From a bacterium (GTDB lineage Bacteria > Bacteroidota > Ignavibacteria > SZUA-365): DNA of 64,000 bases. The position numbers and the translations under genes were made by a program. Under the pieces are notes generated by a model that saw nothing but the letters and a program-made list of their open reading frames with translations, did no database searches and was not told where the DNA came from. The stretch spans positions 1-64,000 of the forward strand of contig JAHLLD010000005.1 of the NCBI GenBank assembly GCA_020444325.1. Direction: 5' to 3'. Positions 1-64,000 of the stretch are shown in pieces (positions within the stretch are counted from its first letter, which is position 1; every line of letters begins with the position of its first letter).

Positions 1-168
1 CCGGAGCCGTCGCCCCCGTTGCCGTTTCCATTCCCGCCGTTATTGTTGTTTCCGTTGCCGGAGCCGTCACCCCCGTTATTATTCCCATTCCCGCCGTTAT
101 TGTTGTTTCCGTTGCCGGAGCCGTCGCCCCCGTTGCCGTTCCCATTCCCACCGTCATTGCCGTTGTTG
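1..168 (-). repeat. 57-bp in-frame tandem repeat (19-residue Gly/Asn-rich unit)
   Basis: Units begin at 1, 58 and 115, each starting CCGGAGCCGTC on the plus strand. The first two are exactly 57 bp; the third is slightly shorter and degenerate. On the minus strand they encode repeats built on GGDGSGNGN and NNNNGGNGN. The period is a multiple of three, so copy-number change would preserve the frame. The array probably continues past the left edge. Confidence 0.85.
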
Positions 169-1604
169 GTCAGTCCGGCATCGGCGAAGGTGTTGTCGTC
201 GCCTGTCTTGATGGTGGTGGCGTCAGGATAGTAGCCCTGTTGCTCGGCGAAAATGCCGATGTCTTTTTCATCGGTGCCTTCCGGGAGCGTGAGTACGTAC
301 TTCCCGGTTTCGGGATCGGGTTTGGCGCTGGCGATGATGTCACCGGTTTTGAGATCCTGGGCGATGATGTTTGCATCAGGAAGGGGATTGCCGTCCTGGT
401 CCACAGCATCACCGGTCACGACAGCGACGGATTCCTGCGGACGCACGGCTTTCGGCAGCGTAATCTGGTAGATGTCGTTTTCGCCCAGGCCGTCGGCCTG
501 ATTGGAGGTTGAGAAGAACGCGTACTTGCCGTCCGGGGTAACTCGGTAGCCCCAGTCGTCGTCGCTGCCGTTGACGTCCTTCCCGAGATTGATCGGTTCG
601 CTCCACTCAGTCCATGTGCGCGTGTTGGTCCGGACGGATTTGAAGACATCCATTTTTCCGAGTCCGGGGTGTCCGTCAGAGCTGAAATACAATGTCTTTC
701 CATCGGGGTGCAGGAAGGCGGAGCGCTCGGCGTAGGGTGTGTTGATGGTCGGACCGAGGTTGATCGGGGGCTGCCAGTACACGCCCTGGCGCACGGCGAC
801 GAAGATGTCGGTGTTGCCTGCGACGCTGCCATGGTAGCGCGTGTTTTTCGGGACGCGTTCGCCGACGACGCCTTCGCGGTCGGATGTAAAGAGTACGGCG
901 AAGCCATCTGCAGTCAGGAAGGCATCGGAGTCGTAATACTTGCTGTTGACCATGCGCGGGAAGTGCTTGATCTCCGACCAGCCGTCTTTTGTCTTTTCGA
1001 AATAGTAATTATCCCCGCTGCCGACATGTCCCTTGAACCCGCCGTAAAGGAGAATAGTCGTCCCGTCGAAGGAGAGTCCGTTAATTGTCTCATGATCCGG
1101 TGTGTTGATGCGCGGACCGAGATTCACCGCCGGCTGCCATTTGCCATCCTTGTACTCGGAGACATAGATATCGAGTTTGCCCTCGCCGCCTTCACGGTCA
1201 CTGGCGAAATACAGTCGTGTGCCGTCGACGGTAATCGAAGGTTTGATATCATCACCGGGGGAATTGACTCCGCTGCCGAGATTCTTGATTTCGATATCGA
1301 AGGAAGGCTGTTCAAGAATGCCGATAATGGCGTCGAAACGCTTTTCCATGCCCGGGAAGCGGGAGCGATAGCGTTTGAAGACGTCGATGGCTGCGGGCCA
1401 GTCCTTACTGTCGATCGCCGGTTTCGCCAGGCGCTGCACGGCGACGAAGGCATCCTCCGACGGAGCCCATTTTTCTATGTATGCTTGATAGTCATCGGAA
1501 TCCTCCATTTTGAAGATGTCCTTCGAAAGGGAGCAGGCGGAGAGCAGCACTGCCCCCGCGATCAGGAGGATGGTGATTCGGAATTGGCGCATGGAAATGC
1601 TCAT
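1..1604 (-). CDS. PD40 beta-propeller lipoprotein with Gly/Asn-rich tail (3' end beyond window)
   Basis: The frame is open from the ATG at 1604 through the left edge, so the C-terminus is missing. The N-terminus is a lipoprotein signal ending LLSAC-S, giving a lipid-anchored envelope protein. The body holds several PD40/TolB-like strands (e.g. RLYFASDREGG, TLYFSSDGHPGLGKMDVF, YAFFSTSNQADGLGENDIY), followed by a carboxypeptidase-regulatory-like Ig fold (VTGDAVDQDGNPLPDANI). It then runs into a low-complexity Gly/Asn/Asp/Ser stretch encoded by tandem repeats. In the FCB group such proteins often end in an OmpA peptidoglycan-binding domain, which would lie outside the window and is not seen. A second in-frame ATG at 1592 also precedes the signal peptide; neither start has a strong Shine-Dalgarno. 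Divergent from the T9SS protein starting at 1803. Confidence 0.85.
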   Translation of the reverse strand, partial: MSISMRQFRITILLIAGAVLLSACSLSKDIFKMEDSDDYQAYIEKWAPSEDAFVAVQRLAKPAIDSKDWPAAIDVFKRYRSRFPGMEKRFDAIIGILEQPSFDIEIKNLGSGVNSPGDDIKPSITVDGTRLYFASDREGGEGKLDIYVSEYKDGKWQPAVNLGPRINTPDHETINGLSFDGTTILLYGGFKGHVGSGDNYYFEKTKDGWSEIKHFPRMVNSKYYDSDAFLTADGFAVLFTSDREGVVGERVPKNTRYHGSVAGNTDIFVAVRQGVYWQPPINLGPTINTPYAERSAFLHPDGKTLYFSSDGHPGLGKMDVFKSVRTNTRTWTEWSEPINLGKDVNGSDDDWGYRVTPDGKYAFFSTSNQADGLGENDIYQITLPKAVRPQESVAVVTGDAVDQDGNPLPDANIIAQDLKTGDIIASAKPDPETGKYVLTLPEGTDEKDIGIFAEQQGYYPDATTIKTGDDNTFADAGLTNNGNDGGNGNGNGGDGSGNGNNNNGGNGNNNGGDGSGNGNNNNGGNGNGNGGDGS

Positions 1605-1802
1605 TCTGATATACGGTATTCGAAAAACAAAAGTACGAGGGCTTTTGCTCCCGATGCAAGGTGAAGTGACGTGCAGTCATCGGTGCATCTCCGTGCCGGG
1701 GAGGATGGGGATCACAGCTGTCATTGTCTGGAAACGCACAATTCAGTAGGTTTTGCAGACTGCGACCGTCCGCGTTTCCTACCACCACACGCAGATACCG
1801 AC

Positions 1803-4358
1803 ATGAAACGATTGCTGCTTTTTCTCCTGTTCCTGACTGTTTCGCCACTTTACGCCCAGCAGAAAGATGACGTCACGTTCATCGACAAGGATCCTGCCGG
1901 CTGCTGTTTCGATTTTATGATCGTGAACACGCATGAACCGGAGTCCCCTATTGATAAAATCCGCGTACGCTCCATCACTCCGGGTGTGTCCATTCTCTCC
2001 GGATCCACGGGTCCCTGGCAGGTCGGTGATGAGGGACCAGTGGCTGTGGAATTCGAATCAGGCGGGATCGATCTCGAGGTTGGCAACATGCTCGAGGGTT
2101 TTACGCTGTGTTTCGAGCGTATTCTCGGCGTAGGACAGCAGTTTCGCGTTGTGTGGGAAACCGAGCTCGCGGGACAGCTTGCCAGCAGTGACACCGTGGA
2201 ACTCGAATGCGAACCCCTGCAGTCGTTCTGTGACAGTATTCTGGTCGTACCGGTTTCCCAGCCGGGACAGCCTGTCGGCAGCTGCTGCTACGACATTACC
2301 ATTCAGAATCGCCGGACCCCGCAGCGCGCGATTGACGGACTCACGCTGCTGCCTTTTGATGCAGGAATTGAATTCGTCGGAAGCGCAAGTGGTCCGTGGG
2401 ACGTCAGCACGCAGTCTGCGGGACGCGTCAGTTTCGTGGCGCAGAACGATTCGCTGAATCCCGGTCAGGATCTCGGTGGTTTTCGCGTCTGCGTCAAGCG
2501 CACGGACGGACAACCGGGTCCCGCACGCCTGCTCTGGCGCACGCTCTCGGGACAGTTGATTCGCTGCGAAGGACTGGCGACCACGTTCTGTCAGCCGCAT
2601 GAGGAAGATGCGCCGGATGATTTCCTGCACACGGACCTCGGGGATTGCCGCCACCTGTTCGGCTTCCGCAACACCCATGTCCCGCGTTCGACAATAGATG
2701 GGTACAGGATCAGCGTCCTCACCACGGGTGCCCGCATTGATTCCACCTTCAGTATTACCGGCTGGAAACACGATTCACGCACATCCACGACTGTGCAGTT
2801 CAAAAAGAATGACGCGCCACTGGCATCCGGTGATTCCGCCATCGGCTTCCGCGTGCTGTTCACGCCGCCGTCGTCCGGCAGTTTTCAGATTTCACGCTGC
2901 ACGCTGAGCGGTTCGACGGAAATCACCTGTGACACACTCACGCTTCAATGCACGCCGGTGGTGGAAACGCGCTGTGACTCGCTGTTCATCGATGCGGACG
3001 AAGCGGCCTGCAGCTATGAGCTGGGCCTGGTCAACCTGCATCAACCCGCGACCTCGATCAGCGATTTCACCCTGCGTCTTCAGACGCCTGGCGCGAAACT
3101 CGTTTCAACCGCCGTTCCTTTTGAATGGTTTATCGTCGACAGCACAGCAACCGAAATTCAGTTCGCCACTTCAACTGCCATCGTACCGGCAGACGGCATG
3201 GTCAGCGGTTTCCAGGTTCACGTGACTCAGCCCGCCAATGCGAGTGCCGTGCAGTTCGAATGGTGCACGGGATGGAAAGATTCCGTGCTGTGCTGCGGCG
3301 TGGACAGCGTGCGCTGCACTCCTCCGGATGCACGCGGCGACAGCGTGGTGTTTGCATCCGCGCAGGATTACTGCAGCTATGATTTCTCGGTCACCAACCA
3401 GCACATCCCGCAATCGCGTATCGACGCGTTTACCGTCACACTTGAAGATCCCGCAACACTGCTGCTCAACGCGGAAGCGCCTGGAGGCTGGACCATTGAT
3501 ACGCTCTCCGAAGCACAGGTGCGTTTCATGGCTACAACAGGGGGAATCGACTTCGGCGAAGAGGCTTCCGGCTTTGTGCTGCATCTGCTGCCCACCTGGG
3601 ATGAGACGCGCATTCCTTTTACCTGGTGTACGGAGTACGACGGCAGTGCCGTCTCCTGCGATACCGGCAGCGTTTCCTGCGAACCCCAGGTTGTGTCCTG
3701 CGATGTCGTCGACCCGGTTTCCAATGCCGAGCGTCCCTGCTGCTTTGAATTCCGCGTCGAGAACGAACATCTTCCACAGAGCAGCATCAATGGTTTCAAT
3801 CTTGAGATTCTCACCCCGGATGTGACCTTCTTCGCTTCGACCGTGGAAGACGCCGAAGACTGGACGCATACGATCTCGGGCAACCGTATAATCTGGCGCA
3901 ATCCTTCGGGAAGCGTTCTTCCGGGTGAAATTCTAGAAGGACTCCTCGTATGCTTCGACAACAATGCCATTGACAACGGTGATTTCACGGTACTCTGGCA
4001 GACGGTGTCGAACGGACTCGTGCTCTGTGAGGATACGCTGACGGTCAAATGCGACCGCACGCTTTCGGTAGAGCGCAATGACGGCGTGCTTCCGGGCTCG
4101 CTCAAGCTTTATCAGAACTATCCGAATCCATTTAATCCCACCACGACCATCAGGATTGACGTCCCGCGTCCCTCCGACCTCACGCTCAGTCTGTATGACG
4201 CCACCGGTCGCCTGGTGATGGACCTCGGTTCGGGACATTATCTCGCCGGAAGTTACACGATTCGGCTCGATGCCTCGGAACTGCGCAGCGGAACGTATTA
4301 TTATCAGCTCCGCAGCGAGAAAAATGTACGCACGCGTCCCATGCTTCTCCTGAAATAA
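1803..4358 (+). CDS. Secreted six-repeat Cys-rich protein with T9SS type A sorting domain
   Basis: 851 residues. The start at 1803 was chosen because it begins a clean signal peptide (MKRLLLFLLFLTVSPLYAQ); upstream in-frame codons are not signal-like. The body is about six repeats of roughly 125-135 residues. Each opens with a cysteine pair or single cysteine and the pattern C-x-[YFL]-x-[FIL]-x3-N-x-[HR]-x-P-x-[ST]-x-I-[DSN]-[GAK]-[FYLI], and closes near W-x-T...C[DE]-x-[LVT]...C-x-P. The last ~80 residues are a T9SS type A sorting domain (LYQNYPNPFNPTTTIRIDV ... GTYYYQLRS). Such proteins cross the outer membrane by the type IX system and are processed and anchored at the surface or released. 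I do not recognise the repeat as a named family. It is followed by a strong terminator. Confidence 0.85.
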   Translation: MKRLLLFLLFLTVSPLYAQQKDDVTFIDKDPAGCCFDFMIVNTHEPESPIDKIRVRSITPGVSILSGSTGPWQVGDEGPVAVEFESGGIDLEVGNMLEGFTLCFERILGVGQQFRVVWETELAGQLASSDTVELECEPLQSFCDSILVVPVSQPGQPVGSCCYDITIQNRRTPQRAIDGLTLLPFDAGIEFVGSASGPWDVSTQSAGRVSFVAQNDSLNPGQDLGGFRVCVKRTDGQPGPARLLWRTLSGQLIRCEGLATTFCQPHEEDAPDDFLHTDLGDCRHLFGFRNTHVPRSTIDGYRISVLTTGARIDSTFSITGWKHDSRTSTTVQFKKNDAPLASGDSAIGFRVLFTPPSSGSFQISRCTLSGSTEITCDTLTLQCTPVVETRCDSLFIDADEAACSYELGLVNLHQPATSISDFTLRLQTPGAKLVSTAVPFEWFIVDSTATEIQFATSTAIVPADGMVSGFQVHVTQPANASAVQFEWCTGWKDSVLCCGVDSVRCTPPDARGDSVVFASAQDYCSYDFSVTNQHIPQSRIDAFTVTLEDPATLLLNAEAPGGWTIDTLSEAQVRFMATTGGIDFGEEASGFVLHLLPTWDETRIPFTWCTEYDGSAVSCDTGSVSCEPQVVSCDVVDPVSNAERPCCFEFRVENEHLPQSSINGFNLEILTPDVTFFASTVEDAEDWTHTISGNRIIWRNPSGSVLPGEILEGLLVCFDNNAIDNGDFTVLWQTVSNGLVLCEDTLTVKCDRTLSVERNDGVLPGSLKLYQNYPNPFNPTTTIRIDVPRPSDLTLSLYDATGRLVMDLGSGHYLAGSYTIRLDASELRSGTYYYQLRSEKNVRTRPMLLLK

Positions 4359-4382
4359 GCAATTATTTTCTTTAGCCTTAGA

Positions 4383-4414
4383 GGGCTCCCCACATCGGGG
4401 AGCCCATTTTTTTT
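4383..4414 (+). terminator. Rho-independent terminator after the six-repeat T9SS protein
   Basis: Perfect 9-bp stem GGGCTCCCC (4383-4391) / GGGGAGCCC (4397-4405) with loop ACATC, then A and a run of eight T (4407-4414). It lies 24 bp past the stop codon. Confidence 0.93.
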
Positions 4415-4469
4415 GAAAAAAGTTGAATTAATTTTGTCCACCCCGGGCATTCCGTCGGTAATATATGAT

Positions 4470-4690
4470 GAGGAAAGGGAGGGGACAGGCGGGAGCGGTC
4501 AACGCGGGAGAGGGAAGAAGCTGGTGAGGGAGTCACCGAGGGGGAAAAGGGAAAGGAGGGCCCGCGACAGTGTAGGGAGGTGGCGTTTCGGCTTTGCCTG
4601 TATACGTGCCTGCTTGTCGCGGGCGCTTTTTTTTGTCGAAAATTGGTTTTCGGAGAACGATTTAGCCGTTTTCCGGCGTTATTCTTTTTT
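4470..4690 (+). promoter_or_regulatory. Structured purine-rich leader or small RNA upstream of purE
   Basis: The 313 bp between the terminator and purE contain no gene. From about 4470 to 4560 the plus strand is strikingly purine-rich (G/A runs), with a small hairpin GGTGA-GGGAG-TCACC. It is followed by a 10-bp perfect stem GCCCGCGACA (4560-4569) / TGTCGCGGGC (4615-4624) and GC plus eight T (4627-4634), the form of an intrinsic terminator. A second hairpin, CGGAGAACG (4651-4659) / CGTTTTCCG (4667-4675), precedes a T-rich run at 4683-4690. Either a short independent RNA ends at 4634, or this is an attenuator leader controlling purE. No Rfam class was recognised. Confidence 0.4.
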
Positions 4691-4727
4691 CAAGGAATAT
4701 CGCACACTCATCTCGGAGGTTACCCTC

Positions 4728-5216
4728 ATGTCTGACCAGCAACCGAAAGTCATCGTTCTCATGGGCAGCAAATCTGACTGGGACATCATGCAGCACGCTG
4801 ACGAAACGCTTTCAAAATTCAACGTACCGCATCTCTGTCGCGCCCTTTCGGCGCATCGCACACCCGGCGCAGTGATGGAGCTGGTTTCCGCAGCGGAGGG
4901 AAATGGAACGGAAGTGATCATCGCCGCAGCCGGTGGTGCAGCACATCTTGCGGGCGTCGTCGCCGCGCACACGCTGCTGCCGGTTCTTGGCGTTCCCATG
5001 AAAAGCGCTCTCGACGGCATCGATTCCCTGCTTTCCACCGTCCAGATGCCTGCAGGCATTCCCGTCGGCACACTGGCCATCGGGAAGGCTGGCGCCATCA
5101 ATGCCGCACTGCTTGCCGTTGCCATCCTGGCCAGGAAGGATGCGGATCTGCGTGAGCAGCTGCAGAAGTTCCGTGATGAACAGACAGAAAAGGTGCTGAA
5201 CACGACTCTGCCCTGA
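4728..5216 (+). CDS. purE: 5-(carboxyamino)imidazole ribonucleotide mutase PurE
   Basis: 162 residues, the usual class I PurE length. The cytosolic enzyme converts N5-carboxyaminoimidazole ribonucleotide to 4-carboxyaminoimidazole ribonucleotide in de novo purine synthesis. Family motifs are intact: GSKSDW (13-18), LSAHRTP (40-46), AAGGAAHLAGVVAAHT (67-82) and the C-terminal VQMPAGIPVGTLAIGKAGA. The ATG at 4728 is set by GGAGGT at 4715-4720, 7 bp upstream, and by the family N-terminus; the open frame extending upstream is leader sequence. Class I PurE normally works with PurK, which is not adjacent. Convergent with the tautomerase gene across a long hairpin. Confidence 0.96.
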   Translation: MSDQQPKVIVLMGSKSDWDIMQHADETLSKFNVPHLCRALSAHRTPGAVMELVSAAEGNGTEVIIAAAGGAAHLAGVVAAHTLLPVLGVPMKSALDGIDSLLSTVQMPAGIPVGTLAIGKAGAINAALLAVAILARKDADLREQLQKFRDEQTEKVLNTTLP

Positions 5217-5237
5217 TACGCGGCTTCAACGGGCGAA

Positions 5238-5291
5238 AATATGCAGAAAGCGGGTACGCGTTTCCATGCGCATACCCGCTTTCTGCATATT
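5238..5291. terminator. 19-bp hairpin between convergent purE and the tautomerase gene
   Basis: Perfect inverted repeat: left arm 5238-5256, right arm 5273-5291, containing TATGCAGAAAGCGGGTA and its complement around a 16-nt centre. Flanking T-runs are short, so termination efficiency is uncertain. The arm ends carry TATGCA and TGCATA, the hexamers of the palindromes at 18917 and 38517-38599. The rest of 5217-5361 holds no gene. Confidence 0.6.
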
Positions 5292-5361
5292 CTGCAAGCA
5301 GCCGCTGTCTTTTGCCGCGGCGCAGGCACCTGGCTCGATGCTGTCACGAAGGATTTCCTGA

Positions 5362-5553
5362 TCAGCGGCCCAGTTCTTTGGCCGTCTTCCCGCCGATACC
5401 ATACTCTTCCTTTCCCATTTCCTGAAGAATCACCCGAACCGATTCTTTCGGGACCTTCAGGGTTTCGACCACGGTGTCGGTGAGATTGCGAATGAGCAGG
5501 CGTTTCAGCTCGTCGTCTCTTCCCTCAAGGATGTGTGCCATGATAATGGGCAT
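5362..5553 (-). CDS. 4-oxalocrotonate tautomerase family protein
   Basis: 63 residues, matching the canonical 4-OT size (62 after Met removal). It begins Met-Pro-Ile-Ile; the exposed amino-terminal Pro is the catalytic base of the tautomerase superfamily. The rest fits the family beta-alpha-beta pattern (MAHILEGRDDELKRLLIRNL ... VPKESVRVILQEM). These small proteins form hexamers and catalyse keto-enol tautomerisation, classically in catechol meta-cleavage, but many genomic copies have unknown substrates. No aromatic-degradation genes are nearby, so no pathway is assigned. Confidence 0.9.
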   Translation of the reverse strand: MPIIMAHILEGRDDELKRLLIRNLTDTVVETLKVPKESVRVILQEMGKEEYGIGGKTAKELGR

Positions 5554-5692
5554 GCCGATTTCCTCCGTGTCATAGCAGATCTTTTTGTTTTCGGACAGCT
5601 TTCCCGTCCGTTACCTGTTGAATATAGGTAATTTGTGTTGTACAATTGAAGTACAGCTTGAATCCCTGTCTCCACCATCTTCTGCAGTCACC

Positions 5693-8600
5693 ATGAGATC
5701 ATTCCTGCTGTCTTTTCTTACCGGCATGTTGCTGTGCGCGATGTCATTGTCCGCACAGCCTGTACTGAGTGTTTCCATTGATATCCCTGATATCAGCGTC
5801 GATCCGAATACCCAGGCCTACACGCCGCTGCCTCTGGAAGTAACGGCGACGATTTACAATACAGGGCAAAGTGCGTCACAGCAGCTGAGTGCGCGTGTTG
5901 TGCTCACGCCGGGACTCTCCCTCGATACGTCCGAGCAGGATGCGAGTATCAAGGCGCCGGTCCCGGATATTGTCGCTGCCGGGGATTCCGCGAAAGTGGC
6001 CTGGAAGATTGTCTATCCTCCCGCATTCTCACCCGAGAACTACAGGGTGTTCGTGTGGCTGAAATCGTCACCGAACGACAGCGCGGTGACTTCCGAATTG
6101 TTCACGGTGCCTGCAATTGCTCCTCCTGATCTCCGTCTCACAGCATCGGGCATTCCCGCGCTCAGCGTCCGCGTCGATTCGCTGGGATACGACGGAAACC
6201 CTTTCGATGTGTATTACCGCTTTTCCAATGCCGGCGGTACCGCAGCAGACAGTGTCTCGGTCGAATTGCTGCTGCCGCCGGGATACGAGCTGGATCCGCC
6301 GTCACAGGATAATCCCATGCGCCTGGCGCAGCCACTTGAACCCGAAGCGCAGGGGGGACAGAAGCTTTATGAACACTGGAGTGTGCGATACACGGCAGCA
6401 ACCCGCAGTGTGCGCAATGATACGTTTGTGATTCGTGCGCGGGGGAAAGATCTCGCCGGTGGCTGGCTGCAGTCGCTCGACAGCAGCGGTATTCAGGTAC
6501 CGGGCATGAACCCGACCGTCACCATCAGCTGGCATGGACCGGGCAGTCTGCAATACGACACGGCGTCCATTTATCATCCTCTGCCATACCCGCTCATTCT
6601 GCGCCTGACCAATCCGAGTGAGCAGTGGACGCTGCTCGGAAGCGCACTTCTCGATATTGCGGGGGAAGGCTGGTCGTGCACCGACCCATTCTCGCGCCTT
6701 CTTCCAGCGCTTGCCCCGAACAGCTATCTCGAGTTTACATGGGACGTCGATGTGGAGCGCCGTTCTGCTCCGCGTGAGCTTGATGTGCATGTTGATGTGA
6801 CGGACGATGAAGGGTATACGCATCGTGGACAGCGTTCGGTGCAGATTCCCGGGAAACCGTATGCTCTTTCCGTGGAGGAACTGCAGCTGCCCGATTCGCT
6901 GCCGCGGTCACCTGACGGAACGCAGCTGCTGTCCGATGAAATACCAGTGCGCTTTCGCGTGCGAAATGATGCCTGGTACAACACGCGCTTCGTGTACAGC
7001 AAACTGCAGACGCAGGGCACGGGCATCGTTTCCGCGCCATGGAAGGAGCAGCAGCATGCGGATTTCCTTCTGCCGGGAGGCAGCAGTCCTGCTGCGAGGG
7101 ATACCTTCATCGTTGAACCCGCACTGAAAGACAGGGTAGTGGGCGTGCACCTGCTCGCCGTCAGCGATCGCGGAGATACCGCGCGAGCGAGCGGCAGTGT
7201 GCGCATTCCCGGTCTGCAGCCTGTGCTCGAACTGCGGCGCCGTGGTCCCGATGCATTGCAGTATCAGCCTGGCGGTACATACACCCCGAATCCCTTTTCA
7301 CAGGAGTACATTCTTTACAACAGGGGCTATGTGAAGGTGCGTGTCGATTCCCTCATCCTGCGCTATCCGATGGACGGTGTGAGTACGCCGCAGCCGCTGC
7401 GCAGGGATATCGGCTTCGACCTTGTTCCCGGCGACAGTCTGCTCACGCGCTGGGATTTCTCGGCGTATGTTCGCGACACGCTGCGGCGCATCCCGATGCA
7501 CGTGACCGCGTATGCGAGCAGCGAGTATGCCGAGGCCCTGCAGCATATTGTGGAAATACCGGCACTGTTCCCTGTGCTGGAAACGGAAGTGCGCGGTCCC
7601 GATACACTCGCGTATGACCCCGACAGCTTGTACACCCCCAATCCATTCACGCGCACGCTGCACGTGCACAACGGCGGTACCGCCGATCTGCAGCTCGACA
7701 GCGTGCGGCTCGAATGGGATGATGCGCTTCTGCATGCCGTCTCACCTACGCTGTGGAATGCGGGGGCCGTCCTGCCACCGGACAGCAGCCTGGCAATCCC
7801 CTTCACTCTGCGGGCGGATGCGCATGAGGTGGAAAAGACGGCGACGCTGGAATTCACCATCCACCACGGTGGATCGAAGAGTGACGTCTCCACTGCCACG
7901 GTCTTCTTTGCCGCCCTGCGGCCAGGACTCGATGTCACTGTCCTTGGCAACGCGCAGCTGCTGAAAGACGCTTCCAGCATTTATCGTCCCGATCCGTTCC
8001 TGAAAACAGTACGCGTGGCCAACAACGGCACCGCGGATCTGCAGCTCGATTCCATCGCCGTCTCCATCACCGATCCGCTGCTCAGTGTGATCGAAGGCAG
8101 GGTGCAGGCGACGCCTGTTGTCATCGCGCCCGGCGCATCAGAGGAAGTGGAATGGCACTTTCACGCGGCTCCCCATGCCTCCAGCGGGAAGGTGGTCATC
8201 CGTTTCACCGTATTTCACAGCGGCGGAGATGCACTGCCTGTGCAGGACGACATCTTCATTCCCGGAGAGCTGTTCTCCTTCGATCTTCAGGATGTGCATA
8301 TACCGGATCGCCTGGTTTCGCGGGCGGATGGACAGGGATACGAAGACAATCCGGTTGTCATCGATTTCAAGGTTGAGAATGCCGCATGGTTCTCATCGCT
8401 CTTCTCCAACGTCCTGGTGCGTGTGGAAGGAGAAGGTGCCGACATGCTGACCGCGCAGCCACGAAATCCTGCGCTCGCGCTTAATCCCCAGGCTTTTTCT
8501 CCCGTTATGCGTGATTCCTTCTTCGTGTTTCCGGCGACGTATGATCGCGTACTGCGCGTGTCCATCCTTGTGGAGAACAACAGGGGCCTGGTGGATAGCA

Positions 8601-8932
8601 TCGCGCAGGAAATCTTTGTCCCACGCGTGACGTCCACCTCCGCGGATTCTCCGCCGGTGGCAGGCGCGCTTGCGCTGAAGGCGCTGTATCCGAATCCGCT
8701 CTCTCTGAACGGTGCGCGCGTGCTGCACGCGACACTGACCAGCAGGGAATATTTCCAGTGGGAAATCTATGATCTGCTGGGACGACGGTTTCTTGCCTCG
8801 CCGGCGCTTCCACCCGCTCCGCGGGAAACAACATTGCGCGTGCCACTACAGAATCTGCCGGCAGGGACATACGTGTTCCGACTCACGACGCCGAGCCGTC
8901 AGGTTTCGTCCTGTTTCGTAATTCTTGACTGA
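5693..8932 (+). CDS. Large secreted protein of Ig-like (CARDB-type) repeats with T9SS sorting domain
   Basis: 1079 residues. The ATG at 5693 begins a signal peptide (MRSFLLSFLTGMLLCAMSLSAQ); in-frame sequence upstream is not signal-like. About seven to nine repeats of 100-130 residues follow, with recurrent motifs such as ...Y.PNPF...L.V.N.GTADLQLDSV and V.ELRRRGPDALQY, resembling CARDB/DUF11-type beta-sandwich domains. The repeats at about residues 640-860 are most alike. The C-terminal ~85 residues (ALKALYPNPLSLNG ... LPAGTYVFRLTT) form a degenerate T9SS sorting domain. Probably a surface or released structural protein; no catalytic motif seen. Only 34 bp separate it from the following lipoprotein gene, so co-transcription is likely. 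Confidence 0.82.
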   Translation: MRSFLLSFLTGMLLCAMSLSAQPVLSVSIDIPDISVDPNTQAYTPLPLEVTATIYNTGQSASQQLSARVVLTPGLSLDTSEQDASIKAPVPDIVAAGDSAKVAWKIVYPPAFSPENYRVFVWLKSSPNDSAVTSELFTVPAIAPPDLRLTASGIPALSVRVDSLGYDGNPFDVYYRFSNAGGTAADSVSVELLLPPGYELDPPSQDNPMRLAQPLEPEAQGGQKLYEHWSVRYTAATRSVRNDTFVIRARGKDLAGGWLQSLDSSGIQVPGMNPTVTISWHGPGSLQYDTASIYHPLPYPLILRLTNPSEQWTLLGSALLDIAGEGWSCTDPFSRLLPALAPNSYLEFTWDVDVERRSAPRELDVHVDVTDDEGYTHRGQRSVQIPGKPYALSVEELQLPDSLPRSPDGTQLLSDEIPVRFRVRNDAWYNTRFVYSKLQTQGTGIVSAPWKEQQHADFLLPGGSSPAARDTFIVEPALKDRVVGVHLLAVSDRGDTARASGSVRIPGLQPVLELRRRGPDALQYQPGGTYTPNPFSQEYILYNRGYVKVRVDSLILRYPMDGVSTPQPLRRDIGFDLVPGDSLLTRWDFSAYVRDTLRRIPMHVTAYASSEYAEALQHIVEIPALFPVLETEVRGPDTLAYDPDSLYTPNPFTRTLHVHNGGTADLQLDSVRLEWDDALLHAVSPTLWNAGAVLPPDSSLAIPFTLRADAHEVEKTATLEFTIHHGGSKSDVSTATVFFAALRPGLDVTVLGNAQLLKDASSIYRPDPFLKTVRVANNGTADLQLDSIAVSITDPLLSVIEGRVQATPVVIAPGASEEVEWHFHAAPHASSGKVVIRFTVFHSGGDALPVQDDIFIPGELFSFDLQDVHIPDRLVSRADGQGYEDNPVVIDFKVENAAWFSSLFSNVLVRVEGEGADMLTAQPRNPALALNPQAFSPVMRDSFFVFPATYDRVLRVSILVENNRGLVDSIAQEIFVPRVTSTSADSPPVAGALALKALYPNPLSLNGARVLHATLTSREYFQWEIYDLLGRRFLASPALPPAPRETTLRVPLQNLPAGTYVFRLTTPSRQVSSCFVILD

Positions 8933-8966
8933 GAACGCTGCACAACATGAGACACGACGTCGCCTG

Positions 8967-11900
8967 ATGTTCCGTCGACTCCATATTCTCGCGCTTCTCT
9001 TCCTGTTCGCCACAGGATGTTCGCTGCTGTCGAAAGCGCCGCAGAAGGCCACATCTCCGGGTACTGTTCCCGCACCGCCGGATTCAGTCACGGTCGAGCA
9101 GCATATCGCGGTACCGCCGGACAGCCTGCTTCAGGACATTCCCGTGCGTGGCTATCCCGTCTCGCGCTCAGCGTGGATCGATCAGACGCTGGCGCGGCTC
9201 ACTCCCCGTGAACGAATTGCCCAGCTCCTCGTCCCATTTTCCTTTACCAATCTTGAAGAAAAAACGCTGCGTACGCTCAGGCATGCGGTGCGTGATCAGG
9301 GGGTAGGCGGTGTGCTTCTTTCACGAGGCACCGCGGAGGACGCACGCGCGCTCGTGGATTCCCTGCAGCAGTGGAGTGCGGTACCACTGCTGATCTCCGC
9401 CGATTTCGAAAATGGTCCGGGAATGCGGCTCAAAGGTGCGCTGGAGTTTCCTTCGATGATGGGACTCGGTGCCACGCGCAGTCCTGATCTCGCATACCGC
9501 GCAGGCAAGGCTGTTGCCGAAGAGGCGCTGGATCTCGGTTTCCAGATGAATTATGCGCCCGTCGCCGATATCAACAGCAATCCCGCGAATCCTGTGATCA
9601 ACATCCGCTCTTTTGGTGGTGACCGCGAGCTGGTGGCCGATATGGCGGAGGCCTATATGCGTGGCATGCAGGACGGCGGACTTATCGCTACCGCCAAACA
9701 TTTCCCGGGTCATGGAGACACGGATACCGATTCGCATACCGGATTGCCGCTCACCGGAGCTGCGCGCGAGCGGCTCGACAGCCTTGAGCTGTTCCCGTTC
9801 CGTCGCCTCGTGCATGCCGGCGTGCTCGGTGTGATGACGGCGCATATCGCTGTGCCCGCGGTGACCGGCGACAGCACACTGCCTGCGACGCTGTCGCGTA
9901 TCGTGCTCGACTCACTGCTGCGAACGACAATGCAGTTTCGCGGGCTCGTCGTGACCGACGCGATGAACATGAAAGCGCTGACGCGAACCGGTATCCCGAA
10001 TCTTCCCGCCGCGGCACTGCGCGCAGGCGCGGATGTGCTTCTCATTCCCGGCGACATTGACGAGAGCATTGACTCGATTGGTGCCGCAATGGCTCGAGGT
10101 GAACTCGACAGCATGCTCGTCATGCGTTCGGTGCGCCGCGTGCTGGGCTTCAAGCAATGGGCGCAGAAGCACCGCATGCCTGTCGATTCCACTCGTACAC
10201 GTCTCGAACGCCGCGCGCGCAACAGGCGTCTTGCGGAACGCATCGCTGAACGCGCTGCCACGCTGCTACGCAACGATGACGGACTCCTGCCCCAGTCACT
10301 TGCGGGCAAACATATCGGCGTCATCAGCGTCGTGCGGCGCAGTGAACCAGCGGCAGCGGCTGTGCTGCGAAGGGAACTCGAGGCACGCGGCGCCATGGTG
10401 AGCAGTGTCCTTCTGCCCAATCGCAAGGCAAAGGAAGCCGCCACCTGGATGCGCGATTCCCTTTCACAGATGGATCTGCTGCTGGTCTCTTCCTACATTA
10501 CCGTCGCCGAAGGCAGCGGGAGTATCGGGTACTCCGATGAGCAGCAGGAACTGCTGCAGAAGGAAGCATTGCGCCAAAAACCTGCGGTGCTTCTCGCCTT
10601 TGGTTCTCCGTATATCGTCGCCATGTCCGACGTCTTTCCGGCACAGTTGCTCCTGTATGGTGATGACGCGCCTTCGGTCCGCGCTGCCGTGAAAGCGCTG
10701 AGCGGAGAGATCGAAGCGACCGGACAACTGCCCGTGCATATCCCGGCGCGCTTTGCGCTTGGCAGCGGACTCCATATGGACGTCGTTCCCGCGCGTGCAA
10801 GCACGGATGCTGCATTTGCGGGCGTGGATGCACTTGTGCGCGATAAAATTGCGGAACATGCGTTTCCGGGTGCGCAGCTTGCGGTGATCTGTGGCAGCCG
10901 GGTGCTGTATTCCCGTAATTACGGCGCACTGACGTATGACAGCGCTTCCCCACCCGTCACATCGGAGACGCTGTACGATCTCGCCTCCCTTACGAAAGTT
11001 GTGGCGACGAGCGCGGCCGTCATGCGGCTGGTTGATGAAGGACGTCTCGCACTCGACAGCTGTGTAGCGTATTATCTTCCCGAATTCGGCGCACATGGGA
11101 AGGAACATATCACCATTCGCAATCTGCTTCTGCACAACAGCGGACTCGAGGCGTACAGGTTGTTCTATCAGCATACGTCGTCAGGGGAAGTGGTGCTGGA
11201 CAGCATCATGCAGGCTGCGCCCGTGTATGCAACGGGCAGCCGCACGGTGTACAGTGATCTCGGTATGATCACCCTCGGCAAAGTCATCGAACGTATCACC
11301 GGTTCTTCACTTGATCGCTATGTGCGGGAGCAGTTCTGGCAGCCCCTCGGGATGCAGCACACCATGTTTCTTCCCCCTGATTCCCTTCGTGCGCAATGCG
11401 CCCCGACCGAGGTGGATGATTACTGGCGGAAGCGTCTCGTACAGGGGGAAGTGCATGACGAGAACGCGGCATTGCTCGGGGGCGTGGCGGGACATGCGGG
11501 CGTGTTCTCCAATGCCGGGGATCTCTCCCGCTACGTACGTATGCTCATGAACGGTGGATCGTTCGATGGCGTGCGCTATTTTGACGAAGCCACTGTGCGG
11601 CAGTTTACGACCAGACAGTCGACCGCGAGCACGCGAGCACTGGGGTGGGATACCCGATCCGTGTCGGGTTCATCTTCCGGCCACTATTTTTCCATGAAGT
11701 CGTACGGGCACACGGGTTTTACCGGAACCTCGATCTGGGTCGATCCGGTTGCCAACATGGCAGTCATTTTCCTCACCAACCGCGTCTATCCCACACGCAG
11801 TAACAAGAAGCTCCCCCGCTTTCGCTCTGTGCTGCATGATGCCGTACGCGAAGCCATGCAGGAAATGGATGCGGATTGTACCACCGGCAGCACGCCGTAA
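8967..11900 (+). CDS. GH3 beta-N-acetylhexosaminidase / serine beta-lactamase-fold fusion lipoprotein
   Basis: 977 residues. The start at 8967 is preferred because it begins a lipoprotein signal (MFRRLHILALLFLFATGC, lipid Cys18); a TTG at 8925 would overlap the upstream gene and add non-signal residues. Residues ~65-400 are a GH3 domain with the NagZ signature KHFPGHGDTDTDSH (244-257) and nucleophile Asp in VTDAMNMKAL (~331). A GH3 C-terminal domain follows. From ~620 to the end lies a class C beta-lactamase-like domain with S-L-T-K (674-677), Y-S-D (762-764) and a late H-T-G in place of K-T-G. This fusion is known in Bacteroidetes relatives and suggests peptidoglycan turnover: hexosaminidase plus amidase/esterase-like activity. 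The beta-lactamase part is unlikely to confer drug resistance. Confidence 0.92.
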   Translation: MFRRLHILALLFLFATGCSLLSKAPQKATSPGTVPAPPDSVTVEQHIAVPPDSLLQDIPVRGYPVSRSAWIDQTLARLTPRERIAQLLVPFSFTNLEEKTLRTLRHAVRDQGVGGVLLSRGTAEDARALVDSLQQWSAVPLLISADFENGPGMRLKGALEFPSMMGLGATRSPDLAYRAGKAVAEEALDLGFQMNYAPVADINSNPANPVINIRSFGGDRELVADMAEAYMRGMQDGGLIATAKHFPGHGDTDTDSHTGLPLTGAARERLDSLELFPFRRLVHAGVLGVMTAHIAVPAVTGDSTLPATLSRIVLDSLLRTTMQFRGLVVTDAMNMKALTRTGIPNLPAAALRAGADVLLIPGDIDESIDSIGAAMARGELDSMLVMRSVRRVLGFKQWAQKHRMPVDSTRTRLERRARNRRLAERIAERAATLLRNDDGLLPQSLAGKHIGVISVVRRSEPAAAAVLRRELEARGAMVSSVLLPNRKAKEAATWMRDSLSQMDLLLVSSYITVAEGSGSIGYSDEQQELLQKEALRQKPAVLLAFGSPYIVAMSDVFPAQLLLYGDDAPSVRAAVKALSGEIEATGQLPVHIPARFALGSGLHMDVVPARASTDAAFAGVDALVRDKIAEHAFPGAQLAVICGSRVLYSRNYGALTYDSASPPVTSETLYDLASLTKVVATSAAVMRLVDEGRLALDSCVAYYLPEFGAHGKEHITIRNLLLHNSGLEAYRLFYQHTSSGEVVLDSIMQAAPVYATGSRTVYSDLGMITLGKVIERITGSSLDRYVREQFWQPLGMQHTMFLPPDSLRAQCAPTEVDDYWRKRLVQGEVHDENAALLGGVAGHAGVFSNAGDLSRYVRMLMNGGSFDGVRYFDEATVRQFTTRQSTASTRALGWDTRSVSGSSSGHYFSMKSYGHTGFTGTSIWVDPVANMAVIFLTNRVYPTRSNKKLPRFRSVLHDAVREAMQEMDADCTTGSTP

Positions 11901-11994
11901 GCTGAACGAGCGCCTGCGCACGCGGACGGCCACAGGTTGGCATTTTCCCGCACCGCATTGTACTTTGTCCTGTCCCTCACAAGACCTGTTGCAG

Positions 11995-12552
11995 ATGAAA
12001 AACAAGCGTGGAATATCGCCCACGATCAGCGACGACGCTGTTCTGAAAAGCACGGGAAAGTCCTGGAAGCAGTGGTTCGCCATACTCGACGCCGCCGGTG
12101 CGCAGCTGTGTTCGCATAAGGAAATCGTTGCTTTGCTGCGCGAAGAGGGCGGACTGAACGGATGGTGGCAGCAAATGGTCACCGTCAGTTATGAGCAGGC
12201 ACGGGGCATGCGGGAAAAGCATGAGAAAACGGACGGATTTCAGATCGGGGTCAGCAAAACCATTGCAGTACCCGTCGCGAAGGTCTATGGTGCCTGGGCG
12301 GATGGCAGGACACGGAAACGTTGGCTGCCTGAGACCATTACCATTCGTAAAAAAACGGAAAACAGCAGCCTTCGCATTACGTGGACAGACGGCAGTTCTT
12401 CGCTCGATGTCATGTGTTATGCGAAGGGTGAGCAGAAAAGTCAGGTGACGGTCAATCATGGCCGTTTGCCGGATGCGGAGGCAGCGGAGATGGCGAAAGC
12501 AGAATGGCGCGCGCGCCTGACCAGGCTCAAAGACATGCTCGAAAAGAAATAG
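11995..12552 (+). CDS. DUF4287 plus AHSA1/SRPBCC-domain protein
   Basis: 185 residues, cytosolic (no signal). The N-terminal ~75 residues match DUF4287 (TGKSWKQWFAILD ... GWWQQMVTVSYEQARG). Residues ~85-185 look like an AHSA1-type SRPBCC fold (SKTIAVPVAKVYGAWAD ... RKRWL ... LRITWTDGSSSLDV). The pair is a recurring architecture of unknown biochemical role; SRPBCC folds bind hydrophobic ligands or act as Hsp90 co-chaperones. The start at 11995 fits the DUF4287 N-terminus; the open frame upstream overlaps the preceding gene and is not retained. Confidence 0.85.
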   Translation: MKNKRGISPTISDDAVLKSTGKSWKQWFAILDAAGAQLCSHKEIVALLREEGGLNGWWQQMVTVSYEQARGMREKHEKTDGFQIGVSKTIAVPVAKVYGAWADGRTRKRWLPETITIRKKTENSSLRITWTDGSSSLDVMCYAKGEQKSQVTVNHGRLPDAEAAEMAKAEWRARLTRLKDMLEKK

Positions 12553-12628
12553 ATGCCAGCATGGAAACCTGAATGCCTGCATCGCGGTTGAATGAGTATA
12601 TACATTTTCACCTGAAGGGAGCCTTCCC

Positions 12629-13444
12629 ATGATTCGCACACGTTTGCTGATACCCGTCAGCCTTCTCCTTGTCTCGGTATTCTTCCTGTCCGCCTGCGGT
12701 ACCGTTCCGGTAACCGGACGCCGGCAGCTCAACCTGATCCCCTCCTCTACCATGCTGTCCATGAGCGCGTCGCAATACGGCGAATTCATGCAGTCGCACC
12801 GCCAGAGCGGTGACATGAGCAAAGTGCAGATGGTACGGCGGGTCGGGACTGGAATCAAGAACGCCGTAGAACGCTATTTCGCGCAGAAAGGAATGTCGGA
12901 TGAACTTTCCGGGTACAAGTGGGAATTCAACCTCGTCGAGAGTCCGGAAGTCAATGCCTGGTGTATGCCCGGCGGAAAAGTCGTCGTCTACACAGGCATT
13001 CTTCCCATCACGAGGGACGAAACTGGACTGGCAGTGGTGATGGGACATGAAATTGCCCACGCCATCGCCGAGCATGGAAATGAACGCATGAGCCAGGGTT
13101 TGCTGACACAGCTTGGCGGCATGGCCCTGTCTGAAGCGCTCTCGGAGAAACCGGAGCAGACGCGCGCACTCTGGATGACGGCGTTCGGCGTCGGCGCCCA
13201 GGTCGGGGTTCTGCTGCCGTTCAGTCGTCTGCAGGAGAGCGAAGCAGATGAGCTGGGACTGATTTTCATGGCCATGGCGGGATATAACCCGAATGAGGCC
13301 GTCGGATTCTGGCAGCGCATGGCGGCGATGAAAAACGGTTCTGCTCCGCCGGAATTTCTCAGCACGCATCCTTCCGACGAGACGCGTATCAGGGATATCC
13401 AGAAGGCGCTGCCGGAAGCCATGAAGTATTACCGTAAGCACTGA
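12629..13444 (+). CDS. M48 family zinc metalloprotease lipoprotein
   Basis: 271 residues. Lipoprotein signal MIRTRLLIPVSLLLVSVFFL-SAC (lipid Cys23), then GTVPVTGRRQLNL, typical of the M48 lipoproteins (LoiP/BepA-like). Zinc site HEIAH at 140-144, with the third ligand expected in ESEADELG (203-210). Probably acts in the periplasm in outer-membrane protein quality control. No TPR tail is present, so it is closer to LoiP than to BepA. The upstream GAAGGGAG is a plausible Shine-Dalgarno. The next gene begins 5 bp after the stop. Confidence 0.93.
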   Translation: MIRTRLLIPVSLLLVSVFFLSACGTVPVTGRRQLNLIPSSTMLSMSASQYGEFMQSHRQSGDMSKVQMVRRVGTGIKNAVERYFAQKGMSDELSGYKWEFNLVESPEVNAWCMPGGKVVVYTGILPITRDETGLAVVMGHEIAHAIAEHGNERMSQGLLTQLGGMALSEALSEKPEQTRALWMTAFGVGAQVGVLLPFSRLQESEADELGLIFMAMAGYNPNEAVGFWQRMAAMKNGSAPPEFLSTHPSDETRIRDIQKALPEAMKYYRKH

Positions 13445-13449
13445 TTTCG

Positions 13450-13938
13450 ATGCTCGCGTTCCGCATTGTGATACTGCAGCGGGTTGCTCTTGGCATCCCG
13501 CTGCTTCTGTTTCTCTTCAGTCATGCCCGGGCGCAATGCGAGATCGATGCATTGCAGTGGATGGCAGGGAGCTGGGAGCTGGAGGGGAAGGCTGAGACGG
13601 AGGAACACTGGACATCGGCTGCGGGGGGCATGATGCTCGGAATGCACAGGGATGTGAAGGGATCCCGCAGTTTTTTCGAGTATCTGCGTATTGAACAGCG
13701 CGCTGACAGCGTTTTCTATATCGCCGCGCCAATGGGGGGCAAGACGACGGAATTTCTGCTGGTCGAGTGCAGTCCTACTTTCGTCCGCTTTGAAAATCAC
13801 GCACATGATTATCCCGTGCGCATTGAATACGAACGGCACGGCAGGGGCGGACTCACAGCCCGGATATCCGGGGTGAATGGGAGGGACGCTAGAAGCTGGC
13901 GTTTCGTGCGTCGCAAGAAAGGCCTGCTTCAGGACTGA
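13450..13938 (+). CDS. Small secreted DUF6265-like protein
   Basis: 162 residues with a signal peptide ending near SHARAQ. The mature part begins CEIDALQWMAGSWELEGKAETEEHW and contains GGMMLGMHRDVK and RFENHAHDYPVRIEYER, the layout of DUF6265 (WMxGxW). This is a lipocalin-like beta-barrel family common in Bacteroidetes with no known function. It begins 5 bp downstream of the M48 gene, so co-transcription is likely. No catalytic residues are evident. Confidence 0.75.
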   Translation: MLAFRIVILQRVALGIPLLLFLFSHARAQCEIDALQWMAGSWELEGKAETEEHWTSAAGGMMLGMHRDVKGSRSFFEYLRIEQRADSVFYIAAPMGGKTTEFLLVECSPTFVRFENHAHDYPVRIEYERHGRGGLTARISGVNGRDARSWRFVRRKKGLLQD

Positions 13939-14008
13939 CATTTCGCCCGGGCATTGCGTATTTTCTTTGTTCCACACCTTGTCGTTTCACAATCGACGGA
14001 TACCATCC

Positions 14009-16132
14009 ATGTCGCTGCGCCGCTGCATCCTTCCCCTGATTTTCATTCTTGCATTCACTTCCCAACTCCTTGCCCAGGAACAATCCGAGTTCGTTCTGGA
14101 AAACGGAACGATGTGGACGTTTGATCGTCCACCTGTCGAATATTTCACCCAGACCTATGGCTTTACGCCCGAGGCATCCTGGTTTGAGGATGTCCGCATG
14201 TCCGCCCTGCGATTTGCGAACCATTGTTCCGCATCCTTCGTCAGTAACAGCGGACTCGTGATGACAAACTATCACTGCGGCATCGATGCGGTAATTTCCG
14301 TCTCGAAACCGGGAGAGGATTTGCGCAAAGACGGTTTCTATGCTGCGCGTCAGGAGGATGAACGCCGGGTTGACGGACTGTATGTCGACCAGCTCGTGGA
14401 AATCATCGATGTCACGGAGGAAGTCGCCGGCGCGATGGCCGCCGGGGAAAGCGCGGAACAGGCTTTTCAGCTGCGCGACAGTAAAATCGGCGAAATCGAG
14501 GAACGGCTCAAAGGCGATGACATGTATTGCCAGGTGGTCACGTTTTACAGCGGAGCGCGTTACTCCGCGTATCGCTATCGCCGCTACGACGATGTGCGCC
14601 TGGTGTTTTCAAGCGAACTTTCCTTCGCCTTCTTCGGCGGGATCTACGATTTCTGGTCCTACCCCCGCTATAGCTTCGACTGTGACCTGTTTCGTGTCTA
14701 CGAGAACGGCAAGCCGCTCAAACCCAAACATTATTTTCGCTGGAGCAGGGAAGGTGCGGCACCGGGTGACCCCATTTTCGTCGTCGGGAATCCGGGACGT
14801 ACAGGCCGCCTCGTCACCGCGGATATGCTGACATTCGAGCGCGATATTCGCGTGCCCTACCTCGTGCAGCTGCTGACCGATCGCAAGGAGATCCTCGAGC
14901 AGTGGATCAAAGCGCATCCGGAAGATGCCGCCGGATATTTCGATGAATTTTTCGGTGTGGTCAATGGACAGGAGGCGTATTACGGCCGTCTGTTGGGACT
15001 GCAGGATGATGAGCTGATTCAGCGGCGCCGGGATTTCGATACGCGTTTCCGGGCGGCTGTCATGAAGGATGCCGCCATGGCGGATGAGTTCGGCGACCTC
15101 TGGACAGAGATTGCTGACAACACCGCGAAGCGTCGCACTGTCGGACGCGACCTGCTTGCGATGCGCACGAACGGACTTGGCGTAAGCGCGCACGTCGCAC
15201 GTGCAGCACAGCTTGTGATGTATCTCGAACAGATGAAGCTGCCCGAGGAGGAGCGCCAGGAAATGTACCGCGGCAACTCCGCGACACTTATTCGCCGTAA
15301 ACTGGCACAGCCCCTGGAAACCGTTGCGCAGATAGAGCGCATGACGTTGCAGCGTCAGCTCGCGCTCATGCAGCATACGCTCGACGAAACCGATCCCCTG
15401 ATGAGCGAAGTACTCGGTGGATTGACGCCGGAGCAGGCGGCAGACCGTCTCCTTGAAGCGAGCGTGCTTGACGACAGCGCAGCGGTTGCAGCGCTGCTTG
15501 AGGATGAACAGGCCTTCAGTTCCGACCCGTTTCTCCCGCTTGCCGCAGAGATGCTTCGCCGTGCAAAGACTGCGGCCGCGACGAGTGCGCCGCTGGCAAC
15601 GCGTCTCGAGGAACTGCGCGGCGACATGGGACGCGCCCTTTACGCAGTGTACGGCGACCATGTGCCGCCCGATGCCACGTTCACCCTTCGCATCTCCGAC
15701 GGTGTGGTCAGGGGTTATGTATACAACGGTACCATCGCTCCCCCGATCACAACCTTCCACGGGATGTTCGACCGCAACATTTCTTTCGCGCAGTCGGATC
15801 TGGCATGGGATGCCATGATGAATGGCAACGCTTTCGATCTTCCGCCAAAGTGGAAAAACGTACCCGGGGATTTCGACGCGGACACGCCGATGAACTTTGT
15901 GTCCACCTGTGATATCATCGGAGGGAATTCCGGGAGTCCTGTCATCAACGTCAATCGAGAGATCGTCGGACTCGCATTCGACGGAAATATTGAATCCCTG
16001 CCCGGTGAATTCATCTTTGCGCCGGATAAAGGGAATCGCACCATCTCAGTGCATTCAGCTGGAATCCTGGAAAGCCTCCGGCATGTGTATAAGGCCGATC
16101 GCATCGTGAGTGAGATCGAGTCCAGCCGCTGA
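14009..16132 (+). CDS. dpp7: S46 dipeptidyl-peptidase, DPP7 type
   Basis: 707 residues, family-typical length (about 710). Signal peptide MSLRRCILPLIFILAFTSQLLAQ sets the start at 14009. Catalytic His89 lies in TNYHCG and nucleophile Ser641 in GGNSGSPV; the Asp probably lies in the SYPRYSFDCDLF region. S46 enzymes release dipeptides from peptide N-termini in the periplasm. The residue 18 after the Ser is Gly659 (AFDGN). In the Porphyromonas enzymes Gly at this position marks DPP7 (hydrophobic P1) and Arg marks DPP11 (acidic P1), so DPP7-like specificity is inferred. A DPP11-type paralogue lies at 52524-54656. Confidence 0.93.
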   Translation: MSLRRCILPLIFILAFTSQLLAQEQSEFVLENGTMWTFDRPPVEYFTQTYGFTPEASWFEDVRMSALRFANHCSASFVSNSGLVMTNYHCGIDAVISVSKPGEDLRKDGFYAARQEDERRVDGLYVDQLVEIIDVTEEVAGAMAAGESAEQAFQLRDSKIGEIEERLKGDDMYCQVVTFYSGARYSAYRYRRYDDVRLVFSSELSFAFFGGIYDFWSYPRYSFDCDLFRVYENGKPLKPKHYFRWSREGAAPGDPIFVVGNPGRTGRLVTADMLTFERDIRVPYLVQLLTDRKEILEQWIKAHPEDAAGYFDEFFGVVNGQEAYYGRLLGLQDDELIQRRRDFDTRFRAAVMKDAAMADEFGDLWTEIADNTAKRRTVGRDLLAMRTNGLGVSAHVARAAQLVMYLEQMKLPEEERQEMYRGNSATLIRRKLAQPLETVAQIERMTLQRQLALMQHTLDETDPLMSEVLGGLTPEQAADRLLEASVLDDSAAVAALLEDEQAFSSDPFLPLAAEMLRRAKTAAATSAPLATRLEELRGDMGRALYAVYGDHVPPDATFTLRISDGVVRGYVYNGTIAPPITTFHGMFDRNISFAQSDLAWDAMMNGNAFDLPPKWKNVPGDFDADTPMNFVSTCDIIGGNSGSPVINVNREIVGLAFDGNIESLPGEFIFAPDKGNRTISVHSAGILESLRHVYKADRIVSEIESSR

Positions 16133-16169
16133 TGCTTTCATGGCAGATCAATCTATCGAAGAGGTGTCT

Positions 16170-16700
16170 ATGAAATACATGAAACCCGGCATTACGTTAC
16201 TGCTCGCATTTATCTGCGTGGCCTCTCTGCAGGCGCAGGAACTGGACAAGGAACTGCGCGTGTTCGAACCCATGGTTGGAAAAACCTGGAAGGGGAAACT
16301 CAGTGAAGATGGAGCGGAAAAGGAAGCATGGGATGTCTCACGCTGGGAGCGCGCGCTCAACGGAAAAGCCATCCGCATTCTCCACTCGGTCAACGACGGA
16401 GAATACGGGGGCGAAACCATGCTGTACTGGAATCGTGAGAAAGAGGAACTGCAGTTTTATTACTTCACCACTGCCGGTTTCATGACGCATGGCACGATCG
16501 TGGCCAATGAAGATGGTTATACCGCGCATGAAAAGGTCACGGGTAATCAGAATGGCATCACGGAGGTGCGCAGCCGAAGTGTGCTGCAGGAGGATGGATC
16601 CATGCTCGGGACGAGCGAGTATCTCAAGAACGGAGAATGGGTACCGGGTCACTCCATCCACTATCATGAAGATGCGTCAGCCGAAGTGAAGTTTCGCTGA
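16170..16700 (+). CDS. Small secreted protein of unknown function
   Basis: 176 residues. The ATG at 16170 follows GAGGTG at 16161-16166 and begins a signal peptide (MKYMKPGITLLLAFICVASLQAQ). The mature part (VFEPMVGKTWKGK ... WDVSRWERALNGKAIRILHSV ... GETMLYWNREKEELQFYYFTTAGF) looks like a small beta-barrel of the DUF1579/lipocalin-like sort, similar in style to the DUF6265-like protein at 13450 but not clearly homologous. It follows dpp7 by 37 bp in the same direction. No function is assigned. Confidence 0.7.
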   Translation: MKYMKPGITLLLAFICVASLQAQELDKELRVFEPMVGKTWKGKLSEDGAEKEAWDVSRWERALNGKAIRILHSVNDGEYGGETMLYWNREKEELQFYYFTTAGFMTHGTIVANEDGYTAHEKVTGNQNGITEVRSRSVLQEDGSMLGTSEYLKNGEWVPGHSIHYHEDASAEVKFR

Positions 16701-16769
16701 CCGGTTCTGCGTTCCGCACACGCCTGCCGGACAGTTCACGCGGATCATTGGCGGAGTGCATGCATAGGA

Positions 16770-18893
16770 TCACTTCCTCAGGCGTGGACCGAGTGCGGTG
16801 GCGCGCTGCACCGGAAGATCGCAGGCAAAATTTCTGCACACCCAGGCCGTCGGCACATTGTCGACGGCCTTCATGTCTGCGACAAACGGAACCAGTGCGC
16901 TGAGAGCATCGCCTTCCTCATCCGTACGCAGAAGGATGACGCTGTTCGGTAGGAAATGTTCACGGACCACAGAGAGCAGCTCTGCTGCCGCCTCTCGCGT
17001 AGGGGCAGCGAGGACGATCTCCTTTCCCGCGGCGCGGGCGAAATCCCAGGCCATGAGCATGACGGTACTGCCGGTGGGTGTGCGGGAGATCTGTGCGCCG
17101 AATGCGTGCACGATGCCCTCGGCCCGCGCTTCAAAATCACTGCGTCCCGTCATGCGCGCGAGGCGCAGCAGGCTCAACGCCGCGACACTGTTGCCAGAGG
17201 GCAGCGCGCCATCCTGCGCATCCATACTTCGTACCAGCAGCCTCTCGGCATTGTCCGCAGTAAAGAACAGGGCCGCACTCTCTTCATCACTGAACCTGCG
17301 CAGCATTTGCTCCGCAAGTTCCACGGCGGTGCGCAGCCAGCGTACTTCAAACGTCGCCTCATACAGGTCGATCATTCCTGCACAGAGAAACGCATAGTCC
17401 TCCAGGAAGCCGTCGATGCCCGCGCTGTCTCCACGCAGCCTGCGCAGCAGGGTTCCGTCATCCCGCAGCATGTGTGACACGAGTGCGTCCGCTGCCCTGC
17501 GCGCCATCTCCGTCATGCGCGCATCATCGAAGGCACTGCCAGCCTGTGCGAGCGCGGAGATCATGAGTCCATTCCACGCCGTGAGGATTTTATCATCGAG
17601 CGAGGGGTGGACGCGTCGGGATCGATACGCGAAGAGGCGGGATTTCGCGGCGTCGACCCGAGCCAAACCTTCCTCAAAAGAAATGTCATGCCGCTGCGCC
17701 CATTCGTATGGATCGACAGCGATATGCAGGATGTTCTGTCCCTGTTCGAAATTCCCTGCAGCTTCCACCCCGAAATATTCCGCAAGCATTTCCGCATCCG
17801 CCCCGGCGATGCCGTCGAATTCCGCCTTCGTGAACACGTAGAATTTTCCTTCGACCCCTTCGCTGTCGGCGTTTTCGGCAGAGTAGAACATGCCGCGTGT
17901 GTCTGTCATATCGCGTTCGATATAGGTGACGAGTTCTTCGGCAATCTGCCGGTAGGCGTCCTTTCGCGTCACCCGCCATGCATCGGTATAGGCGGAGAGC
18001 AGAAGCGCATTATCGTACAGCATCTTTTCAAAATGCGGAACCAGCCATTTGCTGTCGGTGGAATATCTGCAGAAGCCGCCACCGAGATGATCCCAGAGTC
18101 CCCCGCGATACATGCGCAGCAGCGTTTCCTCCACCATGCCCAGAAGCTCCGCATCATTGTCGGCCGACGCACGGCGCAGCAGGAAGCTGAGCGTGTGCCC
18201 CATGGGAAATTTGGGCGCAGCACCGAATCCACCCCAGCGGCTGTCGTAATTGGATCGGAATCCGTTGACGGCGCGTTCGAGAATATCGTCCCCGATTTCA
18301 TCGGCTGTGGGACGCAGAGCGTCACGCAGCTGTGATTGCAGCTGCGCACCGATACCGAGTATTTTCTGTCTGTCGTTTTCCCACGCGTCGCTGAGGGACT
18401 GTATGACACGCATGAAGCCGGGCCTTCCGAAACGATCTTCCGGCGGATAGTACGTTCCGGCGAAGAACGGCTGCTTGTCCGGTGTGAGAAACACCGTCAG
18501 CGGCCATCCGCCCGCACCTGTCATCGCCTGGCAGACTGTCATGTAGATATCGTCGATATCCGGCCGTTCCTCCCGGTCGACCTTGATGGAAATGAAATGT
18601 TCGGCGAGATAGGCGGCAACGCGCGGGTCTTCGAACGACTCATGTTCCATGACATGGCACCAGTGGCAGGTGGAGTAGCCGATGGAAAGGAATACGGGTT
18701 TATCCTCACGCTGCGCGCGCTCGAAGGCTTCATCGCCCCAGGGATACCACTGTACGGGATTCCGCGCGTGCTGCAGCAGGTAGGGACTGGAGGTGAAGAC
18801 CAGGCGGTTGAATTCCTTTCCCCCATCCGGTGGAAGGGTCGAGAGATCGGGGAAATCAAACACTCCGTCGCGAATCTTGCCTGTCTGCGTCAT
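16770..18893 (-). CDS. DUF255 thioredoxin-domain protein (YyaL/SPATA20 family)
   Basis: 707 residues. The start at 18893 is set by AAGGAGAGCT just upstream and by the conserved N-terminus ([25 protein letters not shown]). The N-terminal ~170 residues are a thioredoxin-like DUF255 domain with CHWCH at 76-80. The remainder is an (alpha/alpha)6-barrel resembling N-acylglucosamine 2-epimerase/glycosyl-hydrolase folds ([39 protein letters not shown]). The family is widely conserved but of unsettled function. No signal peptide, so cytosolic. Divergent from the DUF445 gene; the shared region carries a palindrome at 18917-18933. Confidence 0.92.
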
Positions 18894-18916
18894 AGCTCTC
18901 CTTTGTGTGTTCTCTT

Positions 18917-18933
18917 TATGCAACATCTGCATA
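18917..18933. promoter_or_regulatory. Candidate operator, palindrome TATGCA-N5-TGCATA
   Basis: The sequence TATGCAACATCTGCATA has perfect 6-bp half-sites with a 5-bp centre. It lies 24 bp upstream of the DUF255 start codon in a divergent intergenic region. The same 12 fixed positions occur three times at 38517-38599. Regulatory role is inferred from position and symmetry. Confidence 0.4.
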
Positions 18934-18946
18934 TTGTTGAGGATTC

Positions 18947-18991
18947 CCCGGCGTTGCGCTGCCCGGCGCTGCACTGCCCGGCGCTTGCCAG
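18947..18991. repeat. 15-bp tandem repeat, three copies
   Basis: CCCGGCG-[TC]-TGC-[GA]-CTG type units at 18947-18961 and 18962-18976, with a diverged third copy at 18977-18991. They lie between the divergent DUF255 and DUF445 genes. Confidence 0.7.
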
Positions 18992-19037
18992 CGGGAAGGG
19001 ACTGCAGTATGTTGTCAGAGATTACTGTGGATAGTAT

Positions 19038-20297
19038 ATGAAACGCACGACACTGCTCGCACCGGTGTCGCTTCTCACCGCGACACTGCTTTTTTTTATC
19101 ACGCTGCCATTCGAACAGGCGTTCCTGGGCGGACTGCTGCATGCGTTCGCCGAGGCTGCGATGATCGGGGGACTGGCTGACTGGTTTGCCGTCGTCGCGC
19201 TGTTTCGTCATCCCTTCGGTCTTCGCATTCCCCATACGGCCATCATCCCCAAGCATCGCGCCAAGCTGACCGGGGGCATCATCGACATGGTGCAGAACCG
19301 CTGGCTCACCAAGGAAACCATACTCGAGCATTTTTCTTCCTGGAGCATCTCCTCGGCACTGCTCAGGGCTCTTGAACGCGAGGAAAACCGGGCCTCGCTG
19401 CTGCGCTTTCTACGCGGCGTTCTTGCCGAGCTGCTGCGTGATGTTGAGGACGAGCGCCTGGCACGAAACATCGGCGCCATGCTGCGCACACACGTCCAGA
19501 CCGACGATCTGCTCCGCTGGATGCGTGCCGCTGCGACGCGCGGCATCGAAGGCGGTTGGCACCGTGCACTGTTCACGCATGCCATCGGACAGGCAGCGAG
19601 CTGGCTGGAGACGCCGGATGTGCGCCGCGTCATCATCACGCAGCTGCGCAGGGTGGCGGAGGACTATGCGGACAATCCTCTTCGTCGCCTCGGCAAGTGG
19701 ATGGCCGAGAGTACGAACACCCTCAACTATGACGATCTTGCCGAAGCCATCGTTGCCACGCTGAACGAGGAGCTGCGCCGCATGCAGGAAGATGAGGCGC
19801 ATCCGGCGCGCGCTGATTTCGAGCGCTGGCTGACCGGCGCTGTCGCGACGCTGGAAGACAACGGCCTGCTGCGCGAGCATGTGCATGCATGGCGCATGGA
19901 AATGTTCGAGGGAGAACAGGCGACGGAACTGCTGCGGGCACCGATTGCACGTGTGCGCGACTGGCTGCTGCGCGATATCGAGGCGGAACACTCCATCATC
20001 ATGCAGCAGATCGCCGCTGCGATGGACCGTGGACTCCAGCGCTTTGGATCCAATCCCGATGCGCAGGCGCGGGTGGATACATGGTTGCGTGAGCGGGCGG
20101 CGGATATCGTCGAGCGCTATCATGGAGAAATCGGCGCTATTGTCGAACGCAACCTCGCCCGTCTCGACGACGAACAGCTGGTGCGGCAGATAGAAGAAAA
20201 GGTCGGCGGAGACCTCCAGTTCATCCGTGTCAACGGCGCCGTGGTCGGGGGAATGGTGGGTGCGATCATTTATCTTTTCAAATATTTCGTGATGTAG
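19038..20297 (+). CDS. DUF445 family membrane protein
   Basis: 419 residues. The N-terminus has two hydrophobic segments ([44 protein letters not shown]) with the DUF445 signature [19 protein letters not shown] and [15 protein letters not shown] long helical, charged central region and a C-terminal membrane segment ([19 protein letters not shown]) follow. The family, including E. coli YjiN, sits in the inner membrane with a coiled-coil-like soluble part; its role is unknown. Only 7 bp separate it from the downstream RNA methyltransferase gene. Confidence 0.92.
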
Positions 20298-20304
20298 GAA
20301 GCAC

Positions 20305-21117
20305 ATGCAGCTGCAGCACATCGATACACTCGACCTCCCGGAACTGGAACCCTACCGCACCCTGCGCGAGCGCACGCAGCACTGGAAAGGCGATCATGTC
20401 GTCGCCGAAGGAGAAAAAGCTGTGCGCGCACTGCTGCAATCCGAGCTCGTGCCGATTTCGCTGTTGATGAACCAATCATGGCTGCATGCGCTCGAACCTC
20501 TGCTGCAGGATCAGCGCTACGCCGCCACGACAGTGTATCTCGGTGATGACGCGCTGCTCGATGGCATCGTCGGCTTTTCCCTGCATCAGAGACTGCTTGC
20601 CGCCGCGCCGCAGCCTCCGAATCCCACACTCGAGGATCTGCGCGGTGGCGCACACGGCAGGAAGGTTCACGTGGCGCTGGAGGGACTGGCGGATGCGGAA
20701 AATATGGGGATGATACTGCGGAATTGTGCGGCGTTCGGCGTCGGCAGCATGGTGGTGGGAAGTGACAGCTGCAGTCCCTATTTGCGGCGTAGCGTGCGCG
20801 TATCGCTGGGCAATGTGTTCTCGCTGCGCATTCACCGCTGTGAACATCTGCTCGAAACGCTGCAGCGCTGCAGGGAGGAACTCGGCTGGCGCATTGTCGG
20901 GACAACACCGCGGGGTGGTGCGCACGTTCTGCGTGAGCAGCGGGAGATGGGTGGAGAAATCTGTCTGCTGTTCGGGAGCGAGGCGGAAGGACTGACCCCT
21001 GAAGCGCTGGCGTTGTGCGATGAACAATTCACCATTCCCATGCGCGGCGGGGTTGACAGCATCAATGTCGCCAATGCCGTCGCCGTGTCGCTGTATGAAG
21101 CGACACGGCACGGCTGA
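20305..21117 (+). CDS. TrmH/SpoU-family RNA 2'-O-methyltransferase
   Basis: 270 residues. The C-terminal SPOUT domain has the three family motifs: GLADAENMGMILRNCAAFGVG (motif 1), LLFGSEAEGLTP (motif 2) and IPMRGGVDSINVANAVAVSLYE (motif 3). It transfers methyl from S-adenosylmethionine to a ribose 2'-OH in rRNA or tRNA. The N-terminal ~100 residues look like the substrate-binding extension seen in RlmB/TsnR-like members. Which RNA is modified cannot be told from sequence. Probably co-transcribed with the DUF445 gene. Confidence 0.93.
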   Translation: MQLQHIDTLDLPELEPYRTLRERTQHWKGDHVVAEGEKAVRALLQSELVPISLLMNQSWLHALEPLLQDQRYAATTVYLGDDALLDGIVGFSLHQRLLAAAPQPPNPTLEDLRGGAHGRKVHVALEGLADAENMGMILRNCAAFGVGSMVVGSDSCSPYLRRSVRVSLGNVFSLRIHRCEHLLETLQRCREELGWRIVGTTPRGGAHVLREQREMGGEICLLFGSEAEGLTPEALALCDEQFTIPMRGGVDSINVANAVAVSLYEATRHG

Positions 21118-21151
21118 CGAATTTCAGGGAAATGATTCGGGGGAGGGGAAA

Positions 21152-22219
21152 TCAGAGTTCGAGCTTTGCGGCCTGCAGCACTTCCTTGCTGCCCTTGCTC
21201 TGGAGAAAGACGACGGCTTCGAGATGATCCGCATTCCATTCGTCATCAATGGTAATGCTGCGCTGGAAGGTCGACAGCTGTCCGTTTCCGATGGTTACGG
21301 TTTCACCCTGGGCGTCAGGATACATGCGACGCATAACTTCATAGTGAATATTCTCGGCGTTTCCGTCGTTGTATTCTATCTCGCTCTCCGTCACCGCAGT
21401 ATGCAGGCGCAGATCGGAATATCCGGACGTACTGATTCCCGTTACTCGAATGGTCAGGGAAATGACATTTCCTTCTTTTGAACTCTCGAGCTCGATCTTC
21501 GCGCCGGCAGGTTTCTGCATATCCACGTCGGTGGAAGAAATCCAGTTTGACGCTCTGTTCGAAATCATTTCTCCACCGACCCAGCCGTTCGGTGCACCGT
21601 ACTGCGCAGGCGGAATGGGATCGAAGAGATAATCCACGCGCGGCTTCGACCACTCCGAGCTGTGATGCCACAGCTCGTCGGTGGAACGCGGCCACCAGAC
21701 GTGATACTTGATGGTGGCGACACGTTCCCTGTACACTGCTGACTGCATGGCGGTATGCCAGGTTTCATTCTGGGGTGCACAGGGACCGCAATTGGCACTG
21801 GTGACGATTTCCATCAGGGACATGCGTGGCACTTCTTCGACCTGTGTATCACCTTTTTTAAGGGTCAGCTTGGTCTGCCCCATATTGCCGGCGGCGTCGT
21901 AGGCAACGGCCTTCAATTCATGGCTGCCTTCGGATAGCGGTTCTGCCTCGAAGCTGCTCTGCCAGGGTTCGCCGGTCAGTGTGGCGAACACTGTGCCGTC
22001 GAGGGAAATCTCGACTTTCTGTACAGCATCATTGTCCGAGACGGTGACAATGACGTCCACCGTTCCGACGGAAAGGGAATCCGCACTTGTCGGGGTGGTG
22101 AAACCGATGGTGGGAGCCTGGATGTCTTGACCCGGTTCGTTTACGGCTTTCACGTCGCAGCCCTGCAGCGCCATGGCGAGCAGGAAGACGGTGAGAACGG
22201 GGTAGCGGAAATATTTCAT
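21152..22219 (-). CDS. Omp28-like lipoprotein with Ig-like domain and CGPC motif
   Basis: 355 residues. Lipoprotein signal with lipid Cys21 (LAMALQGC). Residues ~30-125 form an Ig-like domain (PTIGFTTPTSADSLSVGTVDVIVTVSD ... GSHELKAVAYDAAGN). From ~130 a thioredoxin-like region contains CGPC at 144-147, as in Omp28-related envelope proteins (EIVTSANCGPCAPQNETWH). The C-terminal half is beta-rich. The CxxC suggests a redox role outside the inner membrane, but Omp28-type proteins have no proven activity. GAGGT lies upstream of the ATG. First in a minus-strand series with DUF58 and TPR genes. Confidence 0.82.
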   Translation of the reverse strand: MKYFRYPVLTVFLLAMALQGCDVKAVNEPGQDIQAPTIGFTTPTSADSLSVGTVDVIVTVSDNDAVQKVEISLDGTVFATLTGEPWQSSFEAEPLSEGSHELKAVAYDAAGNMGQTKLTLKKGDTQVEEVPRMSLMEIVTSANCGPCAPQNETWHTAMQSAVYRERVATIKYHVWWPRSTDELWHHSSEWSKPRVDYLFDPIPPAQYGAPNGWVGGEMISNRASNWISSTDVDMQKPAGAKIELESSKEGNVISLTIRVTGISTSGYSDLRLHTAVTESEIEYNDGNAENIHYEVMRRMYPDAQGETVTIGNGQLSTFQRSITIDDEWNADHLEAVVFLQSKGSKEVLQAAKLEL

Positions 22220-22256
22220 GGGAGGTACCTCTGTAGCAGATTCAACGGGAGAACGG

Positions 22257-23168
22257 TTATCCCCCTATTTTGCGTCGTTTGTTCAGGTATTCAAACAGGG
22301 CGGTATCGAACGGGGTTGCGGTATCGAGCAGGACGTAGTCAATGCGCTGCTCGCGGCATTCCTTCTTGTAGCGGGCGATGAAATCACGCATGGCTTCCTG
22401 GTAAGCACGCTGTATCTGGTAGGGCTGCGTCATCATCTCTTCATTGTTTTCCATATCCCGGAAAATCGCGTCACGTCCGAAATCGAAATTCCGTTCCCGC
22501 GGATCAAGGATGTGGAAAAGGATAACTTCGTGCTGGTTGTAGCGGAAATGTTTGAGTGCGCTCAGCACCTGGTCGGGATCGTCGAAGAGATCGCTGAAAA
22601 TCATGACGAGTCCGCGGCGGTTCAGCCGTTCGGCAGCCATGTTCAACGCGCGTCCCGTACCCGTGGCATGTGCCGCCTGCAGCTTTTCAAGTTCGAGAAG
22701 AATGGTCTGCAGGTAGACTTTCGTGGAATGCGGCGGCATGAATTTCTGCAGCTGCTCGTCATAGGTGAGCAGTCCCACCGCATCCTGCTGCCGCATCATC
22801 AGGTATGACAGGGCGGCGGCGAGGTAGGAGGCGTATTGCAGCTTCGTGATGTTGCCTTCGGACTTGAACTCCATCGAACGGCTGGTGTCGAGAACGAGAT
22901 AGCTCTTGAGATTCGTCTCTTCCTCGAACTGTTTGATGTAGTACCGGTCGGTACGACCGTACACCTTCCAGTCGATACGGCGAATTTCGTCGCCTGGCAT
23001 ATACTGCCGGTGTTCGGCGAATTCGACACTGAAGCCGTGATAGGGACTTTTATGCAGGCCCGTGATGAATCCTTCCACCACCAGGCGTGCCCGCATCTCC
23101 ATGGTGGAAAGGCGGGAGACAACATCGGGACGCAGATATGTGCTTCTGTTGTCCTGTCTCATGGGCAA
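22257..23168 (-). CDS. DUF58 domain protein
   Basis: 303 residues, no signal. It contains the DUF58 core (FAEHRQYMPGDEIRRIDWKVYGRTDRYYIKQFEEETN) and a VWA-like metal-site motif LDTSRSM. DUF58 proteins usually accompany MoxR AAA+ ATPases and membrane VWA proteins in chaperone-like modules. No moxR lies in this window, though the neighbouring TPR protein is typical company. It starts 3 bp after the TPR gene ends, so translational coupling is likely. An alternative Met two codons downstream is possible. Confidence 0.92.
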   Translation of the reverse strand: MPMRQDNRSTYLRPDVVSRLSTMEMRARLVVEGFITGLHKSPYHGFSVEFAEHRQYMPGDEIRRIDWKVYGRTDRYYIKQFEEETNLKSYLVLDTSRSMEFKSEGNITKLQYASYLAAALSYLMMRQQDAVGLLTYDEQLQKFMPPHSTKVYLQTILLELEKLQAAHATGTGRALNMAAERLNRRGLVMIFSDLFDDPDQVLSALKHFRYNQHEVILFHILDPRERNFDFGRDAIFRDMENNEEMMTQPYQIQRAYQEAMRDFIARYKKECREQRIDYVLLDTATPFDTALFEYLNKRRKIGG

Positions 23169-23171
23169 TGG

Positions 23172-23672
23172 TTATTCAGAGGCCTGCGGCGAAGAGTTCT
23201 GCAGGGATTCGAGCAGCTCTTCCGGCGTTTTCCCGAGGTTTTCGAGTTCGAAACGCGCGGTTTCCGCCATGGAACTGTCCGGATACTGCTGCAGATATTT
23301 TTCATACGCCACGCGCGCGCGCTCGTAATTCCCGAGCTCGTTTGCATACGTGAAGCCGGCTATGAAAAGCCCGCGATGCGCAAACGTGCTCTGCGGATAT
23401 TTTTCAGCGACCAGCTCGTACGTCGTCGCGGCCTTGAGTTTGTCTTTCTGTTCGTTGTAATACAGTGCTGCGGAACGGAACAGCGCCTCCGGTGCTTCTT
23501 CTGCATCCGGTGTGTCCTTGACGATTTGCTCGTACAGAGCGAGTGCGTCAGTTGCCTTCCCGTCTTCCTCGAGACCGCGTGCCTTGGAGAACATGTCACC
23601 ACTGTCACTGCCTGAGGAGCAGGCAGCGAAAAGCACGGCGGTGATGGCAAGAAGAGAAAGTACAGTTTTCAT
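23172..23672 (-). CDS. TPR-repeat lipoprotein (BamD/YbgF-like)
   Basis: 166 residues. The start at 23672 gives a clean lipoprotein signal (MKTVLSLLAITAVLFAAC, lipid Cys18); an in-frame upstream extension lacks signal character. About three tetratricopeptide repeats follow (KATDALALYEQIVKDTPDAEEA; KLKAATTYELVAEKYPQSTFA; NYERARVAYEKYLQQYPDSS), matching BamD/YbgF-type periplasmic scaffolds. At 166 residues it is shorter than BamD (~245). It is coupled to DUF58 downstream. Confidence 0.85.
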   Translation of the reverse strand: MKTVLSLLAITAVLFAACSSGSDSGDMFSKARGLEEDGKATDALALYEQIVKDTPDAEEAPEALFRSAALYYNEQKDKLKAATTYELVAEKYPQSTFAHRGLFIAGFTYANELGNYERARVAYEKYLQQYPDSSMAETARFELENLGKTPEELLESLQNSSPQASE

Positions 23673-23754
23673 GCTTGTGCCAAAGGTTGTGAAGCAAAAC
23701 AACTTATCACTTGGTGTGGCAACAAGCAAGGTAGCTGGACGTCGCCCCACCGCG

Positions 23755-24462
23755 TCAGAAAAAGACAATTTTTACCAGCAATCCCATGAGAACAGCGCCA
23801 AATACAGGTTTGATTACCTTGCTGCCGCCGCGGATCGCAAGTCCCGCTCCCGTCCATGCGCCGGTGAGATTCGCCACGCCCATGGGCAGCGCGATATGCC
23901 AGTACAGCTCCCCGCCGACCACGAAAGCCAGGATGGCGGCATAGTTGCTGGCGAGGTTGAGGAGTTTCGCATGCGCCGTGGCCCGCAGAAAACCGAAGCG
24001 GAAAATAAGCACGAAGCCGAAAGCGAGGAAAGAGCCGGTTCCAGGACCGAAGAACCCGTCGTAAAAGCCGAGTACAAAAGCGAACAGTCCCGCGATAAGG
24101 TAATGCATGCGACGAAGGTCCCGCTTCTCGTCTTTCATCCCGAAATCCCTGCGAAGGAAGGTTACCGCAGCAACGATGACGATGAGAATGGGTATGATGG
24201 CGTTGAGCGAGGAGGCCGGGACACGCAGTACCGTCCACGCGCCTGAGTAGCTGCCCGCAAAAGAACACGCGAAGCCCAGGATCCCGAGGCGCAGAAGGAC
24301 GTATCCGCTGCGAATGTATCGCAATGTGCTTACCGTGGTTCCGATGGCGCTCTGAACCTTATTGGTCGCAAGTGCGATATGTGGCGGCACACCCGCCGCG
24401 AGCAGGGAGGGCAGTGTTATCAACCCGCCTCCTCCGGCCATGGAATCCACGAGTCCGCCCAT
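23755..24462 (-). CDS. TauE/SafE-family permease (start uncertain, possible ACG start at 24510)
   Basis: 235 residues from the first ATG; a polytopic inner-membrane protein of the TSUP/TauE-SafE family with the N-terminal repeat MGGLVDSMAGGGGLITLP and GTGSFLAFGF. The family exports or takes up sulfite, taurine-derived or other small organic anions; substrate unknown here. The ATG at 24462 omits most of the usual first helix. In-frame codons upstream encode WLTYLFLIAAGF, completing it, with no ATG, GTG or TTG among them. An AGGAG at 24517-24521 stands 6 nt before an ACG codon at 24510-24508. Either ACG initiates, or ATG was mutated or misread. Confidence 0.88.
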   Translation of the reverse strand: MGGLVDSMAGGGGLITLPSLLAAGVPPHIALATNKVQSAIGTTVSTLRYIRSGYVLLRLGILGFACSFAGSYSGAWTVLRVPASSLNAIIPILIVIVAAVTFLRRDFGMKDEKRDLRRMHYLIAGLFAFVLGFYDGFFGPGTGSFLAFGFVLIFRFGFLRATAHAKLLNLASNYAAILAFVVGGELYWHIALPMGVANLTGAWTGAGLAIRGGSKVIKPVFGAVLMGLLVKIVFF

Positions 24463-24544
24463 GAACCCGGCGGCGATGAGAAACAGGTATGTCAGCCAGT
24501 CGGGAGTCGTTGTATTCTCCTGTCAGTATTTCCAGGAAACCGGT

Positions 24545-25435
24545 TCAGCGAAGGAAAAGGACGGCCACACCAGCCACCGCGACGACGGCGCCTCCGATGG
24601 CGCGCAGGCTCAATTTTTCATGGTAGAAGTACCGCACAAGGGGAAGCATGATGATGGGTGGCAGTGCCATGATGGTCGTTGCCACCGCAACTTCAGTATA
24701 CGCGATGGCGATGAAGCTGAAGGTGATGCCGAGAAAGGGACCCAGCACGGCACCTGCGGCAGTGTATCCAAATGCGGTCGGATTGTTCTTGTACACGGTG
24801 AACGGGTTGCGGTACCAGCGCAGCAGCAGCGCCGCGGGGAGGAAGATAATCACGGCCGTACCGATGCGCACGGTGGTTGCGACGAGTCCGTGAATGGGAG
24901 CCTCGACGAAGGCCAGCTTGGCGAATATCAGTCCTGAAGCCTGTCCCATCGCACCGAGCAATGCGAACAGCAGTCCTTTCGGTGTCACGTTGTACCGCTC
25001 CGCGGCGGCGGGACGCCGTTCGAGTACGACGATGGCCACACCGGAGATGGTGACGACCATACCGATAATCACCTGCAGCGAAAGCGACTCATCGAGGAAG
25101 GCCAACGCCATCAGGGCGGTAAACCCGGGAACGAGCGACATCACGAGCATGGACACGCGTGCACCGATATCCTTGAAGGCCCGGAACAGGAAACTGTCGC
25201 CGAGCACGAGTCCGACGATGCCGCTGTACGTCAGGTTGAGCAGCTGCGAGGATGACATGCGCAGGTCGAGCCCCATGACCAGAACGGAAAGCAACAGCAG
25301 CACGAGCGCAAGTATCATGCGTGAAATATTCACCTGAATGGAGCCGACGCGTGTGGTCGCCTCGGTGAATACCATGGATGTTCCCGACCACAGAAATGCG
25401 GTCAGCAGTGCGCTGAATTCTCCAAGAAAGGGCAT
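24545..25435 (-). CDS. DMT-superfamily (EamA) transporter
   Basis: 296 residues with about ten hydrophobic helices arranged as two EamA repeats (MPFLGEFSALLTAFLWSGTSMVF ... ; GLLFALLGAMGQASGLIFAK ...). Inner-membrane drug/metabolite-type exporter; substrate not predictable. Same strand as, and 16 bp downstream of, the VOC-protein gene, so the VOC and transporter genes may be one transcript. No clear Shine-Dalgarno. Confidence 0.92.
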   Translation of the reverse strand: MPFLGEFSALLTAFLWSGTSMVFTEATTRVGSIQVNISRMILALVLLLLSVLVMGLDLRMSSSQLLNLTYSGIVGLVLGDSFLFRAFKDIGARVSMLVMSLVPGFTALMALAFLDESLSLQVIIGMVVTISGVAIVVLERRPAAAERYNVTPKGLLFALLGAMGQASGLIFAKLAFVEAPIHGLVATTVRIGTAVIIFLPAALLLRWYRNPFTVYKNNPTAFGYTAAGAVLGPFLGITFSFIAIAYTEVAVATTIMALPPIIMLPLVRYFYHEKLSLRAIGGAVVAVAGVAVLFLR

Positions 25436-25450
25436 AAAATAATGTGCCGG

Positions 25451-25822
25451 TTAGTGCGGGGAATGCAGTGCGATGCGATTTCCTTCCGTATCGCGGAAGA
25501 CCGCCATGTAGCCGACGTCTTCGGAGATCTGCGTTTTCGGCATCAGCACCTGCGCGCCGCCGGCTTCCGCACGCGTGAGCATGGGATTGAGATCCTCACC
25601 GGCGTTGAGATAAATCATGACGCCCTGTTCGGACGGCATGTACCATTCATGTTTGACGATGGCGCCTGTGACGCCTTCCTCCTGCCAGTTACCCAGGAAA
25701 CCGAACAGCGCGCCGCCGATTTCCTGCTCTTCGATGGTGATGCCGAGCAGCTTCTCATAGAAACGCTTGGCCCGGTCGAATCCCTCAACAGGGATTTCAA
25801 ACCAGCTGATAGTGTTTGCCAT
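25451..25822 (-). CDS. VOC-fold (glyoxalase/bleomycin-resistance-like) protein
   Basis: 123 residues covering one glyoxalase/VOC domain pair of beta-alpha-beta-beta-beta units (ISWFEIPVEGFDRAKRFYEKLLG ... MIYLNAGEDLNPMLTRAEAGGAQVLMPKTQI ... GYMAVFRDTEGNRIALHS). Candidate metal ligands are the early Glu in FEIPV and the Glu in DTEGN. Members act as dimers on varied substrates; this resembles PhnB/YdcJ-like unassigned VOC proteins. No substrate inferred. Confidence 0.9.
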   Translation of the reverse strand: MANTISWFEIPVEGFDRAKRFYEKLLGITIEEQEIGGALFGFLGNWQEEGVTGAIVKHEWYMPSEQGVMIYLNAGEDLNPMLTRAEAGGAQVLMPKTQISEDVGYMAVFRDTEGNRIALHSPH

Positions 25823-25863
25823 ATGTTCTCCAGTGCTTAATGGACGCCTGAAACAGTGTTGTG

Positions 25864-28695
25864 CTATCCTGCTGCCAGGATTTCGCGGAGGAAGCGGCCT
25901 GTGTAACTCGAAGCGACCTTGGCAACGTCTTCCGGTGTACCTTCAGCAACGATTTCTCCACCTTGTTCGCCGCCCTCCGGACCAAGATCTATCAGCCAGT
26001 CAGCACATTTGATGACATCGAGATTGTGTTCGATGATGAGTACGCTGTGACCGGCTTCTATCAACGCGTTGAAACAATTGAGCAGTTTGCTCACATCGTG
26101 GAAATGCAGTCCTGTCGTCGGTTCATCAAAAATGAACAGGGTGTGTCCGTCGCTGCGTGAAGACAGGTGCAGCGCAAGCTTGAGACGCTGCGCTTCCCCG
26201 CCGGAAAGCGTCGTGGCAGACTGTCCCAGGCGCATGTATCCGAGTCCGACATCGTCGAGCACCTGCAGCTTGTTCGCCACGCGTGGGACGCTTTCGAAGA
26301 ACACAAGGGCTTCGGTCACCGTCATGTTCAGCACATCTACAATATTCTTTCCGTTGAAACGGATGTCAAGGATTTCCTTTTTGTAGCGCGTGCCCTTGCA
26401 GGATTCACATTCGAGATAGAGATCCGCCATGAACTGCATTTCCACCTTGATCGATCCATCGCCTTCGCACACGTCGCAGCGTCCCCCGGGCACATTGAAG
26501 GAAAAGGCGCCGGGAGCGTATCCGCGCAATTTCGCAGCCGGGGTGGAAGCGAAGAGATCCCGTATGCCATCGAAAGCCTTCAGATAGGTGATGGGATTTG
26601 AGCGCGGTGTGCGTCCGATCGGCGACTGGTCCACCATCTCTACATGCTTGATGCGCTTGTGACCGGAAAAGCCCGAGAAACTGCCGATCTCTTCCTCGAA
26701 CGCGCCATCGATTTCCTTTTTCAATCCACCATACAGGATATCATGCACCAGCGTGCTTTTCCCCGAGCCGCTCACACCGGTGACGCAGGTGAACACGCCG
26801 ATCGGGATGCGGACGTCGATTTCCTTAAGGTTGTTCTGCCGGGCCTGCTGAATCGTCATGCGGCTTTTGCCTTTACGGCGGGACGTTGGAATCGGAATGG
26901 TGAGTTTGCCGCTGAGGTACTGACCGGTGAGCGATTGCTTTCTGCGCTTGAGCTGTCCGAGCGTCGTCGCGGCTACGATTTCTCCACCGTTTTCGCCGGC
27001 GAGAGGACCAATGTCGACGATCATATCGGCGACCTGCATCATTTCGGCGTCGTGCTCGACGACGATTACGGTATTCCCGCTGTCACGGAGCGACTGCAGA
27101 ATGCTTATGAGGCGCGTGTTGTCGCGCGGGTGCAGACCGATCGTCGGTTCGTCGAGAACATACATGGAGCCGACCAGTGAGGAGCCGAGCGACGTGGCGA
27201 TGTTGATGCGCTGCGCCTCACCACCCGAAAGGGTGTGCGAGAGGCGATCCATGGTCAGGTAGCCGAGTCCGATTTCCGTGAGGATGCGCAGGCGCTTGCG
27301 GACTTCCGTCATGATGCGTCCCGCCACATCCATCTCGAAGGCAGTGAGTTCCACGTCATCGAAAAACGCATGCAGGCGATCAATGGGCATGCTGACCAGG
27401 GTGCCAAGACTGCGTCCCGCAACACGCACGGCGAGCGCATGAGGCTGCAGCCGTGAACCACCGCAGCTTTCACAGGTGGTGTACCCACGGTACCGTGCCA
27501 TGAGAATGCGGTAGTGCATCTTGTAGTTCTTGGATTCCACCATCTTGAAGAAGCCGCGAATCCCCTTGAAGCCTTTCGCACCGTCCCAGACAAAATCCCT
27601 TTCCCTGTCCTCGAGTTCACGATAGGGCACATCGAGGCGGATGTTATGCTCATGCGCGACGCGTTCGAGGTCGCGCTGATGCTTGCTGTGCTTTGGAGTG
27701 CTCCAGGGCTGTACCGCTCCTTCACCCAGGGTTTTGTTCACGTTGGGAACGACGAGATTCGGATCGATGCCGGTTGTCCGGCCGAAGCCCTGGCAGGTGG
27801 GACAGGCACCGGCGGGACTGTTGAAGGAAAACAGCTGCGGTTCGGGTTCGGCATACGCCGTGCCGCAGACGCTGCAGGCGAAGCGGGAATTAAACGCCCA
27901 TTCCTCGCCATTTTCGAGCAGTCGCACGCGCACGTAGCCGTCCCCCTCGACAAAGGCGGTTTGCAGGGAATCAGAGTAGCGTCCGCTGTCCTTCCCCGCA
28001 CGCCACACGAGGCGGTCGACGAGCACCAGGACTTCGTCTTTCTCCACCTCCAGTGTGTCAGTTTCCTCGAGATTGATCAGCTCGTCGCCGACGACAATGC
28101 GGATGAAGCCCTGCTTGCGCAGATTCTCGAGTTCATCCTCCATACTGTGTCCCTCATGCGCGTGCATGGGAAACATGATGTACAGCTTGCTGCCGTCTTT
28201 CAGCGTCTCGAAGCGCTCCATGACCGTTCGCACGGAGTCGCGCTGCACGAGCTCACCGTCGTTCACGCAATATGTCTTGCCGATGCGCGCGTACAGCAGG
28301 CGCAGATAATCGTAGACTTCCGTGGTGGTGCCCACAGTGGAGCGGGGATTGCGGCTCGTGGTTTTCTGCTCGATGGCGATGGCGGGTGCGATGCCCTGGA
28401 TGAAATCCACGTCGGGTTTGTCCATGCGCTCGAGAAACTGCCGGGCATATGCGGAAAGGCTCTCCACGTAGCGGCGCTGTCCCTCCGCATAAATGGTATC
28501 GAACGCCAGGCTCGATTTTCCGGAACCGCTCACCCCGGTGATAACGATCAACGATTGATGCGGCAGCTCGATATCGATGTTCTTGAGATTGTGGACCCTT
28601 GCGCCCCTGATGATGAGGGAAGAAGCGGCGCCTGTCGCTTTGGATGCGGCTGAGCGCTTTGCTTTCCCTTTTGTTGATGCTTTTTTCGCTGGCAT
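25864..28695 (-). CDS. uvrA: Excinuclease ABC subunit A
   Basis: 943 residues, complete. It recognises damaged DNA with UvrB in nucleotide-excision repair. Two ABC ATPase halves: first Walker A GVSGSGKSS at ~54-62, signatures LSGGEAQRI and LSGGEAQRL, Walker B YVLDEPTIGLHPRD and FIFDEPTTGLH. Zinc modules C-x2-C...C-x2-C at CSVCGTA/CPTCQG and CDVCEG/CESCKG. The ATG at 28695 is preferred to a TTG at 28734. The first ~24 residues form a Lys/Ala-rich tail (PAKKASTKGKAKRSAASKA) absent from typical UvrA, in the style of the H1-like protein at 30733. Divergent from the secreted protein at 28790. Confidence 0.97.
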   Translation of the reverse strand: MPAKKASTKGKAKRSAASKATGAASSLIIRGARVHNLKNIDIELPHQSLIVITGVSGSGKSSLAFDTIYAEGQRRYVESLSAYARQFLERMDKPDVDFIQGIAPAIAIEQKTTSRNPRSTVGTTTEVYDYLRLLYARIGKTYCVNDGELVQRDSVRTVMERFETLKDGSKLYIMFPMHAHEGHSMEDELENLRKQGFIRIVVGDELINLEETDTLEVEKDEVLVLVDRLVWRAGKDSGRYSDSLQTAFVEGDGYVRVRLLENGEEWAFNSRFACSVCGTAYAEPEPQLFSFNSPAGACPTCQGFGRTTGIDPNLVVPNVNKTLGEGAVQPWSTPKHSKHQRDLERVAHEHNIRLDVPYRELEDRERDFVWDGAKGFKGIRGFFKMVESKNYKMHYRILMARYRGYTTCESCGGSRLQPHALAVRVAGRSLGTLVSMPIDRLHAFFDDVELTAFEMDVAGRIMTEVRKRLRILTEIGLGYLTMDRLSHTLSGGEAQRINIATSLGSSLVGSMYVLDEPTIGLHPRDNTRLISILQSLRDSGNTVIVVEHDAEMMQVADMIVDIGPLAGENGGEIVAATTLGQLKRRKQSLTGQYLSGKLTIPIPTSRRKGKSRMTIQQARQNNLKEIDVRIPIGVFTCVTGVSGSGKSTLVHDILYGGLKKEIDGAFEEEIGSFSGFSGHKRIKHVEMVDQSPIGRTPRSNPITYLKAFDGIRDLFASTPAAKLRGYAPGAFSFNVPGGRCDVCEGDGSIKVEMQFMADLYLECESCKGTRYKKEILDIRFNGKNIVDVLNMTVTEALVFFESVPRVANKLQVLDDVGLGYMRLGQSATTLSGGEAQRLKLALHLSSRSDGHTLFIFDEPTTGLHFHDVSKLLNCFNALIEAGHSVLIIEHNLDVIKCADWLIDLGPEGGEQGGEIVAEGTPEDVAKVASSYTGRFLREILAAG

Positions 28696-28789
28696 GGGTC
28701 CTTGCTTCGCTTGGAGTGGGAACAGAATGTACAAACCAAAAAATTACGCGGGGGAAGCGGAAATGCAAAATGCCTGCTATATTTCCTGC

Positions 28790-30028
28790 ATGAAAACCTC
28801 GGTACTCATGGTTGTGCTGCTGCTCGGATATGTCGGCACATTGCGTGCGCAGGAAGATACGCAGGAAATGACGCGCACGGTGATGTATGCGGACAGCGTG
28901 CACAATGCGTGGCATGCGGTGCTGGCGGACGATGATGCGGATCGCGTGTTTTGCGTCTGGTCACTGCGCACTTCCGATTCCACGCGTATCCTCGGCACAA
29001 TGCTGCATCCCTTTCAGCGGGAAGCGCTGCATGCCGTTCCCCTCAGTACCGGCAAGAGCTGTGAGCAACTGCGTCCCGCCGCGGCATTCCTTGGCGGCGG
29101 CGGCATCATTGTCGCATGGCAGGAAACCTGCGGCACGCATTCCGCGATACGCATGCGTTTGCTCGACGCGCAGGGTCGTCCCGCGGGCGGCAGCATTGCT
29201 GTCAGCGATCCGTGCTGCAACGCGGTCATGCCCGCCGCGGGGAGCAGTGGGAACGGTGCCGTCCTCACCTGGCAGGATTATCGAAACGGTGCAGTGGATG
29301 TGTATGCGCAGCGCATCGACGCGGAGGGACAGCGCATGGGTCATGCGTTGATGGTGAACGATGATTCTTCCCGTGCCATGCAGGGCGCTCCACGAGTCGC
29401 GGCCGACAACGGTGCACATCCCCTGCTGATCTGGCCTGACAATCGCGTTGATGGCGCGTGGAAATTTTACGCTGCCGTACTTCAGGGCGACGGAGTCGGC
29501 ACAAATCTCCTCGTGGATTCCGCCCAGCGCAAGGCCATGACCACGCTGCCCGCGGCGCTTGCTCTGCCGCCGGATTCGGCCCTGTTCGCATGGAAGGATT
29601 ACCGGGAGGGACACAGCAATATCTACCTGCGCAGCGCGGATCTTGGCAGCAGCAGTCTCAGTGCAGCAACCCGGCTTAATGATGACAGCACCGACCGATG
29701 GCAGCGTCTCGTCGTGCTCGACAGCGATGGTGGTGAACGCGTGGTCGCATGCTGGGAAGATCATCGCAACACGGAACGCAACCAGAAGGGCGATATCTAT
29801 CTGCAGTGGCTGACCAGGGATGGAAGGAGCGTCGGTGCAAATCAGAAAGTGAACACGCGGGACGACCGCATTCCCCGCAAGATGCCGAAGGTCGCGATGC
29901 TGCGCGACGGTACATTGCTTGTCGTGTGGCATCAGGGGGATGAAGGGCGGTTTGACCTGATGGGACAGTGGTATGCACCATCAGGCAGCAAGGCGGGAGA
30001 GCCATTCTGTATCACCTGTGAGCATTAA
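28790..30028 (+). CDS. Secreted W-x-D-x-R repeat (propeller-like) protein
   Basis: 412 residues. The ATG at 28790 starts a signal peptide (MKTSVLMVVLLLGYVGTLRAQ). The mature chain has five to six repeats with a core like [LIV]-x-W-x-D-[YNH]-R-x(3-8)-D-[IV]-Y-x-Q (LTWQDYRNGAVDVYAQRI; LIWPDNRVDGAWKFYA; FAWKDYREGHSNIYLRS; VACWEDHRNTERNQKGDIYLQ). This is common in FCB secreted proteins and probably forms a beta-propeller. No T9SS sorting domain is present, so it is likely periplasmic. Function unknown. The next gene begins 12 bp downstream. Confidence 0.75.
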   Translation: MKTSVLMVVLLLGYVGTLRAQEDTQEMTRTVMYADSVHNAWHAVLADDDADRVFCVWSLRTSDSTRILGTMLHPFQREALHAVPLSTGKSCEQLRPAAAFLGGGGIIVAWQETCGTHSAIRMRLLDAQGRPAGGSIAVSDPCCNAVMPAAGSSGNGAVLTWQDYRNGAVDVYAQRIDAEGQRMGHALMVNDDSSRAMQGAPRVAADNGAHPLLIWPDNRVDGAWKFYAAVLQGDGVGTNLLVDSAQRKAMTTLPAALALPPDSALFAWKDYREGHSNIYLRSADLGSSSLSAATRLNDDSTDRWQRLVVLDSDGGERVVACWEDHRNTERNQKGDIYLQWLTRDGRSVGANQKVNTRDDRIPRKMPKVAMLRDGTLLVVWHQGDEGRFDLMGQWYAPSGSKAGEPFCITCEH

Positions 30029-30040
30029 AACGGAACACGT

Positions 30041-30679
30041 ATGGACAGGAGAGAATTTTTCAAACTCGGCTTTCTTCAGGTGAAGGACCAGGCGCGCAAA
30101 TCTGCACCCGAGGTTATTCGCAATAAAATTTCCCAGACCCTGATTGATGTCAGCGTGCTCACCGAGAACGTTGACAAGGCGGAACGGCTGGCGGAGGAAT
30201 ACCTCGCAGAGTATTTCGGAGAACGCTTTCTCCGCCTGCGGCAAAGCCATCTCAGTGGTACCCTCCCCGGCGGTATCGTGCTGTTCGAAGGCATTCGCCG
30301 GCGGGATTTCCATGATGGTGCTTCACTGTTTTATGCGGCACTGCGTGATCTCGAAGAGGAGCTGCAGCTCGGGGAACTGCAGAGCGATCCGGTGCTGCTG
30401 CGCTATGTCAACCGCATACCGGATTTCAGTCGCACGGCGGAAGTGTACAGGGATGGGAAACTCGTGCAGGCTATTCCGCTGCATGAAGATGCGGAGTATG
30501 ATCTTGAGGGACATGACGGGGGACACCTGCTTGTGGTCGTCAGCGACAGGCGCCTTTCCGTGCAGTCCGCTTCCTGCAGGTATGGCATCTGTGCCGCGCA
30601 TCCGCCTATCATCACTCCGGGACAACGCATTACCTGTGTTCCCAATCGGCTGAGTATTGCGATCGGGCTGCAGCAATAA
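30041..30679 (+). CDS. NusG domain II-containing protein
   Basis: 212 residues. The C-terminal ~85 residues match NusG_II (PF07009 type): AEYDLEGHDGGHLLVVVSDRRLSV followed by the hallmark SCRYGICAAHPPIITPGQRI and TCVPNRLSI, with its three cysteines. The domain occurs in thermophile NusG and in free-standing secreted or membrane proteins with unknown function. The N-terminal ~120 residues (DRREFFKLGFLQVKDQARKS ...) are predicted helical and unrecognised. They begin with a twin-arginine-like RREFFK but lack the hydrophobic stretch a Tat signal needs. Probably co-transcribed with the propeller-like gene; a strong terminator follows. Confidence 0.78.
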   Translation: MDRREFFKLGFLQVKDQARKSAPEVIRNKISQTLIDVSVLTENVDKAERLAEEYLAEYFGERFLRLRQSHLSGTLPGGIVLFEGIRRRDFHDGASLFYAALRDLEEELQLGELQSDPVLLRYVNRIPDFSRTAEVYRDGKLVQAIPLHEDAEYDLEGHDGGHLLVVVSDRRLSVQSASCRYGICAAHPPIITPGQRITCVPNRLSIAIGLQQ

Positions 30680-30682
30680 AAA

Positions 30683-30711
30683 AAAACCGGAGACGTGTTG
30701 TCTCCGGTTTT
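30683..30711. terminator. Bidirectional terminator between the NusG-II gene and the H1-like/ArsC gene
   Basis: Perfect 12-bp stem AAAACCGGAGAC (30683-30694) / GTCTCCGGTTTT (30700-30711), loop GTGTT. A and T tracts on both sides let it serve both convergent genes. Confidence 0.92.
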
Positions 30712-30732
30712 CAGTACCTCGGGAAAAGACCG

Positions 30733-31611
30733 CTATTTCACGGCTTTCTTGATCGCCGCTTCATCGAAGCCGATGGTGATACCTTTCTTTCCTCTCACCA
30801 GGGGACGTTTGATGAGCATGGTGTCTTTGCTGAGCGCATCGACAACCTGCTCTTTGTTCATCCCGTCGACCTTGTCTTTCCATCCTCCGGTCTTGTACGA
30901 ACCACCGCTGGTGTTGAACGCCTTGCGGTAGCCGTCCATACCTTTGAGTGCTTCGCGCAGCAGCGTTTTAGGCGGCTGCTCTGTTTTCAGGTCCTTGAAG
31001 ACATACGGTACCTTGTTGCCGTCGAGGAACTTCATTGCCTTGCGGGTGGTCCCGCAGGTCTTGATGCCCCAGACTTCGGTACTTGCGGCTCGACCGCGTT
31101 GCGTCGCTTTTTTATGGGCCGCAGACTGGTTCTTTGCTGCGGCCCTTCTAGGCGAAGCTTTTTTCTTGGTCGCTTTTTTCGCCGTACTCTTCTTGGCAGG
31201 GGCTTTCTTCTTTGCGGCAGCCTTCTTCGGCGCCGCTTTCTTCGTGGCCTTCTTCACTGCTTTTTTCGCTGCTGCTTTTTTCGGCGTTGCTTTCTTCACA
31301 GCCTTCTTCGCAGCTTTTTTCGGCGCAGCTTTTTTCACGGCTTTTTTCACGGTTTTCTTCGCGGCAGCCTTCTTCGGTGCAGCTTTCTTCGTGGCCTTCT
31401 TCACCACTTTCTTCGCGGCAGCTTTCTTCGGTGCGGCTTTCTTCGTGGCCTTCTTCACCGCTTTCTTCGCCGCAGCTTTTTTCGGCGCAGCCTTCTTCAC
31501 TGCTTTCTTCGCAGCCTTCTTCGGCGCAGCTTTCTTCACGGCTTTTTTCACCGCCTTCTTCGCCGCGGGTTTTTTCGCAGCGGGTTTCTTCGCTGCTGCT
31601 TTCTTGGCCAT
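30733..31611 (-). CDS. Histone H1-like Lys/Ala/Pro-rich tail fused to ArsC/Spx-family domain
   Basis: 292 residues. The ATG at 31611 follows AGGAGG with 7-bp spacing. Residues 1-176 are almost only Lys, Ala, Pro, Val and Thr in repeats of AAPKKAAAKKAVKKATKK, as in eukaryotic H1 tails and bacterial Hc1/AlgP-like DNA-binding proteins. Residues 177-292 form an ArsC/Spx/YffB thioredoxin-like domain: EVWGIKTCGTTRKAMKFLD with Cys186, the half-way KAFNTSG, and LIKRPLV near the end. Spx members bind RNA polymerase alpha as redox-sensing regulators; ArsC members reduce arsenate. I infer a DNA-associated protein with a thiol-redox domain. I know of no described protein with this fusion. A 15-bp palindrome lies upstream at 31646-31660. 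Confidence 0.85.
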   Translation of the reverse strand: MAKKAAAKKPAAKKPAAKKAVKKAVKKAAPKKAAKKAVKKAAPKKAAAKKAVKKATKKAAPKKAAAKKVVKKATKKAAPKKAAAKKTVKKAVKKAAPKKAAKKAVKKATPKKAAAKKAVKKATKKAAPKKAAAKKKAPAKKSTAKKATKKKASPRRAAAKNQSAAHKKATQRGRAASTEVWGIKTCGTTRKAMKFLDGNKVPYVFKDLKTEQPPKTLLREALKGMDGYRKAFNTSGGSYKTGGWKDKVDGMNKEQVVDALSKDTMLIKRPLVRGKKGITIGFDEAAIKKAVK

Positions 31612-31645
31612 ATTCAGTCCTCCTTGAAGTGAGATGTGGGTGTGG

Positions 31646-31660
31646 GTGACAGTGTGTCAC
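31646..31660. promoter_or_regulatory. Candidate operator, palindrome GTGACA-N3-TGTCAC
   Basis: GTGACAGTGTGTCAC is a perfect 6-bp inverted repeat with a 3-bp centre, 35-49 bp upstream of the H1-like/ArsC start codon and just past the stop of the exonuclease gene. It partly resembles CRP/FNR-type sites (TGTGA...TCAC), but half-site spacing differs by one. Confidence 0.35.
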
Positions 31661-31661
31661 A

Positions 31662-32483
31662 TTATCCGTTCTCTTGCGCGAATAAGGATGGAGGCCCTTC
31701 AGGAAGGGAGCCTTCCAGGGCCTTGCGAATTACCGATTTCGTCGATTCATGAAATCCTCCATCGAGAATCCAATGGAGATAGTCGCGATCACGATTGATA
31801 AGCTGCTGTAATGATGTGCCACGGTATTTGCCAAAGGCTATAATAACATTATTTCCTTCCCACACAAGTTTGCCTTCGGCATCAACCCATGACGGGTCTT
31901 TCGGATGCACCACTTCTTCAAGTGCGGCAATATCGGAAGGGAGATCTTCATAGTGCTGCAGCTGCGCGGCGAGAATATCCGCTGTCGCCTGCGCATCCGC
32001 CAGTGCACCATGCGCGCCTTCGTGTTCGCGCTTGCAATAAAAACGCAGAGCTGCGGAGAGATCGCGCGGTTCCTTCCGGTGGAAGATCGTCTGCACGTCG
32101 ATCACGTGGCGTCCTTCCATCGGCAGTGTTCGCTGGCAGCGCTGCAACTCGAGCTGCAGCAGCGGAAGATCAAAGCGTCGTACGTTGAAGCCGCTCAGAT
32201 CACAGCCGTCGAGAAACGCGAGCAGCGTATCGGCGAACTGTGTGAATGTGGGTTGCAGTGCGACGTCGGCATCGGTGATGCCGTGCACCGCCGTGGCGTC
32301 GGGGGGAATCGGAATTTCAGGATTGATGCGGGAGGTGAGTTCGCGGACGGTGCCGTTCGGGAGGTACTTCAGCACTGCGATTTCGACGATGCGATCGCTC
32401 CGGATGTTCACGCCCGTGGTCTCGAGATCGAAGAAAGCCAGGGGACGCGAGAGCTGCAATACGTGCTGCGTCGGTGTCGACAT
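31662..32483 (-). CDS. DnaQ-type 3'-5' exonuclease with DUF3820 C-terminal domain
   Basis: 273 residues. N-terminal DEDDh exonuclease: FFDLETTG (Exo I), GFNVRRFDLPLL (Exo II) and HGALADAQATAD (Exo III), with HGITD between, as in polymerase III epsilon and PolC proofreading domains. The C-terminal ~60 residues (IAFGKYRGTSLQQLINRDRD ... YLHWILDGGF) match DUF3820, a small module often appended to such exonucleases. Cytosolic. Likely role: proofreading or repair, or RNA/oligonucleotide trimming. Whether it is the replicative epsilon subunit cannot be decided here. Same strand as the H1-like/ArsC gene, 50 bp upstream of it. Confidence 0.93.
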   Translation of the reverse strand: MSTPTQHVLQLSRPLAFFDLETTGVNIRSDRIVEIAVLKYLPNGTVRELTSRINPEIPIPPDATAVHGITDADVALQPTFTQFADTLLAFLDGCDLSGFNVRRFDLPLLQLELQRCQRTLPMEGRHVIDVQTIFHRKEPRDLSAALRFYCKREHEGAHGALADAQATADILAAQLQHYEDLPSDIAALEEVVHPKDPSWVDAEGKLVWEGNNVIIAFGKYRGTSLQQLINRDRDYLHWILDGGFHESTKSVIRKALEGSLPEGPPSLFAQENG

Positions 32484-32654
32484 TCTGTTGTCGATCGCAC
32501 CTCCGTATGCGTGGGAGAATGAAACCGTGTTGTTTGCGGTTTTCTTTCATGAACAATTTACGTAATAATGCAATGAACAGAAAAATATGCACAACGGGAA
32601 AGAGGAAACCGCGCAGCACTGGCGCGCAACCGCGTTCGTGTAACGGAGGACAGT

Positions 32655-33746
32655 ATGGTACGGAAGCAATGGCAACGCATCACTCGCAACAGAATTCCCC
32701 GCCTGCGGAAACGCAAGGAAGCGGGACTCCCACCTGGCACCGTCATCTATACCGGCGAATCGCGTGAAGGCACCGCCGAGCTGCGCTATCTTCGCTACAC
32801 ACCGGAGGTCGTGTATGAAGAAGTCATCACCCCGGATGACCTTCCCGCACTGGCTGATCGCGAAGGCGTGCAGTGGCTGCGCGTCGAAGGTGTGCATGAT
32901 GTCGAGATGCTTGAGCGTATCGGGGCGGCCTTCGGACTGCATGCGCTTACGCTCGAAGACATCAGCAATGCGTCGCATCGGCCCAAGTTCGAACAGTTCG
33001 AACAGTACCTCTTCATTGTATTGCGTCATCTGCGCGATGACAATGGTGAAGCGCTGGATGAAGAAAATATCTGTCTGCTGCTGATCGGGAATCTCGTTCT
33101 TTCCTTCAGCGATTCCGAGCAGAAGGTGTTCGCACCGAACAAAGAGCGCATCGGTGCGGCGAACGGACGCTTCCGTGCGCGCGGTGCGGATTACCTCCTC
33201 TATTCGCTGATCGATTCCGTCGTCGATCACTACGTGCTCATTCTCGAAAACATGGATGATGCTGTCGAAGAACTGGAAGAAGCGGTGCTCGGCAATCCGT
33301 CCCGCGAGATCATTACGCGATTGCATGATCTGCGCCGAAGCCTCACGCGTCTGCGCCGCGCCGTGCTGCCCCTTCGCGACGTCGTCATGCAGCTGCAGCG
33401 GGAAGAGACGGAAATGGTCGGCAGTGATATCACGATGTTCCTGCATGATGTCCAGGATCATCTCAACCAGGTACTCGACATGATTGAGAGTGATCGGGAG
33501 ACCATCGGAGGATTGATCGAACTGTACATGACGCATGAGAGCAACCGGATGAACGAAGTCATGAAAGTGCTGACCGTGATTGCCACGGTGTTCATACCCC
33601 TCACCTTCATCGCCGGAATTTACGGGATGAACTTCGAGTACATGCCCGAACTCCGCACGGCCTGGGGATACCCCGCCGTGCTGACGCTGATGTTCGGTAT
33701 CGCGGCAGGCATGTTTCTTTTCTTCCGTCGCCGGGGATGGCTCTAG
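32655..33746 (+). CDS. corA: CorA magnesium/cobalt transporter
   Basis: 363 residues. Large N-terminal cytosolic domain and long helices (RDNRALQ-like stalk ... VLDMIESDRETIGGLIELYM), then two C-terminal membrane helices with the signature GMN (FIAGIYGMNFEYMPEL). Pentameric channel for Mg2+ and sometimes Co2+ or Ni2+. An ACGGAGG Shine-Dalgarno lies shortly upstream. The charged C-terminal FFRRRGWL is typical of the family. Upstream 32484-32654 holds a weak hairpin but no gene. Confidence 0.96.
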   Translation: MVRKQWQRITRNRIPRLRKRKEAGLPPGTVIYTGESREGTAELRYLRYTPEVVYEEVITPDDLPALADREGVQWLRVEGVHDVEMLERIGAAFGLHALTLEDISNASHRPKFEQFEQYLFIVLRHLRDDNGEALDEENICLLLIGNLVLSFSDSEQKVFAPNKERIGAANGRFRARGADYLLYSLIDSVVDHYVLILENMDDAVEELEEAVLGNPSREIITRLHDLRRSLTRLRRAVLPLRDVVMQLQREETEMVGSDITMFLHDVQDHLNQVLDMIESDRETIGGLIELYMTHESNRMNEVMKVLTVIATVFIPLTFIAGIYGMNFEYMPELRTAWGYPAVLTLMFGIAAGMFLFFRRRGWL

Positions 33747-33820
33747 TACTGATTTTTTCGCCGCGCTGTTGTATTTTTGTTCTGTCACAATTCGTTTCAT
33801 GTTGATGCAAGCAAAGGACC

Positions 33821-34117
33821 ATGCCCAAGAAGAGTTATACCCGAACCGGTCGTTCCTGCCGGGTGACGTTCTATCTCCCTGCCGAAGTGCAGGCGCAGCG
33901 CGTTGCCCTGTGCGGGGAATTCAATGACTGGGATGCCGAGGCGCATCCCTTGCGCGTGCGAAAAGACGGGACACGCTACATTTCCCTGAGCCTGGATGCG
34001 GGTCGTTCGTACCGTTATCGTTTTCTCGTCGATGGAGATCGTTGGGAGAACGACTGGAATGCAGATGCCTATGCACCGAACGAGTATGGAAGTGAAGACA
34101 GCATTGTGCATGTCTGA
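33821..34117 (+). CDS. CBM48/isoamylase-N-like glycogen-binding domain protein
   Basis: 98 residues, a single domain: VTFYLPAEVQAQRVALCGEFNDWD ... LSLDAGRSYRYRFLVDGDRWENDWNADAYAPNEYGSEDSIV. This matches the early-set/AMPK-beta type glycogen-binding domain. Free-standing copies are common in FCB bacteria and may bind glycogen or act as adaptors. AAGGA precedes the ATG. No glycogen enzymes are nearby. A strong terminator follows. Confidence 0.9.
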   Translation: MPKKSYTRTGRSCRVTFYLPAEVQAQRVALCGEFNDWDAEAHPLRVRKDGTRYISLSLDAGRSYRYRFLVDGDRWENDWNADAYAPNEYGSEDSIVHV

Positions 34118-34137
34118 TCATCATGGCAATCTCAATT

Positions 34138-34166
34138 CAACAGGGCGTCTTTCGGACGCCCTGTTG
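34138..34166 (+). terminator. Rho-independent terminator after the CBM48-like gene
   Basis: Perfect 12-bp stem CAACAGGGCGTC (34138-34149) / GACGCCCTGTTG (34155-34166), loop TTTCG, then CGTTTT. The rest of 34118-34325 has no gene. Confidence 0.9.
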
Positions 34167-34325
34167 CGTTTTACACTGAACCTTCCAGCGGCAGGGACGC
34201 ATCCCATAAATGGCGGACAACAAAGGCTTATTTCGTGCTTGAGGTCAACCTGTTCAAAACAGTACCTTTAAGTATCGCATCCCTGCAGCCTCCGCCATCG
34301 TCAGCACATCTACAGAGGAACGTCC

Positions 34326-35711
34326 ATGAGAATTACCGCTATCGCGCTGTTGCTCCTTTTCTGGGCCGGCAGCATCGCAGCCCAGGATCATGCCGATTTT
34401 ATTGAGGGACCCTTCGATTCTCCGCAGGAAATTACGGAAACATGTCTGACCTGTCATGAGGATGTAGGAGAGGAGGTCATGGAAACCGAGCACTGGACGT
34501 GGCTTGGTCCGGAGTTCGAGGACGGGGAGCATGGCGTCATTCAGCTGGGGAAACAGCGCTTCATCAACAATTTCTGTATCGCCATTCCTTCCAACTGGCC
34601 GCGCTGCACGAGCTGCCATATCGGGTACGGCTGGAAGGACGCCAGTTTCGACTTCGATGATCCCAACAATATCGACTGTCTCGTCTGCCACGATCAGTCG
34701 GGTACGTATAAAAAAACTCCCACGGCGGCCGGTATGCCCGATGAGGATGTGGACCTGGTGACCGTAGCGCAAAGCGTGGGATTGCCGACGCGCCGGAACT
34801 GCGGCGTCTGCCACTTCGATGGCGGCGGCGGCAGCGGCGTCAAACACGGGGATCTTGACGACAGTATGTACGAACCGTCAGAGGAACTCGACGTGCATAT
34901 GGGCGGCATGGATTTCGGCTGTACCGAATGTCACACAACAGATGCGCATCATATTGCGGGGGCCGGACACAGTTCGATGGCGACAAACAGCAACCACATT
35001 GCCTGCACCGATTGCCACGACGCAGAGGTGCATGAGAAATCGCTGCTCAACGATCACGTCAAAACCCTGGCCTGTGAAAGCTGTCATGTGCCGACGTTCG
35101 CGCGTGAGGAACCGACGAAAGTCTGGTGGGACTGGTCGAAGGCGGGAGAGGATCGCGAGGGTTCGGAAGAACAGTTCGGTCGCGAAACCTATAACAAGAA
35201 GAAGGGCGAGTTCGTCTGGAAGAAGAACGTTGTGCCGACATATGTATGGAGCAATGGCGGCGCCGAATACTATGTCATGGGCGATCGCATCGATCCGAAG
35301 CATCCCGTTGCGTTAAATCATATTACGGGCAGTATCAAGGAAGTCGATGCGCGCATCGCGCCGTTCAAAGTCATGCGTGGCAAGCAGCCGTATGACACCG
35401 GGAATGCAACGCTCATCGTTCCACATCTCTTCGGCAAGGATGGATACTGGAAGACGTTTGACTGGGATTCCGCTTCCCGCAAGGGAATGGAAAGCGCCGG
35501 ACTCCCGTACACCGGTTCCTACGCCTTCGTCGAAACGGAAATGTACTGGCCGATAAACCACATGGTCGCCCCTGCAAAAAATGCCCTGCACTGCACGAGT
35601 TGTCATGGGAAGAAAGGGGAACGGCGACTCGACTGGAAGGCCCTCGGCTACAGCAAGGACCCCATCACGAAAGGATCGCGTTTCAAGCAGGGTCTGGTCG
35701 AAGAAGAATAG
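34326..35711 (+). CDS. Octaheme c-type cytochrome, tetrathionate reductase (OTR) family
   Basis: 461 residues. Signal peptide MRITAIALLLLFWAGSIAAQ directs it to the periplasm. Eight CxxCH haem motifs: Cys40, 94, 118, 159, 199, 227 and 250 begin the first seven, and the eighth (CTSCH) lies near residue 435, with a long haem-free segment between the last two. This spacing and length fit the octahaem tetrathionate/nitrite/hydroxylamine reductase family described in Shewanella (OTR). Expected role is multi-electron reduction of sulfur or nitrogen oxyanions; the physiological substrate is unproven. No quinol dehydrogenase or cytochrome maturation genes are adjacent. Terminator follows at 35733. 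Confidence 0.9.
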   Translation: MRITAIALLLLFWAGSIAAQDHADFIEGPFDSPQEITETCLTCHEDVGEEVMETEHWTWLGPEFEDGEHGVIQLGKQRFINNFCIAIPSNWPRCTSCHIGYGWKDASFDFDDPNNIDCLVCHDQSGTYKKTPTAAGMPDEDVDLVTVAQSVGLPTRRNCGVCHFDGGGGSGVKHGDLDDSMYEPSEELDVHMGGMDFGCTECHTTDAHHIAGAGHSSMATNSNHIACTDCHDAEVHEKSLLNDHVKTLACESCHVPTFAREEPTKVWWDWSKAGEDREGSEEQFGRETYNKKKGEFVWKKNVVPTYVWSNGGAEYYVMGDRIDPKHPVALNHITGSIKEVDARIAPFKVMRGKQPYDTGNATLIVPHLFGKDGYWKTFDWDSASRKGMESAGLPYTGSYAFVETEMYWPINHMVAPAKNALHCTSCHGKKGERRLDWKALGYSKDPITKGSRFKQGLVEEE

Positions 35712-35732
35712 GTTGCAGCTGCTGTGATAAAC

Positions 35733-35762
35733 AAAAAGCCCCGCAGTATTGCGGGGCTTTTT
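35733..35762. terminator. Bidirectional terminator between the octahaem cytochrome and ahpC
   Basis: Perfect 13-bp stem AAAAAGCCCCGCA (35733-35745) / TGCGGGGCTTTTT (35750-35762), loop GTAT; A/T tracts serve both strands. Confidence 0.93.
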
Positions 35763-35801
35763 GCCTCTTCTCTGAAATTTCTTACCTCATGCGCCAGCTC
35801 A

Positions 35802-36335
35802 TCAATTCAGAGTGAGCTCACCGGCGGTCCAGTTACAGGGGGTCAACTTTCCGGTCTGCAGTGCCTCGAGAACACGAAGTGTCTCCTGCACGTTGCGGCC
35901 GGTCCCCAGGTCATTGACGTTGACCCATTTGATCACACCCTCGGGGTTGATGATGAACGTGGCGCGCAGGGCGACACCATCCGTCTTGTCGAGAATGCCG
36001 AGCGCAGAGGTGAGCTCGTGTTTGACATCTGCCAGCATCGGGAACGGAAGTTCCTTCAACTCGGGATGCGTGTTGCGCCATGCGAGGTGTACCCAGCGGC
36101 TGTCCGTGCTGCCGCCGAGAACCTGTGTATTCAAGCGTTCAAACTCAGCATTGGCTTCGCCAAACGCTGCGATTTCAGTAGGACATACGAAGGTGAAATC
36201 TTCCGGCCAGAAAAACACAACCTGCCATTTGCCGGCATGCGTCTCATTGGTGATCTCCGTGAACTCCTGTCCGGGTTCGCGACTCACAGTGGCCTGAAGT
36301 TTGTACTCGGGAAAGTTATCACCTACAGTTAGCAT
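35802..36335 (-). CDS. ahpC: AhpC-type 2-Cys peroxiredoxin
   Basis: 177 residues. The start at 36335 follows GAGGAG and gives the family N-terminus (MLTVGDNFPEY). Peroxidatic Cys51 lies in DFTFVCPTE and a C-terminal Cys167 lies in TPCNW, matching the mycobacterial-type AhpC (FFWPEDFTFVCPTEIAAF ... GRNVQETLRVLEALQ). It reduces hydrogen peroxide, organic peroxides and peroxynitrite in the cytosol. Its usual partner AhpD or AhpF is not next to it. Divergent from htpG; I saw no PerR or OxyR box in the 249-bp gap. Confidence 0.92.
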   Translation of the reverse strand: MLTVGDNFPEYKLQATVSREPGQEFTEITNETHAGKWQVVFFWPEDFTFVCPTEIAAFGEANAEFERLNTQVLGGSTDSRWVHLAWRNTHPELKELPFPMLADVKHELTSALGILDKTDGVALRATFIINPEGVIKWVNVNDLGTGRNVQETLRVLEALQTGKLTPCNWTAGELTLN

Positions 36336-36514
36336 CGAAATATTCTCCTCACAAAAAATGATAAAGAATGTTGCGGTTCGGTTCCGCATTAAGATGAATC
36401 CGATCATATATCACCGGAATCACATAACAGGAAAACACTTCGGTGCGGACAAGAATTCCATGAACGTGAATTTTTTCCATGCTCGCGCCTCGTGGCAGGG
36501 CAGAGATCCATAGG

Positions 36515-36544
36515 TTGAATGAAATGGGGATTCCGTGCTAATTT
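36515..36544 (+). promoter_or_regulatory. Candidate promoter of htpG
   Basis: TTGAAT at 36515-36520, an 18-bp spacer, then TAATTT at 36539-36544; about 40 bp upstream of the htpG start codon. It fits both a loose sigma-70 pattern and the TTG...TAnnTTT Bacteroidetes-type pattern. No CIRCE element is visible in the ahpC-htpG gap. Confidence 0.35.
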
Positions 36545-36584
36545 TAGAGATGTATCGTACGCAACAGTAACAGGAGAAGAATCC

Positions 36585-38465
36585 ATGTCTGATCAGAAAC
36601 ATGCTGCGGCAGAGCAGTTCGAGTACAAGGCGGAGATGAAACAGCTTCTCCACCTGATAATTCACTCCCTGTACAAGCATCCGGAAGTGTTTCTTCGCGA
36701 GCTGGTATCCAACGCTTCGGACGCGCTCAACAAGGTGCGTTTCCTGCAGGTGCAGAACGCTGCTGTACATCAGCCTGATGCCGAACTGCGCATAAAAATT
36801 GAGATCGACGAGAAAGAGCATGCGCTGACGATTGAGGACAGCGGCATCGGCATGACGAAAGAGGATTTGATCGAGCGCATCGGGACGGTCGCGAGTTCAG
36901 GAACACTGGATTTTCTCTCGAAGGTCAGGGAAGGCGAGCAGAAGCTCGATGGCAGTGAACTTATCGGGCAATTCGGTGTGGGCTTTTACTCGGTGTTCAT
37001 GGTCACCGATGAGGTGACGATAGAGACGCGTCATGCGGATGAAGACGCAAAAGGCTGGCGCTGGACCTCACAGGGCAGCGGGACGTTTACCATCGAGGAA
37101 ATCGAAAAGGCGGATCGCGGGACGCGTATTTCCTTCAAGCTGAAGGAAGATGCCCAGGAGCTCGCCAGCGACTACCGGGTGAAAGACATCATCAAGAAAT
37201 ATTCAAATTTCGTCGATTTCCCCATCTATGTCGGAGATGACAAGGTCAACAGCGTCACGGCGCTCTGGCAGAGGAAGAAAGAGGACATTACGAAGGAAGA
37301 ACTCGACGAATTCTACAAATTCGTAGCGAACGATTTTCGTGAGCCTTTCGATCACCTGCACTTGCATATCGAGGGACGTGTCAACTTCAAGGCGCTCATT
37401 TTCATGCCGTCGGAGCCGCCCTTCGGGTATTTTGATCCGCGTGAGGAAAAGTCGCTGCAGCTGTATGTCAACCGCGTGTTCATCCAGGACGACTGCAAGG
37501 ATCTCGTACCCGAATATCTGCGCTTTGTCAAAGGCGTTGTCGACACGGAAGACCTTCCGCTCAACGTTTCCCGCGAAGTCACGCAATCGAGTCCGGTAAC
37601 CGCAAAGATGCGGGAGATCATCACCAACCGCGTTCTCGGCATGCTTGAGGACTGGACCAAATCCGACGCGGACAAGTACAACACCTTTTTCCAGAAGTTC
37701 GGCAATTATCTCAAGCTGGGCATCACCACGGAATTTGGCAACAAGGATCGAATTGTGGAATTGCTGCGTTTCGAGACCAGCAAGACCGAGAGCGGGAAAT
37801 ACACATCGCTCAAGCAGTACGTCTCCGATATGGGAGAAGAGCAGAAAGAGATCTACTACATCACGGGCGAGGGACGTGATGTGGTCGAGAAAAACCCGAA
37901 CCTCGAGTATTTCCGCAAGAATGCCATTGAAGTGCTCTTTCTCACCGATCCGGTCGATCTGTTTACGGTGACCTCTCTGCCGGAGTTCGACGGGAAGCCC
38001 ATCGTCTCCATCGAAAAGGCGGACATCAATATTGCGGATAAGAGCACGGAAGAAGAGGTCGAGGATACGCTTAAAGGCAAGGAGGCGAAAGACATCCTGA
38101 CGCGCATGAAAGAAATTCTCGGTGATCGCGTGGAGGATGTGATCGAATCGCGCCGCCTGGTCGACAGTGTCGCGACACTCGTCGTGGGCGAGCAGGGAAT
38201 GGATGCGCAGATGGAACGTATGATGAAGATGATGAACAAGGATTACAGCGGAGCGAAGAAAATTCTCGAAGTCAACCTCCGTCATCCGCTCATCAAGAAT
38301 CTTGCGGGTATCAATGCGCAGGATCATGAGTCGCAGCAGCTGAAGGAGGCTGTTGAGCAGATCTATGATGGCGCCCTGCTGATTGAGGATAATCTGCAGA
38401 ACCCGATGGACTTCGTGCGCCGCGCAATGGACGCCATGGAAAAAGCGACACGCGCACAGGGCTGA
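36585..38465 (+). CDS. htpG: Molecular chaperone HtpG (Hsp90)
   Basis: 626 residues, full-length bacterial Hsp90. The N-terminal ATPase motifs are present: LVSNASDALNKVRF, IEDSGIGMTKEDL, GTVASSGT and IGQFGVGFYSVFMV. Middle-domain hallmarks (YVNRVFIQDDCKDLVPEYLRF, DLPLNVSRE) and the dimerisation domain follow. Cytosolic ATP-dependent chaperone. AGGAGAAG lies 6 bp upstream of the ATG at 36585. The 3' side carries three palindromes and a terminator. Confidence 0.97.
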   Translation: MSDQKHAAAEQFEYKAEMKQLLHLIIHSLYKHPEVFLRELVSNASDALNKVRFLQVQNAAVHQPDAELRIKIEIDEKEHALTIEDSGIGMTKEDLIERIGTVASSGTLDFLSKVREGEQKLDGSELIGQFGVGFYSVFMVTDEVTIETRHADEDAKGWRWTSQGSGTFTIEEIEKADRGTRISFKLKEDAQELASDYRVKDIIKKYSNFVDFPIYVGDDKVNSVTALWQRKKEDITKEELDEFYKFVANDFREPFDHLHLHIEGRVNFKALIFMPSEPPFGYFDPREEKSLQLYVNRVFIQDDCKDLVPEYLRFVKGVVDTEDLPLNVSREVTQSSPVTAKMREIITNRVLGMLEDWTKSDADKYNTFFQKFGNYLKLGITTEFGNKDRIVELLRFETSKTESGKYTSLKQYVSDMGEEQKEIYYITGEGRDVVEKNPNLEYFRKNAIEVLFLTDPVDLFTVTSLPEFDGKPIVSIEKADINIADKSTEEEVEDTLKGKEAKDILTRMKEILGDRVEDVIESRRLVDSVATLVVGEQGMDAQMERMMKMMNKDYSGAKKILEVNLRHPLIKNLAGINAQDHESQQLKEAVEQIYDGALLIEDNLQNPMDFVRRAMDAMEKATRAQG

Positions 38466-38516
38466 CGCAACTTACCCAACGGCAGGTGGCACCCTGCAGA
38501 TATACCGATCGCAGAA

Positions 38517-38599
38517 TATGCAGTTTCTGCATAATCTTCAGCGACTGTTTATGCACTTTCTGCATATTTTCCCAGCATTAATTATGCAGTTTCTGCATA
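38517..38599. repeat. Array of three 17-bp palindromes at exact 33-bp period
   Basis: TATGCAGTTTCTGCATA at 38517-38533, TATGCACTTTCTGCATA at 38550-38566 and TATGCAGTTTCTGCATA at 38583-38599. All share TATGCA-N5-TGCATA. They are separated by two unrelated 16-bp spacers, so the repeats are exactly 33 bp apart (about three helical turns). They lie between htpG and the convergent VWA gene, ahead of a terminator. Each could be a protein-binding dyad or a small RNA hairpin. Confidence 0.85.
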
Positions 38600-38606
38600 T
38601 TTCAAC

Positions 38607-38640
38607 GCAAAGAGGCTGTCCCCGTGGACAGCCTCTTTGC
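38607..38640. terminator. Strong hairpin between htpG and the convergent VWA gene
   Basis: Perfect 15-bp stem GCAAAGAGGCTGTCC (38607-38621) / GGACAGCCTCTTTGC (38626-38640), loop CCGT. Flanking T-runs are modest. Confidence 0.8.
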
Positions 38641-38668
38641 ATTTCAGCCCCTCGATTCTTCGCTGTTA

Positions 38669-39880
38669 TCAGCGCACCAGCATCATGCGGGATGTGACGA
38701 CGTCGCCGCTGCTCAGGCGATAGAGGTACATGCCGCTGGCAAGACCTTCGGCCTGGAACCGGACGTTATACGAACCCTGCGCCCTGAAGCCGTCTACGAG
38801 CGTGGCAATGTGCCGGCCGAGAATGTCGAAGACTTCCAGGGTGACATGCTGCGGGGCGCTGCTGCTGATTGTGAATGGAATGCTGGTTGCCGTTCCGCTC
38901 GTGAAGGGGTTCGGCATGTTCTGCTCCAGTGAAAGCGATGCCGCGGCGGCGCTGACCGGCTTGACCGCGGTCACGCCCTGCAGGGCAGGCTCACTGAAAC
39001 TGGCCGTCGCTTCCTCTGCGCAGGCCTGTACGCGCACTTCCAGCGTGTGAATGGTTGCATCGGGATCGGGGGTCTTGAATGCGACGGTGTGCTCGTCGAA
39101 TCCGCGTCCCATGAAGTTGGCAACTTCCGTAAAGATCTGCTGCAGTTCGGATGCATTCGGTGTCTGGAAGTAGAGCCCGCCGGTCTGTGTCGCAATCGTG
39201 TCGAGGACGTAGCCGTTGATCGCACTGCCGAGTCCGATGGTAAAGACACGAATGTTTTTCTGCTGTGCGTAGGCGATGACATCGCCCGGGCTGCGAACAC
39301 TCGCATTGTCAGCACCATCGGTCATGACGACGACAGCCTGCTTGGGATTGACTCCGTTGGTCGAAATTTCATCGATGCCAGCATACATTGCATCCCAGAC
39401 GGCGGTAGCGCCACCGGCTGGCAGTCCGTCAACTGCAGTTGTCAGAAGCGGGGTGAGCGTCGTCATCTGCTGCGCCATGTTGATGGACTGGTTGAACCAG
39501 ATGACGCAGGCTTCGTCGACCACGCTGTCCATGAAAGCCACGAAGGCCTTGCCAGCGGCCTTGGCGCCGGCGTTGCCTGCGCCCGACATACTGCCGCTGG
39601 CATCGAGCACAATTGCCGCGGAAAAATTGTTGCGCACCGCGGGAGAGGAGCTTTCAACGATGGAAAATTCCTCGACGGGCTTTCCATTGTCCGTGATCGT
39701 GAGGTCTGATGGATTCAGCATGTACTGCACTTCCCCGTCGCAGGTAATGTACAGCGTCAGATGTGCCTGGGTGTTCCCCTGAATTTCATGTATCGTCGTG
39801 ATACGTGCAGTGGATTGTCCCCAGGCTGAAGTAGTAAGGATCATTGCGGCAAATACAATGATACTCCCAAAGAATTTCAT
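38669..39880 (-). CDS. Secreted von Willebrand A protein with T9SS sorting domain
   Basis: 403 residues. Signal peptide MKFFGSIIVFAAMILTTSAWGQ. Residues ~85-260 are a VWA domain with intact MIDAS (DASGSMS; T and D in VVVMTDGAD), which binds metal and protein ligands. The C-terminal ~85 residues form a T9SS type A sorting domain (LEQNMPNPFTSGTATSIPF ... LASGMYLYRLSSG). Predicted to be surface-exposed or released. It is the last gene of the sigma/anti-sigma operon, 78 bp after the VWA lipoprotein, whose VWA domain is closely similar (GGATAVWDAMYAGIDEI versus GGTAMWDGMYYAMLEL), indicating a local duplication. Confidence 0.9.
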   Translation of the reverse strand: MKFFGSIIVFAAMILTTSAWGQSTARITTIHEIQGNTQAHLTLYITCDGEVQYMLNPSDLTITDNGKPVEEFSIVESSSPAVRNNFSAAIVLDASGSMSGAGNAGAKAAGKAFVAFMDSVVDEACVIWFNQSINMAQQMTTLTPLLTTAVDGLPAGGATAVWDAMYAGIDEISTNGVNPKQAVVVMTDGADNASVRSPGDVIAYAQQKNIRVFTIGLGSAINGYVLDTIATQTGGLYFQTPNASELQQIFTEVANFMGRGFDEHTVAFKTPDPDATIHTLEVRVQACAEEATASFSEPALQGVTAVKPVSAAAASLSLEQNMPNPFTSGTATSIPFTISSSAPQHVTLEVFDILGRHIATLVDGFRAQGSYNVRFQAEGLASGMYLYRLSSGDVVTSRMMLVR

Positions 39881-39958
39881 AGAGATACCTCCTCGTTAAA
39901 GGTAGATGGGACGGTTTCCTTTTCGGGATGTCGTCCCTGGCAGTGTATTACCGCGTGA

Positions 39959-40702
39959 TTAGGGTCGTCGGAGAATTGCCGCGATCTCACGGTATATGCC
40001 GTTGAGGGAAGACAGCAGGGGTTGTGCGTAATGTCTTCCGCCAGTGATATCCGTGATATTGCGCAGCACATGTTCGTGACTTTTCAGGCGCATGGTGATG
40101 GTAAACACCATGATGCCGTTGCGTTCCGCATAGTCGAGTACGTTCGCGGGTGTACCGAGGCTGCTGGAATTGTCGTCACTGTCAGTAATCATGATGATTG
40201 CTCTGCGCGCATGAGTGGCGCGTGCCGTGAGCTCGAGCATGGCGTAATACATGCCGTCCCACATGGCGGTGCCGCCCGTCATCGGCAGCGCATTCACCGC
40301 AGCGCGCAGTGAATCGACATCCGTTGTGATATGCTGGCGCACCGTGGTGACATTGTTGAAATACACCACGGCCCCTTCATCCACGCTTCCGTCGAGCGAA
40401 TCGAGCAGTGCCTCCGAGGCTTTCCGCAGGTACTGATTCATCGCCCCGGAAATGCTGCCGCTGGCGTCTAGTACGAGCACTGCGGAAAAATGCGAAGGTA
40501 CCCAGGTCCCGCTGGTAGTATCCACCGGAATATCAACCGAAACTGCCGTACCGATGGAGTCACCGGGCAGAATCGCAATATTGTCCTGATACTGATTCCG
40601 CGGCGTGTCGATATCCAGTGGAGAATCGCAGGCGCTGACAATGAAAAGAATTGTCAACGCCGGCAGGAAAAAGGATAGTATGGCAGAACGTTTAGAACTC
40701 AT
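39959..40702 (-). CDS. VWA-domain lipoprotein
   Basis: 247 residues. The lipoprotein signal ends LFIVSAC with lipid Cys25. A VWA domain with MIDAS DASGSIS and IIMITDSDD fills most of the mature chain. The start codon overlaps the last 11 bp of the anti-sigma gene, so translation is coupled. No sorting domain; predicted to stay anchored in the periplasm or outer membrane. With its exported paralogue downstream, it suggests adhesion or ligand-sensing outputs of the sigma-factor locus. Confidence 0.9.
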   Translation of the reverse strand: MSSKRSAILSFFLPALTILFIVSACDSPLDIDTPRNQYQDNIAILPGDSIGTAVSVDIPVDTTSGTWVPSHFSAVLVLDASGSISGAMNQYLRKASEALLDSLDGSVDEGAVVYFNNVTTVRQHITTDVDSLRAAVNALPMTGGTAMWDGMYYAMLELTARATHARRAIIMITDSDDNSSSLGTPANVLDYAERNGIMVFTITMRLKSHEHVLRNITDITGGRHYAQPLLSSLNGIYREIAAILRRP

Positions 40703-41870
40703 ATGAGAGACCGTAGGTCAAACCCAGTTTTTCGGTTCTGAACCAGTTATTCTGGAATTTGTACATAAGGACGCTGCCTTCTGCGCCCACCACAAATGCG
40801 ATGCGGTCGAAGGGCTTGAGCTTGAGTCCGGCTACCGCGCGACCGAGGGGACCGAGTCCTACACCCTGATCGAGATTGAAAGCGCCGCCGGCCTGAAGTT
40901 GTACGAAGGGGTAGACGTGGGGGAGCAGGGCATCTCCGTTAAACTGGTATACCGCCGTCGCCCAGTACGCCAGTGGATTTTGCTCGTACCCCACGTCTTT
41001 ACCCGCTTCGATTCCTTGCGTCTGTATTCCGTTGAAGCGCTGTGGAAAGGCCTCCTGGCCGGTTTCCACGCCAATGCTGTGATGATCTGACAGTGCGTAG
41101 AACACACCGAGGTTGACATTGCGGAACCAGGATTCCGACTGCGACACGATCGCGGGGGCCGGATACGACCGCAGGGCGACATTGCGTGCCTGCAGGGTGA
41201 GTCCGCTCGGCGTCGGCAGAAGATCATAGAAGAACACCTGCTCGTGCGGGACTGAACGAGCATGCGGATCACCGCTCACATCCTTCAGTCCGTCGATCGG
41301 ACGCAGATTCAGCTTTCCTTCAGCCTTCGCGAGTGCTGCCAGTGCCGAGGGCAGTGCCTGCGGCTTGACGGGGACCGCTGCCACTGGCGGCGCGGCCGTC
41401 CTTGCAACGGGTGTGCTCACGGCAAGATCACTGAGTGCAGGAAGTTCCTGCACGGTCAGTTCCGTTGCGGGCGAGGAAATCACACGCTCGGTGTTCTGCG
41501 AAACTGGTGCCGGGAAGAGCATATACAGCATCACGGCAGCAGTTACGGCGAGCATCGCCGACCCTCCCGAAACCCAGATGCTGCGCAGCATGCTGTTTGC
41601 AGCAGGTGCCGCAGCGGCAGCGCTGGACGTGGAGGGAATACTGAAGCCGAGTGCGCCGAAGACGGCGGATGTCGCAACCGCAGGCGGGGTGAACGCTTCC
41701 GTGTCGTGCTGTATCGCCTTGCGGATGGCGAGATTGTCCTGCATTTCCCCGCGGAGGTCGGCATTCTCCGAGAGCCTGCGGAACAGCACCTCCTCATGGG
41801 CGCCGTCGAGCTCTCCGTCGAGGAAAGCATGCAGCATGCGCTCGTCCATAAAATCCTGATGTGCATTCAT
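40692..41870 (-). CDS. Membrane anti-sigma factor-like protein with C-terminal barrel-like domain
   Basis: 392 residues. The N-terminal ~60 residues (MLHAFLDGELDGAHEEVLFRR ... RGEMQDNLAIRKAI) have the look of an anti-sigma domain but lack the zinc-binding HxxxCxxC. One membrane helix at about 97-120 (WVSGGSAMLAVTAAVMLYMLF) follows. An Ala/Pro-rich periplasmic linker leads to a ~190-residue beta-rich C-terminal region ending in aromatic YGLSYEF, like outer-membrane barrel proteins (NLGVFYALSDHHSIGVETG, FVQLQAGGAFNLDQGVGLGPLGRAVAGL). It lies 33 bp after the ECF sigma gene and overlaps the next gene. Inference: it binds the sigma factor inside and senses the envelope outside. Confidence 0.8.
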   Translation of the reverse strand: MNAHQDFMDERMLHAFLDGELDGAHEEVLFRRLSENADLRGEMQDNLAIRKAIQHDTEAFTPPAVATSAVFGALGFSIPSTSSAAAAAPAANSMLRSIWVSGGSAMLAVTAAVMLYMLFPAPVSQNTERVISSPATELTVQELPALSDLAVSTPVARTAAPPVAAVPVKPQALPSALAALAKAEGKLNLRPIDGLKDVSGDPHARSVPHEQVFFYDLLPTPSGLTLQARNVALRSYPAPAIVSQSESWFRNVNLGVFYALSDHHSIGVETGQEAFPQRFNGIQTQGIEAGKDVGYEQNPLAYWATAVYQFNGDALLPHVYPFVQLQAGGAFNLDQGVGLGPLGRAVAGLKLKPFDRIAFVVGAEGSVLMYKFQNNWFRTEKLGLTYGLSYEF

Positions 41871-41903
41871 CGTTCTGTACCGAATCTCTAACGTAACATG
41901 TAT

Positions 41904-42476
41904 TTATTCACTGTCTTCACTGAATTCGCGGATGTAAGGTGCCAGGATATCCCGGATTTTCTGCTTTGCCCTGAAAATGCGAACCTTCACATTTGAAAGG
42001 GAAGAATCCACCACCTCTGCTATTTCCGCGTAACTGAGCCCTTCATACTCCCGCAGGATGAATACTTCGCGATAATCGTCGGGTATCATATCCAGCGCTG
42101 TGGTGATCAACTGCAGGAATTCGGATTGTTCCGCGGACTTCGGGGCGACGAGGTATTGGTAATCCTCGAATTCCACCGTCCTTTTTTTGTTCCTGCGGGT
42201 ATTCAGACACAGATTCCTCGCAATTTTCAGCAGGAAACCGGGCACATTCGTCATTTCCCTGTCCTGCTTCGCACATTCGTAAAAGCGAATGAACGTTTCC
42301 TGATACACATCCTGAGCCTCGTCACGATTTCCGAGAAAACGAAGGCAGTAGGCATACACCCGTCCCGAGTACCGGGCGTACAGCTCGGAGAATGCGGCCT
42401 CACTTACCTCCTTTCCGCTCTGAAGGCGGGAAAAAAGCTCGGCGTCCGGTATGGTATGTGACATGTTTCCGGACAT
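41904..42476 (-). CDS. ECF-type RNA polymerase sigma-70 factor
   Basis: 190 residues. Region 2 (AFSELYARYSGRVYAYCLRF, DEAQDVYQETFIRFYE) and region 4 (LDMIPDDYREVFILREYEGL, YAEIAEVVDSSLSNVKVRIF) are intact; regions 1.1 and 3 are missing, as in ECF sigma factors. It directs RNA polymerase to a small set of promoters, usually including its own. A second ATG at 42464 is equally possible. First gene of an operon with the anti-sigma and two VWA genes. Divergent from the flavoprotein operon; duplicated 20-bp sequences lie 40-80 bp upstream. Confidence 0.94.
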   Translation of the reverse strand: MSGNMSHTIPDAELFSRLQSGKEVSEAAFSELYARYSGRVYAYCLRFLGNRDEAQDVYQETFIRFYECAKQDREMTNVPGFLLKIARNLCLNTRRNKKRTVEFEDYQYLVAPKSAEQSEFLQLITTALDMIPDDYREVFILREYEGLSYAEIAEVVDSSLSNVKVRIFRAKQKIRDILAPYIREFSEDSE

Positions 42477-42515
42477 GTGGCGACGGTAACAATGTTCTCA
42501 ATATCAGTCGTTCAT

Positions 42516-42555
42516 TCGCATGTGCGCTGATGAACTCGCATGTGCGCTGATGAAC
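42516..42555. repeat. Perfect 20-bp tandem duplication upstream of the sigma gene
   Basis: TCGCATGTGCGCTGATGAAC occurs at 42516-42535 and again at 42536-42555. Each copy contains CGCA-TG-TGCG, a small inverted repeat. It lies in the sigma-factor promoter region and may be a duplicated operator. Confidence 0.8.
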
Positions 42556-42636
42556 TGCGTGCAAGAAATATAACACTTGAGAAACTCGAAGGTTACAGGG
42601 ATTTCTGCGTACCCTGAACTTTCTCTGTTCGATTTG

Positions 42637-42665
42637 TTGACATTAAGCTCAAATCTTGCTATAAT
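42637..42665 (+). promoter_or_regulatory. Perfect sigma-70 consensus promoter
   Basis: TTGACA (42637-42642), exactly 17 bp, TATAAT (42660-42665). Transcription would start near 42672, giving a leader of about 225 nt before the ATG at 42898. This leader holds inverted repeats GGACGAAA (42769-42776) / TTTCGTCC (42809-42816), with an inner CGATG/CATCG and a run of eight T (42783-42790). The 421-bp intergenic region otherwise contains the 20-bp duplication and no gene. Confidence 0.8.
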
Positions 42666-42897
42666 TTCCCGCAACCCTAAGTGAATAATTGTTAGTGCTT
42701 TGAGGACTGTCGCCCCAAAGCGTCCCAAGCCCTCTGTCTTTCCAGGGACAGCAGTATTTGCAGTTTCTGGACGAAAACCGCGTTTTTTTTCGATGGTCAT
42801 CGCGTCAGTTTCGTCCATTTTGGAGCTCTGCGATTCACTGCAAACCGGGCCGCGGCACATTTCAACTGCACCACAGAGAAAGGTGCGTAGAGCCAGC

Positions 42898-44364
42898 ATG
42901 AAAATTGAAAGCAGGAAGCAATGGAGCAACATTGCCGGCAATCAGCAATCCGTTCCAATGCTGAGTTTCTGGCCGGAGAGCAGGGAGGACATTGCCGAGA
43001 TCATTCTGCGCGCGGAACAGGACAACCGCCGGGTCCGCGCCGTGGGGTCGAGCCATTCATGGTCCGATGTCGCGAGAACGGAAGATTATCTCGTTTATCC
43101 CCAGAAACTCAATCGCGTACTCGACGTTCACAGCTATCAGCTGCGTGAGCACACGCATATCAATCCTGATTTTCTGATGTACGTACAGTCCGGCATCACA
43201 ATTCGAGAGTTGAACGATGTGCTTGACGGGAAAGGACTCGCGCTGATCAACCTGGGGGGGTATGACGGACAGACGGTATGTGGTGTGACATCCACTTCCA
43301 CGCACGGATCCGGGATACAGATCGGTCCCCTCAGTGATTTCATTCAGTCGATGGAAGTCGTCGGCGATCACGGGAAATGCTATCGCATCGAACCCTCGGT
43401 GGAATCGGGCAGGGCGTTGACGGACCCCGAACAGTTCCGCGCCGCATTTCCCGACAGGGAGAAATTCGAACTGGTGCAGGATGATCAGTGGTTCAACGCT
43501 TCGCTCGTCGGCATGGGCTGCCTGGGCGTTATCTATGCCGTGGTGCTCAAAGTGCGCAGCGCGTTCCTTCTGCGTGAGACCCGGACGCTGACCACATGGC
43601 GCGCCGTCAAGGAGGATTTGAAAAACGGCGGCATCTATCACAAGAAAGACCACTATGAGCTGCTGCTCAATCCCTATGTGGTCGATGGGGAGCATCGCTG
43701 CCTGATCACGCATCGCGTTGAAACGGAAAAACCAGGGGACAGATCGCGCAGCATCTACGTGAAGTACAAGGCGGTGCTCGATGTCTCCGCCTGGTTCAGC
43801 AAACTGCTGGCCTGGCTCTGGCCCTCGAAAATCAAGAACACGCTCAATTCCGCAATCGGGGCGCTCGAGGACGATGATTATACGGAGAAGAGTTACCGGG
43901 TCTTCCATATCGGTGAGGCGAACGATATTCCCGTACTCTCTTCGGAGTTCGCCGTGCCAGTGGAACGCGACATGTATATCCGTGCCATTGAGATTCTTTT
44001 TGAAACCGCGGAGAAGCTCGGGCGAGAGGAACATCTATATCTGACCGTGCCCCTGGCCGTGCGCTTTGTCCACGCGACCGACGCCCTTCTGTCGCCGCAG
44101 AACAGACGTGATACCTGTATGCTGGAAGTCATTGGACTCAAAGGCGTGAAAAATACCGTACGCATCATGGCGGCGATCGAAGAAGCGCTCAGGCAGGTCG
44201 ATGTGCGTCCCCACTGGGGCCAGCTCAACCACATGCAGGCGAAGGATCTGCGCGACATGTACGGAAGCAACCTGGAGAGGTGGCGAGAGGTGTATCAGCG
44301 CCTGAACGGGCAGGGGACGTTCTCCTCCGCCTTCACCGCGCGCATGGGTTTTGATCAACACTGA
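42898..44364 (+). CDS. FAD-linked oxidase, D-arabinono-1,4-lactone/alditol oxidase family
   Basis: 488 residues. N-terminal PCMH-type FAD domain (FWPESREDIAEIILRAEQDN, VRAVGSSHSWSDVA, with a His in the place where alditol oxidase attaches FAD covalently; NLGGYDGQTVCGVTSTSTHG). C-terminal ALO domain ends WGQLNHMQAKDLRDMYG ... RMGFD. Such enzymes oxidise aldonolactones or polyols, passing electrons to oxygen or a carrier. The start at 42898 is chosen because the sequence matches the family from there; in-frame codons upstream are Arg-rich and unlike the family. No signal peptide. First gene of a five-gene operon. Confidence 0.9.
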   Translation: MKIESRKQWSNIAGNQQSVPMLSFWPESREDIAEIILRAEQDNRRVRAVGSSHSWSDVARTEDYLVYPQKLNRVLDVHSYQLREHTHINPDFLMYVQSGITIRELNDVLDGKGLALINLGGYDGQTVCGVTSTSTHGSGIQIGPLSDFIQSMEVVGDHGKCYRIEPSVESGRALTDPEQFRAAFPDREKFELVQDDQWFNASLVGMGCLGVIYAVVLKVRSAFLLRETRTLTTWRAVKEDLKNGGIYHKKDHYELLLNPYVVDGEHRCLITHRVETEKPGDRSRSIYVKYKAVLDVSAWFSKLLAWLWPSKIKNTLNSAIGALEDDDYTEKSYRVFHIGEANDIPVLSSEFAVPVERDMYIRAIEILFETAEKLGREEHLYLTVPLAVRFVHATDALLSPQNRRDTCMLEVIGLKGVKNTVRIMAAIEEALRQVDVRPHWGQLNHMQAKDLRDMYGSNLERWREVYQRLNGQGTFSSAFTARMGFDQH

Positions 44365-44397
44365 GGCGGCGCACGCGCCGGAAAGGAAGATACAGAC

Positions 44398-44904
44398 ATG
44401 CCTGAGTATCAGCCCCGCTTCTTCAACCACGATGACTTTGAAGGACTGATCGCCATCATCGATACGATGATCGAGACCAAAGGACAGGATGCGGTGCTTC
44501 CACGGATGGCTGCGCAGAGGGTGGACGAGTATCTCTCCAGCGTGGACGCGCCGGCGGTGTCAGCCATCCGGCTCGCCATCGACGCGATCGATTCGTGGTA
44601 CATGCCGCTGCTGCTTGCCTTTCAATTCGGGCGCTTTCGGGATCTCTCCGTGCAGCGCCGGCGAAAAGTGCTCGAGCGCATTATCGATGCCAAAGGACTC
44701 TTCAAACTCATCGCGCTCACCCGTGATGGTGCCAGGGATGCAGCCCGCACCTTGAAACTCCTCTCCTCCGTCGGCTACTACAGCAGTCCGGAAGGCATGC
44801 GACAGGTTGGATATCTCCCCGTGGAGGAGCGTCCCCGGTTCAGGGAACTCGACCAGGCGCCGCCACAGTACCCGGATCCCTTTCCGCAGGGAGGTGCACA
44901 ATGA
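44398..44904 (+). CDS. Small helical protein paired with GMC oxidoreductase (subunit-like)
   Basis: 168 residues, mainly helical, no signal peptide (FNHDDFEGLIAIIDTMIETK ... IRLAIDAIDSWYMPLLLAFQFGRF ... RRRKVLERIIDAKG). Its size, helical content and position directly before a GMC oxidoreductase with a 4-bp overlap (ATGA) recall the small subunit of gluconate 2-dehydrogenase-type enzymes. Similarity is by layout and general appearance; I cannot confirm homology. GGAAGG precedes the ATG. Likely forms a complex with the GMC protein. Confidence 0.75.
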   Translation: MPEYQPRFFNHDDFEGLIAIIDTMIETKGQDAVLPRMAAQRVDEYLSSVDAPAVSAIRLAIDAIDSWYMPLLLAFQFGRFRDLSVQRRRKVLERIIDAKGLFKLIALTRDGARDAARTLKLLSSVGYYSSPEGMRQVGYLPVEERPRFRELDQAPPQYPDPFPQGGAQ

Positions 44905-46355
44905 GAAAGGAATATGATGTGGTCATCATCGGGTCCGGTGCCTCAGGCAGCGTCATGGCATATCAGACCATACGCAACAATCCGGGCATCAGCATCGCCG
45001 TCGTCGAACGCGGCTTTCGTGTGCACCCGCAGAGTTTCCAGCATGATTCCCTGCGCATGATGGCGCGCATATACAAGAACGGCGGACTACAGACCACCAG
45101 TGACAACGATGTCGTGTTCGCGCAGGGTCAGGCAGTTGGTGGGTCGACGGTCATCAATAACGCCATCTGGTTCCGAGCCGATCTCGAAACACTGCTTCCC
45201 CGCTGGGCCAAAAAGGAAGCGCATATTGACCTTCCTTCAATGCTCGCAGCCTATCAAGAGATTGAGAATGTATTGCACGTGCAGGATATCGATCCCGCCA
45301 TCGCGAACGACGCATCGGAATTCTTTCTGCGTGGCTGTCGGGAATTGAATATCCGTGCAGGCTACCTGCGTCATAACCGCGAAGCCTGCCTGGGTTGCGG
45401 CTGGTGCAATTTCGGCTGCCGCTACAACCGGAAGACTTCCATGCTTGTCACCTACCTGCCCTGGGCGGAACAGCGTGGCGTCGACATTATTGATGGCTGC
45501 AGCAATGTGCGTATTGTCCATGCTGCAGGAGAAGGACAGGCGGTGGAATTCCGCGGCGTCGGTACCTCGTTTGATCCCTCCGCCCGTGTGCAGATCAAGG
45601 CCGGAAAGATCATCGTCTGTGCAGGAGCGATCGGTTCCAGTGAAGTGCTGCTGCGCAGTGGCATCAATCCCCGGGGAAGAACGGGGAAGAATTTCCATGC
45701 GCTGGGCGGCGTACTCGTCTCTGCCGAAGCTCCGGAGGAACTGCATTCCTATGACAAAATCGGTCTCACCTGTGTGGCGCATGCGCATCCCGATTATCTG
45801 ATCGAATCCTATTTCACACCGCCCGCCGTGTTTTCCCTGAGCATGAGCGGATGGTTTGAGGAACATCACCGGAAGATGCTCAGGTACACGCACTACGCAC
45901 AGGCAGGCGTGATGGTTGCCACCGATCCCAACGGCAGCATCGGCATCAACAAGAAAGGCGAAGTGCAGATCGATCTCACGTTTTCGCCGCGCGATGTGGG
46001 CAGGCTGCGTGAAGGGATCAAGACCATCGGCAGCATTTTCTTCGCGGCCGGAGCGCTCAATGTTATCCCGGCTACATATAAGGGAATGGATTTTCACTCG
46101 CTGCAGGAGCTTTCCAGGATCGATGAGGATATCAGGGAGGCGGATGATCTGCTGATCGGATCAGCGCATCCCCAGGGAGGAAACGTCATGAGTGATGATC
46201 CGCGGCAGGGCGTCGTCGACAGCGGCTTCCGCGTGCATGGCATGAGCAATGTGTATGTCGCTGATGCCAGTGTTTTCCCGACCAATATCAAGGCGAATTG
46301 CCAGGCCACGGTGATGGCGTTGGCACATTGTGCATCAAGTGTGATCTTTTCATGA
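44901..46355 (+). CDS. GMC-family FAD oxidoreductase with Cys-rich motif
   Basis: 484 residues. N-terminal Rossmann FAD site (DVVIIGSGASGSVMAYQTI ... VVERG) and GMC signature region GQAVGGSTVINNAIWFR. The C-terminal block NVYVADASVFPTNIKANCQA is typical. In the middle, CLGCGWCNFGCRYNRKTS has four closely spaced cysteines (C-x2-C-x2-C-x3-C), as in long-chain alcohol oxidase-like GMC proteins. Cytosolic by lack of a signal, unless exported with a partner. Substrate unknown; probably an alcohol, polyol or sterol. Start overlaps the upstream stop (ATGA), implying coupling with the small protein. Confidence 0.93.
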   Translation: MRKEYDVVIIGSGASGSVMAYQTIRNNPGISIAVVERGFRVHPQSFQHDSLRMMARIYKNGGLQTTSDNDVVFAQGQAVGGSTVINNAIWFRADLETLLPRWAKKEAHIDLPSMLAAYQEIENVLHVQDIDPAIANDASEFFLRGCRELNIRAGYLRHNREACLGCGWCNFGCRYNRKTSMLVTYLPWAEQRGVDIIDGCSNVRIVHAAGEGQAVEFRGVGTSFDPSARVQIKAGKIIVCAGAIGSSEVLLRSGINPRGRTGKNFHALGGVLVSAEAPEELHSYDKIGLTCVAHAHPDYLIESYFTPPAVFSLSMSGWFEEHHRKMLRYTHYAQAGVMVATDPNGSIGINKKGEVQIDLTFSPRDVGRLREGIKTIGSIFFAAGALNVIPATYKGMDFHSLQELSRIDEDIREADDLLIGSAHPQGGNVMSDDPRQGVVDSGFRVHGMSNVYVADASVFPTNIKANCQATVMALAHCASSVIFS

Positions 46356-46365
46356 GAGGGACGTA

Positions 46366-47820
46366 ATGCATATCGTGCTCCACCCCCGTGCCGCGCCCCC
46401 GGATCGTTTGCGCTTCTGGGTCGGCGTGTTCGAGACGCGTTCGCGTCCCGCACTCCGTTTTACCATCAACGGTGTCAGGCGCACTCCCACAGCGCTGCGC
46501 GAAGTCGCGAGTGTGCGTCCCCCGGAACAGCTTGCCGCAGGATCCAATCCCACGCGCACATGGACGGGAGTCTATGAGTTCGACGCGCTGCATGCAGCTT
46601 CGCCCCATCACATCACCGTCAGCGGGAGGGGGGTACGAGCGGAAATGCGTTTTCGTACGCTGCCGGAAAGGCTGCCTGACGAATTCGAACAGAGTTTCAA
46701 CATACTGCTCGTATCATGTTTCCATCAGCAGGAGGATCGTGCGGGACTCGCAGGCAGAATCGTTTCCCGTCTCCCTTCAGCTCTGCGGCCGCATCTTTCC
46801 CTGCTGATGGGAGACCAGGTCTACCTCGACCTGCCGACATTGCAGAATTTTCCCGACGATCTTCCGTGGCTCGCGGAAAAATTTGAACGCGATTATGTGA
46901 AGAACTTGAAAGGGGCACCGGGCTATGCCCAGGTGCTCGATGCGGCACCAAGTGCGGCCATTCCTGACGACCATGAATTCTGGAACAACTATCCGCATGT
47001 GAGTCCGTTCATCGGCAATTCCCATTCCGCGGGCGGAAGGGCGCGCTGGCGCAGCGCCGCGATGACGGCATACGAAGGATTCCAGCTCGGCTACCCTGCC
47101 GCCAGCGGGGAACCGCAAATCTACACGATTGAACCGTTGTCGATTTTTGTCGCCGATCTGCGGAGCCTTCGCGATCCGGACCGTGCCTTCCTCATGACCG
47201 AAGGGGCGCATCAGCGATTTGAACAGTGGGTGACCGAGGTGATTCAAAACGGCTGGTATCCCGCCTTCGTCAGCGGACAGTCGATGTTCACCGAGGCAGC
47301 CGGCAGCATCGCAGGGAAGGTCGGCGATTATGAACTGCCGAACTACGGCGACTACGACCGCATTGCGCGGCAGCTTCGCCGCTTCGCGGATGCGGGCATC
47401 CCCACCCTCTGCCTTACCGGCGATGTGCACTGGGGTCGCATACTGGAAAGCGTCGATGCGCGCACGCAGCAGAAGAGCTTTTATGAAATCATCTCCTCCC
47501 CGTCGTCACTCGTGACGACTGTGGGATCGGATCAGTTCAGTGCCGTGAAAGCGTTTTTCGTCGGACTCTTTTCCGATCCGCCTCCCTGGCCGCGGCATTC
47601 CGATCCCGCGTCGCCACCTGAGTATTTCGCTCAGGATGCGCTTTCAAAACGCTTCCGGAACAGGCCGCTCTATGGACACAGGGGCAATCATGTCGTCCTG
47701 CTTCAATGCAAGCGCTTCGCGGGAGGCATCAAGGTAAAACCCAGTTACTGGCCGTTGAGTGACGATTCGGAGCAGAATCAGCCGCGAAGGCTGCCGGTCA
47801 TACAACTGGTCCGAAGATAA
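46366..47820 (+). CDS. PhoD-like metallophosphatase family protein
   Basis: 484 residues. PhoD-type metal-site motifs in order: LLVSCFHQQED, LLMGDQVYLD, AIPDDHEFWNN and LTGDVHWGR. An N-terminal beta-sandwich segment precedes the catalytic domain. Bacillus PhoD is a Tat-exported phosphodiesterase/phosphatase, but this protein has no signal peptide and is probably cytosolic. Its presence in a flavoprotein/GMC operon suggests a phosphorylated or phosphodiester substrate linked to the oxidised compound; that is inference. It starts 10 bp after the GMC stop. Confidence 0.88.
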   Translation: MHIVLHPRAAPPDRLRFWVGVFETRSRPALRFTINGVRRTPTALREVASVRPPEQLAAGSNPTRTWTGVYEFDALHAASPHHITVSGRGVRAEMRFRTLPERLPDEFEQSFNILLVSCFHQQEDRAGLAGRIVSRLPSALRPHLSLLMGDQVYLDLPTLQNFPDDLPWLAEKFERDYVKNLKGAPGYAQVLDAAPSAAIPDDHEFWNNYPHVSPFIGNSHSAGGRARWRSAAMTAYEGFQLGYPAASGEPQIYTIEPLSIFVADLRSLRDPDRAFLMTEGAHQRFEQWVTEVIQNGWYPAFVSGQSMFTEAAGSIAGKVGDYELPNYGDYDRIARQLRRFADAGIPTLCLTGDVHWGRILESVDARTQQKSFYEIISSPSSLVTTVGSDQFSAVKAFFVGLFSDPPPWPRHSDPASPPEYFAQDALSKRFRNRPLYGHRGNHVVLLQCKRFAGGIKVKPSYWPLSDDSEQNQPRRLPVIQLVRR

Positions 47821-47876
47821 TTGCACGTGGAACAAGGACAATTGCACAAAATCGCAGACACGCAGAGGAAAGCATC

Positions 47877-48614
47877 ATGCTTCATATACTGACATCAACC
47901 GCCGCCCGTCCCAGTCCTGGATTCAAGGAAGCGAAACGGAAGCGTGGCGAAAACAATCTTCAGTGGATTCAGCGCAACAGAACGGAAGGAGACGGGGTGC
48001 CGATACTCCTCGTCGGCGGACGCGGACCTGTCTCCTTCCGGTTGCGCACTGCACAGGCACAGCTCAGGCATACGCTTGAACCGAGCCACTGGTCGCACTG
48101 CATGCTCCTGGATGAAGCGGGGAAGTCCATCGGCGCAACGAAGGTTCATGAGATCAGTCTCGAGCCGCCCGGGGGATTCGGTTTTCCTCCGCCCACAAAC
48201 GGGTTGCAGCAGGGAAGTCTCAAACAGTATGCTTCGGCCGACGCCTGGCCGAATATCGCGCTGCTCGAAATTCCGGTCGCGCGCAGGGAGATCCGTGCTG
48301 CCATGAAACGCTACCAGATGCAGCGCGCCGTGCTCGATACGGTAGAACTGATGCTGCGCTGGCTGAGCTGGGCCTGGGGCGTCGGGACGCAGGGGAATCC
48401 TCTGCTCGAAAACCACGGCATTCCTTCCGCCGCCATGCTCGAAGTGCTGTTCGGTGCCGTGGGATTTGATCTGACTCCCGGACTCGAAAGCCGCGCCAGC
48501 TGTCCCGAAGCGATCTGGCAGGCTGCGAAATGGTGGCACGATTTCTACAGCAAGCAGGAGCGCCAGGCTCCTGTCGGTGCGTGGTGTGTCGATCATCGAA
48601 TGGATTTCCCCTGA
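47877..48614 (+). CDS. Conserved-looking protein of unknown function, fifth gene of the operon
   Basis: 245 residues, no signal. GAGGAAAG precedes the ATG. Visible features: a His-containing segment SHWSHCMLLDEAG followed by IGATKVHEISLEPPGGFGFP, later ENHGIPSAAMLEVLFGAVG, then DLTPGLESRASCPEAIWQAA. The order, His early then a helix with small residues before a G-x-D-L-T-P-G block, recalls permuted NlpC/P60-like peptidase folds. The expected Cys is replaced by Ser/Ala, so activity is doubtful. It could be a peptidase relative or a binding protein. A terminator-like hairpin follows at 48656. Confidence 0.7.
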   Translation: MLHILTSTAARPSPGFKEAKRKRGENNLQWIQRNRTEGDGVPILLVGGRGPVSFRLRTAQAQLRHTLEPSHWSHCMLLDEAGKSIGATKVHEISLEPPGGFGFPPPTNGLQQGSLKQYASADAWPNIALLEIPVARREIRAAMKRYQMQRAVLDTVELMLRWLSWAWGVGTQGNPLLENHGIPSAAMLEVLFGAVGFDLTPGLESRASCPEAIWQAAKWWHDFYSKQERQAPVGAWCVDHRMDFP

Positions 48615-48655
48615 GGATAATGCAGCAATAGGCTGCCGCCTTTTCCCTCCTTATT

Positions 48656-48696
48656 CACAGCAGTTCCGGAAGATCGGAATTCCGGACGCTGCTGTG
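48656..48696 (+). terminator. Terminator hairpin at the end of the five-gene operon
   Basis: Outer arms CACAGCAG (48656-48663) / CTGCTGTG (48689-48696) and inner arms TCCGGAA (48665-48671) / TTCCGGA (48680-48686), followed by TATTTTTCC. Confidence 0.75.
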
Positions 48697-48742
48697 TATT
48701 TTTCCTTTCTACATATTTGCCTACGCTCATCATGGAGGTTTC

Positions 48743-50431
48743 ATGCATCGTTTGCGTGGTATTGTCAGTGTCATCCTGCTTGCGGGTTTGATGACAGCCT
48801 GCGGAACATCAGAAAAGGACAAGATGGAAACGGAACTCAAAACATTTATCGCAAAGTTTGAATCGGAAGTGAAGCCGCTCAGCAAGGAAGCGGGCATTTC
48901 GTATTTCGACGCCACGATATCGGGGAATGAGGAAGACTATAAAAAGGCCGCGGATCTGGAGCTGGAGTACAGCAAGGTGTTCGCCAACAAGGAGGATTTT
49001 GCGACGCTCAAACGCATACGGGATTCCCGCGCCGTGCAGGATCCCCTGCTCGCACGGCAGCTTGAAGTGCTGTATCACGCCTATCTCGGCAAGCAGATCG
49101 ACGAAGCGAAACTGGAAGCAATGATCCGCCTGCAGACGGAAAACGAAAAGAAATTTTCCACCTTCCGCGCCACGGTCAATGGAAAGCAGTATACCGACAA
49201 CGAGATTGAAGAACTGCTGAGCACGTCCACCGACAACGCGGAACTCGAAGCGGCCTGGCGCGCAAGCAAGGAAATCGGTCCGGTGGTTGCCGACGACGTC
49301 CTGCGCCTTGTGAAAATGCGTAATGAGGCGGCCCGCGAAATGGGGTTTGACAACTATCATGCGATGCAGCTCGAACTCAGCGAGCAGGATCCCGAGGAAA
49401 TCGCTCTGCTGTTTGACGAACTCGACGAGTTGACGCGCGGCACTTTTGCGGAGTTGAAGGCAGACATGGACGAGAAGCTCGCGGCCCGCTATGGTATCGC
49501 GGCGGAGGATCTCATGCCCTGGCATTACCAGAACCGCTTTTTCCAGGAAGCACCGAAAGTGTACGACACTGATCTCGATGTCTTTTACAAGGACAAGGAC
49601 ATCGTCGCGCTGGCGGAGTCGTACTATGCGGGACTGCAGCTTCCGATTGACGACCTGGTCGCAAAAAGCGATCTGTATGAAAAGGAAGGGAAATACCAGC
49701 ATGCGTACTGCACCGACATCGACCGTGAGGGTGATGTGCGCGTGGTATGCAATATCAAACCGAACTACAACTGGATGAACACCACGCTGCATGAGTACGG
49801 ACATGCGGTGTATGACAAGTTCAACGATCGCTCCGTGCCCTGGGTGCTGCGCGAGCCCGCGCATACGTTTACCACCGAAGCCATCGCCATGATGTTCGGC
49901 CGCCTGGCCAGCAATCCGACCTGGCTTGTCGAGGTCGCCGGTGTTCCCGCTGAGGATGTCGAAGCCGTCGCATCAGATATGACCGCGTCGCTGCGCCTCG
50001 AGCAGCTGGTGTTCAGCCGCTGGGCACAGGTGATGTATCGTTTCGAGAAGTCCATGTACGAAAACCCGGACCAGGATCTGAACGCGCTGTGGTGGGAGCT
50101 CGTCGAACGCTACCAGATGCTGCACAAGCCCGAGGGACGCAATGCGCCGGACTGGGCGACGAAGATTCATGTCGCACTCTATCCAGCCTATTACCACAAC
50201 TACCTCATGGGCGAACTTCTCGCTTCCCAGCTACATGCAAAGATCTGCCGCGACATCGTAGGCGATGCCGATATCTCGCGTGAGGTCTATGCAAACAATC
50301 CCGCCGTGGGACAGTTTCTCGTCGAGAAGGTGTTCAAGCCGGGTGCGACCATGCACTGGAATGACATGATTGAAAAGGCCACGGGCGAAAAGCTTACGGC
50401 ACAATACTATGCGAAGCAGTTTGTGAACTGA
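48743..50431 (+). CDS. M2-family (angiotensin-converting-enzyme-like) metallopeptidase lipoprotein
   Basis: 562 residues. Lipoprotein signal MHRLRGIVSVILLAGLMTAC (lipid Cys20). Zinc motif HEYGH at 350-354; the downstream FTTEAIAMMFGRLA supplies the distal Glu. Overall layout matches bacterial M2 peptidyl-dipeptidases, which remove C-terminal dipeptides. Located at the envelope, where it would complement the amino-terminal dipeptidyl-peptidases DPP7 and DPP11. GGAGG precedes the ATG at 48743. A 15-bp-stem terminator follows. Confidence 0.9.
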   Translation: MHRLRGIVSVILLAGLMTACGTSEKDKMETELKTFIAKFESEVKPLSKEAGISYFDATISGNEEDYKKAADLELEYSKVFANKEDFATLKRIRDSRAVQDPLLARQLEVLYHAYLGKQIDEAKLEAMIRLQTENEKKFSTFRATVNGKQYTDNEIEELLSTSTDNAELEAAWRASKEIGPVVADDVLRLVKMRNEAAREMGFDNYHAMQLELSEQDPEEIALLFDELDELTRGTFAELKADMDEKLAARYGIAAEDLMPWHYQNRFFQEAPKVYDTDLDVFYKDKDIVALAESYYAGLQLPIDDLVAKSDLYEKEGKYQHAYCTDIDREGDVRVVCNIKPNYNWMNTTLHEYGHAVYDKFNDRSVPWVLREPAHTFTTEAIAMMFGRLASNPTWLVEVAGVPAEDVEAVASDMTASLRLEQLVFSRWAQVMYRFEKSMYENPDQDLNALWWELVERYQMLHKPEGRNAPDWATKIHVALYPAYYHNYLMGELLASQLHAKICRDIVGDADISREVYANNPAVGQFLVEKVFKPGATMHWNDMIEKATGEKLTAQYYAKQFVN

Positions 50432-50457
50432 TCACGCTGCGATTCGCTTCTCATGGA

Positions 50458-50490
50458 ACGGCCCGTGCAGTGTCACACTGCACGGGCCGT
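50458..50490. terminator. Terminator between the M2 peptidase and S15-like genes
   Basis: Perfect 15-bp stem ACGGCCCGTGCAGTG (50458-50472) / CACTGCACGGGCCGT (50476-50490), loop TCA, followed by TTTCC. Confidence 0.88.
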
Positions 50491-50514
50491 TTTCCTTTCA
50501 CATGTCTTTGCAGA

Positions 50515-52356
50515 TCAGCGAAGCAGAAGCAGCTTCACCCTGTCCACATGTCCGCCGCTGCGCAGCACGGCGAAATACATGCCCGTCGGAAGTGCCCCGG
50601 AAGAGAAAGCGGCGTCATGCATTCCCGCCTGCAGCGGACCGTCCTGCAATACGCGCACTTCACGTCCGCGGCTGTCATATATCGAAAGGCGGCAATTCCC
50701 GTTGTGTGCTGTCACGTAGCGAATATGTCCCGCCGTGCGCACAGGCTGCGGCCAGCTCGCCGCGATATGCGCATGATCGGCGACAGGCTGCGCCGTGACG
50801 GAAGTAGGGATTTCATAATCGAAATAGAGTTCGAAGTATGACCAGGGCTCGTCTCCTCCCGTGGAAAACCGGGTGATGGAATTCGATACGGGACCCACGA
50901 CATAGTTGCCGAAGTTATTCTGCTGATCGGGGAGGAGAGCGATACCCGCACTCACGCGCGCCTCAATCAGGTGCCCAGCTCGCAGCGTGTGCATGACGGT
51001 ATTCAGTTCAACCTCAACGGTGGTGTCGGCCGTGCCGGGCAGCTGCACGTGGGAGCGCGTGATGGATCTGCGTGTATTGTTGACCGTATCGACATCGTAG
51101 AGCAAAAGGTTGAACTGTATCTGCGCACCGGTACCGCCGCCACGGACGACCCATTTCCCCGGTCGCGTGCTGATGCGAAAAGGAAGCTCCCTGTTGAGCT
51201 CAAACGCTTGACGATATGTCTGCGTGGTTGAGCCCAGCAGGTTGACGTAGGTGAAATTCTGGTTGTTTTCGCTGCGATCGGGTTCGTAGTGGAGTCCACG
51301 CCGCGTGAAATAAAATCGCACGGGATACATGCTTTCGGGAAGCATGCTGCCGTTGCCGAGCCAGTGATCCTCCTCGTTGGCAGCATAGACGCGATGCGTA
51401 CCTGTCGACGCATCGATGAATGTCACCGCGCTGTCAGGGGATGCCACCCCGGCGAATTGCTGCTCATCCTTGAGCCAGTATGCGAGCCAGCGATTGAGCA
51501 CGTCATTGACATACGCCTGCTGCTCCGGCTGCGTGGGCAGTTCGTGTGCCGCGGGATACAGCACGATGCGTTTGGGTGCGGAGATATTCGCGAACTGGCG
51601 CAGCCCGGCGTTCTGATCGAAGAACTCGTCATAATAGCTGATGAACATTGCGACGGGAGTGGTGACGGATTGTTCACGTTGTTTGGTGGAGTGAGTGTGC
51701 AGGAAGGGCTCCAGGAAGCTGAAGTCTCCGCTTTCGCGGGCGTGGTTGATGGAGTCCTGGACGGACGTATCGAAACGTACGGCGGTCGACAGCCAGGCAG
51801 CGGCAAATGCCCAGTTCATTGCATTCGCACCGAGCCAGTTTTCCTCGCAGCGTCCATTCGCGATGAAAGAGGCGACGGCTCGAACGCCCATATCGTACGC
51901 TGCGGCGTTCCACGCGTGTAATCCCCCCTGCGACCCACCCATGACGGCGACGCGTTCGCTGCGCACATTCGGCAGGTTTTTGGTGAAGGCGATCAGTTCA
52001 CGGAGATCGCCAAGAATGCGACCACTGGTGAAGAAATCAAACTCTCCACCCGACGCACCCTGTCCCCGCACACTGTACCCGGTGACCGCATAGCCCTGCA
52101 GCGCGAGTCCGATTGCCGTTGCGCGAAGCTGATCTTTCGATCCTGCGAAGCCATGGACGAGCAGCACGGCGGGATATCCCTCAGCTGGCGGAGGTAGCAG
52201 TGGATAGACATAGAATGCATCAAGCTGTACGGCATCACTCATTTGCAGTGTCGTGTCTCGCACGACCTGTGCGCGGAGCGGCGGAGATGTCACCAACAGC
52301 AGCGCGACACATGCGAATGCACCAGCACATGCGAGTCTGGCGTTTCGAAAGCGCAT
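50515..52356 (-). CDS. S15/CocE-like alpha/beta hydrolase with T9SS sorting domain
   Basis: 613 residues. Signal peptide ends LRAQ (about residue 30). Alpha/beta-hydrolase core: VLLVHGFAGSKDQLRA (oxyanion region), nucleophile Ser in VAVMGGSQGGLHAWN, then Asp in FISYYDEFFDQNAG and His near YPAAHELPTQ. A jelly-roll X-Pro dipeptidyl-peptidase-type C-terminal domain (PVRFYFTRRGL ... VEVELNTVMHTLRAGHLIEARVSAG) follows, then a degenerate T9SS sorting domain (CRLSIYDSRGREVRVL ... LPTGMYFAVLRS). An extracellular peptidase or acyl-ester hydrolase; the substrate cannot be told from sequence. Divergent from dpp11. Confidence 0.88.
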   Translation of the reverse strand: MRFRNARLACAGAFACVALLLVTSPPLRAQVVRDTTLQMSDAVQLDAFYVYPLLPPPAEGYPAVLLVHGFAGSKDQLRATAIGLALQGYAVTGYSVRGQGASGGEFDFFTSGRILGDLRELIAFTKNLPNVRSERVAVMGGSQGGLHAWNAAAYDMGVRAVASFIANGRCEENWLGANAMNWAFAAAWLSTAVRFDTSVQDSINHARESGDFSFLEPFLHTHSTKQREQSVTTPVAMFISYYDEFFDQNAGLRQFANISAPKRIVLYPAAHELPTQPEQQAYVNDVLNRWLAYWLKDEQQFAGVASPDSAVTFIDASTGTHRVYAANEEDHWLGNGSMLPESMYPVRFYFTRRGLHYEPDRSENNQNFTYVNLLGSTTQTYRQAFELNRELPFRISTRPGKWVVRGGGTGAQIQFNLLLYDVDTVNNTRRSITRSHVQLPGTADTTVEVELNTVMHTLRAGHLIEARVSAGIALLPDQQNNFGNYVVGPVSNSITRFSTGGDEPWSYFELYFDYEIPTSVTAQPVADHAHIAASWPQPVRTAGHIRYVTAHNGNCRLSIYDSRGREVRVLQDGPLQAGMHDAAFSSGALPTGMYFAVLRSGGHVDRVKLLLLR

Positions 52357-52384
52357 GGAAGCCTCCTTCCTGAATTATGTTGCG

Positions 52385-52401
52385 TGTGCAATGTCTGCAT
52401 G
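52385..52401. promoter_or_regulatory. Degenerate copy of the TATGCA-N5-TGCATA palindrome
   Basis: TGTGCA-ATGTC-TGCATG matches 10 of 12 fixed positions of the motif at 18917 and 38517-38599. It lies 29 bp upstream of the S15-like start codon, a position comparable to the 18917 copy relative to its gene. Confidence 0.22.
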
Positions 52402-52523
52402 ATACGAAAGTCTCGTCCCCCGTTAAAATGCCGCAGTTCCGCTCCCCTGTTATTTTCCGTATCTTTATCATTCCGCGCATCGCGCGCGCCACGTTCATGC
52501 TTCTTTACCGGAGGTTCGCACAC

Positions 52524-54656
52524 ATGCTACGACGTACGCTGCATGCAATCAGTATCACTCTCGCCTTGTTCCTGACCGTTTCCCTGACTGCGGATGAAGG
52601 TATGTATCCGCTCAGTGAGATCTCCCGCCTCGACTTGCAGTCGAAAGGACTGGAGATTCCCGTTTCCGAGATCTACAATCCTGACGGTGTCAGTCTCGTC
52701 GATGCCATCTGCCAGGTCGGCGGCGGCACGGGGGAATTCGTTTCCGCGGACGGACTGATTCTCACGAATCACCACATCGCCTTCCGCGGTGTCACCAACG
52801 CCAGTACACCTGAGCATGATTACCTGCGTGAAGGCTTCACGGCCAGTACACGTGCGGAAGAGCTGCCTGCGGAAGGCTATGTCTGCCGGATCACGGAAGG
52901 CTATCGCGATGTTTCCGCGGAGGTTCTCAACGTGGTGAAGGACTTCATGACTCCCGCCGAGCGCAGTGATGCGATTCGTGCGAAGATGCGTACGATCGCG
53001 ACGGATGCAGAAAATGGACGCGAAAACATTTCCTGTGAAGTCTCCGAGATGTTTCCCGGGAAAACCTATGTGCTTTTCACATACCGTATCATCAGGGATG
53101 TGCGTCTCGTGTACGTTCCGCCCCTCAGCGTCGGGAACTACGGCGGCGAGACCGACAACTGGATCTGGCCGCGGCATACGGGCGACTTCTCCTTCCTCCG
53201 CGCCTATGTGGCGCCCGACGGCAGCACCGCCGCGTACAGCAAGGACAACGTCCCCTTCGAGCCGAAACGTTTTATCAAGGTTGCCCCGGAAGGTGTGAGC
53301 AAAGACGATTTCGTTTTTATCCTCGGGTATCCCGGACGCACGTACCGTCACAAGGTTTCCGAGTATATCGCACTGTATGAGAAGACCATACTTCCGTATC
53401 TCAGTACGCGATATGACTACATGATTGAAACGATGGAGGATGCTTCCCGTGACAATCGTGCGCTGCAGCTGGAGTTTGCGAACATGATCAAGGGACTGGC
53501 GAACGCAACGAAGAACTACAAGGGTAAGCTTCAGGGACTGCGCCGACTCGATCTGGTCGCCAAGCGGCGGGCGGAAGAGGAGAAGCTGCAGTCCTTCATC
53601 ACGGCGAACGCCGCGCTCAGCAGCAAGTACGGCACGGTGCTGCAGGATCTTTCGCAGGTGTACCAGGATTACAATGCTACCGCTCTGCAGGAAATCATCG
53701 TCACCCTGCTGGGACGCAACGCGTACCTGAGCCTTTTCGCTTCCGTGGAGGCCGCCATTGAAAAGGGTGATCTCGACGATACGAAGCGCGGGCGGCTCAA
53801 AGAGGCCATCGACAGCCAGTTCGCCTCGATGGCACAGGATGTGGAGAAGGATTTCCTCGCCACGCTGCTTCTTGATTTCTCGACCCTTCCCGTCGGTCAG
53901 CAGCCGAAGGAACTGGCCGCCATCGTGCCTGATGGCGACATGAAGCGCAGGGAAGCTGTCGACGCCGTGCTTGCCCGCTTCGCTGAGAGTCCTCTTTCCA
54001 CTGCTGAAGGTGTGAAAGCCATGGCAAGCTGGGATGACAATACCATCAAATCATCGAAAGATCCCTTCATTCAGTTCGCGCGTCAGCTGCAGCTGATGAA
54101 CCGGACCATCATCGAACGCCGGAAAACCCGCGACGGCGAACTCAAGCGTCTGGAAGCGGAGTTCATCGACGCCAAGATGGCGTGGCAGCAAAAAGATTTC
54201 ATTCCCGATGCCAACCTCACCCTGCGTCTCACCTACGGGTACATTCGCGGCTATGCACCCGCCGATGCCACGTATTATTATCCGCAGACGACGCTGACCG
54301 GCGTGATGGAAAAGAACACCGGTGAGGAGCCCTTCAATGCGCCCGAGCGACTGGTGGAGCTTTACAACACGGGTGCCTACGACAAGGCGTTCGAAGATAA
54401 GGTTCTTGAGGATGTCCCGGTCGGCATGCTTTACAACATGGACACGACGGGAGGAAACTCCGGGAGTCCGGTACTCAACGCCCGTGGCGAACTGGTGGGC
54501 GTCAATTTTGACCGCGCTTATGAAGCGACAGTGAACGATTATCAGTGGAGCGAAACCTACAGCCGTTCCATCGGCGTGGATATTCGCTACGTGCTGTTCA
54601 TCGCGAAATACCTGGGCGAAGCCGACTTCCTGCTCCGTGAACTGGGCGTCAGCTGA
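52524..54656 (+). CDS. dpp11: S46 dipeptidyl-peptidase, DPP11 type
   Basis: 710 residues. The start at 52524 follows GGAGG and begins the signal peptide MLRRTLHAISITLALFLTVSLTA. Catalytic His84 (TNHHIAF) and Ser646 (GGNSGSPV) are intact. The residue 18 after the Ser is Arg664 (NFDRAY), equivalent to Arg673 of Porphyromonas DPP11, which selects Asp or Glu at P1. This contrasts with Gly659 of the DPP7-type paralogue at 14009-16132. Together they would release dipeptides with either hydrophobic or acidic second residues. Specificity is inferred from this single position. Confidence 0.92.
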   Translation: MLRRTLHAISITLALFLTVSLTADEGMYPLSEISRLDLQSKGLEIPVSEIYNPDGVSLVDAICQVGGGTGEFVSADGLILTNHHIAFRGVTNASTPEHDYLREGFTASTRAEELPAEGYVCRITEGYRDVSAEVLNVVKDFMTPAERSDAIRAKMRTIATDAENGRENISCEVSEMFPGKTYVLFTYRIIRDVRLVYVPPLSVGNYGGETDNWIWPRHTGDFSFLRAYVAPDGSTAAYSKDNVPFEPKRFIKVAPEGVSKDDFVFILGYPGRTYRHKVSEYIALYEKTILPYLSTRYDYMIETMEDASRDNRALQLEFANMIKGLANATKNYKGKLQGLRRLDLVAKRRAEEEKLQSFITANAALSSKYGTVLQDLSQVYQDYNATALQEIIVTLLGRNAYLSLFASVEAAIEKGDLDDTKRGRLKEAIDSQFASMAQDVEKDFLATLLLDFSTLPVGQQPKELAAIVPDGDMKRREAVDAVLARFAESPLSTAEGVKAMASWDDNTIKSSKDPFIQFARQLQLMNRTIIERRKTRDGELKRLEAEFIDAKMAWQQKDFIPDANLTLRLTYGYIRGYAPADATYYYPQTTLTGVMEKNTGEEPFNAPERLVELYNTGAYDKAFEDKVLEDVPVGMLYNMDTTGGNSGSPVLNARGELVGVNFDRAYEATVNDYQWSETYSRSIGVDIRYVLFIAKYLGEADFLLRELGVS

Positions 54657-54678
54657 TTCTCCCCACATCACAACATTT

Positions 54679-54708
54679 GCGGCGCAGGAGCCTTCCATCC
54701 TGCGCCGC
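54679..54708 (+). terminator. Terminator hairpin after dpp11
   Basis: Perfect 11-bp stem GCGGCGCAGGA (54679-54689) / TCCTGCGCCGC (54698-54708), 8-nt loop, then TTTTA. It lies only 16 bp before the next start codon. Confidence 0.8.
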
Positions 54709-54724
54709 TTTTATAGAAGGCAGT

Positions 54725-55501
54725 ATGCATATCATCGTCCTGAATTCCGGAAGCAATGGCAACGCCGTATACGTGGAATCCCGCAGCAGCGGAGCCGGCA
54801 TTCTTCTCGATTGCGGCATTTCACGCCGCCAGATTGAATTGCGCATGAAAGTGCACGGACGCTTTGCCCAGCATCTCAGGGGCGTGTTCATTACACATGA
54901 GCACGCCGACCATGTGCGGGGACTTCCCGTACTCACCCGGAGCTATCCCATCAGCACGTACATCACCGAGGAGACCTACAGGCGCATGCATCGCAATCGT
55001 CCCTACAAGGGACACCGCTTTATCGCCCACGGGGAAGAGGTGACCGTGGAAGACATGCGCATTCAGGCCTTTCCCAAAAACCACGACGCCGCGGATCCCG
55101 TGTATTTTCTCATCACGGTAGGGGAGAAGCGTTTTCTGTACGTCACCGATCTCGGGGAGCACAACGAGGAGGTTGCCACGAAGCTTGCGTCGGTCGATGC
55201 GGCATTGATCGAAAGCAACTACGATGAAGGGATGCTGGAGGACGGACCCTATCCCGCGTATCTGAAAGCTCGCATTCGATCAGAGCACGGACACCTCTCG
55301 AACCTGCAGGCGATGGAGCTGCTGCGGGCGCATGCGAACAGTCATCTCCACACGCTCATTCTCGGCCATCTCAGTGAAAACAATAACACACCTGAGCGCG
55401 TGCAGTATGAGGTCGACCGGCTGCTCGCCGAGCGCGCAGACTTTCGTCCACGTGTCGTCATCGCCTCACGCTACACCGTCGGGGATGTACTGACCATATA
55501 A
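54725..55501 (+). CDS. MBL-fold metallo-hydrolase, YycJ/WalJ-like
   Basis: 258 residues. Begins MHIIVLNSGSNGNAVYVES, characteristic of the YycJ/WalJ group. Metal motif HEHADH at 58-63; further ligands in AFPKNHDAADP, VTDLGEH and LGHLSENN. The group includes predicted 5'-3' exonucleases or phosphodiesterases acting in DNA maintenance; biochemical function is not firm. No signal, cytosolic. The start fits the family; the in-frame upstream stretch overlaps a terminator. Confidence 0.9.
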   Translation: MHIIVLNSGSNGNAVYVESRSSGAGILLDCGISRRQIELRMKVHGRFAQHLRGVFITHEHADHVRGLPVLTRSYPISTYITEETYRRMHRNRPYKGHRFIAHGEEVTVEDMRIQAFPKNHDAADPVYFLITVGEKRFLYVTDLGEHNEEVATKLASVDAALIESNYDEGMLEDGPYPAYLKARIRSEHGHLSNLQAMELLRAHANSHLHTLILGHLSENNNTPERVQYEVDRLLAERADFRPRVVIASRYTVGDVLTI

Positions 55502-55506
55502 AAAAC

Positions 55507-55532
55507 GTCCCTCCGTGGACGCGAAGGGACGC
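55507..55532 (-). terminator. Terminator of the TonB_C-coiled-coil gene
   Basis: CGTCCCT (55507-55513) / AGGGACG (55526-55532). Read on the minus strand the stem is followed by a run of six T (55501-55506), so it serves the minus-strand gene. Confidence 0.65.
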
Positions 55533-55557
55533 TGGAATCTCTGAGAGTGGAGAGAGA

Positions 55558-56394
55558 TCAGAGATAGGATTTCTTCATTTCAAGTTCCTGCGTAAGACGA
55601 TCGACACTGCTGCCGGAGAGTGTGCGCGCATTGATGACGCCGGATCCCGGCCCTGCAGCCTGCACACGGGCACTGCGGCGATCCTGCAGATCACGACGCC
55701 AGTTGCTGTCTTCTGCATCCGCCACGGGCGCGTCGCCGCTGCGGTTCAACTCGATTTCCTTGTGGATGCGCAGAATCGCGTTTTCCTTTTTCTCGGCCAG
55801 AAGACGGTGAATGCTTTTCGCCGCTGCGACTTTCTCTTCCATCTGACGCTGAATTTCCCTGATCTTGCTTTCGGATGCTTCCGTACGCGCCATCAGAAAA
55901 TCTTCGAATTTCTTCATCACCAGTTCATACTCCTGCTGCACACGCGCCAGCTCGAGGCGTGAATGCCAGTATGCTTCGGGATCCGAGGAGAGAAGGAAAT
56001 AGAAGGGAACGGAGATGCGAAAGTCTCGCGGCAGGCCTTTTACCGTGGCGAACCCAGCGGGGAAGTGCGCTTTCATCGCGCTGATCAGCGCGGCATTGTC
56101 GAGCTCCGCAATACCGGAACTCACGGAAATTTCACTGTAGACCACTTCGCCTTCGGAGGTGACGTACATTTCAATTTCCACAACACCTTCCACGCCTTCG
56201 TTGAGCTGCCCGACCGGGTAATCCGGGAGCATGAACTCAGGCTGCATGGATGATGTAAAGCGGATGTCCTCACCTTCTTCGGGGAGTGTGAAGAGCGGAG
56301 GAATGAAGCCGCGGGATGATGCGTTCTGAGCCTGTGTATATGTTAACGCAGTGACTGCGGAGAACAGCAGAAAGAGGTAGAAGAATCTTTGCAT
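55558..56394 (-). CDS. TonB C-terminal-domain protein with trailing coiled coil
   Basis: 278 residues. Signal peptide ends TYTQAQ. Residues ~50-135 resemble a TonB_C domain (MLPDYPVGQLNEGVEGVVEI ... EMYVTSEGEVVYSEISVSSG, DNAALISAMKAHFPAG). A long charged helical region follows (RVQQEYELVMKKFEDFLMAR ... RQMEEKVAAAKSI), probably coiled coil, then a disordered tail. In TonB itself this domain is C-terminal and membrane-tethered; here it is N-terminal after a cleaved signal, so classical energy transduction is unlikely. Probably a periplasmic binding or scaffold protein. Confidence 0.8.
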   Translation of the reverse strand: MQRFFYLFLLFSAVTALTYTQAQNASSRGFIPPLFTLPEEGEDIRFTSSMQPEFMLPDYPVGQLNEGVEGVVEIEMYVTSEGEVVYSEISVSSGIAELDNAALISAMKAHFPAGFATVKGLPRDFRISVPFYFLLSSDPEAYWHSRLELARVQQEYELVMKKFEDFLMARTEASESKIREIQRQMEEKVAAAKSIHRLLAEKKENAILRIHKEIELNRSGDAPVADAEDSNWRRDLQDRRSARVQAAGPGSGVINARTLSGSSVDRLTQELEMKKSYL

Positions 56395-56639
56395 AGAACC
56401 TCTCCAGTGGTAGGGTCTTGTGCAGTTCAGGCGAGACCTTCCTGAACGGGTCTATGCACGTTACACGGAAATCCATTTAAATGCAATGCTGCCATGAGTA
56501 GATCATGAGTTTTTTGTAAATAAAATTATCCGGAAAGTGAAATCCGACAAAAATACAGTCGAAAGTGTGAAGAATAGTCACTATTTTCAATGACTTACGA
56601 GAATTGCTTCACGAACGCAGTGGCACGGGAATCGCCTGA

Positions 56640-57779
56640 ATGCAGCGTTGGTTGATGAGGTACTTACATGGAATTTTATCCGATCGACGTGCGGGATCGG
56701 ATGCTGCGGATGTGATATTTCCACTCCTCGGCAGAATTATCACCGCGGTTGTTATTATCACGGTACAGGGACAGTTGAATGCTCAGCCGTTTTTTTATCA
56801 TGGCATGGATCGGGGCAGTGAGGCGCAGTATTCACCGCTGACGGTACTTCTCAATGGAGGGTATGATATTCTGCAACTGGACAAGTATGCCCAGGATATT
56901 TTCAAATATCCGCTGGCGCGCAATGCATCCATTGTTGGAGAAAACCTCGGGCGTCCCCTTCCCCTGATCAATCATTACGGTTGGGGACGCTGGCTGCGGA
57001 CGGAGGTGCTGCCGCTGAATTTCAGCAGCGGGGCCAGCTGGTGGCCTAACTACCAGCTGCACTTGATCGGGGGTGGCATGACGTATCGCAGACTGCAGGA
57101 ATGGTATGCGCAGCATGAACTGCCGCTGCCGGAACTCTGGTCTGCCGCAACGGTGATGGGGTATCATCTGCTGAATGAAATGGTGGAGAACAACAGCGTC
57201 GAAGGTGAACTGATCGATCCGATCGCGGATATCTATCTGTTCGATATCGGCGGCATCCTGTTGTTCAGTTCCGATGCGGTCGCACGCTTCTTCAGTGAAG
57301 AACTGCATATGACGGACTGGTCACTGCAGCCGACGCTGATGGCGACGGACGGGACGCTGCGCAATGTCGGACAGTACTTCGTCGTGCGCTACGATCTGCC
57401 GTTCTGGGAACACTACGCCGTGACGTATGTCTTCGGACTCAACGGCATGGCCGGACTCAGCCGCCGCTTTGAGGATGGGAATGCGGTCTCGGTGGTGATG
57501 GGACTGCGGGCGCGCGATATTTTTGAGGACGATGAAAATCCCCTCGCGCTGAATGCGAAGCTCACATGGAATGCAGCTGTATACTGGGATATGGAAAATT
57601 CCCTGCTCGCATCGCTGGTGTTCAGCGGGATTTCATCAAACGTGATGACGTTGAATGTATATCCCGGTGTGTTTGGCGCCTCACCATGGACACCGGGTGC
57701 CTGGTGCACCCTGACCGCACAGGGGAAGCTGATGGGAGGAATTACGATGCGATGGGTGCCCGGACTCGGACTGCGATGA
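56640..57779 (+). CDS. Uncharacterised envelope protein, possibly outer membrane
   Basis: 379 residues from the ATG at 56640. The first hydrophobic segment (VIFPLLGRIITAVVIITVQG, ending LNAQ) begins only near residue 25, so a GTG at 56712 may be the true start, giving a normal signal peptide. The mature chain has alternating aromatic beta-type segments (WWPNYQLHLIGGGMTYRRL; AVSVVMGLRARDIF; NAAVYWDMENSLLASLVFSG; GGITMRWVPGLGLR) suggesting a barrel. No family recognised. The 245 bp upstream (56395-56639) is AT-rich and gene-free. Convergent with lgt, 11 bp apart. Confidence 0.7.
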   Translation: MQRWLMRYLHGILSDRRAGSDAADVIFPLLGRIITAVVIITVQGQLNAQPFFYHGMDRGSEAQYSPLTVLLNGGYDILQLDKYAQDIFKYPLARNASIVGENLGRPLPLINHYGWGRWLRTEVLPLNFSSGASWWPNYQLHLIGGGMTYRRLQEWYAQHELPLPELWSAATVMGYHLLNEMVENNSVEGELIDPIADIYLFDIGGILLFSSDAVARFFSEELHMTDWSLQPTLMATDGTLRNVGQYFVVRYDLPFWEHYAVTYVFGLNGMAGLSRRFEDGNAVSVVMGLRARDIFEDDENPLALNAKLTWNAAVYWDMENSLLASLVFSGISSNVMTLNVYPGVFGASPWTPGAWCTLTAQGKLMGGITMRWVPGLGLR

Positions 57780-57790
57780 AAGCCGCAGGG

Positions 57791-58576
57791 TTACGATTTC
57801 TCCTGTACAACCTCTTTTGCGTCACGCGTGATCAGCCAGACACCGAAGATCACAAGTGGAATACTCAACAGCTGTCCCATGGTAATCGGCATGGAGGGAT
57901 CGAGGGTAGACTGTCCGGTCTTGAAGAATTCGAGCACAAAACGCGCACTGAATAGCATGGTGACCATGCTGCCCGTCATCTTTCCCTGCTTGTTGCCGAG
58001 TCCCCTGCGATACAGCGTCAGCATGATGAGGAAAATAATCAGATAGGCCAGTGCTTCGTATAGCTGTACGGGGTGACGGGGGATGGAGTCGACGCGGGAA
58101 AACACGACGGCCCAGGGCATATCGGTCGGCAGGCCGAGGATTTCCGAATTCATGAAGTTTCCGAGGCGTACGAATATCGCTGCCAGCGGTATGACAAGCG
58201 AAACCCTGTCCGCCACCCAGAGAAAGCTCGTTCCAGGCGTGCGGCGTGCGAAGAGGAGCAGGGCGATGATGATACCGGCCGCAGCGCCGTGACTGGCGAG
58301 CCCGCCTTCCCAGATCTTGAGGATTTCAATCGGATTGCTCAGGTAGAATTCCGGACTGTAGAAGAGACAATGTCCGAGTCGTGCGCCGACAACGACGGCG
58401 ACGAACACGTAAAGGAACAGCCGGTTCAGTAGTTCATCACTGCGGTGCTCGCGGCGGAACACCCAGGCCATGATGGAGAAACTGCTGAGAAAGGCCAGGG
58501 AGAAAAGCAATCCATACCAGCGAATGTGAAGGCCGCCGATGGAGAGCAGTTCGGGATCGGGATTCCAGGTAAACAT
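57791..58576 (-). CDS. lgt: Prolipoprotein diacylglyceryl transferase
   Basis: 261 residues with about seven membrane helices. Lgt signature VRLGNFMNSEILGLP and RHPVQLYEALAY; early GLHIRWYGLLF and HGAAAGIIIALLL also match. It transfers diacylglyceryl from phosphatidylglycerol to the lipobox Cys of prolipoproteins in the inner membrane, the first step for the many lipoproteins in this window. The start at 58576 gives the usual N-terminus. Confidence 0.96.
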   Translation of the reverse strand: MFTWNPDPELLSIGGLHIRWYGLLFSLAFLSSFSIMAWVFRREHRSDELLNRLFLYVFVAVVVGARLGHCLFYSPEFYLSNPIEILKIWEGGLASHGAAAGIIIALLLFARRTPGTSFLWVADRVSLVIPLAAIFVRLGNFMNSEILGLPTDMPWAVVFSRVDSIPRHPVQLYEALAYLIIFLIMLTLYRRGLGNKQGKMTGSMVTMLFSARFVLEFFKTGQSTLDPSMPITMGQLLSIPLVIFGVWLITRDAKEVVQEKS

Positions 58577-58678
58577 TGTGCCCAGTCAATAGTAAGGGAG
58601 GATGCGTGGCGTTGCGCCTGTCCATCAAGTATAACAAAAATTGCGCGGATTCACGGACAGCAGCGGGGGCAAAAAAAA

Positions 58679-58699
58679 CCGGCGCGGAAACCGCGCCGG
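58679..58699 (-). terminator. Terminator of the first subtilase gene
   Basis: 9-bp stem CCGGCGCGG (58679-58687) / CCGCGCCGG (58691-58699), loop AAA. On the minus strand it is followed by eight T (58671-58678). Confidence 0.92.
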
Positions 58700-58724
58700 C
58701 ATGCTACTCAGATGTTGTCCATAC

Positions 58725-61700
58725 TCAGTGAATGAGCAGGAGATTGCTGACGGCGGCATGGCCACCGGCCTGCACACGGAGGAGGTAGGAACCCGCTGCG
58801 AGGCGACCTGTCGGGAGGCGGTAGCTGTGGCTGCCTGCGTCGAGTACTGCCTCAGCACCTTCGACGGCCAGGCGTCCGAGGTTGTCGTAGATATCCACGC
58901 GCACTGTGCTGCGCTGCTGCAGCGTGAATCCGACGGTCGCACCCTGGGCCGAAGCGACGGAGAGCGGATTGGGATACACGTAATCGATCTGGAAACCTTC
59001 CGCGGTCACAGGCATGTCAACACCGGTGGTCGGGTTCAGCGGATCGAAATCGGAGCGGTACTTGAAGATGTTGAGTCCCGCCGCATACACATCGGTAAAG
59101 GCGGAGTTCGTAAAGGAAGCCGAGGTGGTGATGTTGGAGAAGCCGCCGGGCACTGCCTGCACGGTCCAGCTCTCGCCGAGATCCGTTGTCACCCAGGCAT
59201 TGCCGCCCTGGATGAACCAGATGCGCCTGCCGTCACGTTCGGCTTCGAGGGAGCCTCCCGTGTTGACTTCGATTGTCTGTATCTGATTCCAGGTGCTTCC
59301 ACCGTCGGAGGTAACGGCGAGCATGTTGCTGCCGCCCTGGTTTTCCTGCGTGGTGAAGCGGACCATGCCGCGCAGATTATCCGCGAAAGCCATGTCGACA
59401 CTGTGCTTGCTGGGAGTGGCAATCGCTTCCCAGGTCAGACCGCGGTCCGTCGAGCGGTACACCTTGCTGTTGTTGGTGCCGAACCAGAGCGAGTCTCCCG
59501 CTGCACCATAGCTGTTGTTCCACCCGGCCTCACCTGACGGAGCAGCGGGGGGATTCGGAATCTGCGTCCAGCTCACGCCGCCGTCAGTGGTGGTAGCGAT
59601 ACCCCAGACACCGGCTTTCGGGTCACCCTGGAAGATGCCGTTCATGTCATCGAACATGTGGATCCAGTTGACGAAGCCGGTGATGCTGCTGACGGAAACG
59701 CCAGTCCAGTTACTGCCACCGTTGGTGGTGCGATAAATCTCGGCGGCGCCGGTTGTCGGACCCGTACCGACGAGGGCGACGTTGCCCGAGCGTCCTTCAA
59801 CGCAGTACACGCCTTTTCCACTGGGATATCCCGAACCGTTTGCCTGTGCCCAGGAGCCACCGCCGTTGAGGCTGCGCACCATGATATCCTGGTTGGACAC
59901 ATGCGCGTTGCCCCAGGTCGCGGTGAGTGTGGATGCATCGAGTCCGGTAAAATACGGAGCGCCGAATGCGAGCACGGCATGCCATGCGTCGGCCAGATAG
60001 ATCGTGACGCTTCCGGTAACATAGTCGACGTACTCGCCATCCTCGATACGCACGCGCACGGGGATACTTCCTTCAGATGTGGCAGGAGTCTCCGACAGTG
60101 CGATATCGAACTCAATGGTTTTCGTGTCGAAGGTCGACATGCCGCTGATCGAAAACTCGGAGGTGCCGGCGGATGCTATGGACGCATCATCGAGGTCGAC
60201 GTACGCCATCGCGCCGGATGACGTCGGCGCCAGTACATTTTCGATTTCCATGGTCACATGCGCCTGCTGTCCGGGTTCGGTGAAGCGGTAGCCGCCGCCA
60301 TCGAAACTGACCTGGAAATCCTTGAGCCGGATTCCGGGAATATCATCCATGTTGGCATTGACCGACACTGCCTTGAAGGCATTGATGCGGCCGTAACGCT
60401 TGCTCTCAGGTGCTGTGCCGAAGGGATCACTGGTGACGCGGATCTGCGTTGCCACCTGGTCCGGCGTCCAGTCCGGATGCACGGCAAAAACCAGTGCAGC
60501 CACGCCGGCCGCGAGGGGAGAGGAGAAGGATGTTCCGGTAGGACTCGTATATCCACCGCTTTTGCGGGTGGTCAGGATGCCGTTACCGGGCGAGTACACA
60601 TGCACACTGTTGCCGTAGGTGCACCAGTTCGACGCCGCACCGCTGGATTCGACAGAGCCTACGTTCAGGACGTGATTGAAGGAAGAGGGATAATGCGCCA
60701 GGTAGTCGTTGTCGACGGGGTCGTTCCCGGAGGAACCGACTACGAGAGCACCCATGTCGGTGACATCGTCGATAACGTCCTGCAGTGCGCGAATGAAGCT
60801 GCCGGTGCTGCCCCATGAGCAGTTGATGACCTTTGCACCCATCTGTCCCGCGTAAAGAATGCCTTCATACCCCGCACCGATTCCGCTGGAATTATCCGCT
60901 GCGGCCTTGATGGCGAGGATCTTTGCACTGAAACCACTGCCGGCGATGCCGATACCGTTGTCGGTACGTGCCGCGGCGCAGCCGGAAGTGTTCGTTCCAT
61001 GTCCGAGTGCACCGTCCATGGGATCGTTGTCCGGGTTCGGACTCTGTGACGAACCGTTTCCGATGAAGTCCCATCCGTGCCAGTCATCGATTTTTCCGTT
61101 GCCGTCGTCGTCGACGCCGTTGTTGCTCAGTTCGCCATTCGTTCCCCATTCGCCGGGGTTCGTCCAGATATTCTCGGCGAGATCTTCATGCGTCCAGTCC
61201 ACGCCTGAATCCACATCGCCGATGACGATGGTCGAGTCGCCTTTGGTAATATCCCAGGCTTCCCGGAGCTTGAGGACGGTCAGGGCCCACTGCGATCCCT
61301 GACGGGAATCGCTCGGGATATAATGGAAGGGAAAGATGTAGTACGGTTCCGCATATTCCACAGAAGCATCGTTTTCCAGTTCGTGCGCCAGCAGGGCGGG
61401 ATGATCGGCTGACGTGTATCGCACCTTGATCATGCGGTCCACGTTGTATTGCTGCGCGGATGTTTTCTGCAGTCCCATCTGGCGGCTGCTGTTCATCAGC
61501 TCAACGCGTGTTGCGCCGATACGCTGCAGAATATTGTCGATGCCGGAGATGCCGAGACGGTCACCGCCGGTCGTAAATGTCGTTTGCGGGCGGAGCTTGA
61601 TGATGATCAGGTTGGGTACAACCTGCATACCGTCACGTTGCTGTGATGCGGCTGACGACCTGTCGGGACTGTCAGCCAGCGTACTGAAGGTGCAGAACAG

Positions 61701-61739
61701 CAGAAGCACTGCCGTGCACAGAGAGATACAAAACTTCAT
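58725..61739 (-). CDS. S8 subtilisin-like protease with Asp-box repeats and T9SS sorting domain
   Basis: 1004 residues. The start at 61739 gives signal peptide MKFCISLCTAVLLLFCTFSTLA. An inhibitor-like propeptide precedes the catalytic domain: Asp in VIGDVDSGVDWTHED, His in GHGTNTSGCAAA, Ser in GTSFSSPLAAGVAALV. After a beta-sandwich region come five to six Asp-box/BNR-type repeats (TTNGGSNWTG; TTDGGVSWTQ; STDRGLTWEA; SDGGSTWNQ; TTDLGESWTV), probably a propeller. The final ~80 residues are a T9SS domain (VYPNPLSVASAQG ... RLAAGSYLLRVQAGG). Surface or secreted protease. The tandem paralogue upstream has the same order of domains. Confidence 0.94.
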   Translation of the reverse strand: MKFCISLCTAVLLLFCTFSTLADSPDRSSAASQQRDGMQVVPNLIIIKLRPQTTFTTGGDRLGISGIDNILQRIGATRVELMNSSRQMGLQKTSAQQYNVDRMIKVRYTSADHPALLAHELENDASVEYAEPYYIFPFHYIPSDSRQGSQWALTVLKLREAWDITKGDSTIVIGDVDSGVDWTHEDLAENIWTNPGEWGTNGELSNNGVDDDGNGKIDDWHGWDFIGNGSSQSPNPDNDPMDGALGHGTNTSGCAAARTDNGIGIAGSGFSAKILAIKAAADNSSGIGAGYEGILYAGQMGAKVINCSWGSTGSFIRALQDVIDDVTDMGALVVGSSGNDPVDNDYLAHYPSSFNHVLNVGSVESSGAASNWCTYGNSVHVYSPGNGILTTRKSGGYTSPTGTSFSSPLAAGVAALVFAVHPDWTPDQVATQIRVTSDPFGTAPESKRYGRINAFKAVSVNANMDDIPGIRLKDFQVSFDGGGYRFTEPGQQAHVTMEIENVLAPTSSGAMAYVDLDDASIASAGTSEFSISGMSTFDTKTIEFDIALSETPATSEGSIPVRVRIEDGEYVDYVTGSVTIYLADAWHAVLAFGAPYFTGLDASTLTATWGNAHVSNQDIMVRSLNGGGSWAQANGSGYPSGKGVYCVEGRSGNVALVGTGPTTGAAEIYRTTNGGSNWTGVSVSSITGFVNWIHMFDDMNGIFQGDPKAGVWGIATTTDGGVSWTQIPNPPAAPSGEAGWNNSYGAAGDSLWFGTNNSKVYRSTDRGLTWEAIATPSKHSVDMAFADNLRGMVRFTTQENQGGSNMLAVTSDGGSTWNQIQTIEVNTGGSLEAERDGRRIWFIQGGNAWVTTDLGESWTVQAVPGGFSNITTSASFTNSAFTDVYAAGLNIFKYRSDFDPLNPTTGVDMPVTAEGFQIDYVYPNPLSVASAQGATVGFTLQQRSTVRVDIYDNLGRLAVEGAEAVLDAGSHSYRLPTGRLAAGSYLLRVQAGGHAAVSNLLLIH

Positions 61740-61857
61740 GAGACACCATGGTTGAGATTTGGAGAGAGAGAGGCTAAATATCAAGGAAAGATAGTAAAAA
61801 ACCGTGGTGAGAATAAAGTGGAATCGATTTCCGGAATCTGCCTCGCCCGGAAACGAA

Positions 61858-61883
61858 AGAAGGGTCCCGTGTGGGACCCTTCT
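61858..61883 (-). terminator. Terminator of the second subtilase gene
   Basis: 11-bp stem AGAAGGGTCCC (61858-61868) / GGGACCCTTCT (61873-61883), loop GTGT. The minus-strand tail TTTCGTTT is a weak T-run. Confidence 0.7.
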
Positions 61884-61906
61884 CTTCATCTCGCTGCTGC
61901 GCAATG

Positions 61907-64000
61907 TCAGTTGAGAATGCGCACCGTCTTGCTGACGGAAAGATCAGATGATGTCATCCGCAGGACATAGCTGCCCGCGGCAAGTCCGGCAGTCGACAGT
62001 CGCGCCGTGTGGCTGCCTGCGTGCAGGGTTGCACGGAAGACGTGACGGACCTTGCGGCCGTTGATGTCGTACAGAGCCATTTCCACGGGCATGCTGTTCG
62101 CCACGTTGAACTCCACGGTGATGCCTTCGCCGGCTGAAGAAGCAGGCTGTGGATACAGTGAAGAGATACCGAGCTGCTGCGGCAGCTGCACGCCCGGTTC
62201 GTCGACGTCGAGAACCTGGCGGTGGGGACTGGTGTAGCGGAATACTTCGATGCCAGCGGCATAGACCTTGGAAACGGCACCGTCATTCCACTCTGCGGCG
62301 TCGCTGATGAAATCGAAATCCCACGGCGCGGGCTGCACTTCCCATGTGACGCCGACGTCCGTAGTCACGTAGGCATTATTGTCGGTGAACACCCAGAGTC
62401 GTTCGCCGAAACGCTCCCAGACGATAGAGCCGTAAGGGACGTCGAGGTTGCTGACGATGGTCCAGTTCTCACCACCGTCGGTGGTGAGTGCCAGGGTGTC
62501 AGTTCCTTCGTCGTTCTGTCGCGAGAAGCGTGCGGCGCCGACGAGTTCATCACGGAAGCTGATATCGATGGAATTCTTGCTGGGCGTCGGATAGCTCGTC
62601 CACGTTTCGCCACCATCGACAGTTTTGTAAATGATACTGCTGTTGGTGCCGAACCAGCCGACGTTCTCGTTGACGAAATCATAGGAATTATTCCAGCCTG
62701 CTTCTCCGCTGGCCGCTGTCAGCGGCGTGCTGACGGGTGACCAGCTGAAACCGCCGTCGGTGGTTTTTCCGATGGCCCAGTTGCCATCTTTCGGATCGCC
62801 CTGGAACACGCCGTTTGCCTGTGAGAACATGTGAATCCAGTTGACGAAAGGCGTCATGTTCGAAACGCTGGAGCCCGACCACGACTGTCCGCCATCGGTG
62901 GTGAGGTAGATCCCCGCGTTGCCGCTGACGGGACCCGTTCCTACCAGTGCGGTGAATTCATCGATACCGTCAATACAGTACACGCCTTCTCCGTTTGGAT
63001 AGCCTGTACCGAAGGCGAAGAGCCAGCTGTCACCGCCGTCATTACTGCGCACGGCGATATCCTGCGTCGGAACACTGTTTTCGGTGAAGTCGCCGGCCAC
63101 CCAGACCGTCCAGCGGTCAGGCGAGTCGATGGAATTCCACGGGTAGCGGAGATCGAGAACGGTATGCATCTCATCCGTCAGGTTCACGGTCACGCGGTCC
63201 ATGTCGAAATCCTGGTAGCTGCCGTCGGTGAAGCTCAGCATGATGGGCACATAGCCTTCCGAGAGCTTGCTGTCGGCATTCAGCGTAAACGTGAAGTTGA
63301 GCGTTTTCGTGTCCATGGTCTGCATGGCGCCGAGCGAGGCAGAAGTCATATCGAGGGTGCCGTACATCGGGTCGACGGAAACTGTCACGCTGGCGTCGGT
63401 GGTCGGTGCGAGACGGTTTTCGATGACCATTTCGATGTCGACGGTTTCACCTGCCTGCGTTACTTCATTACTGGAGGCGCCCATGACGGTGAACGATTTG
63501 ATGGCGAGCCCGGGGATATCGCTCATGGTCGCGTTCTGCGTAAGCGCATTCAGAGCGTTTGCGCGTCCATAATACGTGGCGTCGCGGCTGGTCCCGAACA
63601 TGTCCGAGGTCACGCGAATCTGCTGCAGCACCTGGTCGGGAGTCCAGTCGGGATGGATCGCGAAAATGAGTGCCGCGAGACCCGACATGTGCGGAGCGGA
63701 AAAACTGGTGCCGGTGACATTCTGATACCCGAAGCTCATCCGGGCTGCGGTGATGTCGGTTCCCGGCGCGCAGACATGAATGGAGGTGCCGTAGGCGGAC
63801 CAGGTTGAAGCCTCACCATTTTTTTCGACGGAGCTGACGGCGAGTACGTGATCGAGGCTGGCGGGAACGAAGGGATTGATGTCGTTGTCGATCGCGGAAT
63901 TACCCGCGCCGCCGACGACCAGCACGCCGTTCGCGTGCGCATAGTTGATTTCATCCTGCAGCACCTGGCTGATCAGCGCATTGCTGCCCCAGCTGGCATT
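61907..64000 (-). CDS. S8 subtilisin-like protease with Asp-box repeats and T9SS domain (N-terminus beyond window)
   Basis: At least 698 residues are visible; the frame is open to the right edge, so signal, propeptide and the Asp/His part of the triad are missing. Visible: oxyanion-hole Asn in VVGGAGNSAID and catalytic Ser in GTSFSAPHMSGLAALIF, closely like the neighbouring protease. Asp-box repeats (TTDGGQSWSG, TTDGGFSWSP, TVDGGETWTS, TTDGGENWTI, TTDVGVTWEV) and a T9SS domain (SLYPQPASSAGEGITVEF ... LAAGSYVLRMTSSD) follow. A tandem duplicate of the gene at 58725-61739, 167 bp upstream of its start. Confidence 0.93.
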   Translation of the reverse strand, partial: NASWGSNALISQVLQDEINYAHANGVLVVGGAGNSAIDNDINPFVPASLDHVLAVSSVEKNGEASTWSAYGTSIHVCAPGTDITAARMSFGYQNVTGTSFSAPHMSGLAALIFAIHPDWTPDQVLQQIRVTSDMFGTSRDATYYGRANALNALTQNATMSDIPGLAIKSFTVMGASSNEVTQAGETVDIEMVIENRLAPTTDASVTVSVDPMYGTLDMTSASLGAMQTMDTKTLNFTFTLNADSKLSEGYVPIMLSFTDGSYQDFDMDRVTVNLTDEMHTVLDLRYPWNSIDSPDRWTVWVAGDFTENSVPTQDIAVRSNDGGDSWLFAFGTGYPNGEGVYCIDGIDEFTALVGTGPVSGNAGIYLTTDGGQSWSGSSVSNMTPFVNWIHMFSQANGVFQGDPKDGNWAIGKTTDGGFSWSPVSTPLTAASGEAGWNNSYDFVNENVGWFGTNSSIIYKTVDGGETWTSYPTPSKNSIDISFRDELVGAARFSRQNDEGTDTLALTTDGGENWTIVSNLDVPYGSIVWERFGERLWVFTDNNAYVTTDVGVTWEVQPAPWDFDFISDAAEWNDGAVSKVYAAGIEVFRYTSPHRQVLDVDEPGVQLPQQLGISSLYPQPASSAGEGITVEFNVANSMPVEMALYDINGRKVRHVFRATLHAGSHTARLSTAGLAAGSYVLRMTSSDLSVSKTVRILN

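Follow-up and report, generated by a model that had tools for sequence, protein, structure and literature searches.

How might a single protein chain link the outer membrane to an ECF sigma factor, and what part do the VWA proteins encoded beside it play? These questions are raised by four minus-strand genes at positions 38669-42476 of the 64,000-nucleotide stretch analyzed here (the window), which lies in an assembly of 4.65 Mb in 25 contigs. The genes encode a sigma factor, an anti-sigma-like protein, a VWA lipoprotein, and a VWA protein with a T9SS tail. Dual membrane-spanning anti-sigma proteins have been described in Bacteroides thetaiotaomicron, where Dma1 and Dma2 act with Das1 and Das2, and are defined by an anti-sigma domain, a transmembrane helix, a disordered tether, and a C-terminal barrel (PMC13088901). 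Our reading of the locus is that it may encode a Dma-type trans-envelope sigma switch with T9SS surface proteins as its output, and we place the probability of this reading at about 0.68.

The preliminary description had given this gene order with a 33-bp gap between the sigma and anti-sigma genes, an 11-bp overlap between the anti-sigma and lipoprotein genes, and a 78-bp gap between the lipoprotein and VWA-T9SS genes. All of these values were exact when the open reading frames were re-read. The neighborhood search that it had proposed found the sigma, anti-sigma-barrel-like, and VWA order again in seven relatives. The full order of sigma, anti-sigma, VWA lipoprotein, and VWA-T9SS genes is present in genomes G001, G002, G004, G006, G008, G009, and G011, with anti-sigma identities of 48-69%, and also in the more distant G005, while in G012 only the VWA lipoprotein gene stands behind the sigma/anti-sigma pair. 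Since the order recurs in these genomes, in part in the case of G012, it is not due to chance. At other distant loci the sigma and anti-sigma genes are retained with different genes downstream. The pair was found again in 33 related loci examined, and the 11-bp overlap is conserved in several relatives. Relatives of the anti-sigma-like protein, which is 392 aa long, were present in 26 of the 61 genomes searched, and the genome that contains the window has at least five sigma/anti-sigma loci of this type.

A hairpin with 18-nt arms and a 4-nt loop (38604..38643, no strand assigned) lies between the operon and htpG and may serve as a bidirectional terminator. A terminator scan of the region scored none, this hairpin included, so the end of the operon is placed by the hairpin alone. 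A palindromic repeat, TATGCAGTTTCTGCATA, occurs close by at 38494-38601 in copies spaced 33 nt apart; with at most one mismatch there are 271 copies in the genome, against 0 for the control, which marks it as a REP-like intergenic element. Elsewhere in the window, a 292-aa ORF (30733-31611, minus strand) combines a Lys/Ala-repeat, histone H1-like region with what appears by eye to be an ArsC-like domain.

The sigma factor (190 aa; 41904..42476, minus strand) matched Sigma70 regions 2 and 4 well above the Pfam cut-off. Its match to the sigma70-ECF superfamily was above the NCBIfam cut-off, and its remaining NCBIfam matches were below cut-off. The VWA lipoprotein (247 aa; 39959..40702, minus strand) has a VWA domain above cut-off (56 bits) and a lipid cysteine at residue 25, in SAC. 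Immediately at the lipidation site is the segment CDSPLDIDTPR (40598..40630, minus strand), which is conserved behind Dma-like genes. The last gene (38669..39880, minus strand) encodes a 403-aa protein with a signal peptide, a VWA domain that is again above cut-off (52 bits), and a T9SS type A sorting domain (38687-38914, minus strand; TIGR04183, 31.9 bits against a cut-off of 23). The MIDAS residues (DxSxS, T, and D) are found in both VWA domains, in the lipoprotein as DASGS at residue 79 followed by T and D.

Upstream of the sigma gene is a predicted autoregulatory ECF promoter, TGTAACCTTCGAGTTTCTCAAGTGTTA (42571..42597, minus strand), which lies 94 nt from the start codon and was recognized by its conserved sequence and spacing. 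Seven orthologous operons have kept the promoter in front of their sigma genes, an altered form is present at locus L049, and the spacing of TGTAACCTTC-N11-GTGTTA is identical among orthologs. A perfect E. coli-type promoter (TTGACA-17-TATAAT with an extended TG) lies nearby on the plus strand at 42637-42665 in this Bacteroidota-like genome, and precedes an ORF at 42700 whose product looks like an FAD-linked oxidase.

The genome was searched with the pattern TGTAACYTT-N12-GTGTTA, and the reversed pattern served as the control. With at most one mismatch there were 7 sites against 0 for the control, and with at most two mismatches there were 18 against 10. Genes for exported proteins lay downstream of 14 of the 18 sites but only 2 of the 10 control sites (Fisher p=0.005); export was judged here from a rough signal-peptide score, and the 14 include at least one dubious ORF (L163). 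In addition to the sigma operon, 14 genes downstream of such sites were read over their whole length. The ten products that seemed to have a T9SS tail were scanned, and all ten scored above cut-off for the T9SS sorting domain; three of these also contain VWA domains, and an eleventh T9SS tail (L215) was judged by eye. The other three genes encode a DUF2188 protein, an Ig-like lipoprotein, and a protease-like protein (L210). At least 150 genes in this genome have T9SS tails, which amounts to some 4-8% of its genes if these number about 4000, as estimated. On estimates drawn from this background, T9SS tails at 11 of 18 sites would be unexpected (binomial 1e-11 to 2e-8). The VWA products of the predicted regulon are homologous to the VWA-T9SS protein of the operon (E=1e-36 to 1e-59).

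Across 12 genomes of the family, 40 sites were found against 3 controls, and these sites precede VWA/T9SS genes, an Ig-like lipoprotein gene (in six genomes), and the sigma operon. In G008, which belongs to another genus, 4 of 10 scanned downstream proteins had a T9SS domain over cut-off, a fifth was narrowly below it, and three had VWA matches. Such a conserved ECF-type promoter before both the sigma gene and T9SS cargo genes appears to be new. Two of the non-T9SS genes merit separate mention. Only three exact copies of the motif occur in the genome, and one of them precedes the gene for the DUF2188 protein (L202:5142-5375; 76 bits). The lipoprotein (L203:3369-5327 and orthologs; CSDDSTNEP...) is built of repeated CarboxypepD_reg-type Ig-like domains, and its gene is the one preceded by the motif in six family genomes.

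The preliminary description had offered the VWA proteins as possible outputs or sensors. The output role is favored for the VWA-T9SS protein, as the promoter motif of the operon was found before homologous genes for T9SS-exported VWA proteins, and this protein is best read as an output. These homologs occur as plain predicted regulon members, which would also fit if both VWA proteins of the operon were ordinary surface proteins that share a transcript and take no part in signaling. We consider this rather unlikely, since behind Dma-like genes both the lipoprotein position and the segment are maintained even where the lipoprotein bodies are quite different.

The promoter sites before T9SS cargo genes could also be read by one or more different ECF sigma factors, with the operon as just one target among others. 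These genomes encode many ECF sigma factors, and two fragmented relatives, G003 and G010, have 2 and 3 sites, respectively, at VWA or lipoprotein genes, yet no close ortholog of the sigma factor was found in either (best identity 46-47%). Another ECF sigma factor may therefore read the promoter there, unless the gene is missing from the fragmented assemblies. We nevertheless regard this explanation as improbable. The motif is exact and conserved upstream of the operon's own sigma gene, paralogous sigma/Dma-like operons have different motifs in which GTGTCT replaces GTGTTA, and G005 and G007, which likewise have no close sigma ortholog, have no promoter sites.

Under the preferred reading of a Dma-type switch, the lipoprotein may be the partner of the barrel, and it is the segment at its lipidation site that points to this role. 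In most loci (47 of 74) the gene after the anti-sigma gene encodes a lipoprotein in which the lipid cysteine is the first residue of C-x-S-P-[LT]-D-x-D-T-P-R. The bodies behind this segment vary and include VWA domains, repeat-rich proteins, and domains of ~200 residues that have no Pfam match. The segment was scored with a position matrix built from loci of the window's own family, with the 99th percentile of shuffles as the threshold. It was detected in 16 of 20 training loci, which are from that family, and in 31 of 54 held-out loci of other families, compared to 0 of 54 in antisense; by this scoring, 27 of the 74 loci do not have it. In the genome that contains the window, a paralogous sigma/Dma-like pair (L058:5890-7116, contig C8) is followed by a serpin lipoprotein (382 bits) without the segment. 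This class-wide lipoprotein segment behind Dma-like genes appears to be new.

Lipoprotein surface-export signals (LES) of other Bacteroidota lie directly after the lipid cysteine and contain acidic residues. The SPLDxDTPR segment shares both properties, and could thus be a general signal of this kind in place of an element that partners the anti-sigma protein. The placement of the pattern behind Dma-like genes makes this improbable: a strict DNA pattern of the segment occurred only twice in the genome, both times behind Dma-like genes, and 19 of 37 matches to a looser pattern in 61 genomes lay directly behind such genes. One looser-pattern match in the genome that contains the window (C2:64737, minus strand) is antisense to a VWA gene of the predicted regulon and was set aside as a chance match. 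Going further, the lipoprotein could be an exchangeable sensor head, in which SPLDxDTPR would dock on or through the barrel while the variable domain reads the surface and drives release of the sigma factor for T9SS proteins. We put this extended version forward as a rather doubtful proposal.

The Dma-like anti-sigma protein itself (392 aa; 40692..41870, minus strand) was recognized from its ORF, its relatives, its conserved locus, and its sequence features. The preliminary description had claimed a protein without the zinc motif that has a single membrane helix, a Pro/Ala linker, and an aromatic C-terminal residue, and each of these features is seen in the sequence, the last residue being Phe. 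Residues 1-78 (41637..41870, minus strand) form a putative cytosolic anti-sigma-like domain without zinc ligands, which was helical in the model and for which relatives gave weak family matches. The HxxxCxxC motif that is the hallmark of ZAS anti-sigma factors is absent from this protein and from its 74 full-length relatives (0/74). No significant Pfam match was obtained for the 392-aa protein, with zf-HC2 the only hit (E=0.06) and no Pfam barrel match. The N-terminal domains of relatives gave sub-threshold matches to zf-HC2 in 16 of 34 and to RseA_N in 6 of 34, and a match to RsiW was insignificant. A profile search of the PDB gave no significant match. AlphaFold, run with a 7-row alignment, returned a pLDDT of 36 for the whole protein and 39 for the barrel alone, with residues 1-50 modeled as helical (pLDDT 53-67); the quality of both models was too low for them to be relied on. 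In an alignment of 16 divergent rows, no part was suitable for scanning.

The membrane helix is at residues about 105-123 (41502..41558, minus strand; mean Kyte-Doolittle 1.91 over 19 residues), and 70 of 74 full-length relatives have a helix with a mean hydropathy of at least 1.6. It is followed by a predicted periplasmic tether at residues about 124-222 (41205..41501, minus strand) of about 100 residues, 28% of which are Pro or Ala. From helix to barrel, the tether spans 97-254 residues across the 74 relatives (median 143), and 100 in the window protein. By estimate, 97 residues fully extended would reach ~33 nm at 3.4-3.5 A per residue, so that a tether of at least this length would be enough to bridge the periplasm. 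The remainder, residues about 223-392 (40695..41204, minus strand), is a predicted outer-membrane beta-barrel of about 8 strands that ends in TYGLSYEF. A BAM beta-signal (polar-x-Gly-x-x-hydrophobic-x-hydrophobic) was found within 4 residues of the C-terminus in 68 of 74 relatives compared to 5 of 369 other ORFs of the same loci, a control set that includes spurious ORFs. The weak Pfam matches of relatives were mostly to outer-membrane barrels (OMP_b-brl, OMP_b-brl_2, OprF, OmpA, PagL, and MipA), with OMP_b-brl in 8 of 53. In 26 genomes, no barrel of this type was seen as a stand-alone protein outside such fusions. Despite the lack of a confident barrel in the 7-row AlphaFold run and of a Pfam barrel match for the window protein, the beta-signal, these barrel matches, and the minimum tether length of 97 residues among all members make one alternative highly improbable, namely that the chain ends in a soluble beta domain in the periplasm, like ordinary anti-sigma factors, and does not extend to the outer membrane.

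By architecture, the 392-aa protein would belong with the Dma anti-sigma factors, to which it is likened by description and not by sequence. Like Dma1 and Dma2, it is encoded next to a sigma gene and combines a putative anti-sigma domain, a transmembrane helix, a long disordered tether, and a predicted C-terminal beta-barrel; for Dma the own operon is a main target, as predicted here, and the Dma2 operon also includes a third gene, BT_1557, whose function is unknown (PMC13088901). The systems differ in that VWA genes lie downstream here and the predicted regulon consists of T9SS cargo, whereas vesiculation and PUL genes are regulated in B. thetaiotaomicron (PMC13088901). The host here is an uncultured member of the Bacteroidota near Ignavibacteria. 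In 296 genomes sampled across the phylum, the full-length profile matched solely within the same class, and outside it only the N-terminal domain matched, so that the search gives no evidence of shared ancestry with the Bacteroides Dma proteins. The idea of one continuous chain linking the sigma factor with the outer envelope stands at the sequence level, through the beta-signal, the weak barrel matches, and the tether, but it is not a new arrangement, as the architecture matches the published Dma proteins.

Other systems share parts of this design. The pair M0N98_03760-03761 of Phocaeicola vulgatus and EcfO of B. fragilis also involve an anti-sigma protein predicted to span the periplasm and to end in an outer-membrane barrel, but they are induced by envelope stress from antibacterial toxins and the response comprises NigD orthologs and longer O-antigen; no VWA genes appear in the passages considered for this comparison (PMC9308784). 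In FecI/FecR/FecA, an outer-membrane signal is likewise passed to an ECF sigma factor, but by three proteins that include a large TonB-dependent receptor. The contrast drawn in the preliminary description was borne out: the present locus has one chain with a domain of ~170 residues, and no Pfam or NCBIfam match to a FecR domain or a TonB-dependent receptor was found in the operon. PorXY-SigP with PorA of Porphyromonas gingivalis similarly ties an ECF sigma factor to T9SS and uses a CTD-bearing surface protein in signaling, but there a two-component system acts on T9SS machinery genes, in place of a Dma-like anti-sigma protein with predicted T9SS cargo genes (PMC7712824). Among known systems, RcsF/OmpA of E. 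coli comes closest, with a lipoprotein and a small outer-membrane barrel that act jointly in envelope signaling, and serves as a lead only; that barrel is not fused to a regulator, and docking in the present system is hypothetical (PMC7553776, PMC4942254).

We infer all functional steps of the proposed switch from sequence. At rest, the sigma factor would be kept at the inner membrane by the N-terminal domain. The barrel would read a change at the outer membrane, probably together with the lipoprotein encoded beside it, which would dock to the barrel through its conserved SPLDxDTPR segment. The sigma factor would then be released, whether by pulling, proteolysis, or shedding, and would raise expression of its own operon and of a group of surface proteins exported by T9SS. 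In this scheme, the VWA-T9SS protein would be an output, and the VWA lipoprotein a sensor partner or feedback element.

While the single-chain Dma architecture was already known, the lipoprotein segment that recurs across the class and the predicted regulon of T9SS and VWA proteins appear to be new. Found behind the anti-sigma gene across many families, the segment provides a directly testable candidate partner for Dma-like sensing. The promoter motif defines a testable regulon, and would tie a trans-envelope sigma switch to the cargo of type IX secretion.
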